From the NCBI GenBank assembly GCA_001780955.1, contig MFJR01000006.1, positions 1 to 32,380 of the forward strand: 32,380 nt of DNA. Direction: 5' to 3'. The position numbers were made by a program, and so were the translations under genes. The stretch comes from Candidatus Gottesmanbacteria bacterium RIFCSPLOWO2_01_FULL_39_12b. GTDB taxonomy: Bacteria; Patescibacteriota; Microgenomatia; 2-02-FULL-39-11. The notes below the pieces were generated by a model. The model saw nothing but the letters and a program-made list of their open reading frames with translations, did not search any database and had not been told where the DNA came from. Below, one piece after another: positions 1 to 32,380 of this stretch (within the stretch, counting starts at the first letter, position 1; the number at the start of each line of letters is the position of its first letter).

Positions 1-316
1 TGGGTTCAGAACGTCGTAAGACAGTTCGGTCTCTATCCGGTGCAAGCGTTGGATACTTGAGGGGGGCTCTTGCTAGTACGAGAGGACTGCGAGGGAGGAA
101 TCCCTGGTGTGCCAGTTGTCTTCCCAGAGTGGAGGCAGCAAGCTGGATAGCTACATTCCTTCGGGATAAGCGCTGAAAGCATCTGAAGCGCCAAGCCCAC
201 CCCAAGATAAGGTATCCCTTTAAACCCCTGGTAGATTACCAGGTTGATAGGCGGAAGGTGTACGCACCGTAAGGTGTTTAGCCCATCCGTACTAATTGGT
301 TGAGAGTAAATTTTAA
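1..316 (+). rRNA. rrl: 23S ribosomal RNA, 3' end (partial)
   Basis: The window opens inside 23S rRNA. The sarcin-ricin loop sequence AGTACGAGAGGAC lies at 75-87, and the conserved domain VI stretch ending in ACTAATTGGTTGAG is at 291-304. The 5' part lies outside the window. The 3' boundary is estimated by counting from the conserved ACTAAT in comparison with the E. coli end and may be off by about 10 bases. No intron or insertion is seen in the visible part. Confidence 0.95.
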
Positions 317-366
317 GGCTAAAGATAGGTTAAACGCTTTTTGTTCACTTTTTAGAGAGTAAAGTT

Positions 367-516
367 ATTTTTTACTTGAGCCTTTCGGTCTCGGAAGCTG
401 AGTGGAACTACCTTTTTCCATTCCGAACAGAGCCGTAAAACACTCAAGCGCCGACGATAGTGATTCCGCAAGGGATTGCGAAAATAGGTAGAGGCCGGGG
501 GACTCAAGTAAAAAAT
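367..516 (+). rRNA. rrf: 5S ribosomal RNA with extended terminal stem
   Basis: The 5S core is recognisable from CCATTCCGAACAGAGCCG (417-434), AAGCGCCGACGATAGTG (445-461) and the later AAAATAGGTAGAGGCC stretch. The ends 367-380 and 503-516 form a perfect 14-bp helix (ATTTTTTACTTGAG with its complement). The mature RNA probably uses only the inner part, ACTTGAG/CTCAAGT (374-509), which is still about 136 bases against the usual 115-120. It lies about 50 bases after the 23S end, as expected for an rrn operon. Exact mature ends cannot be read from sequence alone. Confidence 0.88.
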
Positions 517-519
517 AGA

Positions 520-548
520 TTGCATAAAATTTAAACATTTCATATAAT
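520..548 (+). promoter_or_regulatory. sigma70-type promoter upstream of the S1 gene
   Basis: TTGCAT (520-525), a 17-base spacer and a perfect TATAAT (543-548) lie directly after the 5S gene and 37 bases before the S1 start. The predicted transcript would start near 555 and carry a short leader with AAAGG at 565-569. Confidence 0.7.
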
Positions 549-584
549 CAAAATATCGATAACGAAAGGTTGGTAAAATGATAA

Positions 585-1769
585 GTGATAAATAAACAAA
601 AAACAAAAGACAAAGAATTAAGAGCGAAAAAAATTTCCTCTGATATTTCGAGTACTTCTAAATCTTCATCGGTAACTGCAAAATCAAAGAGAGCACTTTT
701 TGAGACAAAAAGTGAACCTCAAACCATGGATGAGTTACTTACCATGGTCGGCACTATCCCTCTCGGACTTAAAAGGGGTGATACAGTTGAAGGCAAAGTG
801 ATATTTGTGTCTTCAAAGGAAATTTTGATAGATATCGGTAAAAAAAGTTTTGGAATTGTAGCTGAGTGGGAGCTTGAACAAGTTGCCGAATATGCAAAAC
901 AATTGAAAATTGGAGATAAAGTAATTGCTCAAGTCGCCAATCCTGAAAATGATATAGGTTATGTGATTTTATCCTTGCGTCGGGCAAGTAGCGAGAGGCG
1001 TTGGGGTTTACTATCTCAGCTAAAAGAAACAGGAGAAGATTTGGATGTTGTAGGACTGGAGGTCACAAAAGGGGGAGTTCTAGTTGATTGGCAAGGTTTA
1101 AGGGGGTTTATTCCTTCTACGCAACTTGAAGGAAGTTTAGCGATACAGCCGATGGCTCTTATAAATAAACGGATGAAAGTAAAAGTACTAGAGGTCGATC
1201 GCGCCATGAATCGTCTTGTTTTATCTCAAAAAGCTTCAGCTTTGGGTGTCACTCCCACTTTTCAAAAAGAAAAATTAGATAAAATTAAAACCGGAGATAC
1301 ATTGCAAGGTGTTGTTTCAGGAATCGCTCCTTTTGGTATTTTTGTAGATATTGAAGGTCTTGAAGGATTGGTACATATTTCAGAAATTGCCTGGGAAAAG
1401 GTAGAAAACCCGGCAAACCTCTTTAAAGTAGGTAACAAATTAGATGTCGTTGTACTGGACGTAAATCAGGAAGAAGGGAAACTTAATCTTTCTATTAAAC
1501 GTCTTACGCCAGATCCATGGAAGAATATTTTAGACCGATATCCCTTAGAGTCCACGATAAAAGGAAAGGTTGTGCGCAATGCCCCATACGGATCATTTAT
1601 TTCTCTAGAGCCGGGAGTTGAAGGACTATTGCATATCAGTAAAATAATTTCAGGAGAAGAGCCCAAAATAGGAGAAAACATAGAATGTCTTATCGAACAC
1701 ATCGATCCGGTCCGCCGCAAAATTTCCCTCACCTTAGTCCCCAAAGAGAAACCAGTTGGATACAGATAA
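585..1769 (+). CDS. rpsA: 30S ribosomal protein S1-like, four S1 domains
   Basis: This protein binds mRNA through repeated OB-fold S1 domains, most likely helping the 30S subunit take up messages. Four S1 repeats are visible at about residues 63-133, 149-215, 235-306 and 321-386. The last two carry the typical patterns G-x-V-x-x-I-A-P-F-G-I-F-V and G-L-E-G-L-V-H-I-S. An N-terminal tail of about 50 residues is rich in Lys and Ser. E. coli S1 has six domains, while four-domain forms are common in other phyla. The start chosen is GTG at 585. An ATG at 578 has better spacing to the AAAGG Shine-Dalgarno sequence but opens a five-codon frame (MISDK) that overlaps the GTG and stops at once. Methionine 48 is another possible start. 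The gene has its own promoter and is followed 29 bases later by radA. Identification as an S1-domain protein is secure, and its ribosomal role is inferred. Confidence 0.9.
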   Translation: MINKQKTKDKELRAKKISSDISSTSKSSSVTAKSKRALFETKSEPQTMDELLTMVGTIPLGLKRGDTVEGKVIFVSSKEILIDIGKKSFGIVAEWELEQVAEYAKQLKIGDKVIAQVANPENDIGYVILSLRRASSERRWGLLSQLKETGEDLDVVGLEVTKGGVLVDWQGLRGFIPSTQLEGSLAIQPMALINKRMKVKVLEVDRAMNRLVLSQKASALGVTPTFQKEKLDKIKTGDTLQGVVSGIAPFGIFVDIEGLEGLVHISEIAWEKVENPANLFKVGNKLDVVVLDVNQEEGKLNLSIKRLTPDPWKNILDRYPLESTIKGKVVRNAPYGSFISLEPGVEGLLHISKIISGEEPKIGENIECLIEHIDPVRRKISLTLVPKEKPVGYR

Positions 1770-1784
1770 AATTATCCAATGAGG

Positions 1785-1790
1785 TATAAT
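1785..1790 (+). promoter_or_regulatory. -10 box placed for a leaderless radA transcript
   Basis: A perfect TATAAT ends eight bases before the radA ATG at 1799, so transcription would begin at or next to the A of the start codon. A GAGG at 1781-1784 could instead act as a weak, distant ribosome site for readthrough from the S1 gene. No good -35 is seen. The role as a promoter is inferred. Confidence 0.4.
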
Positions 1791-1798
1791 GGGTTCAT

Positions 1799-3112
1799 AT
1801 GAAGATTAAATCTTCATTTGTCTGTCAGCAGTGCGGTTATAAAAGCCCATCATTTTTGGGAAAGTGTCCAAATTGCAGCAGCTGGAACAGTTTGGTTGAA
1901 ACTATAGAAAGAAGAGAAAAGGGGCCGGCTTGGGGAAAAGTAAACAAACGGGAGCGAAAAACTACCGTTTCAGCTGAAAAATTGGGAGATGTAAAAACGA
2001 CTAAAGTTAATAGAATTTCCACAGGCATAAGAGAAGCGGATCAGGTTTTGGGAGGAGGGCTTGTGCCCGGGTCGTTGATACTTCTTGCCGGAGATCCGGG
2101 AATAGGCAAATCCACTCTGACTCTTCAGATTATTTCCAGTGTCGGCGGATTGTATGTCTCCGGTGAAGAATCTGCTGAGCAAATAAAGCTTAGGGCAGAG
2201 AGGTTGAAAATTAAAACCGACAAAATTCTCGTACTTGCGGATACGAATGTAGAATCCATACTGGATACGGCCGCGACAAACAGAAAAGATATAGATCTTT
2301 TGATTATCGACTCGATACAAACCTTGTGGACGGAAGAACTAAGTGGGACACCCGGCGCGATTGGACAGGTAAGGGAGAGTACTTTAAAGCTTCTTGATTT
2401 TGCCAAAAGAGAACATCTGCCTGTTATTTTGATCGGACATGTGACCAAAGAGGGAACTATCGCTGGGCCTAAAACTCTTGAACACATTGTGGATACAGTT
2501 TTGTACCTTGAGGGCGAAAGATTCCAATATTTGAGGCTTTTGCGGACGACCAAAAATCGTTTTGGTCCTGTTGATGAAATTGGAGTCTTTGCCATGGAAG
2601 AATCGGGGATGAAAGAGGTTACTAATCCTTCGGAACTTTTTTTGGGAAAAACTTCTGACGATACTGGATCGGTAATTATAGCTACACTGGAAGGGACAAG
2701 ACCGCTTCTAGTTGAGGTTCAGGCATTGACTGTCGCCACCCAAATACCTATCCCTCGGCGGGTGGGTAATGGTATTAATAGTAATCGACTCCAGATGTTG
2801 GTGGCCATAATTCAAAAACATCTCAAACTTCCTTTAGGGCAATTTGATATTTTTGTCAATGTGGCATCAGGTATTAAAGTTTTTGAGCCGGCGGCCGATC
2901 TGGGAATTTGTCTTGCCATCATCTCCTCTTTTAAAAATAAACCGCTTCTTTCCAAAACCGTAGCGATTGGAGAAGTTGGATTACTCGGAGAGATACGGAA
3001 TGTAATCGGTCTCGAACGGCGAATAAAAGAGGCCAAAAAGCTGGGATTTAATAATTTAATTACGTCTAAAAATTACAATTACCTCACAAAGGTAGTTGCG
3101 GTCCTCTTTTAA
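1799..3112 (+). CDS. radA: DNA repair protein RadA
   Basis: RadA (Sms) is a RecA-like ATPase that helps process recombination intermediates and promotes branch migration during repair. Every family landmark is present. A C4 zinc finger lies at the N-terminus (C9, C12, C23, C26). The Walker A motif GDPGIGKST is at 98-106, a Walker B-like LLIIDS at 167-172, and the RadA-specific KNRFG at 252-256. A Lon-protease-like C-terminal domain follows from about residue 285. At 437 residues it is slightly shorter than the usual 450-460, mainly at the C-terminus. The first ATG of the frame is used. An ATG at 1789 is out of frame and stops after six codons. Downstream there is no clear terminator, only a T-rich stretch. 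Confidence 0.96.
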   Translation: MKIKSSFVCQQCGYKSPSFLGKCPNCSSWNSLVETIERREKGPAWGKVNKRERKTTVSAEKLGDVKTTKVNRISTGIREADQVLGGGLVPGSLILLAGDPGIGKSTLTLQIISSVGGLYVSGEESAEQIKLRAERLKIKTDKILVLADTNVESILDTAATNRKDIDLLIIDSIQTLWTEELSGTPGAIGQVRESTLKLLDFAKREHLPVILIGHVTKEGTIAGPKTLEHIVDTVLYLEGERFQYLRLLRTTKNRFGPVDEIGVFAMEESGMKEVTNPSELFLGKTSDDTGSVIIATLEGTRPLLVEVQALTVATQIPIPRRVGNGINSNRLQMLVAIIQKHLKLPLGQFDIFVNVASGIKVFEPAADLGICLAIISSFKNKPLLSKTVAIGEVGLLGEIRNVIGLERRIKEAKKLGFNNLITSKNYNYLTKVVAVLF

Positions 3113-3254
3113 TATCCTCTTTTTGACAGCTTTTTTCATCAACACAGTTATCAACATAAATCTCTATTTTTATTATACCTTGTCAGAGTAACTCATAACT
3201 GCATTTATTTGCTATAGGGTATATCTTTTTTAAATCATATATTACTATAGGGTC

Positions 3255-3283
3255 TTGACAAGGTGTGTTAGCAATGATAGCAT
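3255..3283 (+). promoter_or_regulatory. possible promoter for the 49-codon ORF
   Basis: A perfect TTGACA (3255-3260) is followed after 17 bases by TAGCAT (3278-3283), a weak -10. Two copies of CTATAGGGT (3212-3220 and 3245-3253) lie just upstream, 33 bases apart, and could be a binding site pair. A start near 3290 would leave a leader of about 18 bases before the ATG at 3308. Confidence 0.4.
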
Positions 3284-3307
3284 CATTATTAATCAGACAA
3301 AAACAAA

Positions 3308-3457
3308 ATGCTAAAGATATTAAACAAATTATTTACGGCAAAAAAGAAGAAAACTGAGGCTAGAGACTTTGAATGGGAGAAGTTTCAAGTGATGGCCAAG
3401 GAACAGTTTAGAAAACTTAAAGATAAAGGATTAAGTTTCCCGGTCGTAACTTTATAA
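3308..3457 (+). CDS. small basic hypothetical protein, 49 aa
   Basis: I do not recognise this protein. An ATG at 3308 opens 49 codons ending in TAA at 3455-3457. The product is Lys-rich and looks mostly helical: an MLKILNKLF start, a KKKK run near residues 12-15, an amphipathic middle containing EWEKFQVMAKEQF, and a hydrophobic end, SFPVVTL. The amino-acid mix, a promoter-like TTGACA upstream and a hairpin directly after the stop (3460-3507) argue for a real gene. No Shine-Dalgarno sequence is visible. It is the only substantial frame in the 915-base space between radA and the DUF2298 gene. A cytoplasmic nucleic-acid-binding role would fit its charge but is only a guess. Confidence 0.5.
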   Translation: MLKILNKLFTAKKKKTEARDFEWEKFQVMAKEQFRKLKDKGLSFPVVTL

Positions 3458-3459
3458 AA

Positions 3460-3507
3460 AGAGCATCACTAACGCTAGCGGGTTAAGACTACGATTAGTA
3501 ATGCTCT
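3460..3507 (+). terminator. hairpin after the 49-codon ORF, possible terminator
   Basis: AGAGCATCACTAA (3460-3472) pairs with TTAGTAATGCTCT (3495-3507) over 13 positions with one C-A mismatch. The loop holds a small self-complementary CGCTAGCG. It begins three bases after the stop codon. The following CTTATAATGG is not a clean T-run, so termination is uncertain. The TATAAT in it could also be a -10. Confidence 0.4.
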
Positions 3508-3784
3508 CTTATAATGGAGTTGGCCATCTTATGAGCAGGAATAACCAACACCTGTGAAGAAGATTTATCACCCCTCAAATACTTTGTCAAGAAAATAGTT
3601 GTGCGGAAAATTAGGATATAATCCTGTCAATTCAATATAAATCAAGAGCGACTATTATAGCGTATCTCAAGAGAGTTAAACGCTATGAGTAGTGTTGATA
3701 ATAAAAGATTACTGAAAAATAGCTTAAATTTTCCCCAAATAAGCAACTTCTGATGTTTTAGATTGATGGACAAAGCTATCTTAC
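3508..3784. other. gene-poor stretch with weak signals
   Basis: No convincing gene is seen. A TATAAT at 3617-3622 has only a poor -35 (TAGTTG). An imperfect hairpin follows at about 3650-3697, with ATAGCGT pairing with ACGCTAT around a small TCTC/GAGA stem. A 22-codon frame (3685-3753, + strand) starts inside this hairpin and has no good ribosome site. GTTGG and CCAAC could also pair across about 3519-3556. I cannot assign a function. Confidence 0.3.
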
Positions 3785-3813
3785 TTGACAACTTTAGATA
3801 ACGATGTTAGAAT
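3785..3813 (+). promoter_or_regulatory. strong sigma70-type promoter of a tiny transcription unit
   Basis: A perfect TTGACA (3785-3790), a 17-base spacer and TAGAAT (3808-3813, five of six matches) form one of the best promoters in the window. It points away from radA and towards the 3' end of the minus-strand DUF2298 gene, so it serves no large gene. The predicted RNA would start near 3820 and end at the terminator at 3918-3957, about 140 bases. Confidence 0.65.
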
Positions 3814-3863
3814 GGCGCCCTAGTAACGTCCTGTCTATAAGGATGAGTCCCGCGATCAATCCT

Positions 3864-3938
3864 ATGAATAAATTGCCTGCTTTGCCCAAAAAAAATATCT
3901 TAAATTTATCTGAGTATAAACTCTGGATCAAGTTGTGA
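3864..3938 (+). CDS. 24-codon ORF within a small transcript
   Basis: I do not recognise this peptide. ATG at 3864 to TGA at 3936-3938 encodes 24 residues with a basic N-terminal half (MNKLPALPKKN) and a hydrophobic, aromatic end (EYKLWIKL). It lies inside a unit with its own strong promoter and a terminator whose 5' arm overlaps the last codons. An AAGGA at about 3839-3843 is partly paired with TCAATCCT just before the ATG, which could hide the ribosome site. The layout looks like a leader peptide, but nothing on the plus strand follows it. The transcript may instead act as a small RNA and the frame may be chance. Confidence 0.35.
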   Translation: MNKLPALPKKNILNLSEYKLWIKL

Positions 3939-3957
3939 TGCTTTAGCCAGAGTTTTT
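3918..3957 (+). terminator. intrinsic terminator
   Basis: AAACTCTGG (3918-3926) pairs with CCAGAGTTT (3947-3955), and the run TTTTT (3953-3957) continues as CTTTT. The loop has 20 bases. It closes the short transcript that starts near 3820. Confidence 0.65.
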
Positions 3958-3969
3958 CTTTTGGCTTTT

Positions 3970-4012
3970 AGATGGGGGATCGGATGTAGGGCAGGCGTCC
4001 GATCTCCCATCT
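3970..4012. repeat. 15-bp inverted repeat downstream of the DUF2298 gene
   Basis: AGATGGGGGATCGGA (3970-3984) and TCCGATCTCCCATCT (3998-4012) pair over 15 positions with one G-T pair around a 13-base loop. It begins 15 bases after the end of the minus-strand gene. There is no T-run on either strand. It could stabilise the 3' end of that mRNA, or be one more palindromic repeat of the kind found elsewhere in the window. Confidence 0.55.
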
Positions 4013-4027
4013 AGAAGTTGAACGAAG

Positions 4028-6397
4028 TTAAAGAGAGTAGAAATTTACTTTATAAATTTTAGTATTACCACTCTGAAATACTATTTTACCTAAGTTTGCA
4101 ATTTTTACTTCGTTTAAGTCTTTATATTTTTCCTTTTCCAGAGCCCCTAAGAAAATATATTCTACATTGTATTTGCGGAGTATTTCTTTTGTCAGGGAAA
4201 GATCTTTTGATTCATAAATTGTAGCTACCTCAGGAATTCTTTTGCCTGCCTCATCATAACTGCCACGCCACAGCCATTCGTGTACCGGCCAGCCAATAAC
4301 AGTAGGTAAGCCAGTATAAGCAGATACTCTGGCGTAGTCGGTATAAGATTCACCATTGGCTTCAAGGATAACTGGTTGGCCTTCTATATTATTTCTTAAC
4401 CACTCAATCGCTTTTTGATCGTCCGAAAAATTAGCTTCCTGGTTCATCCAGTTTAGACCATAAAGACCTTTATATCTTTTTAACCCACCGTAGTAAGAAG
4501 TGATGGCAAAATACGGATAGATAGCCACCAGTGAAAAAAGGGCGATAAAGAAAATGTTATATACTATTAAACCTACCGATCGTTTAGTATGGGAATATTG
4601 GAATTTAATTCTAAAGATGACGTAGCTACTTACAAGTCCAAGCATCATAAAGGCTTGATAGCCCAGTTTAAACATAGTATTGGCCCGATAATGTGCCGGA
4701 TAGATATCTTTGACGTAAAAAAATTCGGGAAAGATTAGAAGTAGAGTCGAGATGATAATTAGCAGAATGATAAGGACGTCTACTTCTGAAAGATTATTTA
4801 AATTATTAAGTTGGTTATTGATTTTACTTCGAGAGTGCCGGAATATAGGATAGATGATAAATCTTAGAAACCCGAAGACGCAGTAGTAAAAGAATCCCCA
4901 TAAAATAGCTAACATCCACCAGGCTGATTTTTGGCATTTACCTGCTTCAAACAGCAGAGGACCCAAAGTTTTGCCTAAAAAACCAGCGGGTGCACAAAGC
5001 ACTCCAATTCCTGAAACAAAGGGACGGAAATTTAAGGAAAATGGAAGATTGGCAATTAAAAAAAAGAATAGCAAGAATAGTGCCGCCGAAAAAGTTTTAT
5101 AGAAGACAGATAGAGTTAGACTTTTAATACCTTTAAAGCCTGATTCTGAGTTTGTTAAATTTATATAAAGAAAGACTAAGTCGGTTAGGATCATATATAT
5201 CAGTCCGTCCCAGGCATTTGTCATATACATAACGCCTAAAAGAAGTCCAAGAATAATAATGTAGCCAAATGGTATCGAAGTATGTTTGGTAAATTCGGTT
5301 ATGAAACTATTGAAACGGTTGAGTTTAGGAGATGGTTTTTGTAAATCGTTGTTTCGTACAAGGAGTGCAAGCAGAAGCGCAATTCCCAAAAGCACAAAAG
5401 GAATATCGGAAACGTGACCATGTAAATCAGCAACGACAAAGGAATAAATCGGGAACTCATGAATAGTAAAGGGGATAAAACGGGTGGCGTTGGGATACCA
5501 GTATCTTTCCGGATGTAGACAGTTCATCAGATTCCAGGGAGGTATAAGATACTTTATTTGAAAGCAGTTTTCCAGTTGCCAAGGAGGCTGTGGACTTTCG
5601 TTAGGATAACCCGCGGTAAAATTATAGATAGTATGCAGATTACCACCAAAGGCAACGATAAATGCGGTAATCAAGCCAATGATTACCAGTTGCAGACGGT
5701 TTGTAGGCTTTTGGGCGAAAAGACTTTTAGATTTTCCATAAATTTTATTTAACGATAAAGTTATGATATTGATGCCTAGTGAAAAAGAGAGGGTAAACGT
5801 AAAAGCAAAGAGGGTTGCCATCATCAGATTATAGGTAATAATGGAGTCTATGCCCGAGAGTTTAGTTAAAAATGCAGTTAGGTAGTGGCCGAAATAATAA
5901 TAGTTGATGAAAAACCCTCCGGTATAATCAGGAGATTTAGTCAGCCACATGTCAAGAGGTGGAAAGTAGGTTGAGCGCAAAATTGAGTTGACAAAACCAA
6001 AGTCCATAAATTTTTCCAGACCCCGAATAGAGGGTTCCGTAGCGCGAACGTAGGACCAAAACGTTAGACCCGCCCCAAAAAGCAGTTCCTCGAAAATCAT
6101 CCAGCCCCAAGCCAGTTTGATCAATAGCCCATTAGAGTTTCGGTAATACAGGAGCCATAAATTAATCAGAGTTAGACCTGAAAAAATGATGAGAATGGCA
6201 GTACGGCTAAAAGGAATCAGGTGAAAACTGGCAATTAGCCACATGACATAAGAAGAAAGGAGTAGGCCGAGTACCTTAGAAAAAATATACCCGCGGTCGA
6301 CAAATTTATGAAATATACGGGAGGTAATCGGTAGAAAGATCAGACCGATCAAAAAAAAAGTCAACCACCAGACAATAATTGCGAGAGTATCGGACAT
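4028..6397 (-). CDS. DUF2298 (YYY-type) polytopic membrane protein, probable GT-C glycosyltransferase
   Basis: This is a large integral membrane protein with many hydrophobic segments across its first 620 residues, and a soluble C-terminal part from about 640 to 789. It matches the DUF2298 / Chlor_Arch_YYY family, known from Chloroflexi, archaea and CPR. The hallmark INYYYFGH sits near residues 165-172, and a second conserved stretch includes VVADLHGH near 322-329. The family is thought to belong to the GT-C superfamily of glycosyltransferases that use lipid-linked sugars, but no reaction is proven. The C-terminal part (IEWLRNN, ILEANGESYTDYARVSAYTG) resembles the outer domain common in these proteins. 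It stands alone on the minus strand, sharing a divergent promoter region with the HAD-led operon. Start: ATG at 6397, with a TATAAT 13 bases upstream. Confidence 0.82.
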   Translation of the reverse strand: MSDTLAIIVWWLTFFLIGLIFLPITSRIFHKFVDRGYIFSKVLGLLLSSYVMWLIASFHLIPFSRTAILIIFSGLTLINLWLLYYRNSNGLLIKLAWGWMIFEELLFGAGLTFWSYVRATEPSIRGLEKFMDFGFVNSILRSTYFPPLDMWLTKSPDYTGGFFINYYYFGHYLTAFLTKLSGIDSIITYNLMMATLFAFTFTLSFSLGINIITLSLNKIYGKSKSLFAQKPTNRLQLVIIGLITAFIVAFGGNLHTIYNFTAGYPNESPQPPWQLENCFQIKYLIPPWNLMNCLHPERYWYPNATRFIPFTIHEFPIYSFVVADLHGHVSDIPFVLLGIALLLALLVRNNDLQKPSPKLNRFNSFITEFTKHTSIPFGYIIILGLLLGVMYMTNAWDGLIYMILTDLVFLYINLTNSESGFKGIKSLTLSVFYKTFSAALFLLFFFLIANLPFSLNFRPFVSGIGVLCAPAGFLGKTLGPLLFEAGKCQKSAWWMLAILWGFFYYCVFGFLRFIIYPIFRHSRSKINNQLNNLNNLSEVDVLIILLIIISTLLLIFPEFFYVKDIYPAHYRANTMFKLGYQAFMMLGLVSSYVIFRIKFQYSHTKRSVGLIVYNIFFIALFSLVAIYPYFAITSYYGGLKRYKGLYGLNWMNQEANFSDDQKAIEWLRNNIEGQPVILEANGESYTDYARVSAYTGLPTVIGWPVHEWLWRGSYDEAGKRIPEVATIYESKDLSLTKEILRKYNVEYIFLGALEKEKYKDLNEVKIANLGKIVFQSGNTKIYKVNFYSL

Positions 6398-6410
6398 GAT
6401 AGTAATGATT

Positions 6411-6472
6411 ATTATAAGGGGACCCCTTGCTGTATCGCAAGGGGTCTCGTCTTTTAAAAATCGTGATATAAT
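6411..6472. promoter_or_regulatory. divergent promoter region with a 10-bp inverted repeat
   Basis: Two -10 boxes point away from each other: TATAAT on the minus strand (6411-6416) for the DUF2298 gene, and an extended -10, TGATATAAT, on the plus strand (6464-6472) for the HAD gene. The plus box ends six bases before the ATG at 6479, which predicts a leaderless mRNA. Between them GACCCCTTGC (6421-6430) and GCAAGGGGTC (6437-6446) form a perfect 10-bp inverted repeat with a 6-base loop. This covers the -35 zone of the minus promoter and could be an operator or a cruciform-forming site. Function is inferred. Confidence 0.5.
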
Positions 6473-6478
6473 CTCGCC

Positions 6479-7042
6479 ATGATAAAAAAGATAAAGGTCG
6501 GGTTAGATTTTGACGGTGCGATTGCCTATAATCCCTTTAGAATTATTCGTGCTCCGGTAACCTACGTAAAAAGAAGCATCTTCGGAGCCAGAAAACTCAA
6601 CTTCTACTATCCGAAAAACAATTTCCAGAAATTACTTTGGAAGATTATTCATGAATCAAGTATCTTTCCGGCAAAGGGAATTGATGTGTTGCGCGATTTA
6701 GTGGCAAAAGAGCTGATTGAGGCTCATTTGATAACCGCCAGATACAGTTTTTTGAATAATCAGCTTTATACGTGGCTCGGAAAAAACAGGTTGACGGGGG
6801 TTTTCAAGACCATAAATATCAACGAAAAAGATGAACAACCTCATCTGTTTAAAGAAAAGATGGTAAATAAGCACAAATTGGCGATTTTTATCGAAGACAA
6901 TCTGGATATTGTCAAACATCTGCATGGAAGAAGCAAGACTAAAATTTACTGGATTTATAACATAGTGGACAGACATTATCCTCATCCGTATAAATTTCCC
7001 TATTTGGAAAGAGCCTTGGAAAAGATAATGAAACAGGTATGA
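6479..7042 (+). CDS. HAD-superfamily hydrolase (putative nucleotidase/phosphatase)
   Basis: This is a small HAD-like phosphohydrolase of 187 residues. The catalytic aspartate motif DFDG has D10 as the likely nucleophile and D12 as the likely acid/base. A second motif, LITAR, is near residue 79-83, and the acidic Mg-binding motif IEDNLD is near 140-145. The arrangement resembles the short NT5C/YqfW-type nucleotidase family, but the substrate cannot be read from the sequence. As the first gene of a run with a GT4, a methyltransferase and a GT2, it may dephosphorylate a sugar or nucleotide intermediate of glycan synthesis. The ATG follows an extended -10 by six bases, and no Shine-Dalgarno sequence exists, so the message is probably leaderless. 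Its stop overlaps the next start (ATGA). Confidence 0.75.
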   Translation: MIKKIKVGLDFDGAIAYNPFRIIRAPVTYVKRSIFGARKLNFYYPKNNFQKLLWKIIHESSIFPAKGIDVLRDLVAKELIEAHLITARYSFLNNQLYTWLGKNRLTGVFKTININEKDEQPHLFKEKMVNKHKLAIFIEDNLDIVKHLHGRSKTKIYWIYNIVDRHYPHPYKFPYLERALEKIMKQV

Positions 7043-8214
7043 AAATCCTTTTTTCCCTTACTTACTACACTCCATATGTTTCCGGCTTAACCTTATATGT
7101 CAAAAGACTGGCAGAAGCCTTAGCAAAAAAGAGCTATCAAGTATCTGTGATTAGTTTTCAGTATAGAAAGGACTTAAAGCTTGAAGAGGAGATTAATAAG
7201 GTTAGAATAATCAGAATACAACCGTTGTTTCGAATCAGTAAGGGATTTTTCTCTTTAAACTGGTTACTTAGAAACGTAAGGGAAGTGAAATTATCAGACA
7301 TTGTTGTGATTAATCTACCGCAGTTTGAAGGGATAGTACCGGCCATTCTTGCCAAAATATTCAACAAAAAACTAATTTGTATTTACCATTGCGAGGTAGT
7401 TTTACCAAACGGTTTTTTAAACAAGCTGGCCCAAACCTGTCTTAACTGGTCGAATTACTTAACCCTGTTTTTTTCTGATCAGGTAATTACCTACACCGGG
7501 GATTATGCCGGACATTCAAAAATTCTGCCAAGATTCTCTGATAAAACTAGGTATATTTATCCCCCAATCTTAGCTCCAAAAGTAGATAAAAGAGTACAAA
7601 AAGTGATCAGAGGAAAGTTAGGGTCAGACCTTAAACGCGTTAAAGGTCTGACCCTTATAGGTATTGCCGCTAGACTGGCAGCGGAAAAGGGGATAGAGTA
7701 CGTATTGGAAAGTATTCCAATACTAAGTTCAAAGTTCAAAGTTCAAAGTTCAAAGTTACGAGAACCAGGGATTAAGATTGTAATCGCAGGACCTGAAGAT
7801 CCGGTAGGAGAAGAGAGATACAGAGAGAAGATTAATCACTTAGTTGAGAAATATAAAGATTACGTTGTATTTATTGGAGAGTTAAAAGAAGAAGAGATGG
7901 GTTCTTTTTATTCGTTGCTTGATGTTTTGGTGCTTCCTTCGATCAATTCCACCGAGGCTTTTGGTATGGTTCAGGTGGAAGCGATGATGATGGGAATACC
8001 GGTTGTAGCGACTGACTTGCCAGGAGTTAGAGTGCCGATTCAAAAGACGGGGATGGGAAGAATAGTACCAATAAAAAATAGTGAAAAATTAGCAGAGGCA
8101 ATTATCGAAATTCTTCGAAATAAAAATAAATATATTAAGGATAAAGAATTTATCAAAAAAGAATTTTCCCTTGAGAAGACGATAGAGTTTTATAAGAAGT
8201 TATTGAGTTTGTAA
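7039..8214 (+). CDS. GT4-family glycosyltransferase
   Basis: This is a cytoplasmic retaining glycosyltransferase with the GT-B fold. The N-terminal domain opens with the usual SLTYYTPYVSGLTLYVKRLA stretch. The C-terminal domain starts at IGIAARLAAEKGIEYVLESI (about 210-230). The donor-site E-x7-E signature is in TEAFGMVQVEAMMMG, near residue 310. At 391 residues it has normal family length. Two segments look added. Residues about 195-206 (GSDLKRVKGLTL) are encoded by a 36-base palindrome at 7620-7655. Residues about 230-240 (SKFKVQSSKLR) come from a heptamer tract at 7725-7757. Both lie at loops and keep the frame. It overlaps the HAD gene by four bases and is followed by a methyltransferase after six. 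The sugar specificity is unknown, and a role in surface glycan assembly is inferred from the locus. Confidence 0.9.
   Translation: MKILFSLTYYTPYVSGLTLYVKRLAEALAKKSYQVSVISFQYRKDLKLEEEINKVRIIRIQPLFRISKGFFSLNWLLRNVREVKLSDIVVINLPQFEGIVPAILAKIFNKKLICIYHCEVVLPNGFLNKLAQTCLNWSNYLTLFFSDQVITYTGDYAGHSKILPRFSDKTRYIYPPILAPKVDKRVQKVIRGKLGSDLKRVKGLTLIGIAARLAAEKGIEYVLESIPILSSKFKVQSSKLREPGIKIVIAGPEDPVGEERYREKINHLVEKYKDYVVFIGELKEEEMGSFYSLLDVLVLPSINSTEAFGMVQVEAMMMGIPVVATDLPGVRVPIQKTGMGRIVPIKNSEKLAEAIIEILRNKNKYIKDKEFIKKEFSLEKTIEFYKKLLSL
7620..7655. repeat. palindromic element inside the GT4 gene (family A, copy 1)
   Basis: Arms AGGGTCAGACCTT (7620-7632) and AAGGTCTGACCCT (7643-7655) are perfect 13-bp complements. 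The centre, AAACGCGTTA, is nearly self-complementary. The length of 36 bases equals 12 codons, so the reading frame is kept. Read on the minus strand it encodes RVRPLTRLRSDP, almost the same peptide that copy 2 adds to the next gene (RVRPLARLRSDP). Confidence 0.85.
7725..7757. repeat. heptamer tandem repeat (GTTCAAA)4 inside the GT4 gene
   Basis: Four exact GTTCAAA units (7727-7754) with partial units on both sides give a 33-base tract, which is 11 codons. The same heptamer occurs on the minus strand at 23533-23597, where it encodes the same FKVQ peptide in a GT-C protein. Confidence 0.9.
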
Positions 8215-8220
8215 AAAAGG

Positions 8221-9042
8221 ATGAATCTAGAATCTATCTTAAAAAAATATCTTTCGGAGCGGCCTTTATTTCTCTCTCTTATAAGAGCTAAAGAAGCGGA
8301 GCTTTATCAGAAGTATTTACCGTTAAAAAAACCGGTATTAGATGTAGGTTGCGGAGACGGATTTTTCGTAAAGGTGACGTTTAGGGTCAGGCCTTTAGCG
8401 CGTTTAAGGTCTGACCCTGTTCGAGATTTAAGGCCTGACCCTGTGATAGATGTAGGATTAGATCTGAAAGACAGTCGAATTGAGGAAGCGAAACAATTAA
8501 ATATCTACAAAAAATTAGTTATTTACAATGGCAGAAAAATTCCTCTTCCAAACAATTCGTTTTCTACTGTTATCTCAAACTGCGTCTTGGAGCATGTTAG
8601 TGATCTATATAACGTAGTTAAAGAGGTTAACCGGGTGTTGAAACCCGAAGGAACGTTTTTGACAACAGTTATGGCTAAACCATGGGAGGAAAATTTATTT
8701 GGTACTAAAATTATCGGAGGAGCATATAAGGAATGGATGAGAAAAAGGCAATTGCACCGAAATTTATTATCAAGGACTGAATGGGATCAAATGTTTCAGA
8801 GGGCGGGTTTTACGATAAAAGAATCTACCGGTTACTTAAATCCTCAAGCCTGCGCAGTGATTGATCTCAGTCACTATTTATCAATTCCAAGTTTAATCTC
8901 TTATAAACTGTTCGGCAGATGGATATTGTTTGAGGGATTGGCCGTAAAACTTATCCCGGTCAAATATCTGGTAAAGGTTTTATCGGAAAAAGTGTTGAAA
9001 GATGAGTCCGGAGCCATATTTTACGCCTTAAAAAAGAAATGA
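8221..9042 (+). CDS. class I SAM-dependent methyltransferase
   Basis: A class I methyltransferase of 273 residues with motif I, LDVGCGDGFF, at 40-49, an acidic strand, VGLDLKDSRIEEA, at 78-90, and the Methyltransf_11-type NCVLEHVSDL near residue 122-131. The substrate is unknown. The neighbours suggest a sugar or a glycan-linked molecule. Between motif I and the acidic strand, residues about 54-74 are extra and are encoded by a three-armed palindromic element (8383-8442). In ordinary family members this connection is short. The ATG lies six bases after the GT4 stop, with AAAAGG touching it, so ribosome spacing is unusually tight and re-initiation after the upstream stop is likely. Its own stop overlaps the next start by four bases. 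Confidence 0.88.
   Translation: MNLESILKKYLSERPLFLSLIRAKEAELYQKYLPLKKPVLDVGCGDGFFVKVTFRVRPLARLRSDPVRDLRPDPVIDVGLDLKDSRIEEAKQLNIYKKLVIYNGRKIPLPNNSFSTVISNCVLEHVSDLYNVVKEVNRVLKPEGTFLTTVMAKPWEENLFGTKIIGGAYKEWMRKRQLHRNLLSRTEWDQMFQRAGFTIKESTGYLNPQACAVIDLSHYLSIPSLISYKLFGRWILFEGLAVKLIPVKYLVKVLSEKVLKDESGAIFYALKKK
8383..8442. repeat. palindromic element inside the methyltransferase gene (family A, copy 2)
   Basis: Three arms are present: AGGGTCAGGCCTT (8383-8395), AAGGTCTGACCCT (8406-8418) and AAGGCCTGACCCT (8430-8442). The first and third are perfect complements. The first and second pair with a single G-T. The total of 60 bases equals 20 codons and keeps the frame. It is about 730 bases from copy 1 and in the opposite orientation. 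Confidence 0.85.
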
Positions 9043-9767
9043 GTCAGCCAAAAAATTATTTATTATCTTTGATAATTCCGGCCTTCAACGAGGAAAAGAA
9101 GATCGAAAAAGATATAGAAGCAGCTTATGCTTTCTTTGGAAAGAATAAAGTTAAAGCTGAAGTGATTATCTCAACTGATGGTGTGACCGATAAAACAAAT
9201 GAGAAAGTCAGAAGATTACAATCCCGTTATAAAGACTTGAAGTTAATAAGTAGACATGAAAGAGCAGGGAAGGGGTTTGCCATAAAACAGGCTGTAAAAG
9301 AAGCTCGTGGTAAATATATCATGTTTGCCGACGCAGGACTTTGTATATCCTTTCATAATGTTAGGGAAGGGGTAAAGAGATTAGATAAGGGATTTGATTT
9401 TGTTCTAGCCTCACGGGCAGATAAAAAAAGCGTCATCGTAAAATACCAGCCCTTTTATCGTCAATTAGGAGCAAAAATATTTGGTCTTATTGTAAGGTAT
9501 TTGCTTGGAATTCCGAAAAATATTACCGACACCCAATGCGGATTTAAATTTTTTAAAAATAAGATTGCCAGGAAGTTGTTTAATAATTTAAGGACAAGGG
9601 GATTAATGTTTGATATAGAAATAATATTACTGGCCAAAAAATATGGGCTTAAAATAACGGATTTTCCAGTTTCCTGGACCGCAGACTGGGATTCAAAACT
9701 CAGCCTTCCCGGTTGCCTTGAAATAATCAAAGACTTATTGGTAATTAAGTTAAAATACAAATTATAA
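9039..9767 (+). CDS. GT2-family glycosyltransferase, polyprenyl-phosphate glycosyltransferase-like
   Basis: A GT-A fold enzyme of 242 residues, most like ALG5/DPM1-type enzymes that load glucose or mannose on polyprenyl phosphate. It shows the opening LSLIIPAFNEEKKI (9-22), the family signature DTQCGFKFF near 162-171, and no C-terminal membrane helices. Two changes stand out. The usual DDGS is TDGV, and the DXD metal site, normally DAD, reads DAG in FADAGLCISF (about 97-106). The rest of the fold looks intact, so this may be a distinct subfamily rather than a dead enzyme. It overlaps the methyltransferase by four bases (ATGA) and is the last gene of this run, meeting the opposing operon with a three-base gap. 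A lipid-linked product would be the natural donor for the GT-C enzymes in the window. Confidence 0.85.
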   Translation: MSQPKNYLLSLIIPAFNEEKKIEKDIEAAYAFFGKNKVKAEVIISTDGVTDKTNEKVRRLQSRYKDLKLISRHERAGKGFAIKQAVKEARGKYIMFADAGLCISFHNVREGVKRLDKGFDFVLASRADKKSVIVKYQPFYRQLGAKIFGLIVRYLLGIPKNITDTQCGFKFFKNKIARKLFNNLRTRGLMFDIEIILLAKKYGLKITDFPVSWTADWDSKLSLPGCLEIIKDLLVIKLKYKL

Positions 9768-9770
9768 TCG

Positions 9771-10517
9771 TTAATTTTTCTCTACAATAATAAGTTTTGA
9801 GATACCGATCGGGAAATTAAGATAGTTTTGAAGCTTATTTTCCAGTTGCTCATATTTCAGTATCAGATAATCCAGTATATAATTTGTGAGGGCTGTTTCT
9901 CTCGTAAGATGCGGAACCTTATTTTTCCTGGGGGAAAATTTACACATTATCAGAAGTACAAAATATAAGGCGAAGTCGACATTTTTACTGATCAATAACT
10001 TAAAGCCTGCCTCTCTGCATTTTTCTTCTAATTCACCGTTCTCATATCTTCTTTTATGTTTAAGTCTGATATCTCTTGTGGACCAGAGAGTTTTATGAGC
10101 TGGGACAAGAAAAAAACCAAGACCTTTATTCTTTAATACCCGTTTAATTTCATCAAGGGCGGCCCGATCATTTTGTATGTGTTCTAAAACATCAATTGCC
10201 TTGACCGAATCAAAATAATTATCCTTAAATGGAATGGTTTTGCCGTTATAAGCCCAGGTTTTTTTGATTCCGCGAGCCCGACAATACGATATTGCCTCTT
10301 TTGAGATGTCGATACCCCAGGATTTAACCCCGGGAAACCTTTTTTCAAATTCGTATTGGAAAAGTCCTGATCCGCAACCCAAGTCTAACATTTTTATAGT
10401 TTTTTTTCCCTTGGGGGCAAAAACATCCCAAAATTGAAAGATTAATTCTCTTTTGACCCTAGCTCTCCATTCCTCTTCGTCGACTTTAAATCGCAGATCA
10501 TAGTAGTGTTTTTGCAT
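9771..10517 (-). CDS. class I SAM-dependent methyltransferase
   Basis: A methyltransferase of 248 residues with motif I, MLDLGCGSGLF, at 43-53, the following acidic strand WGIDIS near 67-72, and IDVLEHIQND near 107-116, typical of Methyltransf_11/23 proteins. The acceptor is unknown. It is the last gene of a five-gene minus-strand operon, starting one base after the epimerase stop, so its job is probably in the same nucleotide-sugar or glycan pathway. There are no obvious membrane segments apart from a hydrophobic stretch near 183-192. Confidence 0.87.
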   Translation of the reverse strand: MQKHYYDLRFKVDEEEWRARVKRELIFQFWDVFAPKGKKTIKMLDLGCGSGLFQYEFEKRFPGVKSWGIDISKEAISYCRARGIKKTWAYNGKTIPFKDNYFDSVKAIDVLEHIQNDRAALDEIKRVLKNKGLGFFLVPAHKTLWSTRDIRLKHKRRYENGELEEKCREAGFKLLISKNVDFALYFVLLIMCKFSPRKNKVPHLTRETALTNYILDYLILKYEQLENKLQNYLNFPIGISKLIIVEKN

Positions 10518-10518
10518 A

Positions 10519-11460
10519 TTAAATTATCTGATTAGAAAGCAGATACCCGACAGTTCTATTGATACCATATTCGACAGTAGTCTCGGGTTTCCAGCCTAAT
10601 TTTTTCAGTTTAGAGATGGAAAGCTGGACGAATTTATTGTCTCCCTTCCAGTTGCTTTCACGGCCGAGCCAGATTTTTTTGACGTTATGATATTTAGCAG
10701 ATTTTAAAATGATATCTACAATTTCACTGACGGTTAATACCTTTTCATGGCCGATATTATAGACATTGAAGCGCTTTTTGGCCTTGCTGATAACGGTAAA
10801 AATGGCTTCTACTCCATCTTTTATATATATCGATGATTTTTTGGGAGTGCCGTCAGACAGAAGTTCCAATCTCTTATTATTTTTTTTCAGTTTTGCTAGG
10901 ACATCAAAGATGATTCCGTGGGTATAGCGTTCTCCGATAAATGAGACAAAACGGAAAATATAACTCGTCATATCATAATAAGATCCATAGGAAGAAATAT
11001 ATGATTCGCAAGCCGCTTTGGTAGCTCCGTATAATGAGGTTGGCCGGAAGGGGTGATTTTCCGGAGTGGGGTGAACAGTCGCATCTCCGTATACCGATGA
11101 AGTAGAAGCAAAGGCAATTTTCCTGACCTTATTTTTATACATCGCCTCAAGTACATTCTGAGTCATCTCCAGATTTTCTCTGTGATCGATATCATGATCG
11201 TTAAATCCGCTTGGGACGTCAGCGTGGGCGGATAAATGAAAGACGAAATCCGCAAGTCTCATTGATTCATTCAATAATTTTTTATCCCGTATATCTGCCT
11301 TTACCAGTTTGAAATTAGGATTTTTCAGATGGTGTTTGATAAAAATCATTTTTCCTGTAGAAAAGTTGTCATAAACGATAACCTTTTTCTTAAGGGAGAT
11401 TAGTTTATCGACAATATGGCTTCCTATAAAGCCAGCTCCGCCGGTGACAAAATATTTCAT
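10519..11460 (-). CDS. NAD-dependent epimerase/dehydratase (nucleotide-sugar, GalE-like)
   Basis: An extended short-chain dehydrogenase of 313 residues that should bind NAD and act on an NDP-sugar. The Rossmann motif GGAGFIGSH is at 7-15. SSVYG at 121-125 carries the catalytic Ser/Thr region, and the YxxxK pair is Y144 and K148 in YGATK. It resembles UDP-glucose 4-epimerase and related enzymes, and the exact sugar cannot be read. It overlaps the sugar dehydrogenase-like gene upstream by four bases, indicating translational coupling. Together these two enzymes probably make or modify a nucleotide sugar for the glycan locus. Confidence 0.9.
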   Translation of the reverse strand: MKYFVTGGAGFIGSHIVDKLISLKKKVIVYDNFSTGKMIFIKHHLKNPNFKLVKADIRDKKLLNESMRLADFVFHLSAHADVPSGFNDHDIDHRENLEMTQNVLEAMYKNKVRKIAFASTSSVYGDATVHPTPENHPFRPTSLYGATKAACESYISSYGSYYDMTSYIFRFVSFIGERYTHGIIFDVLAKLKKNNKRLELLSDGTPKKSSIYIKDGVEAIFTVISKAKKRFNVYNIGHEKVLTVSEIVDIILKSAKYHNVKKIWLGRESNWKGDNKFVQLSISKLKKLGWKPETTVEYGINRTVGYLLSNQII

Positions 11461-12761
11461 AAGATGTTTCCTATTCGGTGAACCTGAAAACCGAAAGTTT
11501 TAAATTTACGGTAATCCAGAAAATTTTTACAATCGTAGATAATTTTATTTTTTAATTGTTTGGCTATTATACTCGGGTCTATTTTTTTAAATTGCGGCCA
11601 GGGGGTCATGAGGACAATAAGATTCAAGTCCCGGAAAAAATGATCAAGATTTTGACATAATTTAATAAAAGACAGGTTTTTTTTAAGACTTTTAATGGCC
11701 GGATCAAAGGCTCTGATATTTGCTCCTTCACCATTTAAGATTGAGGCCAGTTCCAGAGACTGAGAACGGCGTAAAGTATCAGTATGAGGCTTATACGTCA
11801 AACCAAGAATGCCGATATTCCTGTTTGATAATACCGGATAAATTTGTTTAATTTTCCCAACCAGTAAACTGATTCTGTCCTGATTGACACCGTAAATTGA
11901 TTTTATTAACTTGGGATTATATTTTTTCTTGCTTGAAACTGATATTAAAGTTTGCAGATCTCTTCCCAAAGTACCACCGGCAAAGCCCAGGCCGGGATTA
12001 ATTGGAGCATCTCTGCTTACTCTTCTGTCTGTTTTCAAAGCGCTTATGACCTCTTCCATATTTGCTCCAAACAGTTCACATAAATCTCCCAATTCGCTGG
12101 CAAAGCTTATATTAACGGCTAAATAAGCGTTGAGAGCGTGTTTCACTATTTCCGCAGATTCCGGTGACATGAAGATGACAGGACAGGAGAACAAAGAAAA
12201 ATCAGAAATGAATTTTTTAATTGTCTTATAATTATCTGCTCCGAGCACTAATCTTTCCGGTTTTAAAAAAGATTCGAAAGCTTGCCCCAGTCTTAGATTC
12301 TCGGGGAAATAGACAACCTCAACTCTTTTATTTTTGGTTTTTAACTGGTTTATTAGGCTTCGAGTGGAGCCAACCGGTATCTGGCTTGAGACAACGATAA
12401 CTGTGTTATCAGAACAATATTTTGTCACAAGCTGAAAATATTTATGGAGATCTCTGAGAATGACCCTGTCGTTATTGTCAACAGGCACGTCAAGACAGAT
12501 CATGACGTAGTCTTGATTGGTGATGGAATCCTGGGGCTTTGAACTAAAAAAAAGATCATGATTGAGATATTTCTTTAACCGTTCCGGGAGTCCCGGCTCC
12601 AATATGGGAGGGTAACCGGCGTTTAAGTTATCAATTACTTTTTTATCAAGATCATAACCGGTTACCAGATAGCCGTTTTGGGCAAGAGAAGTAGCATAAA
12701 TACAGCCTAAATGCCAAAGACCAATTATCCCGATCCGTTTTTGTTTTGATCTATTTTTCAT
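11457..12761 (-). CDS. UDP-glucose/GDP-mannose dehydrogenase family protein lacking the catalytic Cys
   Basis: The protein has the full three-domain layout of nucleotide-sugar dehydrogenases in 434 residues. The NAD-binding GIIGLWHLG is at 11-19, and the middle domain contains K207 and N211 (EIVKHALNAYLAVN). The C-terminal domain has ILGLTYKPHTDTLRRS near 319-334. In true dehydrogenases a cysteine in GFGGSCxPKD forms the thioester. Here the same place reads GFAGGTLGRD (259-268), with Thr264 at the Cys position and Arg267 at the Lys position. A full four-electron oxidation to a uronic acid is therefore doubtful. A two-electron oxidation, an epimerase-like reaction or a different substrate class is possible. 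It is the third gene of the minus-strand operon, overlapping both neighbours. Confidence 0.87.
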   Translation of the reverse strand: MKNRSKQKRIGIIGLWHLGCIYATSLAQNGYLVTGYDLDKKVIDNLNAGYPPILEPGLPERLKKYLNHDLFFSSKPQDSITNQDYVMICLDVPVDNNDRVILRDLHKYFQLVTKYCSDNTVIVVSSQIPVGSTRSLINQLKTKNKRVEVVYFPENLRLGQAFESFLKPERLVLGADNYKTIKKFISDFSLFSCPVIFMSPESAEIVKHALNAYLAVNISFASELGDLCELFGANMEEVISALKTDRRVSRDAPINPGLGFAGGTLGRDLQTLISVSSKKKYNPKLIKSIYGVNQDRISLLVGKIKQIYPVLSNRNIGILGLTYKPHTDTLRRSQSLELASILNGEGANIRAFDPAIKSLKKNLSFIKLCQNLDHFFRDLNLIVLMTPWPQFKKIDPSIIAKQLKNKIIYDCKNFLDYRKFKTFGFQVHRIGNIL

Positions 12762-13596
12762 AAAACAATTTGCCGTCGATTCTTCTAAGTTTATAAAGAT
12801 TTGGAGACAGTTTATCTGCCTTTTTTAGTTTTTCGACAGAATCCCACTTACTGCTTATCAGTCTGCCGGTTAGATGATTTGAGTATTTGCTGCATAGAAA
12901 AGATATCAGCTTGACCAGACGAGTTGAAGAAGCCTTGCTGTTTTTTTTAATCTCAAGAGCTTTAGCGTAAGCCCGACTACCTGCTTTATCCGGACCCGAA
13001 CTTATCAGATAATCAATTAAGGCTGTATAAACTCCACCCGGGGAAATACAATTAACCTGGATATTATACTCCGAGAGTTCCTGGCTGAGGCATTCGGTCA
13101 ACCCTGCGATCGCAGTTTTCGAGGTGATGTAGGCGGAGAATCGTGGTGGTACTTCAACTCCACCGATACCTTTTCCGGCCAGGTTGATGATTTTACCACT
13201 CTTTTGTTTTTTCATTGTGGGAATAACGAGCTTTGAGCTATATAAAGCACCCATCAGGTTAGTTTGTATAGTTTGCCGCCAAAGAAGGTGGTCATTTTTC
13301 TCAAGTTTTCCAATGGGACCATAGATTCCTGCATTATTTATCAAAATATCAATCGAGCCAAGAGTTTTAAGCGAGTAGAAGACGAGCTTTTGGCAGGAAT
13401 CATAATCGGAAACGTCAGCCGTAATTCCGAAGGCAGATTTTTTCTTTTTATTAAGAAGAACAAGTGCTGAATAGATTTCTTTTTTTGACCGGGAACAAAT
13501 TACAACCTTAGCACCTTGTTTGACTAATTCGGAAGCGATAATAAATCCTATCCCTCTAACTCCTCCTGTGATAATAGCTTTTTTCCCATACAGCAT
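12751..13596 (-). CDS. SDR-family oxidoreductase
   Basis: A classical short-chain dehydrogenase/reductase of 281 residues. The cofactor motif TGGVRGIG is at 10-17, NNAG at 87-90, and the catalytic YxxxK is Y156/K160 in AYITSK. Arg14 and the R-S pattern after the second strand (CSRS, 34-37) suggest NADP. The usual catalytic Ser about 13 residues before the Tyr is not present: the stretch INLAGKGIGG has Gly there. The C-terminal 60 residues have no clear match to me. The gene starts eight bases after the transaldolase-like stop and overlaps the next gene by 11 bases. A sugar or polyol substrate is likely from context. Confidence 0.87.
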   Translation of the reverse strand: MLYGKKAIITGGVRGIGFIIASELVKQGAKVVICSRSKKEIYSALVLLNKKKKSAFGITADVSDYDSCQKLVFYSLKTLGSIDILINNAGIYGPIGKLEKNDHLLWRQTIQTNLMGALYSSKLVIPTMKKQKSGKIINLAGKGIGGVEVPPRFSAYITSKTAIAGLTECLSQELSEYNIQVNCISPGGVYTALIDYLISSGPDKAGSRAYAKALEIKKNSKASSTRLVKLISFLCSKYSNHLTGRLISSKWDSVEKLKKADKLSPNLYKLRRIDGKLFYEK

Positions 13597-13604
13597 GTTT
13601 TTTC

Positions 13605-14387
13605 TTATCTCCTTCTTGAGAGTTCCTTCCAGGCTTCATCAAACTGCTGTATCGTTTCCCAGGTTCTCTTGCTAAAAAGCATGGCGGTAAGTTTATCAGG
13701 GGTGATGGTGACGATATTGGTTCCCGCAGCAAAAGCTTCTCCGGCCATGGCGGCGGTGCGGATACTTCCGGCAATTATTTTTACATTATCATAGCCACCC
13801 TCATTGATGAAATCGTGAGCGCAGCGGATAATATTTCTGGGATGACTGTTGATTTCGGTACTCGTGCCAACTTGGGGATATTTGGCCATAAAATCGGATC
13901 GGCTGTGATATTTAGTATAGTCTTCCTGGGAGCGGCCCCAGAGTAAACTGACAAAAGTAGTTTTAGGTAAAGTACGACTAGCCAGAATCGCCATTACCAT
14001 TTGTTCAAAGGTCATCATCAGAGTGATATTAACGGCGATGTTTAACTGTCCAAGTGCTTGAATTACTTTCAGGCTTTTTACCGTATCCGGTATGAGGGGA
14101 ATTTTGATGATGATATTTTCGGCTAACTCACTTAGCTCTTTGGATTCTCTTATCATTTCTTTTTCTGTAAGGCTGCTGTTATTGAGTTCTACCGAAACCG
14201 GTTTTTCGTGCATTTCGGTACAGATTTTTTTAATCGTTTTATGGTAATCTTTTGATTTAATTTTATCCTGAAGAAATATAAATTGATTCGTAGTGACTCC
14301 GTCTATGACGCCGGTGGCATTCCACTTTTGGATTTCTGAAAAATTTGCCGAGTCTATAAAGATGGATCGGGAAAATGGTGGGTTCAT
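13605..14387 (-). CDS. transaldolase-like protein (TalA/fructose-6-phosphate aldolase family)
   Basis: A TIM-barrel aldolase of 260 residues that forms a Schiff base on a lysine. Landmarks are FIDSANFSEI (10-19), GVTTN (30-34, normally TTNP), VSVEL (64-68), IIIKIP with the catalytic candidate K95, and NITLMMTFEQ in place of the family's N-x-T-L-F-S-x-x-Q. A final KIIAGSIRTAAMAGEAFAAG segment matches the phosphate-binding end of the barrel. A transaldolase would make sedoheptulose 7-phosphate, the substrate of the GmhA-like isomerase encoded 1.3 kb away, which makes this gene a likely feeder of the heptose branch. It is the first gene of the operon, with a TATAAT (14405-14410) upstream that overlaps the divergent promoter of the GmhB-like gene. 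Confidence 0.82.
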   Translation of the reverse strand: MNPPFSRSIFIDSANFSEIQKWNATGVIDGVTTNQFIFLQDKIKSKDYHKTIKKICTEMHEKPVSVELNNSSLTEKEMIRESKELSELAENIIIKIPLIPDTVKSLKVIQALGQLNIAVNITLMMTFEQMVMAILASRTLPKTTFVSLLWGRSQEDYTKYHSRSDFMAKYPQVGTSTEINSHPRNIIRCAHDFINEGGYDNVKIIAGSIRTAAMAGEAFAAGTNIVTITPDKLTAMLFSKRTWETIQQFDEAWKELSRRR

Positions 14388-14404
14388 ATTTTATTTGCGC
14401 TTAT

Positions 14405-14414
14405 ATTATATACT
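14405..14414. promoter_or_regulatory. overlapping divergent -10 boxes
   Basis: In the 36 bases between two divergent start codons, TATAAT on the minus strand (14405-14410) overlaps TATACT on the plus strand (14409-14414) by two bases. The plus box ends nine bases before the GTG at 14424, giving a nearly leaderless message. The minus box gives a leader of about ten bases. Only one polymerase could occupy the site at a time, coupling transaldolase and phosphatase expression. Promoter activity is inferred. Confidence 0.5.
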
Positions 14415-14423
14415 AATTCTATT

Positions 14424-15014
14424 GTGAATAAAGCCTTTTTCCTGGATCGTGACGGAATCGTGCTTTCTATGGTTTATGATTTGGAAAGTAGCACCATAGA
14501 TACTCCGCGTATATCTTCGCAAATAAAGTTTATCGATGGTGTTTTTGATTTATTGAAATATACCAGTTTTTTAGGTTACCGAAACATTGTCATTTCTAAT
14601 CAACCTGCTGTGGCTCTAAAAAAAATGAGCCTTAAGAATTTTAACGAAATTCAACGGGTGATGAATCAAAGACTAAATCAAAATCATGCCGTTATAGACG
14701 ATTATTTTTATTGTTTTCACCACCCCTTTGCCAAAGTTCCCAAATACAGGATCAACTGTTCATGCCGTAAACCAAAGACAGGGTTGATCAAAAGGGCAGC
14801 AAAAAAATATGACTTTGATCTTCCGAAGTCCTGGTTTTTGGGAGATGGAGTAAATGATATCTTAGCCGGTCAAAAAAGCGGTTGTAAGACCATACTGCTG
14901 GCCAATACCGGATTTTCCGAGTTCTTTCGTATTCTAGAAGAGAAGTTAGACGGGGTGAAGCCTGATTATATTGTTAAGAGATTAAGTGAGGTAAAGAAAA
15001 TATTATGCAAGTAA
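14424..15014 (+). CDS. gmhB: D-glycero-D-manno-heptose 1,7-bisphosphate phosphatase (GmhB-like HAD-IIIA)
   Basis: This should remove the C7 phosphate from heptose 1,7-bisphosphate. The 196-residue protein has the HAD-IIIA layout: DRDG (8-11, D8 nucleophile and D10 acid/base), SNQ at 58-60, the structural zinc site C97, H99, C112 and C114, the RKP motif at 115-117, and GDGVND (140-145) for Mg binding. The zinc loop and RKP separate GmhB-type enzymes from other HAD proteins, though histidinol-phosphatase shares them. The presence of GmhA-, HddA- and HddC-like genes next to it settles the choice. Start GTG at 14424 is just after a -10 box. The stop overlaps the start of the nucleotidyltransferase by ten bases. 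Confidence 0.85.
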   Translation: MNKAFFLDRDGIVLSMVYDLESSTIDTPRISSQIKFIDGVFDLLKYTSFLGYRNIVISNQPAVALKKMSLKNFNEIQRVMNQRLNQNHAVIDDYFYCFHHPFAKVPKYRINCSCRKPKTGLIKRAAKKYDFDLPKSWFLGDGVNDILAGQKSGCKTILLANTGFSEFFRILEEKLDGVKPDYIVKRLSEVKKILCK

Positions 15015-15715
15015 TCATTGTTGCCGGTGGAAGAGGGGAAAGGCTTAGACCATTGACTGACAGGTTCCCAAAACCCATGTTAAAAGTGGGGGGTATTCCG
15101 ATTCTGGAGGACGCCATAAATTTTTTCAAAAAAAATAAGATGACCGATTTTATTTTGGCTTTATCGTATAAGTCAGAGATAATCACCGGTTATTTTGGCC
15201 GGGGAGAAAAATGGGGAGTAAAAATCAGATATCTCCTGCCAAAAGATACCCCCTTAGGTACCGCCGGCGATATAATCCTTGCCAGGAATTTTATTAAAGA
15301 CACTTTTATCGTCACCTATGGGGATATTTTGCGGGAACTGGACGTAGCCCAGGTTATTAAGTCACACAAGAAGAATAAGGCTTTTGGCACGATTGTAATT
15401 TATAATAACAAGAATAAGCATCCGAAAAGTTTAATCAGATTTGATGAAAGTGGCAGAGTATCTGAATTTTTAGAAAGACCAAAAATTCACGAAACAAAAC
15501 AAAGTGAGGTGTGGTCGAATGGATCGTTTTATATATTTGAACCGCAGATATTTAATTATATTCCCGTAGAGAAAAGAAGCGATTTTGCCTACGATATTTT
15601 CCCTAAAATAATATCGTTGGGAAAACGAGTATATGCATATAAGCAAAAAGGCTTTTTTATCGATATCGGAAGTAAAGCTAAGTTGGATCAAGCCAGGAGA
15701 ATTTTTAAGATTTAA
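15005..15715 (+). CDS. hddC: sugar-1-phosphate nucleotidyltransferase (HddC-like)
   Basis: A RmlA/GMP-type nucleotidyltransferase of 236 residues that transfers NMP to a sugar 1-phosphate. The N-terminal signature GGRGERLRPLTDRFPKPM is at 8-25. The metal-binding Asp lies in TYGDILRELD near 106-115. The sequence ends after the catalytic domain without a left-handed helix. In this setting the most likely reaction is GTP plus D-glycero-alpha-D-manno-heptose 1-phosphate giving GDP-heptose. Base specificity cannot be proven from sequence. It is translationally coupled to gmhB by a ten-base overlap and meets the opposing gmhA-like gene with an 11-base overlap of their 3' ends. Confidence 0.85.
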   Translation: MQVIIVAGGRGERLRPLTDRFPKPMLKVGGIPILEDAINFFKKNKMTDFILALSYKSEIITGYFGRGEKWGVKIRYLLPKDTPLGTAGDIILARNFIKDTFIVTYGDILRELDVAQVIKSHKKNKAFGTIVIYNNKNKHPKSLIRFDESGRVSEFLERPKIHETKQSEVWSNGSFYIFEPQIFNYIPVEKRSDFAYDIFPKIISLGKRVYAYKQKGFFIDIGSKAKLDQARRIFKI

Positions 15716-16280
15716 GTTCCGGATGGTTTACCATCGCGTGCCAGATAACGGCTTGCAGCGATTCAGCAAAGGGAGTAATGGTATCCTCTGAGATTACCGG
15801 AATCATTATTGTTACATCCGCCACTTTTTTGGTGTAACCCCCATCCCGGCTGACGATACCGATTATTCTTGCCCCGATACTTTTTGAATATTTTAGAGCA
15901 TTGACTATATTGACGCTGGTGTTTTTTTTCAGGTTACCGCCTCCCACAGAAAAAACCATGACCACATCAATTTTCGAAAGACGGCTGACTTTTAACCAGT
16001 TTACAAAGACAGAATTCCAGCCGTCGTCGTTGGTACGTGCAGTAAGTTCGGCTACGTTATCAAGCGGAGTGTAGCTTTCGATATGGCAGATTTTCCGAAA
16101 ATCGTTTACGGCATGTGAGCAGTTGGCACCGCTTCCGCCGACTCCCAGAAGAAACAGTCTGCCCTTTCGCTTCTTGAGTTTAATGATTTCCCGGATAGCC
16201 TTGTTAATAGCGGTGATGTCTAATTTATTAACCGCATCGATAGTATTTTTTAGATAATCGCTGATATATTCATGCTTCAT
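15705..16280 (-). CDS. gmhA: phosphoheptose isomerase (GmhA-like SIS protein)
   Basis: A SIS-fold isomerase expected to convert sedoheptulose 7-phosphate to D-glycero-D-manno-heptose 7-phosphate. It has LLGVGGSGANCSHAVNDF for phosphate binding (about 46-63) and VAELTARTNDDGWNSVF, which matches the substrate loop of GmhA. VFSVGGGNLKKNTSVN replaces the usual S-T-S-G-N-S, and a GmhA-like C-terminal helix follows. The start is placed at ATG 16280, which overlaps the kinase stop as ATGA and has GAGG ten bases upstream. An in-frame ATG at 16304 would add eight residues but has no ribosome site. With this start the length is 191 residues, like E. coli GmhA (192). Confidence 0.86.
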   Translation of the reverse strand: MKHEYISDYLKNTIDAVNKLDITAINKAIREIIKLKKRKGRLFLLGVGGSGANCSHAVNDFRKICHIESYTPLDNVAELTARTNDDGWNSVFVNWLKVSRLSKIDVVMVFSVGGGNLKKNTSVNIVNALKYSKSIGARIIGIVSRDGGYTKKVADVTIMIPVISEDTITPFAESLQAVIWHAMVNHPELKS

Positions 16281-17212
16281 ATAGCTAACCTCGTCCCTTC
16301 CCAATCAAAACCAAACTTATGTTCTTTGAGTCTCATTTTTCTCATTTTATTTCTTAGCCTGCTTTTATTTTTGTCTATATAAAAGACAAACCATCCTCCA
16401 CCGCCGGCGCCCATGATTTTACCACCAAGGGCACCTGATCGCATAGCTTCATCGTAAATTTCATCAAAATAAGAGTTTGTGACTTTATCAGACAGTTTTC
16501 TTTTTATCAGCCAATGTTCATGGAAGGTTTTTCCAAAGTCGTTAAGTTTATTTTTCAGAAGGTATGTTTTGGCCATCTTTCCGATTTCTTTGATCTTATC
16601 TAGAGCCTGAGTTTCGGCGCTCTTTTTAACATCAGAAAGGACCAATGAAGCGTCTCTTTGGACACCGGTAGAAAAAAACAAAAGATTATTTTTTAACCGG
16701 AAAATAGTCGTTGCCATTAATTCTAAAGGTTCATGCTGAACATTGCCCTTTTTGTCCATTTCGAAATATCTCAAACTTCCTAAAGCTGTTATATATTGAT
16801 CTTGAGGTCCGATCGGCTTTTGCAATTTAATTCTTTCGATAAAATATGCCTCTTTCGCCAAATTTTCTTTTGATTTATTTATCCCTTGATGTTTATACAA
16901 AGCATGAAGCAGGCCGACTGTAAATGCTCCAGATCCTCCCAGGCCGGATTTGCCGGGGATATCGCTTGTCGAAATAATTTCTACCCCGTGAGTAGTTTTA
17001 GTCAGTTTCAGACATTCTCTTATTATCTGATTGGAGACATCTGTGATATTTTTGTTAGGAAGGGGTTTGACTTTAAGATACACATACTGATCTATGGCTG
17101 CACTTATCCATGCCCCGCCTCTTTTTTGGCTATACCAGGTAATATCCGTACCACCGCCGCCGAGGGTGATACGGTGAGGGGTTTTGGTGATAACAATTAG
17201 GTGGTTACCCAT
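16277..17212 (-). CDS. hddA: GHMP kinase, D-glycero-D-manno-heptose 7-phosphate kinase-like (HddA)
   Basis: A GHMP-superfamily kinase of 311 residues. It has TPHRITLGGGGTDITWY near the N-terminus (11-27, the HddA/FKP-type opening), the ATP-binding GKSGLGGSGAF at 87-97, and the C-terminal GGKIMGAGGGGWFVF near 275-290. It should phosphorylate the C1 position of heptose 7-phosphate. Use of a GHMP kinase rather than a PfkB-type HldE points to the GDP-alpha-heptose route known from S-layer and capsule glycans, not the ADP-beta-heptose route of LPS. It is co-transcribed with the gmhA-like gene (four-base overlap) and diverges from the GT-C pair, with TATAAT boxes on the minus strand at 17236-17246. 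Confidence 0.87.
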   Translation of the reverse strand: MGNHLIVITKTPHRITLGGGGTDITWYSQKRGGAWISAAIDQYVYLKVKPLPNKNITDVSNQIIRECLKLTKTTHGVEIISTSDIPGKSGLGGSGAFTVGLLHALYKHQGINKSKENLAKEAYFIERIKLQKPIGPQDQYITALGSLRYFEMDKKGNVQHEPLELMATTIFRLKNNLLFFSTGVQRDASLVLSDVKKSAETQALDKIKEIGKMAKTYLLKNKLNDFGKTFHEHWLIKRKLSDKVTNSYFDEIYDEAMRSGALGGKIMGAGGGGWFVFYIDKNKSRLRNKMRKMRLKEHKFGFDWEGTRLAI

Positions 17213-17235
17213 AATAGACCCATGAATTTAAATGG

Positions 17236-17246
17236 ATTATATTATA
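17236..17246 (-). promoter_or_regulatory. tandem -10 boxes for hddA
   Basis: The minus strand reads TATAATATAAT, two overlapping -10 matches (17241-17246 and 17236-17241), 24 to 29 bases before the hddA ATG. No clear -35 is seen. The 61-base space between this gene and the divergent GT-C gene holds nothing else that I recognise. Confidence 0.35.
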
Positions 17247-17273
17247 CAATTAATCAAATTCACTTTATATTGA

Positions 17274-18803
17274 ATGACAATAAAAAAGAAATGGCTGTTT
17301 ATTCTTTTAATCGGTCTACTATATTTATCTATTTCTTTCTATAAAATTGATCAACTTCCTGGTGAATGGTACGGGGATATATCGAATGTTCATGAGTATG
17401 TAACCCAGATTCTAAAGGGTCAATTTCCGTTTTACTTCTTCCAAAGCCCGGGGCCGGTATATCATTACGCGATTGTTCCAATTGTTTTATTATTTCAAAA
17501 CAGAGGGTATGAAACCTATAAAATCGCTTCTTTAATAATAAGTTTATTAGGTTTATTCACTACATATTTATTCGTCAAAGAAATCTCATCTAAAAAACTC
17601 GCTTATATTACAGTATTAACAATGAGTTTCTCCTTTTGGTACCTGGTTTGGAGCAGACTTGGAAATTCGCAAATAATAATCCCGGCTTTGGCATCCATCA
17701 TGAGTTTATTTATAGTCAGATACGTAAAAAAAAGAAGGTTTTTTGATCTTTTATCAGGAGCATTTTTTACTTCTTTAGGTTGGTACACTTATCCGCAGAC
17801 TTTTATCTTCCCGCTAGTTTTTTTCTTATTCGTAGTCTTATTTTGTCTTTTTACAAAGAGAATGGTATCTCAATTTAATACTTTAAGTTTAATACTAATA
17901 GCCTTATTTATTATGGCTATTCCGTTTGTAACTATCATCAGAAACGACAAAGGTAATTTTGGTCCGCAGGGATATGTAGGCTCAAAAGTATGGCCCAATT
18001 TATTCCTCTCCGCTGATCAATTGATCGGTAAGACTCTTTACAATTACAAGAAATTACTTCTGATGCTTCATGTAAAAGGTGATAGAACATTTAGGGTAAA
18101 CGTTTCAGAGTCTCCACAAATAGATAAATTAAGCGGACTCTTTTTCTTATTGGGATTTTTGTATTTTGCAAAAAAGAAGCGGCGGATTTGGTTACTTTAT
18201 ATCTTTTGGATGCTATTCGTTTTGCCTTTACCATCTATCTCACCATCCATTCCTGATGCGGAAATCCCTAACAGCGCCAGAACTATCGCGGTTATTCCTT
18301 TTGTATTTGTACTGGTTTCAGCAGGATTTTTGTGGGTTTACCAATCAGTCAAAAAGTTTCTGACAAATGATAAATATTTATTAAGTATTCTGCTTTCTGT
18401 AATGTATATATACATGGTTTTTACCAATCTGAAACTGTACTTTGTGGATTATGCCAATGGATTACCAGATAGAAATTTTGCTACAGGAAAAATAATCGCA
18501 GAATTTATTGATAGTTTGCCAAAGGAGGTGAATGTATATTTCGGCTCCTGCTGTTGGGGAGAGTGGGGACATCCGGAACCGAAAGCTGTTGCGTATGTTT
18601 TTCGAAAAGAAAGGAATTTTATTGAGTACAACCATTATCTAGATTCATGTCGGGAAGTTACAAGATTACCCGCGGTGGTGATTTTTGGGCCAGACGATGA
18701 CAAAAAGGTAAATGAATATAAGGAATGCTTTCCTCAATCTGACTTAGTAGATATCAAAGGTGAATATAATACAATAATTTTCAGGAAAATATATATCAAA
18801 TAA
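17274..18803 (+). CDS. GT-C/GT39-like membrane glycosyltransferase
   Basis: A membrane protein of 509 residues with about ten hydrophobic helices and a soluble C-terminal region from about 405. After the first helix an outside loop contains PGEWYGDISNVHEY (29-42), in the place where GT39/PMT enzymes keep their catalytic acidic residue. The next loop, FFQSPGPVYHYAI, is also typical. These enzymes take a sugar from polyprenyl phosphate and add it to a protein or lipid at the outer face. The C-terminal part has several cysteines (GSCCWGEWG, LDSCREV, KECFPQ). I cannot name a substrate. It is followed without a gap by a second GT-C gene, so the two are probably translated together. ATG at 17274 is the first start in the frame. 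Confidence 0.75.
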   Translation: MTIKKKWLFILLIGLLYLSISFYKIDQLPGEWYGDISNVHEYVTQILKGQFPFYFFQSPGPVYHYAIVPIVLLFQNRGYETYKIASLIISLLGLFTTYLFVKEISSKKLAYITVLTMSFSFWYLVWSRLGNSQIIIPALASIMSLFIVRYVKKRRFFDLLSGAFFTSLGWYTYPQTFIFPLVFFLFVVLFCLFTKRMVSQFNTLSLILIALFIMAIPFVTIIRNDKGNFGPQGYVGSKVWPNLFLSADQLIGKTLYNYKKLLLMLHVKGDRTFRVNVSESPQIDKLSGLFFLLGFLYFAKKKRRIWLLYIFWMLFVLPLPSISPSIPDAEIPNSARTIAVIPFVFVLVSAGFLWVYQSVKKFLTNDKYLLSILLSVMYIYMVFTNLKLYFVDYANGLPDRNFATGKIIAEFIDSLPKEVNVYFGSCCWGEWGHPEPKAVAYVFRKERNFIEYNHYLDSCREVTRLPAVVIFGPDDDKKVNEYKECFPQSDLVDIKGEYNTIIFRKIYIK

Positions 18804-20897
18804 ATGAGAAGATATTTAGTCATATTTCTTTATATTCTGGGATTTAGCGTACCTTATTTAATTAACAGTAACCATTCTCTCTATACTTTTTTGTATACTT
18901 CAGGATTAATCGATTATCTTGACAATTACCTAAAGATAGGTAGGACAGTTCTTGTTGATACTCTTACTATTTTTGTAATCTGGTCTTTTATTACTGCACT
19001 TATATTTTTGCTTAGTAAAGCAGGTAAAGATGTTTTTGAATCATTTATTCATGATTTTAGAAAGGTTACAAGTGAAAAATATAAGTTAAATGCGACACGA
19101 ATTTTAGTTATTTTTACTTCTTTATTTTCCTGTTTATCTGTCTTTGGGTATGTAATTTTTAAAATATACCGAGGTGAAGCTATTTCTAACTCGCCGGTGG
19201 TGTTCCTTTTTATTATCGCAACACTTCTTAGTGCTTTTTTGCTTCTAGATATTTCTAAAAAAATAAGGATATTGAGTATTAGAGGAATTGACATTGTTAT
19301 TACTGTATTTTTGATTGTTCTTTGCATTTTGACTCTTGGATTTAACCTGAGATTTCCCAAAGAGATGGTTGCTGATGAAGCAGCATCATGGGAGACGGTT
19401 AGACATATCTTAAGAGGGGAATACAAAGCAGATATTTTCTCTTACGGTTATTATGGATATCCTGCTTTTAACGTTTTTGTGCAGGCAGGGTTACTTCGTT
19501 TACTTCATTTCACAGATAAAGGTATTGAAGGTTGGAGATTTACGGCAGTGCCAATGGCAGCCCTTGCTGTTGTGGGAGTATATTTTCTAACGAGAAATCT
19601 CTTTAACAAAAAGATTGCCGTTTTATCTTCATTGTTACTTTTGGTAAATCCATATTTTATGATACTATCCAGAATTTCTTTTCCTACCAATCAGTCTATA
19701 ATACCTCCCTTGTATACTGTGTTGTTTGCCCATGTTGGTGTTACTCTTGACAGTTTATTTTATATTTCTTTGGCTGGTATATTTTCAGGATTAGGATATT
19801 ACGTGTATCCATCAGCAAAAATATCCGTAATCATAGGCGTTTTAATCTTGCTTTATTATCTGTTTACACAAAAAAGTAAAAGGGGAAATTTAACTATTTC
19901 TTTAGTATATCTTTTCTCATTTATTTTAACCGCAACACCGGTAATTTTGTCAGGATGGGTTTATAAAGCAAATGAAGGAAACAGAATTTATCAGTCCAGC
20001 GTACTAAGCGTAGACTTCTTAAAGAGTGTCTATCCGAATGTTTCAAAAGACCAATTAACTTCATTCTATCCCCTAAGACTGATAGGTGATAAATATAGGG
20101 TTTATTTCCACCCGATCGCAATACCTTTTGCTATCAGAAATGTCATTGTATCAATTGTTTCACTTTTTCAAGCTGAGCCTATATACGATCTCAATTTCCG
20201 TTCTTCGATAGGGGGTACAGAATGGGGATTTGCCATATTTACCGGTTTCCTCGCAGTATTGTACAGGTTAGTCAAAGGCAGAGAAAAAACTAAATATATA
20301 CTTATTTTAATCTGGTTTTCGGTGAGCATGATAATTCTTGGAGGAATTTTTGGCGCCGCCCAGTTTTGGCGACTTGAACCTATTTTACCCATCTTGGCTA
20401 TTTTTTCAGGAATCGGATTATACCCTTTATATATTTGCCTAAGAAAGCTAACAAAAGGGTATTCTGGAGTATTTATTTTTTCGGCTTTTATAGCTTTCTT
20501 ACTTTCAGTAAGCATGTATAGATACTTTAAGCTTATGAGGATTCCCTATAGTGAGGAAAAAGAATTTGAATGGGACCTTTCTTACGCTGTCAATGACGCT
20601 AAGAAAAATGATATGGTCTATTATATCTATGATATAAAAGAAGGAATCAAATACGGAGGAGGAATATTATTTAACTATATGCATTTGGATGACTCAAGAT
20701 ATGCATCCATTCCTATCAATGAAGTCGAAAATATACTAAAAAGAACGCCAACCGGTAAAATATTTTTTTATTATTTAAAAGATTATAACAATCTGACTAA
20801 TAAACTTACTGATTATCATGGCCAAGACGACAAATTGTATATCTCCCGTTCAAAAAAAGACAATAGTATTTTATATTACCGATACAGCAGGGAATAA
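18804..20897 (+). CDS. GT-C/GT39-like membrane glycosyltransferase
   Basis: A polytopic protein of 697 residues. About 190 N-terminal residues form four or five extra helices. The PMT_2-like core then starts at ILTLGFNLRFPKEMVADEAA (172-191). The acidic DE in VADEAASWE lies at the position of the GT39 catalytic Asp, and SYGYYGYPAFNVF follows, as in related transferases. A soluble tail covers roughly 590-697. It begins right after the stop of the upstream GT-C gene. Its last 22 bases overlap the end of the converging gene 20876-22708. Acceptor and donor are unknown, with an undecaprenyl-phosphate sugar as likely donor. Confidence 0.75.
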   Translation: MRRYLVIFLYILGFSVPYLINSNHSLYTFLYTSGLIDYLDNYLKIGRTVLVDTLTIFVIWSFITALIFLLSKAGKDVFESFIHDFRKVTSEKYKLNATRILVIFTSLFSCLSVFGYVIFKIYRGEAISNSPVVFLFIIATLLSAFLLLDISKKIRILSIRGIDIVITVFLIVLCILTLGFNLRFPKEMVADEAASWETVRHILRGEYKADIFSYGYYGYPAFNVFVQAGLLRLLHFTDKGIEGWRFTAVPMAALAVVGVYFLTRNLFNKKIAVLSSLLLLVNPYFMILSRISFPTNQSIIPPLYTVLFAHVGVTLDSLFYISLAGIFSGLGYYVYPSAKISVIIGVLILLYYLFTQKSKRGNLTISLVYLFSFILTATPVILSGWVYKANEGNRIYQSSVLSVDFLKSVYPNVSKDQLTSFYPLRLIGDKYRVYFHPIAIPFAIRNVIVSIVSLFQAEPIYDLNFRSSIGGTEWGFAIFTGFLAVLYRLVKGREKTKYILILIWFSVSMIILGGIFGAAQFWRLEPILPILAIFSGIGLYPLYICLRKLTKGYSGVFIFSAFIAFLLSVSMYRYFKLMRIPYSEEKEFEWDLSYAVNDAKKNDMVYYIYDIKEGIKYGGGILFNYMHLDDSRYASIPINEVENILKRTPTGKIFFYYLKDYNNLTNKLTDYHGQDDKLYISRSKKDNSILYYRYSRE

Positions 20898-22708
20898 TAA
20901 TTAACAGGTCTGACCTTTTTAAAAATCAGTATCTTCGGATGATCATAGACGGTAAAAGTCTCATCGGCATAATCATCTACAAAACTTATACCATTAAGAT
21001 CGCATCTCTGATCTTTTTTAGCAATAATTCCATATCGGGCCAAAAGTGGAGTTAGACAAAGTTTGATAAAAGGAAGAGGAATATTCGGCCGGGAAGTAAA
21101 TTCCGCCACCTTTTCAAATCCCAGAGAGCCGTCAAACAAAGTTTGATAATATTTTTCTGTAACCGGATATTTTTTAGGATTTGTTAAAATAGAACCATAG
21201 AGACGGTTACTGGACATAATTATATAATCCGCTTGAGATAGTTTATCAATCATTTGCTTCCATTTGTCCTGCGTATCCGGCCAGTAAAGAGGAAACTCAA
21301 TACTTTGATATTTTTCGTGAATTTTACCGATCCCCGGTAAACTTAGCGGTAAATAGTCATCCCAATGTTCGCCGGAAAGTTTTGCACCCGGGGGGATATT
21401 TATATAGATCCAATTTGAAGCTTCAACTCTTGAATGACTTCGGGAGTAGATGGTGATGAAAGAGAGGGGATAAACAAGTACGAATATACAAATAAACAAA
21501 TAAACAAATAAACCAATTTTGTATTTTTTAAATACTTTGGAGATAAAATAGCCAGAGAGAATTGCTAAAAAAGGATAGATAGGAAAGAAATATCGAAGGG
21601 CTTTGACGAACTGAAATCCTTGATAGAAAAAAAGAATGAGAATCCAGAGGACAATAAGATTGAGTTGTGAGTTGTGAGTTGTGAGTTGTGAGTTAAATTT
21701 TCTTTTTATTAACTCGTAACCTACAACCCATAACCTATAACTGATTGCCAGTAAGGTAATTATTCCTAAGGGCAATCCCAGTCCCCACAAAATAAGATTT
21801 TTTAATGGGAATATATAAGGTTTAGTGTAAATCCATTGTATTGCAGGGGGAAAGCCGCCGCTGACATCATCAAAAGACTTCAGCTGTTTCCAGTTGTCCA
21901 GGACTTTTGGGTTCAAAGTAAAATCAAAAATATCGGGATTGGCAAAAAGGTATGGTTGCGCGAGGCGGAAAGTAAAATAAGTAGAAACAAAGAACAAAGA
22001 ACAAAGAACCCCGAAGCAGAGTAAGCTCGCTACGGGGCGGGCAAAGAAGGGAGTCTTATTTTTTATACATGCAATTATGAGTCCTAGACCAATTACCGGT
22101 AAGAAAAGCATCGCAGAGATTTTTGAGGCAAGCGCAAGACCGAAGGAGAAACCCAAGAGAGTATACAGTATATAGTATATAGTATTTAGTATTTTGGGGA
22201 AAGAGATGATTCTTATTAGTAGATAAAACGATAAAGTTATAAAGAATGTTAGATAAGTATCTACAGCGTAGAAGTGAGAAAGTTGAATAGGGAGAACCGA
22301 CGCGGCATAGAAAAAAGCCGCGAGTAACCCAATGATCCGACTTCTTTGTTTTCCGATCAGGAAAACGAGAATAACTGTACCAATATCAAATAACGCTGAA
22401 AGCTGCCTGCCTACAAGAGTTAAGTTAGTATAATCACCTTTTCCCAGACTTTCCGCTACCCATTTGGTAAAAAATATAGGGAACGTTCCATAGACAAAAA
22501 AACTAAAATTACGGTTATGAGGATTAAGGGGAGAGATGGCAGTATCTAGATATTCATTTAGATTCCTTGGCCAGGAGATGGCTGTTGAAACCATCGTTAA
22601 GAAGCGTTCATCAGGATGAAGATGTTGGTTTTGATCCCAGTTGAAACCGTAGAGTCGAAAAAAGGCGGATAGAAGTAAAATCCCGATTAATAATAGTTTA
22701 TGTTTCAT
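20876..22708 (-). CDS. GT39/ArnT-like membrane glycosyltransferase with embedded repeats
   Basis: A GT-C protein of 610 residues with a first helix at 4-21, then the catalytic-type HPDERF (31-36) and FFVYGTFPIFF. About eleven further helices follow, and a soluble C-terminal region runs from about 425. It is a paralogue of the next gene: both share an acidic PDER motif, an R-V-x-A-S-x-W-I-Y motif after the last helix and an F-x-V-x-D-H-P end. Four repeat tracts lie inside the frame: 22160-22194, 21987-22037, 21662-21694 and 21489-21514. All map to helix ends or loops and none breaks the frame. The last residues (FKKVRPVN) are encoded by a sequence resembling half of palindrome family A (20904-20914). 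Start ATG 22708 is four bases after the upstream stop. Confidence 0.8.
   Translation of the reverse strand: MKHKLLLIGILLLSAFFRLYGFNWDQNQHLHPDERFLTMVSTAISWPRNLNEYLDTAISPLNPHNRNFSFFVYGTFPIFFTKWVAESLGKGDYTNLTLVGRQLSALFDIGTVILVFLIGKQRSRIIGLLAAFFYAASVLPIQLSHFYAVDTYLTFFITLSFYLLIRIISFPKILNTIYYILYTLLGFSFGLALASKISAMLFLPVIGLGLIIACIKNKTPFFARPVASLLCFGVLCSLFFVSTYFTFRLAQPYLFANPDIFDFTLNPKVLDNWKQLKSFDDVSGGFPPAIQWIYTKPYIFPLKNLILWGLGLPLGIITLLAISYRLWVVGYELIKRKFNSQLTTHNSQLNLIVLWILILFFYQGFQFVKALRYFFPIYPFLAILSGYFISKVFKKYKIGLFVYLFICIFVLVYPLSFITIYSRSHSRVEASNWIYINIPPGAKLSGEHWDDYLPLSLPGIGKIHEKYQSIEFPLYWPDTQDKWKQMIDKLSQADYIIMSSNRLYGSILTNPKKYPVTEKYYQTLFDGSLGFEKVAEFTSRPNIPLPFIKLCLTPLLARYGIIAKKDQRCDLNGISFVDDYADETFTVYDHPKILIFKKVRPVNYYSLLYR
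21489..21514. repeat. octamer tandem repeat (AATAAACA) in a GT-C gene
   Basis: Three units of AATAAACA, the last ending in C, follow a CA. The 25 bases are identical to 23261-23285 in the paralogous gene. On the coding strand it encodes VYLFICIFV, part of the last membrane helix. Confidence 0.85.
21662..21694. repeat. heptamer tandem repeat (GTTGTGA)4 in a GT-C gene
   Basis: Four exact GTTGTGA units (21664-21691) with partial units give 33 bases, encoding NSQLTTHNSQL on the minus strand. The tract and the next three bases are identical to 25886-25921 in the unrelated FAD oxidoreductase gene. Confidence 0.92.
21987..22037. repeat. heptamer tract joined to a palindrome in a GT-C gene
   Basis: Three ACAAAGA units (21987-22007) run directly into a hairpin: CCCCGAAGC (22009-22017) pairs with GCTACGGGG (22029-22037) with one mismatch, and the loop has a small GAG/CTC stem. 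On the minus strand this reads RPVASLLCFGVLCSLFFV within the protein. Confidence 0.75.
22160..22194. repeat. heptamer tandem repeat (AGTATAT-like, five units) in a GT-C gene
   Basis: AGTATAC, AGTATAT twice and AGTATTT twice make 35 bases in frame. On the minus strand it encodes KILNTIYYILYT at a membrane segment. Confidence 0.8.
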
Positions 22709-22712
22709 TATT

Positions 22713-24731
22713 TTAATTTAATGTTATTATTTTTTTATATTCCTCTAAAGTCATTGGTTTAACCTTTCGATATATTCTAACAACCGGATGGTCAAAGACG
22801 GTAAAAGTTTCTTCTGCCTGTTCGTCGGGGATTTTGACCGGACCGATTGCCGGATACGAAGTTATTTCGGTTACTTTTTCAAATCCTAATTTGCCGGAAA
22901 ACAATAATTGATAATATTTTGTGGTCAATGGATACCTTGAGGGATTTTTCATATAATTGGCAAAGATTCTTCTGGAGGGGATGAAGATATAATCAGCATT
23001 TTCAAGATGTGTCAGAAGCTGTTGAAAAAGAAAAGGGTTTTCGTCCAAATGATAGAAATCAAAAGATATGGTTGTAAGTTGTGGGTTGTGAGCTGTAAGT
23101 TCAAGAAAACCAAGAGGGATATCAACCACATTAGCAGTTTCCGAGAGGATATATGATTTGTTAGGAACGTTGTCGTAAATCCATTTGGAGGCGGTTACTC
23201 TGGTGTCTTCGTGGGTATAGATGGACATAAACATTATCCCTGGAAGGATTGATGTAATGACAAATAAACAAATAAACAAATAAACTACATTGTCATTCCG
23301 AGCTTGTCGAGGAATCTTTTGTTTCCAAAGATCCCTCCACTTCGGTCGGGATGACACTAAGAAAAAAAGAAAATATCCGGCAAAGATAGCAAAAAAAGGT
23401 AAAATAGGCGTCATGAATCTTGTCCATTTGGCAAAAAGAAAAGCATTGGGGATAAAATAAATCCAAAATCCAATTATCAAAATTCCAATTAAATCCAAAT
23501 GATTAAAATCAAAATATTTTCTTATTCTTAATTTTTGAACTTTGAACTTTTCGGCCCGAGGCCGACCAGCCTTGGGTTGGGAACTTTGAACTTTTTGTAT
23601 TATGAACAGAATCAAACTTAGAAATAGTTTGAGGGTGGTTAAAAGAATACCAATACTACCTACTATAAACACCGGCCAGCCAAGGGCATAGGGAAATATT
23701 TTTTCCATCTGGAAAGTGATTGGAGTGGCATTGATAAATTGCCTAGTATAAAAAGCTTCGTATTTACCGGTAGCAACATCAGATTCATAACCGAAGACAG
23801 CGCTCCTGAAATTAGCCGGCTCGATGAGATTATAGGGTGAGGATATGACAAAAACCAGTAAACTTATTACGATAATTAAGTAAATCATGTAACCATGAAA
23901 CAAAGTAATCATCTTCCTCTTTTTTTTATTCCTGGAAACTGATTTAAACCAGTGGATCAATATTGCGATAGTAGGTGGAATATAGAGAAAAATCCCGGTA
24001 AGTTTGCTGCCCGTGGTAAGACCGATGACGAGTGAAGTGTAGAGTATGAATTTAAAGTTACTTAAGTGACTTAAGTAATTAATAGATAAATAAACTGAGG
24101 CCAGAAAGAAAAAGGTGAGAAGCGATTCCGTAGTGCCAAAATGGGATGCCTGGATTAGACCGGGAGTAAAGGCAGTTATGAGGGCAGCTAGGGTACCCGG
24201 TGTCATTCCGAGCCGCCAGCTGGCGGAGAGAAATCCAGCGAAGTGTATAGTACGTCCCGATTTAATCGGGACTAGATCTCTCACTTTGTTCGAGATGACA
24301 TTAGTAGTTAGATAAACGAGAAGCACAGTTAAAGTAGAGAATAGAGCGGAGTAAAAACGGAGCCAGAAGATGGCGGAAGGGAAGTCGGTTGAGAAATTCA
24401 AAGGCAAGGGCAGCCCTTGCAGCCATGCAAGGGCTGCCCTTGCAAGGCTATCGCTGATAAAAGCAAGATAGAGTGGAAATTGCCCGTAAGCAAAGAAATG
24501 AGGATTGAGATTACAGAGTGGTTGTTCCGATCGGGTTATTAATTCTGAGATCAAACATGAGGGAATTGCTGCCGGATTTGCCGGAAGTCTAAACTGGGTT
24601 ATTGCGTTTGCCATATTGCGTTCGTCGGGATTGAAAAAGAAAGGCGCATCGTGCATTAAATTATAAAATCGAAGTATGGCCGCGGTTAGGAAAATGATAA
24701 TTATGAGGTATGGTTTTTTATTAGAGGACAT
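22713..24731 (-). CDS. GT39/ArnT-like membrane glycosyltransferase with many embedded palindromes
   Basis: A GT-C protein of 672 residues, paralogous to the following gene. It has a first helix at 8-20, NPDERN (34-39) as the catalytic-type motif, FFAYGQFPLYL (79-89), about eleven helices and a soluble end. It carries more embedded repeats than any other gene here: a 40-base palindrome (residues about 97-110), a 100-base composite palindrome (144-177), a heptamer-palindrome-heptamer block (380-400), a 66-base palindrome (459-481), an octamer tract (482-490) and degenerate heptamers (544-554). All leave the frame open. The added peptides (for example KIPRQARND, GRTIHFAGFLSASW) are those that such palindromes typically encode. 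Length is therefore well above the 610 of its paralogue. The start overlaps the UbiA gene by 11 bases. Confidence 0.8.
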   Translation of the reverse strand: MSSNKKPYLIIIIFLTAAILRFYNLMHDAPFFFNPDERNMANAITQFRLPANPAAIPSCLISELITRSEQPLCNLNPHFFAYGQFPLYLAFISDSLARAALAWLQGLPLPLNFSTDFPSAIFWLRFYSALFSTLTVLLVYLTTNVISNKVRDLVPIKSGRTIHFAGFLSASWRLGMTPGTLAALITAFTPGLIQASHFGTTESLLTFFFLASVYLSINYLSHLSNFKFILYTSLVIGLTTGSKLTGIFLYIPPTIAILIHWFKSVSRNKKKRKMITLFHGYMIYLIIVISLLVFVISSPYNLIEPANFRSAVFGYESDVATGKYEAFYTRQFINATPITFQMEKIFPYALGWPVFIVGSIGILLTTLKLFLSLILFIIQKVQSSQPKAGRPRAEKFKVQKLRIRKYFDFNHLDLIGILIIGFWIYFIPNAFLFAKWTRFMTPILPFFAIFAGYFLFFLVSSRPKWRDLWKQKIPRQARNDNVVYLFICLFVITSILPGIMFMSIYTHEDTRVTASKWIYDNVPNKSYILSETANVVDIPLGFLELTAHNPQLTTISFDFYHLDENPFLFQQLLTHLENADYIFIPSRRIFANYMKNPSRYPLTTKYYQLLFSGKLGFEKVTEITSYPAIGPVKIPDEQAEETFTVFDHPVVRIYRKVKPMTLEEYKKIITLN
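23071..23101. repeat. degenerate heptamer tract (GTTGTGA-like) in a GT-C gene
   Basis: GTTGTAA, GTTGTGG, GTTGTGA and GCTGTAA are followed by GTT. It is the same family as 21662-21694 and 25886-25918 but has decayed, encoding ELTAHNPQLTT. Confidence 0.75.
23261..23286. repeat. octamer tandem repeat (AATAAACA) in a GT-C gene
   Basis: It shares 25 identical bases with 21489-21513 in the paralogue, at the matching place in the protein. It lies four bases from the 66-base palindrome. Confidence 0.85.
23291..23356. repeat. 66-base palindromic element (family B, copy 1) in a GT-C gene
   Basis: It begins TGTCATTCCGAG and ends GTCGGGATGACA. The arms pair imperfectly over the whole length, including GGAATCTT with AAGATCCC. 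It is 22 codons long, in frame, and encodes SSRPKWRDLWKQKIPRQARN on the minus strand. This matches the widespread TCATTCCGAGC-type intergenic palindromes, here inside a gene. Confidence 0.85.
23533..23597. repeat. palindrome inserted in a heptamer tract, in a GT-C gene
   Basis: TTTGAAC units at 23534-23547 and 23585-23591 (TTTGAAC again, with flanking partial units) surround CCCGAGGC (23555-23562), a 6-base loop and GCCTTGGG (23569-23576). The heptamer is the same as in the GT4 gene at 7725-7757. The palindrome seems to have split an older heptamer tract. Confidence 0.8.
24201..24300. repeat. 100-base composite palindrome (family B, copy 2) in a GT-C gene
   Basis: The outer ends, TGTCATTCCGAG and CGAGATGACA, are those of family B. 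Inside lie two more perfect palindromes: CCGCCAGCTGGCGG (24213-24226) and GTCCCGAT-TTA-ATCGGGAC (24254-24272). The second shares CCCGATTTAATCGGG with 25684-25698. This looks like repeats nested in a repeat. Confidence 0.85.
24404..24443. repeat. 18-bp perfect inverted repeat in a GT-C gene
   Basis: GCAAGGGCAGCCCTTGCA (24404-24421) and its exact complement (24426-24443) are separated by GCCA. Each arm is itself nearly palindromic. On the minus strand it encodes ARAALAWLQGLP. Confidence 0.9.
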
Positions 24732-25641
24732 ATAAAATTATAATAACCACCAAACCCCATCCCAATATGGAAACGATAAGAGGTATGTCGGTGGTGACGA
24801 TTTTCTCCGGTTGTTCTGCTTCTGTTCCTTCATAAGCCAGTTGAGCGTAGCGCATCAAACCATACATGATAAAGGGTATGGTAATAATCATCCATTTTCT
24901 TTCCAGTGCCTGTGGAAGAACAGAAATGAGAAATTCTTTAAATGGAGTGTTAAATCTGAGAGGTTCTTCGATAAAAGTAAAGAGAGAATAGGCAATAATT
25001 GATGCTGATCCAAACATTGAAGTATATGAGTCGAGCAGTCTTTCCCGATACTGAAAGAGTGATGGTCGGGTATCCGGTCCTTCACGTAATAATTCTGCAT
25101 GACGTTTGGTGGCGGCGACAAAAAGTGCCACAAAAAGAATGGTGAGAAACAGCCAGAATGGAAGGTGATATCCGGTCAATATTTCACCGGCAAAAGCCCG
25201 CAGTATAAAAGAAAATGCAATACCCAGGATATCCAAAACCGCATGTTTTTTTAAAAAGAGCGAATAGCCAACGTGTAACATAGTAAATGAAGCAGCAACG
25301 AGAAAAAACATGAAGTTGAAAAAAAGTGCGCTGATGAGTCCGGACATGGCTAATAAAAAAGCAACTTCAATTGCCAGTGACAGACTTAAGAGTCCGGAAG
25401 CTAAGGGACGGTTTTTTTTCTGCGGGTGGATTCTGTCCAAACGCAGGTCTACAATATCGTTAAATAAATAAGAAGAGGAGGAGAGGGCACAAAAGATGAA
25501 AAACCCTCCGGTTGTTAAAAGGAGATAATTCCAGTTGAAAAGCTGACCGTTAAAAATAATGGTGGCAAAGAGAATAAGATTTTTGATCCATTGATTTGGT
25601 CTTAATGCCCTGATAAGGAGGATAAGTTGTTTTCTTCTCAT
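24721..25641 (-). CDS. UbiA-family prenyltransferase, decaprenyl-phosphate phosphoribosyltransferase-like
   Basis: A membrane prenyltransferase of 306 residues with about eight helices. The metal/diphosphate-binding motif NDIVDLRLDR is at 61-70, followed by the HPQKKNRPLASG stretch. The second helix-loop region, DILGIAFSFILRAFAGE, is near 143-159. The pattern LRPNQWIKN at the N-terminus and RPLASG after the first motif fit the subgroup that transfers phosphoribose to polyprenyl phosphate (DPPR synthase), rather than quinone or heme enzymes. That would give a lipid-linked pentose usable by the adjacent GT-C transferases. The specificity is inferred. It overlaps the GT-C start by 11 bases. Upstream, 58 bases separate it from the FAD gene, holding one palindrome. 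Confidence 0.84.
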   Translation of the reverse strand: MRRKQLILLIRALRPNQWIKNLILFATIIFNGQLFNWNYLLLTTGGFFIFCALSSSSYLFNDIVDLRLDRIHPQKKNRPLASGLLSLSLAIEVAFLLAMSGLISALFFNFMFFLVAASFTMLHVGYSLFLKKHAVLDILGIAFSFILRAFAGEILTGYHLPFWLFLTILFVALFVAATKRHAELLREGPDTRPSLFQYRERLLDSYTSMFGSASIIAYSLFTFIEEPLRFNTPFKEFLISVLPQALERKWMIITIPFIMYGLMRYAQLAYEGTEAEQPEKIVTTDIPLIVSILGWGLVVIIILYVL

Positions 25642-25681
25642 TAGAGTTTATTTTATGGCAGATTCCGGAGAATATCAATCA

Positions 25682-25700
25682 ACCCCGATTTAATCGGGGT
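25682..25700. repeat. palindrome at the end of the FAD gene
   Basis: ACCCCGAT (25682-25689) and ATCGGGGT (25693-25700) pair around TTA. The last base of the FAD gene's stop codon touches the palindrome. The core CCCGATTTAATCGGG is identical to 24256-24270. There is no T-run, so it is unlikely to be a strong terminator. Confidence 0.75.
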
Positions 25701-26950
25701 CAACCTCCATTATTTACGATTTCTGCTACTTGAAAACCTAATTCTATCGCATAATTAGTCCCTCTATCCCATGGATAAACCATGTCCATATTAGCTAAAT
25801 AAACTTGGGGAATTGGCGTTTTGAAACCCGGTTTGATTTGGGAATAATTTGTCTTAAAGACCGGTTGAGCGAAGGGACCAAAAAAGAGTTGTGAGTTGTG
25901 AGTTGTGAGTTGTGAGTTAAAATTCGGATTTATTTTTTTAATAAAGGGAAGATAAAGCTGGAGTAATTCTTCTTTAGTCAGTTTAAGATATGGATGGTTA
26001 GGGGGAAGATAATTTGCTATCCAGGTAATATGCTGGCCATTATATTGTTTACAGCTTATTAAATTGGTTTGTTGTACTATGGCAATAAAAGGGAATTTAC
26101 GGTCGTTGATGTTTAACCAGTAAACCTTGTCCAGGATTTTATCTTTGGTAAACAGCAATAAATTATAGGCATGCAGGTGAGGGATTTTTGTAATTTTTTT
26201 AATATAATCCTTAGGCAATTTTGGAAACATCTTCGCAAAAATTGCCGACGGAGTGGTAATAATTATTTTATCAAATTTACTTGTTAGACTTTCCTTAAAT
26301 TCATTATCGAGCAATATTTGTCCTCGATTTCTGACAAACGCTTTTGCGATTGATTCAAGAAGAATCTGATAACCACCCGAAAGATATCCCAACCGCGGCG
26401 TCCTTTTTTTTATTCTTGCCCAAAACCAGGCCATATTGACAGTTTCGGCATATGGCCCGAATTTTCCATCCAAAAGAGGTTTCCACAACAGATTAAAAGT
26501 TTTTAGCCCAAAATAGCGTTTTAACCAGTCATAAGCACTCCAATCTTCAAGACTCTGCCCTGATGTTTTGGGTAAAATTTTTAAGTAAGTCAGAATTAAA
26601 CCAGTTCGCAGGCGCTCTATAAAGGTTAAAGGTGAAAAGGTTAAAACATCCCAGGGAGAATTGAAAGGATACGTTTTATTACCGTAATAAATTGAGGTGA
26701 CAGTTTTGGGAAAGAGGAGATGCTTTTTTAATCCGAGTTCTTCTATTAAATCCAAAGCATAGGAATCATTTGTGAACCAGTGGTGATAGTGTTTTTCCAA
26801 AGCCCAACTCATCCCTGGTAATTTAAAGGTTCCTGCCAGTCCGCCAAGAGTTTTTTCTTTTTCAAAGAGGGTTACCTCATGATTTAGTTTGGAGAGTATA
26901 TAGGCAGCAGATAGACCGCTAAAACCGGCTCCGACAACGGCTATTTTCAT
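25700..26950 (-). CDS. FAD-dependent amine oxidase-like protein (NAD(P)/FAD oxidoreductase)
   Basis: A flavoprotein of 416 residues. The dinucleotide-binding motif VVGAGFSGLSAAYIL is at 5-19, followed by LFEKEKTLGGLAGTF (29-43). The C-terminal FAD contact region is VYPWDRGTNYAIELG near 392-406. It resembles protoporphyrinogen oxidase/UDP-galactopyranose mutase-like proteins that sit in polysaccharide loci. The conserved EKHYHHWF near 52-59 is typical of this locus-associated group. The reaction is unknown, with oxidation or isomerisation of a lipid- or nucleotide-linked sugar a reasonable guess. A heptamer tract (25886-25918) adds NSQLTTHNSQL at about 345-355, a peptide also found in the GT-C gene. 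The start overlaps the upstream stop by four bases. Confidence 0.83.
   Translation of the reverse strand: MKIAVVGAGFSGLSAAYILSKLNHEVTLFEKEKTLGGLAGTFKLPGMSWALEKHYHHWFTNDSYALDLIEELGLKKHLLFPKTVTSIYYGNKTYPFNSPWDVLTFSPLTFIERLRTGLILTYLKILPKTSGQSLEDWSAYDWLKRYFGLKTFNLLWKPLLDGKFGPYAETVNMAWFWARIKKRTPRLGYLSGGYQILLESIAKAFVRNRGQILLDNEFKESLTSKFDKIIITTPSAIFAKMFPKLPKDYIKKITKIPHLHAYNLLLFTKDKILDKVYWLNINDRKFPFIAIVQQTNLISCKQYNGQHITWIANYLPPNHPYLKLTKEELLQLYLPFIKKINPNFNSQLTTHNSQLFFGPFAQPVFKTNYSQIKPGFKTPIPQVYLANMDMVYPWDRGTNYAIELGFQVAEIVNNGG
25886..25918. repeat. heptamer tandem repeat (GTTGTGA)4 in the FAD oxidoreductase gene
   Basis: Four exact GTTGTGA units with partial ends, 33 bases, are identical to 21662-21694 including the next three bases. 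It is in frame and encodes the same NSQLTTHNSQL peptide in an unrelated protein. Confidence 0.92.
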
Positions 26951-27420
26951 TCTGAAACAAACTCGACTGTGGGGTTATTTCCTAAATTAATCTCTTTATC
27001 TGTGATATCGGTTACGCGAAGCGTGACAATTCCGGTGGCACTGCTGGTGATTGTAAATTTGGCGCCTACATCTTCGGTTTCTCCCGTATTTGGTTGATCG
27101 CTAACCGCCTTATTAGGAGTGATTGTTACGGTTGAAGGATTGGGATCGCCGTTCATATACGCAAACAACCTTACCCGCCGGCCTGCCGGCAGTACTTTTG
27201 TATCTTCACCTCTTACCGTAACAAGAATATTAACTGGGTTATTGACGGCGACCCGGGAAGGGCTTGTAACCAGAATTATCGATTTCTTAGGAGAAGGAGG
27301 AGTTACGTTTGACGCGCGTAAAAATCGGGAAAGGGGTTGTTCTAAGGTGAGGACGCCAACTCCCAAAACAAAGACTAAAAAAAAGAGGCCTGTCAGAATA
27401 ATAAACTTCTTGTCCTTCAT
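26947..27420 (-). CDS. membrane-anchored Ig-like surface protein
   Basis: A 157-residue protein with one N-terminal hydrophobic helix (FIILTGLFFLVFVLGVGVL, about 5-23) and no lipobox. The outer part is beta-rich, beginning SIILVTSPSRVAVNNPVNIL and ending TDKEINLGNNPTVEFVSE, which looks like a bacterial Ig-like or invasin-type fold. The function is unknown. A small adhesin, or an accessory protein of the glycan machinery, would fit. The start is ATG 27420 with AAGG six bases upstream. The longer frame from TTG 27471 is unlikely because that TTG is part of the TTGACA -35 box. A short GC-rich palindrome, GCCGGCCTGCCGGC (27178-27191), encodes part of LPAGRR and may be another embedded repeat. It is the first gene of the minus-strand operon with FAD, UbiA and two GT-C genes. 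Confidence 0.65.
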   Translation of the reverse strand: MKDKKFIILTGLFFLVFVLGVGVLTLEQPLSRFLRASNVTPPSPKKSIILVTSPSRVAVNNPVNILVTVRGEDTKVLPAGRRVRLFAYMNGDPNPSTVTITPNKAVSDQPNTGETEDVGAKFTITSSATGIVTLRVTDITDKEINLGNNPTVEFVSE

Positions 27421-27442
27421 AAATGACCTTAAACTATCTCTG

Positions 27443-27471
27443 ATTGTTGCACTTTTAAAATAGTTTGTCAA
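27443..27471 (-). promoter_or_regulatory. promoter of the Ig-like/FAD/UbiA/GT-C operon
   Basis: On the minus strand a perfect TTGACA (27466-27471) is followed after 17 bases by AACAAT (27443-27448, four of six). The start would be near 27436, about 16 bases before the ATG at 27420. It lies back to back with the plus-strand TTGACA at 27479-27484. Confidence 0.55.
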
Positions 27472-27478
27472 ACAAAGA

Positions 27479-27507
27479 TTGACAAGTATCTTATCGTTTA
27501 GTAAGAT
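27479..27507 (+). promoter_or_regulatory. promoter of the structured RNA upstream of rho
   Basis: A perfect TTGACA (27479-27484), 17-base spacer and TAAGAT (27502-27507) predict a transcript from about 27514. The -35 boxes of this and the minus-strand promoter are only seven bases apart. Confidence 0.6.
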
Positions 27508-27513
27508 GATATT

Positions 27514-27700
27514 GCCCTTCGGGTTGTATGAAAGATTTGAGAGTTTTTTCCTCTACAATCTCGTCTTTAGGGGTATCCTAACGGATTCGTTAAGGAGACA
27601 GGGTTAAAAGTATCTCTGATCCCGTGGGATCAGGATCTACCCTCCCAACTATTTTGACGGGGAAAAATCTCAAATTAAACTTCTTCTCGAAGGGTTAATT
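27514..27700 (+). ncRNA. candidate structured RNA or long rho leader
   Basis: There is no open frame here, but there is much secondary structure. A closing stem pairs 27535-27551 with 27660-27675 (ATTTGAGA with TCTCAAAT, then TTTTT with AAAAA). Inside are a hairpin at 27576-27596 (TCCT-AACG with CGTT-A-AGGA) and a perfect TGATCC/GGATCA hairpin at 27617-27632. AGGGT (27600-27604) and ACCCT (27639-27643) enclose the latter. A short CCCTTCGGG hairpin opens the RNA. A second promoter follows at 27732-27760, so this RNA could be a free ncRNA of about 180 bases as well as a leader that regulates rho. I do not recognise a known riboswitch, tmRNA, SRP or RNase P signature. Confidence 0.45.
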
Positions 27701-27731
27701 ATTTTCAGAACCCCTCCGATAATAGTCGGGG

Positions 27732-27760
27732 TTGACAAAAGAAGAGATTTCTGATTAAAT
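27732..27760 (+). promoter_or_regulatory. second promoter upstream of rho
   Basis: TTGACA (27732-27737), 17 bases and TTAAAT (27755-27760, four of six) give a start near 27767 and a leader of about 80 bases. It overlaps the end of a hairpin at 27709-27733 (AACCCCTCCGA with TCGGGGTT), which resembles the CCCGAT palindromes elsewhere in the window. Confidence 0.5.
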
Positions 27761-27845
27761 ACCAGTAACAGAAGAGTTTATCTAAAGAGTAAAAAGAATC
27801 TTTTCCTCGTATTTTAAATTTCAAGTGATAAATTCCCAATAATTT

Positions 27846-29189
27846 ATGGTAGGAAAAATAAAAAATATTTCATCTAAACCAATAAGCGTGGAAGATTTAA
27901 TCGGTGATCCAAAAACCACCGAACCATTACCAGTAAATACCACGTCAGCAATTCCTGCTGGTTTACCTAAACCAGTTCAATCTACAGGGACGCCTACAAC
28001 ATTTGTTCCCGGTATAGTTTCAGGATCACTACCTAATAACGGGTTGTCAAATAACGGCATTGATCGTTATCAATCCCTGACACCGACAAAAAGTGTTACC
28101 GGTTTTCTGGATATAATGAGCGAAGGACATGGTTTTCTTCGGCCTAAATTTATTCCCGGTGAAGGAGATATCTATATTTCCCAATCACAGATTCGTAAAT
28201 TTCAACTGCGTGAGGGTGATGAAATATCAGGGCAAGCCAGACTGCCAAAAGAAAACGAACGTTATTTAGGACTGTTAAAAGTTGAGAAGGTAAATGGTAT
28301 TACCGCTGATGATTCTACGAAAAGGCCCTACTTTGAAGATTTGACTCCCAGTTATCCAAACAAACAGATTAAACTTGAAACGGAAAAGACGCCGCTTTCA
28401 ACCCGGATAATGGACCTCCTTTCGCCTATTGGTTTTGGACAGAGAGGACTTATTGTTTCTCCTCCTAAAGCGGGTAAAACAACAATCTTAAAAGAAATAG
28501 CCCATGGAATTTCGGTAAATTATCCTAAAGTACATCTGATGGCGGTATTAATTGGTGAACGGCCTGAGGAGGTAACCGATATAAGTCGATTTGTGAAAGG
28601 AGAAGTGATCGCGAGTAATTTCGATGAAGCGCCTGAGGCGCAGACAAAAGTGGCAGAGGTTGCCCTCGATCGGGCTAAGCGGCTGGTAGAGCTCAAATAC
28701 GATGTGGTTATTCTTCTTGACTCAGTCACCAGACTGGCTCGTGCCTACAATCTATGCGTGAATCCCTCCGGAAGAACTCTCTCGGGAGGATTTGACCCCG
28801 CAGCACTTTATCCGGCCAAACGTTTTCTGGGCGCCGCCAGACACTGCGAAGAAGGTGGAAGTTTGACGATTTTGGGTACGGCACTGATTGAGACCGGTTC
28901 AAGAATGGACGATTTAATCTACGAAGAATTTAAAGGTACCGGAAATATGGAAATACATCTCTCCCGCTTTTTACAGGAACAAAGGGTATTTCCAGCCATT
29001 GATATTGAAAAGTCGGGTACCAGACACGAAGAGCTTTTACTTTCCGAAGAAACATTAAAAAAGACAGTTACCCTAAGACACATGTTATCTCTTTTAGGCG
29101 AAGGTCAGGAGCGTGTCACTACTCTCATAAACAGACTTCTAAAAAGCGCCACCAATCAAGCATTTCTGGAAAGTCTTCATCAAGGATGA
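27846..29189 (+). CDS. rho: transcription termination factor Rho
   Basis: Rho is the hexameric RNA helicase that ends transcription. The primary RNA-binding cold-shock-like domain is at about 82-150 (SVTGFLDIMSEGHGFLRP, then GEGDIYISQSQIRKF). The RecA-like ATPase follows, with Walker A SPPKAGKTT near 202-210, VILLDSVTRLARAYN near 283-297, and GTGNMEIHL near 369-377. The end, LRHMLSLLGEGQERVTTLI, is near 408-426. The N-terminal helical domain of E. coli Rho is absent. In its place is a tail of about 80 residues rich in Pro, Thr, Ser and Asn, likely disordered. ATG 27846 is used, with no Shine-Dalgarno sequence visible. The LysM-M23 gene follows 28 bases later, so they are probably co-transcribed. 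Confidence 0.96.
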   Translation: MVGKIKNISSKPISVEDLIGDPKTTEPLPVNTTSAIPAGLPKPVQSTGTPTTFVPGIVSGSLPNNGLSNNGIDRYQSLTPTKSVTGFLDIMSEGHGFLRPKFIPGEGDIYISQSQIRKFQLREGDEISGQARLPKENERYLGLLKVEKVNGITADDSTKRPYFEDLTPSYPNKQIKLETEKTPLSTRIMDLLSPIGFGQRGLIVSPPKAGKTTILKEIAHGISVNYPKVHLMAVLIGERPEEVTDISRFVKGEVIASNFDEAPEAQTKVAEVALDRAKRLVELKYDVVILLDSVTRLARAYNLCVNPSGRTLSGGFDPAALYPAKRFLGAARHCEEGGSLTILGTALIETGSRMDDLIYEEFKGTGNMEIHLSRFLQEQRVFPAIDIEKSGTRHEELLLSEETLKKTVTLRHMLSLLGEGQERVTTLINRLLKSATNQAFLESLHQG

Positions 29190-29217
29190 AATCAATACTC
29201 TGGAAAGAGATATATCC

Positions 29218-30327
29218 ATGATAGATCGTCTCAAAATCGAACAGGGAATAGAAAATCTCCGGGATTTTTTTAATGATGTCAGGCAGTGGGGAGAATTTCT
29301 TTATCATTTCTTCCGAAAAAAATTGGTTATAGGGGCAGGTCATTTTGAACAGGGAAAAGATTTTCTGGTAGATATCCTGCTGACAAAAAGGGGACGGTAT
29401 AGTAAACATTTTTTGAATATTTCATTTTTATTCCTCATTGCAGGTGCTATTATCGGCCGACCGGTAATCGCTTCTTACTATCCGACAATCGCTCCCAATA
29501 TTGACGCTTCAGGAGATATATATCCATCTGAATTATCCGCTATTCCTGCAGGAGATCTTTCCACAACTACCGTTCGATCGGAAAAACCCAGATTTGAAAT
29601 TCTTGATTATGAAGTGGTGCAAGGTGATACTCTGGCCTCAATATCCGAAAAGTTTGGAATATCCATCGATACCATTAAATGGGCAAACAGTTTAAAAACG
29701 GAAAAACTTATCCCTTCCCAGATGTTACGTATACCTCCGGTTACCGGTATTGTGCACAATGTTAAAGCAGGTGATACGATTTATTCTCTTGCAAAAAAAT
29801 ATCAGTCTGATGCGCAAAAGATCGTCAATTTCCCTGCCAATGATTTTTCTGACCTGGAAACTTTTGCCTTAAACGTCGGGCAGATTCTTTTTGTGCCTGA
29901 TGGTGTTATGCCGGAAGCGGCACCTGTTTATAAGCCAGCCAATGTACCGCAGTATATTGCCGGAGCCGGAGGTAAATTTATCTGGCCGACACAGGGGAAT
30001 ATCACTCAATATCCTGTTTCATATCACATGGCTCTTGATATTGCCAATCCCAGCGCTCCGCCTGTATATGCCGGAGATGCAGGTATAGTCGCCTATGCCG
30101 GATGTTTGCGCTATGGTTATGGTTGTCATGTAATAATTAATCATGTAGACGGTTATCAGACTCTTTACGCGCATCTTTCCTCCTACAGTGTTGAAGCAGG
30201 GGATAAAGTAGGTCGTGGACAAGGGATAGGTAAAATGGGATCAACCGGCAGGTCTACCGGAACCCATCTGCATTTTGAAGTTAGAAGAAACGGCGTAATT
30301 CTGAATCCTCTGGGATTTTTAAAGTAA
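29218..30327 (+). CDS. LysM-containing M23 family metallopeptidase
   Basis: A cell-wall peptidase expected to cut peptidoglycan cross-bridges outside the membrane. The 369-residue protein has a cytoplasmic N-terminus of about 62 residues and one membrane helix (FLNISFLFLIAGAIIG, 65-80). Two LysM domains follow at about 131-173 (QGDTLASISEKFGIS) and 180-226 (AGDTIYSLAKKYQSD), then an M23 domain at about 255-362. The zinc ligands are H270 and D274 in YHMALDIA and H352 in HLHFE, with H319 (YAHL) and H350 as catalytic histidines. All key residues are present, so it should be active. It follows rho in the same direction. Two cysteines (296, 303) in the M23 domain may form a disulfide. Confidence 0.92.
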   Translation: MIDRLKIEQGIENLRDFFNDVRQWGEFLYHFFRKKLVIGAGHFEQGKDFLVDILLTKRGRYSKHFLNISFLFLIAGAIIGRPVIASYYPTIAPNIDASGDIYPSELSAIPAGDLSTTTVRSEKPRFEILDYEVVQGDTLASISEKFGISIDTIKWANSLKTEKLIPSQMLRIPPVTGIVHNVKAGDTIYSLAKKYQSDAQKIVNFPANDFSDLETFALNVGQILFVPDGVMPEAAPVYKPANVPQYIAGAGGKFIWPTQGNITQYPVSYHMALDIANPSAPPVYAGDAGIVAYAGCLRYGYGCHVIINHVDGYQTLYAHLSSYSVEAGDKVGRGQGIGKMGSTGRSTGTHLHFEVRRNGVILNPLGFLK

Positions 30328-30349
30328 AACTCTTGTTGGTGGAAGCTTT

Positions 30350-30745
30350 ATGACGATGTTCGGACTTCCTTTCAGACTTCTTGCTCCGGCCCCGCTTCGC
30401 GGGGCCTCCGCAAAAAAATTCGGCATCGAGACTGCACGTCACTATCTCCTCCGCTTTATGTTATACGTAGTACCCGTGAGAAGCCAGTGGCGAAAGAAAG
30501 TTCCTGCCATAAACCATGCGGATAATACCGCCAGACCGCAGCTAGTTTTTGAGGCGGGAAATCCGCTTTATTACAGACTTATTAAATCTTTCTATCAAAA
30601 AACCGGCGTGCCGCTTGTACTGAATACCTCTTTTAACCTGCGCGGAGAACCCATCGTCGCCTCCCCCGCCGATGCTTACTCAACATTCATAAGAAGCGGA
30701 ATTGATGTGTTGGTGATGGGGAATTTCGTGTGTGAGAAGTGGTGA
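30350..30745 (+). pseudogene. C-terminal fragment of a carbamoyltransferase
   Basis: Residues about 38-131 match the C-terminal domain of the NodU/CmcH carbamoyltransferase family, with PVRSQWRKKVPAINHADNTA, RLIKSFYQKTGVPLVLNTSF and NLRGEPIVASPADAYSTF, and the end DVLVMGNFV. Full-length members have about 570-600 residues; the entire N-terminal ATP/carbamoyl-phosphate-binding part is missing and not encoded upstream. The first 30 residues (including LAPAPLRGASAKKF) have no counterpart and cover a GC-rich palindrome (30388-30406), close to the break. The frame has an ATG with a GGTGG upstream and could still be translated, but it cannot be an active enzyme alone. It lies 22 bases after the M23 gene. 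Confidence 0.75.
30388..30406. repeat. GC-rich palindrome near the break of the carbamoyltransferase fragment
   Basis: GGCCCCGC (30388-30395), TTC and GCGGGGCC (30399-30406) form a perfect 8-bp hairpin. It lies in frame and encodes APAPLRGAS. It is close to where homology to the carbamoyltransferase family begins. Confidence 0.8.
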
Positions 30746-30758
30746 GCGGGCTTTTAAA

Positions 30759-31922
30759 TTATTTACTAAACACTTTTTGATCCAGTAAATATGCGGCAAT
30801 CTCTTCCCCCGCAATTTGATGTCCGAGACTATTCAGGTGAGCATCATGCGTAAAGAACGGATATCCTTTATTTCTTTGCGTATCATAAACAGGATATAAA
30901 TCCAAGTAACTAATACCCAAGGTATTCAACTTTTCTCCGATTCTTTTTTGGACAAAATCTTTATTATCTGACGGCGGATAAAGAGTACTTCCGTACTTCT
31001 GACCCATTTCCGGGTAAAGCTGATAGTCAACCGGAAAGAGTACAACCCGGAAAATAATGCTGTTTTGCTGGGCAATATCTTTTATCGCTTTCATTACTTT
31101 GAAAGTCTTTTCTTCTTCCAGCCTGAAATTATCAATACAGCCGGGATCTAAAATACATCCCTGATACCTATCTCTTTTAACAACGACATTTTCCGGAGGT
31201 TTGAAGATGCCAAATCTGTTTTTCAACACATCAACCAACCAGATAAATAAATGGGATTCTCGCAAAATTGGATATTGGTATTTAAACTCACTCTTTTTGC
31301 TCCTTAATTGTCCTTGATCAACTACCCTGCAACAGGAAGAGATTTGTTGGGGTAACCCGTTATGATCCTGTTTATCCCAAACGGTCTCTGACAAATCGGT
31401 GATGTCATTCCAGACAAAAAAACCTAAAATTATTATATCCGGCTTTAATTCCAGTCCCCGATTTTTCAGATAGACCAGGAAACTATCCGGGCTAAAGCTG
31501 TCAGCGTATCCTGCGTTAATAACTTCTATATTATCCCTCGTTTTTTCCTTTAATACTTTCTCTAATATTTCCGGATAAGTATCACCATCTTTTACGCCAA
31601 TTCCGAATGTAATCGAATCGCCTAATACCAGTATTCTTTTTACCCCTTCTTTCTTCTCAATCTGAATATTTTTTCCCCGGTAACCCAGACTATTTATTAA
31701 CGCTACTGTATCAAAATCTCCGAAATAATTGATCATTTTGCATTTATGAGCTTTCCGCAGAGAAAATGGAAGTAATTCATCATTTTCATGGCAATCCATT
31801 GAATACTTTACCGCTTGGGAAAAAGTCATTTGAGGTCTTAAACGGCCGACGATCAGTTCAGAAAGAAGAAGTAAGATAAAGCAAAAGAAACAAAAAATAA
31901 AAAGGCCTTTGAAGGATGACAT
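30759..31922 (-). CDS. membrane-anchored SGNH/GDSL hydrolase-like protein
   Basis: A 387-residue protein with one N-terminal hydrophobic helix (LFIFCFFCFILLLLSELIV, 7-25) that anchors it facing outward. The SGNH blocks are all present: GDSITFG (101-107, Ser103 nucleophile), INAGYA with the oxyanion Gly near 142, FFVWND with Asn near 172, and the final HDAHLN with the Asp/His pair near 359-362. Such proteins act as esterases or as sugar O-acetyl/acyl transferases. In a glycan-rich locus, deacetylation or acetylation of surface sugars is likely but unproven. The start is ATG 31922, just downstream of the tRNA-Ala(GGC) gene on the same strand, so it may be transcribed from the tRNA promoter. Confidence 0.85.
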   Translation of the reverse strand: MSSFKGLFIFCFFCFILLLLSELIVGRLRPQMTFSQAVKYSMDCHENDELLPFSLRKAHKCKMINYFGDFDTVALINSLGYRGKNIQIEKKEGVKRILVLGDSITFGIGVKDGDTYPEILEKVLKEKTRDNIEVINAGYADSFSPDSFLVYLKNRGLELKPDIIILGFFVWNDITDLSETVWDKQDHNGLPQQISSCCRVVDQGQLRSKKSEFKYQYPILRESHLFIWLVDVLKNRFGIFKPPENVVVKRDRYQGCILDPGCIDNFRLEEEKTFKVMKAIKDIAQQNSIIFRVVLFPVDYQLYPEMGQKYGSTLYPPSDNKDFVQKRIGEKLNTLGISYLDLYPVYDTQRNKGYPFFTHDAHLNSLGHQIAGEEIAAYLLDQKVFSK

Positions 31923-31930
31923 TTAAGCTG

Positions 31931-32001
31931 TGGACCCGAGGGGAATCGAACCCCTTTCTTCTCCATGCCATGGAGGCATACTACCGGTGTACTACGGGCC
32001 C
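31931..32001 (-). tRNA. tRNA-Ala (anticodon GGC)
   Basis: The 71-base cloverleaf has acceptor GGGCCCG with CGGGTCC and discriminator A. The D stem is GTAC/GTAT. The anticodon stem CCTCC/GGAGA has one C-A mismatch at its base, around loop ATGGCAT with anticodon GGC. The T arm is AGGGG-TTCGATT-CCCCT. The G3-U70 pair, the main alanine identity element, is present. CCA is not encoded. Confidence 0.9.
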
Positions 32002-32034
32002 TGTAAAATCTTGAGTTGAGAAGATTTTACAGGG
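31999..32034 (-). promoter_or_regulatory. leader hairpin overlapping the 5' end of tRNA-Ala(GGC)
   Basis: On the minus strand CCCTGTAAAATCTT pairs perfectly over 14 bp with AAGATTTTACAGGG around an 8-base loop. The last three bases, GGG, are bases 1-3 of the tRNA, so the leader hairpin and the acceptor stem compete for them. Confidence 0.7.
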
Positions 32035-32098
32035 TAAACCCTTTCATAGCAAATAGCAAAGTGTTTACACAGAAAATTTTCCTCAGAAAATTATTCTG

Positions 32099-32171
32099 TG
32101 GACCCGAAGAGACTCGAACTCTCCACCTTCCCGCTGCGAGCGGGACGCTCTACCAGATGAGCTACGGGCCC
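32099..32171 (-). tRNA. tRNA-Ala (anticodon CGC)
   Basis: The 73-base cloverleaf has acceptor GGGCCCG/CGGGTCC with the G3-U70 alanine identity pair and discriminator A. The D stem is GCTC/GAGC. The anticodon stem TCCCG/CGGGA encloses loop CTCGCAG with anticodon CGC. The T arm is GAGAG-TTCGAGT-CTCTT. CCA is not encoded. The two tRNA genes have identical acceptor stems and both decode alanine (GCC and GCG). Confidence 0.93.
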
Positions 32172-32198
32172 TGAAAATCTCTGAGGAGATTTCCAGGG
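32169..32198 (-). promoter_or_regulatory. leader hairpin overlapping the 5' end of tRNA-Ala(CGC)
   Basis: CCCTGGAAATCTC pairs with GAGATTTTCAGGG over 13 positions with one mismatch and a 4-base loop. Again the closing GGG is bases 1-3 of the tRNA. The sequence CAGGGTAAACCC (plus strand) follows both leader hairpins. Confidence 0.7.
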
Positions 32199-32228
32199 TA
32201 AACCCATGAAAATTCCAAAGAGATGGTA

Positions 32229-32234
32229 ATTATA
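32229..32234 (-). promoter_or_regulatory. -10 box of the tRNA-Ala genes
   Basis: The minus strand has TATAAT at 32229-32234, about 58 bases before the first tRNA. A TTGACA at 32283-32288 on the same strand is too far away to pair with it and fits only a poor -10, TAGTTT (32260-32265). Confidence 0.4.
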
Positions 32235-32271
32235 CAATTTCCGGTTAAACCCTCTCTACAAACTAGTTTAA

Positions 32272-32380
32272 TTAGAGTATTTTGTCAAATTGGTACTGAG
32301 CCAGCACATGGTATCCACTCCAGGGTCCTAAATCTACAGACACCCGGTCAAGAATAATTGGAGGAACTATCCTCATTCTA
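32272..32380 (-). CDS. possible C-terminal end of an unknown protein (partial)
   Basis: A minus-strand frame enters from beyond the window and stops at TAA (32272-32274). The visible 36 codons have a coding-like mix, including IVPPIILDRVSVDL and WSGYHVLAQYQFDKIL. An ATG at 32374-32376 is available, so it may also be a 34-residue ORF. I do not recognise it. Confidence 0.35.
   Translation of the reverse strand, partial: RMRIVPPIILDRVSVDLGPWSGYHVLAQYQFDKIL

Follow-up and report, generated by a model that had tools for sequence, protein, structure and literature searches.

In-frame 36-bp palindromes in genes of a Patescibacteria genome: a probable REP-dimer mobile family with a candidate RAYT/TIRYT-type transposase

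The genome of Candidatus Gottesmanbacteria bacterium RIFCSPLOWO2_01_FULL_39_12b contains a family of 36-bp palindromes located in frame inside protein-coding genes. These palindromes are very probably non-autonomous REP-dimer mobile elements, which invade coding sequence and are probably spread by a RAYT/TIRYT-type transposase of the same genome. The window, the whole stretch of 32,380 nucleotides that was analysed, belongs to a Patescibacteria genome of the Microgenomates type (G000) composed of 15 contigs with 1,270,953 bases; because this genome is 84% complete, the copy counts given here are lower bounds. All genomes compared are metagenome-assembled. The family consensus is [A/G]GGGTCAGRCCTT-N10-AAGGYCTGACCC[C/T], with inverted 13-bp arms around a 10-nt loop. 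The exact 13-base arm has 23 matches in G000 and the reversed control pattern none, and a search with the 34-bp core (up to two mismatches) found 22 copies against none for the control; these genome-wide counts and the zero control matches rule out chance palindromes. When mismatches are allowed, 23 complete elements are present, of which 22 have exactly 36 bp and the remaining one 35 bp. Mean identity between copies is 92% in the arms and 58% in the loops, as expected if recopying needs intact arms. The stem has at most one mismatch in any copy, and the terminal bases pair in every case, as G-C in 12 and as A-T in 10 of the 22 copies of 36 bp. A target site duplication is unsupported, with 3-bp direct repeats at 3 of 35 copies (0.7 expected) and none of 4 or 5 bp. 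G is almost absent beside the element and positions -2 and -4 are A/T-rich, a preference too weak to be named as a target site. The distribution is patchy: copies were found in five of the 187 genomes searched, G000 counted, and exact matches in only three organisms of the genome collection. Carriage by phages or viruses was also considered and rejected, as the viral contig collection gave no match.

Within the window, exact arms occur at two sites only, in two neighbouring genes. The gene for a GT4 glycosyltransferase (7039..8214, + strand, 391 aa) has one element at 7620..7655, in the linker joining the two domains; it is composed of AGGGTCAGACCTT-AAACGCGTTA-AAGGTCTGACCCT and is read in phase 2 as LGSDLKRVKGLTL. 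The adjacent SAM methyltransferase gene (8221..9042, + strand, 273 aa) has an element and an extra arm shortly 3' of motif I. Its 36-bp palindrome (AGGGTCAGGCCTT-TAGCGCGTTT-AAGGTCTGACCCT, phase 0) occupies 8383..8418 and is followed at 8419..8442 by an extension of 24 bp (8 codons), made up of an 11-nt spacer and, at 8430-8442, the third arm AAGGCCTGACCCT. This arm pairs without mismatch with the other outer arm (8383-8395), both being of the GGCC type. The protein contains RVRPLARLRSDPVRDLRPDP from the element, with the fuller reading RVRPLARLRSDP followed by VRDLRPDP.

Most of what the initial annotation had proposed for these sites was borne out. Both palindromes, at 7620-7655 and 8383-8442, lie in ORFs, their lengths are whole codons (36 bp in the first gene, 36 + 24 bp in the second) and they are placed in the interdomain linker and shortly after motif I; the third arm, suspected to be a partial duplication, corresponds to one extra REP unit. 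The peptide RVRPL[T/A]RLRSDP, given as the reading of both copies in matching orientation, needs correction, as the coding strand of the GT4 gene reads LGSDLKRVKGLTL and RVRPLTRLRSDP comes from the other strand of that copy. Likewise, the element is a near-perfect palindrome, so the "opposite orientation" of the two copies is mainly a difference in reading phase (2 in GT4, 0 in the methyltransferase). Alignable relatives of both proteins are without the element, as anticipated. The methyltransferase is approximately 18-20 residues longer than most of its alignable relatives, directly past motif I. In GT4, the excess over the nearest relatives is just 5-6 residues, within the two-domain linker, and this net gain of +5 to +6 falls short of a clean 12-residue gain. 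Overall, the interpretation as an inserted palindromic element is supported.

Other repeats are present in the window. A membrane glycosyltransferase-like gene (ORF 22713-24731, - strand) has an in-frame palindrome of a second family at 24404-24443, GCAAGGGCAGCCCTTGC-AGCCAT-GCAAGGGCTGCCCTTGC, and further copies of this family are at C7:526503 and C8:6278, both in open gene frames. A third family, whose ends are TGTCATTCCGA, is represented twice in the same ORF, at 23291-23356 (66 bp) and 24201-24300 (100 bp), and both copies are read through in frame (VSSRPKWRDL...RQARNDN and VISNKVRDL...RLGMT); this one protein therefore has three palindromic inserts. More in-frame copies of the third family are in gatB (C7:218953) and at C13:80410. 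In addition, 7-base tandem repeats (AAGTTCA or TTGTGAG) occur within genes at 7728-7757, 21662-21710 and 25886-25934, read in frame as SSKFKVQSSK and NSQLTTHNSQL. Outside G000, a related family to the 36-bp one, AAGGTCAGGCCTT, is found in G093 and G102 (L082-L084), which belong to another family of the class; FolD is among its hosts and it has degenerate extra arms.

As to the genome search suggested by the initial annotation, G000 has 23 full copies of the 36-bp family, at least 20 of them in frame in genes. According to the ORF reading, 19 of the 23 complete copies lie in frame within long genes, and a twentieth, at the end of contig C3, is also in frame (LYVPI-RVRPLTPLRSDP-VKRQGFTVTDWGG). 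The three copies outside that set are at C7:527845, at C9:44571 and at the end of the transposase gene. Since approximately 92% of the window is coding (sum of ORFs), there is no sign of the family avoiding genes. The host genes include three for GT4 proteins, the methyltransferase, gatB, carA, purD, rsmI, pheT, folD and aspS, as well as an ATP-dependent DNA ligase gene, a Nudix/IDI-like gene, genes for large membrane and surface proteins, and others. These are the names we take to apply from the translations and established family knowledge; those of PurD and AspS were checked against solved homologues. Every copy has a fixed TGA in one of its three phases, and this phase is used by none of the 18 tabulated genic copies of 36 bp, of which seven are in phase 0 and 11 in phase 2; the chance of this is (2/3)^18 = 7e-4. 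The 35-bp copy (C7:197049), although not of whole-codon length, is in an open frame. Two common peptides result from the element, RVRPLxxLRSDP and GSDLKxxKGLTP, both with a variable middle. A relative from the same taxonomic family, apparently another Gottesmanbacteria (G010), has all of its seven copies in frame, with hosts that include PurD and a SecA-like protein in which the element precedes the C-terminal SEC-C motif.

The nearest relatives of the housekeeping hosts are without the element, save the G010 PurD with its own copy; these relatives belong to other genera, and the absence is thus read across genera. The net gain over the closest relatives is exactly 12 residues in PurD, nine in CarA and about six in AspS, and just two to three in GatB, RsmI and FolD. 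Against its best solved homologue (2yw2), PurD shows a clean 12-residue gap. Net gains below 12 residues may reflect replacement of target bases on insertion, or later trimming. At four of these sites, relatives have a different hairpin-forming insert in frame: in G002, the methyltransferase insert ends in CTCGGGATGACA (TGTCAT type), RsmI has a TCATGCTGAACTTG-type hairpin and PheT a hairpin related to this type, and in G012 the GT4 gene has CCCGATTTAATCGGG. The survival of an insert seems to be decided by the host loop and not by the element. Two sites are shared, or nearly so, with G010. In the C3 gene, the G010 homologue has the element at the same codon (L031:16-51 and L080:2971-3006), and the arms are identical, in contrast to the diverged coding sequence next to them. 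The purD elements (L036 and L078) occupy the same loop; a single compensating pair distinguishes their arms, and the flanks have diverged. Independent insertions into one loop are possible, above all in PurD; if the sites are orthologous, the arms would have been kept perfect by something besides selection on the protein.

G000 has six Y1_Tnp genes. One of them, at C7:547583-548230, encodes the candidate transposase of the family (Y1_Tnp, 53.5 bits, over the cut-off), which also scores 83.7 bits against the NCBIfam model NF047646, REP_Tyr_transpos (cut-off 80); a search of the PDB gave no match at 1e-3, so the assignment rests on Pfam and NCBIfam. The motif GGGGTCAGACCTTGAT is located around 35-50 bases before the start of this gene, and a complete 36-bp element overlaps its stop codon. 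The nearest orthologues among 374 genomes of the class are in G109 (60%) and G180 (54%). The G180 gene has the identical motif, inverted, at both ends, and that genome has one element, in a SecA-like gene. The orthologue in G109 has different ends, CGAGGCCTGGCCT, from which dispersed CGAGGCC palindromes were predicted in that genome. These were found at approximately 11 places in G109 and at none in G000, G010, G180, G060 and G021, with a few matches of the reversed control pattern in several genomes as well. The majority of the G109 places fall within recognisable genes whose frame is open (GatB, TrpS, M24 peptidase, IDI), with the 15-bp core read as RPGL. A match in Rho (GQARPP) was set aside as probably natural sequence rather than an insertion. 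In G010, the best transposase match (42%) has other flanks, GGGACGGTCCTT, which suggests a mover that is absent, lost or unassembled. Four other Y1 transposase genes of G000 have apparently their own distinct flanking repeats: AAGGTTGGACCTT at C7:502546 (L054), CACCTGGGAGGTGA at C7:535072 (L055), CACCTGGAAGGTG at C13:35481 (L057) and GCCGGGCATGG at C7:483975 (L056).

In the mechanism that we propose, the mobile unit would be the short REP-like [A/G]GGGTCAGRCCTT, dimerised in inverted order with the 10-nt loop, and the probable mover is the HUH tyrosine transposase of RAYT/TIRYT type at C7:547583-548230. Like the IS200/IS605 and TnpA-REP enzymes on which this scheme is modelled, the transposase would recognise the hairpin in single-stranded form and excise or copy it, and the hairpin would be joined into new sites without target duplication. 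An insertion into a gene lengthens it by 12 codons without necessarily destroying it, because the element has exactly 36 bp and no fixed stop in two of the three phases. Purifying selection would then retain those copies whose phase is open and whose protein loop accommodates additional residues, and the host proteins are presumably translated through the element and still active.

The strong and nearly perfect stems, together with the arms that are identical or compensated at the two sites shared with G010 while the flanks diverged, could also indicate regulatory or structural hairpins of DNA or RNA (mRNA stability, attenuation, nucleoid or repair sites) that selection maintains within genes. 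We regard this as unlikely, because the elements are in the middle of unrelated genes, with both strands and both open phases represented, nearly all relatives are without them, and their sequence is common to the transposase gene ends, which change along with the transposase. Spread through template switching during replication or gene conversion, with a mere resemblance to transposase ends, would not predict that motif and transposase covary across three genomes. The probability of this explanation is very low, even though correction by template switching agrees with the perfect complementarity of the arms and with the compensating changes, and no transposase matching the copies of G010 was found in that genome.

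Two further alternatives concern the protein, and both appear extremely improbable. Selection of the peptide itself, as a tag or as an interaction or localisation motif, would account for the open frame that at least 20 genes keep across the element, but there are two different common peptides, with a variable middle and in unrelated hosts, and the families GCAAGGGC and TGTCATTCCGA yield yet other in-frame peptides. The hairpins could also be cut from the mRNA or bypassed by the ribosome, and be absent from the proteins, as is reported for Magnusiomyces mitochondria; palindromes that interrupt conserved genes are the form of translational bypass elements reported in PMC6649704. Skipping would make length and stops irrelevant, yet 22 of 23 copies are whole-codon and no genic copy of 36 bp is read in the stop phase.

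A wider reading of these palindromes as mobile REP dimers is tentative and stands at rather less than even chances: in Patescibacteria, RAYT-class transposases and whole-codon hairpins may constitute a standing mechanism of peptide insertion into essential proteins, in which several unrelated families recur in the same permissive loops and, at orthologous sites, perfect arms are actively maintained from genus to genus. If true, it would supply the kind of transposase that is missing for the protein-invading palindromes of the Rickettsia type. To our knowledge, such palindromes have so far been an oddity of Rickettsia and Wolbachia, and no transposase or other mover has been assigned to the Rickettsia palindromic elements (RPEs). 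The RPE-like family described here is paired with a candidate transposase bearing matching ends, which makes the mechanism testable in vitro. An element of whole-codon length may, moreover, be a simple way for small, gene-dense genomes to acquire new protein loops. Annotators of these proteins should take runs such as RVRPLxxLRSDP or GSDLKxxKGLTP as mobile DNA and not as conserved motifs.

The initial annotation had named RPEs as the precedent. This holds for the behaviour of the family, which is apparently that of an RPE by analogy (in frame, tolerated and selfish); the nearer relation is to REP dimers of RAYT/TIRYT type, as the motif flanks a transposase gene. RPEs and their Wolbachia counterparts likewise consist of palindromes inserted in frame in numerous conserved protein genes, and their hosts tolerate them. 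The RPEs reviewed in PMC2229807 have a length of 105-146 bp, against 36 bp here. RPEs are also reported to lose repeat identity over time (PMC6649704), whereas here the arms are exact or compensated at sites common to two genera. RPE-4 and RPE-6 are described as REP-like in PMC3733652, where the intragenic CGTC repeats of Rickettsia conorii are equated with them.

With the REP/REPIN and RAYT (TnpA-REP) systems, the family shares short palindromic units, inverted dimers, a variable loop and a cognate transposase. Classical REPs are mostly extragenic and often exceed 100 copies per genome (PMC2817692), whereas at least 20 of the 23 copies here are intragenic; occasional intragenic REP copies are described in PMC3733652 for Opitutus terrae and others. 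A conserved GTAG beside the stem was found at neither end in 35 copies, and the family is not a GTAG REP. Its anatomy most likely places it among the TIRYT/RAYT repeats of Di Nocera (2013), the GGGGWSAS motif included. As in the TIRYT/TIRtrons presented in that study (PMC3733652), the gene of a RAYT-like, REP-associated Y1/HUH transposase is flanked by inverted repeat copies (here GGGGTCAGACCTTGAT upstream and a full element at the stop), the flanking repeat forms a moderately abundant dispersed family, often of dimers, and it is specific to its own transposase, the G109 end motif being dispersed only there among six genomes. The same text gives GGGGWSAS as a terminal motif common to some TIRs; GGGGTCAG fits it by inspection, and 10 of the 22 copies of 36 bp begin with AGGGTCAG instead. 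In contrast to those systems, nearly all copies here are genic, and the pairing of motif and transposase was traced across three genomes; a Patescibacteria host is not mentioned in the accessible text of PMC3733652. In the open-access literature, we found no report of in-frame palindromes in Patescibacteria, and no description of a family that is paired with a RAYT and confined almost entirely to genes, or of any such family in Patescibacteria. TIRYT/RAYT repeats (Di Nocera 2013) and in-frame RPE palindromes are already known, and what is new with respect to that literature is the near-exclusive genic distribution, the host phylum and the pairing with a transposase.

Follow-up and report, generated by a model that had tools for sequence, protein, structure and literature searches.

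In-frame palindromes and short tandem repeats in two GT-C glycosyltransferase genes of a Gottesmanbacteria-like Patescibacterium: probable local samples of repeat families spread through its coding DNA

Rickettsia is the classic case of mobile palindromes lodged in protein genes, and what moves them there is unclear. The Rickettsia palindromic elements (RPE), 105–146 bp in length, are mobile palindromes inserted in frame in conserved protein genes (Ogata et al. 2000, reviewed in PMC2229807), and a guanylate kinase carrying one of them stayed active (PMC2229807). Classical REPs are mostly extragenic and often present in more than 100 copies per genome (PMC2817692, PMC3116915, PMC8266576); the transposases associated with them, RAYTs, are defined by their flanking palindromes (PMC2817692). 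REPs with a GTAG/CGTC head have been reported wholly inside genes in several species, with the highest figures in O. terrae and R. conorii (PMC3733652); most REPs of that survey are intergenic, and many of the intragenic ones sit in replication and repair genes. Two further systems come close in one respect each: the palindromes in the mitochondrial coding sequence of Nematomorpha, which are long, perfect and apparently under active maintenance (PMC6649704), and the heptanucleotide TAACTGA repeats of Beggiatoaceae, a single unit found mostly between genes (PMC4679880).

The locus described here resembles RPE in arrangement, with in-frame palindromes that lie in conserved genes (PurD, GatB, GT-C B) and are absent in relatives; the frames of these genes stay open and the motifs flanking the inserts are conserved. 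Whereas RPE are the elements of one lineage, we find in a Patescibacterium several unrelated, shorter and nested families together with arrays of 7- to 9-mers. As in the REP/REPIN systems with a RAYT (TnpA-REP), one hairpin family, F1, is found on the flanks of a RAYT gene and scattered over the genome; unlike classical REPs it has 19 copies in the whole genome, of which 15–16 are inside ORFs, and no GTAG/CGTC head is visible by eye at these copies, an absence which concerns the classical sub-families and not the association with a RAYT. The intragenic REPs of PMC3733652 differ from ours, since in this genome a family has the majority of its copies inside genes and many gene classes are hit. 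The Nematomorpha palindromes share the placement of inverted repeats within coding sequence, but ours are short, dispersed families; the Beggiatoaceae repeats are likewise short direct repeats of a heptamer at numerous sites, but here the units are many and 28 of 41 arrays lie within ORFs. A limited literature search found no publication describing elements of this kind from Gottesmanbacteria or any other Patescibacteria. The present case differs by its lineage, by a RAYT-associated hairpin with the majority of its copies in genes, by how many nested families there are and by the re-use of loops across genera.

The host is an uncultured, small-genome groundwater bacterium, Candidatus Gottesmanbacteria-like, whose draft genome of 1.27 Mb consists of 15 contigs and contains runs of N. 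The window, that is, the whole stretch of 32,380 nt analysed, is the entire contig C6. Its GT-C genes and repeats are as follows, the repeats being given without strand.

20876–22708, minus strand: ORF of GT-C A, PMT-family membrane glycosyltransferase of 610 aa (Pfam PMT, E 1.1e-8)
22713–24731, minus strand: ORF of GT-C B, PMT-family membrane glycosyltransferase of 672 aa (Pfam PMT/TMEM260-like)
21483–21517: octamer array AATAAACA, 4.4 units, coding for A 398–409 within a transmembrane segment and adding no net length
21661–21741: two facing heptamer arrays, AACTCAC (4.9 units) and degenerate GTTATRG, coding for A 323–350
21986–22009: heptamer array AACAAAG, 3.4 units, coding for A 234–241
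22010–22045: GC-rich imperfect palindrome, coding for A 222–233
22160–22192: heptamer array AGTATAT, 4.7 units, coding for A 173–183
23069–23104: degenerate heptamer array, coding for B 543–555, a loop of the C-terminal soluble domain
23260–23285: octamer array ACAAATAA, 3.2 units, coding for B 483–491
23291–23356: 66-nt TGTCAT..ATGACA palindrome, 22 codons, coding for B 459–481
23534–23598: TTTGAAC heptamer array with a nested GC-rich palindrome, coding for B 378–400
24055–24076: 9-mer repeat ACTTAAGTnACTT, coding for B 219–226
24201–24300: 100-nt composite TGTCAT..ATGACA palindrome, coding for B 144–177
24404–24443: 18-bp perfect inverted repeat GCAAGGGCAGCCCTTGCA, coding for B 97–110
7621–7654: F1 REP-like hairpin, in frame in the GT4 gene 7039–8214, residues 195–206
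7725–7757: heptamer array AAGTTCA in the same GT4 gene
8384–8441: F1 hairpin plus a partial second unit, in frame in the methyltransferase gene 8221–9042, residues 55–74
25886–25918: heptamer array GAGTTGT in the flavin amine oxidase-family gene 25700–26950, its unit shared with 21661–21694

GT-C A and GT-C B are paralogues (33% identity, E 8e-30), and every repeat that the preliminary description had listed for the pair, at least ten in frame, was found again, including the 66-base palindrome of exactly 22 codons, the outer ends that it shares with the 100-base one and the 18-bp perfect inverted repeat. The AlphaFold model of GT-C B (mean pLDDT 87) finds its PDB fold matches by Foldseek in ALG12, ArnT, OST and Pmt4; the multi-pass PMT/ArnT/OST fold and the Pfam PMT domain place the protein in the GT-C class. 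The same description had located the repeats at helix ends and in loops, which is correct for the palindromes: those of GT-C B (residues 144–177, 378–400 and 459–481) occupy inter-helix loops, the parts of the model with the lowest confidence. It does not extend to the octamers A 398–409 and B 483–491 or the heptamers of A 234–241, which fall within transmembrane segments, either predicted or aligned, where native sequence is replaced at unchanged length, the octamer at B 483–491 being within helix 476–506 of the model. The octamer and heptamers of GT-C A substitute for orthologous sequence of about equal length, the facing arrays at A 323–350 taking the place of a variable loop; the palindrome at A 222–233, where the protein has about 9 residues more than nearly every orthologue, is the sole repeat in this protein that adds residues. 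Palindromes mostly add loop and tandem arrays mostly rewrite sequence, the 7- and 8-mers usually overwriting native residues, transmembrane helices included.

A match to the GT-C B gene is present in 35 of 59 related genomes (one genome per species), the nearest named orthologues being those of Candidatus Gottesmanbacteria and other Microgenomates; orthologues from named genomes were retrieved with an alignment query, some of the search peptides taken from the single protein being repeat-encoded. GT-C B is longer in at least ten genera of its own family than in other Microgenomates families, which are mostly without its variable loops, and the extra residues fall in about eight of these loops. 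At the DNA level many of these additions prove to be repeats, and about ten Gottesmanbacteria genera fill the same loops with differing palindromes or heptamers. Such a succession of occupants, in stretches that the model predicts with low confidence, supports the earlier suggestion that the loops tolerate insertion; far from being fixed in all orthologues, the elements are replaced there by others or by empty sites. An internal stop in the matched ORF was seen in one orthologue of the family only (G002).

The individual sites illustrate this re-use. At B 459–481 the element measures 66 nt in the window, 102 nt in the orthologous locus L071 and 99 nt in L072, always a multiple of three, and all three share the outer ends TGTCATCCCGACC and TCGGAATGACA around differing interiors; it would thus seem to be an old insertion whose interior has changed repeatedly in frame. 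The neighbouring octamer of B 483–491 recurs identically in L072, and L071 has a different one, TTATTGGG. At B 378–400, L071 carries heptamers without the palindrome, which is present in the window only; the B 543–555 loop holds other heptamers or a palindrome in orthologues. The loop around B 221 contains the 9-mer repeat in the window and L072 and two different palindromes in L071 and L078. The composite 100-nt element near B 147 has two other palindrome families built into it, CCGCCAGCTGGCGG and CCCGATTAAATCGGG, with CCGCCAGCTGGCGG at 24213–24226 and CCGATTAAATCGGG at 24256–24269; its length is not a multiple of three and the net gain over orthologues is about 26–27 codons, so that about 20 nt must have been replaced. 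The corresponding site has a different palindrome in L078 and no long insert in L071–L073, L075–L076 and L079–L080. Around B 100, the 18-bp inverted repeat of the window corresponds to another palindrome in L071 and to heptamers in L073 and L074; related copies of GCAAGGGCAGCCCTTGCA occur within ORFs of L010 and L063 of the same genome. It is also worth recording that the heptamer AACTCAC, found at 21661–21694, 25886–25918 and L010:5368–5398, encodes LTTHNSQ-like peptides in unrelated proteins; GSDLKKSQGLTP is one example of a predicted insert-encoded peptide.

How far these repeats extend beyond the GT-C genes was surveyed in 39 stretches plus the window, 783 kb or 62% of the genome, of which 91% is called coding (ORFs were called mechanically). 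Ungapped and strict gapped hairpin scans overlook the 66- and 100-nt elements because these are imperfect, and families were therefore defined by word over-representation. The in-frame repeats exceed chance by a large margin: 30 period-7 arrays of at least 24 nt against 0.0 in shuffles of the 783 kb, and 53 ungapped hairpins scoring at least 13 in the genome scan against 4 by chance. The TGTCAT-type palindromes had been presumed to be usually intergenic, which is not so here. In the 783 kb, TCATTCCGAG pairs, the motif of the 66- and 100-nt family, are wholly within ORFs in 7 of 7 cases, F1 hairpins in 14 of 17, the F2 word CGCCAGCTGGCG in 27 of 34 and heptamer arrays in 28 of 41; other families, such as CCTGGGAGGTG (2 of 9 in ORFs) and CCCGATTAAATCGGG (3 of 10), are mostly intergenic and serve as an internal control against over-calling.

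The hosts include GatB, CysRS, AspRS, SerRS, PurD, a PurF-like enzyme, adenylosuccinate lyase, NadA, UvrD and glutamate dehydrogenase, besides several GT4 and GT2 enzymes, and these housekeeping genes rule out that the repeats are exclusive to GT-C genes. GatB residues 116–141 are missing from all solved GatBs, and Gottesmanbacteria GatBs carry in this loop and in a second one palindromes or heptamers that differ by genus. An F9 word in CysRS was set aside as a probable chance occurrence, its position coinciding with a conserved motif. As side observations, the CGCCAGCTGGCG palindrome encodes the identical peptide IRQLADQ in GatB (L055:19601) and CysRS (L061:18729) without net insertion, and the ORF L010:3138–6770 (1211 aa, about 11 TM segments, no Pfam match) has six elements, including F1 and a GCAAGGGC palindrome.

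F1 is a 36-nt hairpin of the form GGGTCAGACCTT-N10-AAGGTCTGACCC, 18 of the 19 copies having the 10-nt loop. Copies in ORFs, the two of the window (7621 and 8384) among them, use two of the three frames, reading GSDL....GLTP or RVRP....RSDP; the third frame has a TGA in the arm, and the loop letters contain no stops in the frame used. In PurD, F1 accounts for exactly 12 extra codons compared with the solved enzyme; the site is empty in at least nine other Gottesmanbacteria and F1 is present in the sister genus G010. Six ORFs of the genome belong to Y1_Tnp (IS200/IS605-like Y1 transposases). One of them, at L152, scores 83.6 against the NCBIfam REP_Tyr_transpos cut-off of 80 and is bracketed by inverted F1, with GGGGTCAGACCTTGATT upstream and an inverted copy plus a full hairpin downstream; many other Microgenomates RAYTs likewise have their own palindromes on their flanks. 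This RAYT is the likely mobiliser of F1, as judged from the arrangement of the sequences. The TCATTCCGAG motif was absent from the flanks examined at all six RAYT loci of the genome.

It is tempting to go further and regard F1 as a coding-adapted REP, a RAYT-mobilised unit of 12 codons with two stop-free frames and a stop-avoiding loop that would spread in frame and routinely add 12-residue loops to proteins, essential ones included; we put this forward tentatively, as a possibility that is less likely than not. Among 374 genomes of the class, 12 contain F1-like hairpins and the length is fixed in two genera, yet loops of 8, 18 or 21–22 nt are found in several of the 12, and some of these variants are also in ORFs. 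Consequently the 36-nt length alone is no proof of coding adaptation, and a unit of 3n is no strict requirement.

Taken together, the GT-C repeats are best understood as the local share of short repeat families that have invaded coding DNA throughout the genome, a reading to which we assign a probability of about 0.75. Palindromic families would be copied to new sites as short hairpins, in the case of F1 probably by the genome's own RAYT. With a coding density of about 91%, most copies would land in genes, and those which survive would be the ones that keep the frame (a net change of 3n and an open frame) in a surface loop or linker; the same few loops would be refilled lineage after lineage and elements would come to nest in older ones. 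The 7-, 8- and 9-nt arrays presumably stem from a different, slippage- or template-like process which rewrites sequence, often at constant length. T-rich arrays would be read as hydrophobic helix, since T-rich codons give hydrophobic residues, and may on that account persist in transmembrane segments. The long-looped, multi-pass GT-C proteins would then be permissive hosts, and the inserts, if translated as predicted, need no specific function: they are better viewed as tolerated mobile hairpins, adaptive variation being not proven.

The preliminary description had also raised the idea that variation is selected in surface-glycan enzymes, altered extracytoplasmic loops bringing a glycan change or escape from host or phage. 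This appears improbable. Elements are denser in ORFs with at least nine TM segments than in those with none (0.26 against 0.16 per kb, p=0.016, window excluded), and lineage-specific residues per genome number 51–141 in GT-C B against 0–49 in GatB. However, the enrichment of polytopic membrane genes is only about 1.6-fold, multi-pass proteins have long loops that are permissive in any case, ordinary lineage-specific loops are among the extra GT-C residues, and the same families, with the same re-use of loops, recur in soluble housekeeping enzymes, GatB, CysRS, AspRS, SerRS, PurD, NadA and UvrD all carrying elements. Essential genes do not show exactly equal density, yet they are clearly hosts. 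Glycosyltransferases by Pfam make up about 6 of 36 hosts and 2 of 30 non-hosts, a sample too small for a claim. Of all ORFs, GT-C B is among the two with the highest density, and it has more elements than its length would predict (uncorrected P=2.8e-5; corrected for 764 ORFs, about 0.02), so that some effect specific to GT-C genes may be at work.

We consider it quite unlikely that the 7- and 8-mer arrays are contingency loci, slippage switches which turn surface-glycan genes on and off by frameshift. Their units are not multiples of three, period-7 arrays are far above chance, and a single glycan cluster has them in its GT-C, GT4 and flavoprotein genes; but the arrays are short (3–5 units) and often degenerate, they take the place of native sequence without altering its length, arrays of the heptamer/octamer type are found in CysRS (L061:18488) and UvrD (L066:6716) as well, and the GT-C B orthologues, G002 excepted, have no internal stop. 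Hardly credible is an artefact, palindromes as chimeric inverted reads or assembly junctions, which the draft state of the genome might suggest and which is contradicted by related elements with open frames at the same sites of independent named MAGs, the fixed length of F1 in two genera speaking against it too.

If the reading as a genome-wide invasion holds, a Patescibacterial lineage would combine a Rickettsia-like outcome with a candidate mobiliser, clean empty sites, several families, nesting and loop re-use. Two questions come within reach of experiment: do RAYTs insert hairpins into genes, and to what extent do small genomes that are about 90% coding make new protein loops from mobile DNA? 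There is also a warning, as lineage-specific loops of Patescibacterial proteins may be repeat-derived and not functional.

Some observations on other families may be added. GTCATTCCGAG is found 28 times in G001 and 42 times in G010 (sister genera, both strands) against 5 times here, and the family has therefore expanded in these two. A second RAYT-like ORF, L154 (G000:C7:533572–536841), is flanked by palindromes of the CACCTGGGAGGTG family, which, unlike F1, is mostly intergenic here (7 of 9). Finally, a RAYT from another family, L158 (G109:C13), is 59% identical to that of L152, most others being 30–47% identical, which suggests horizontal transfer; its flanking palindrome, CGAGGCCTGGCCT, differs from F1.
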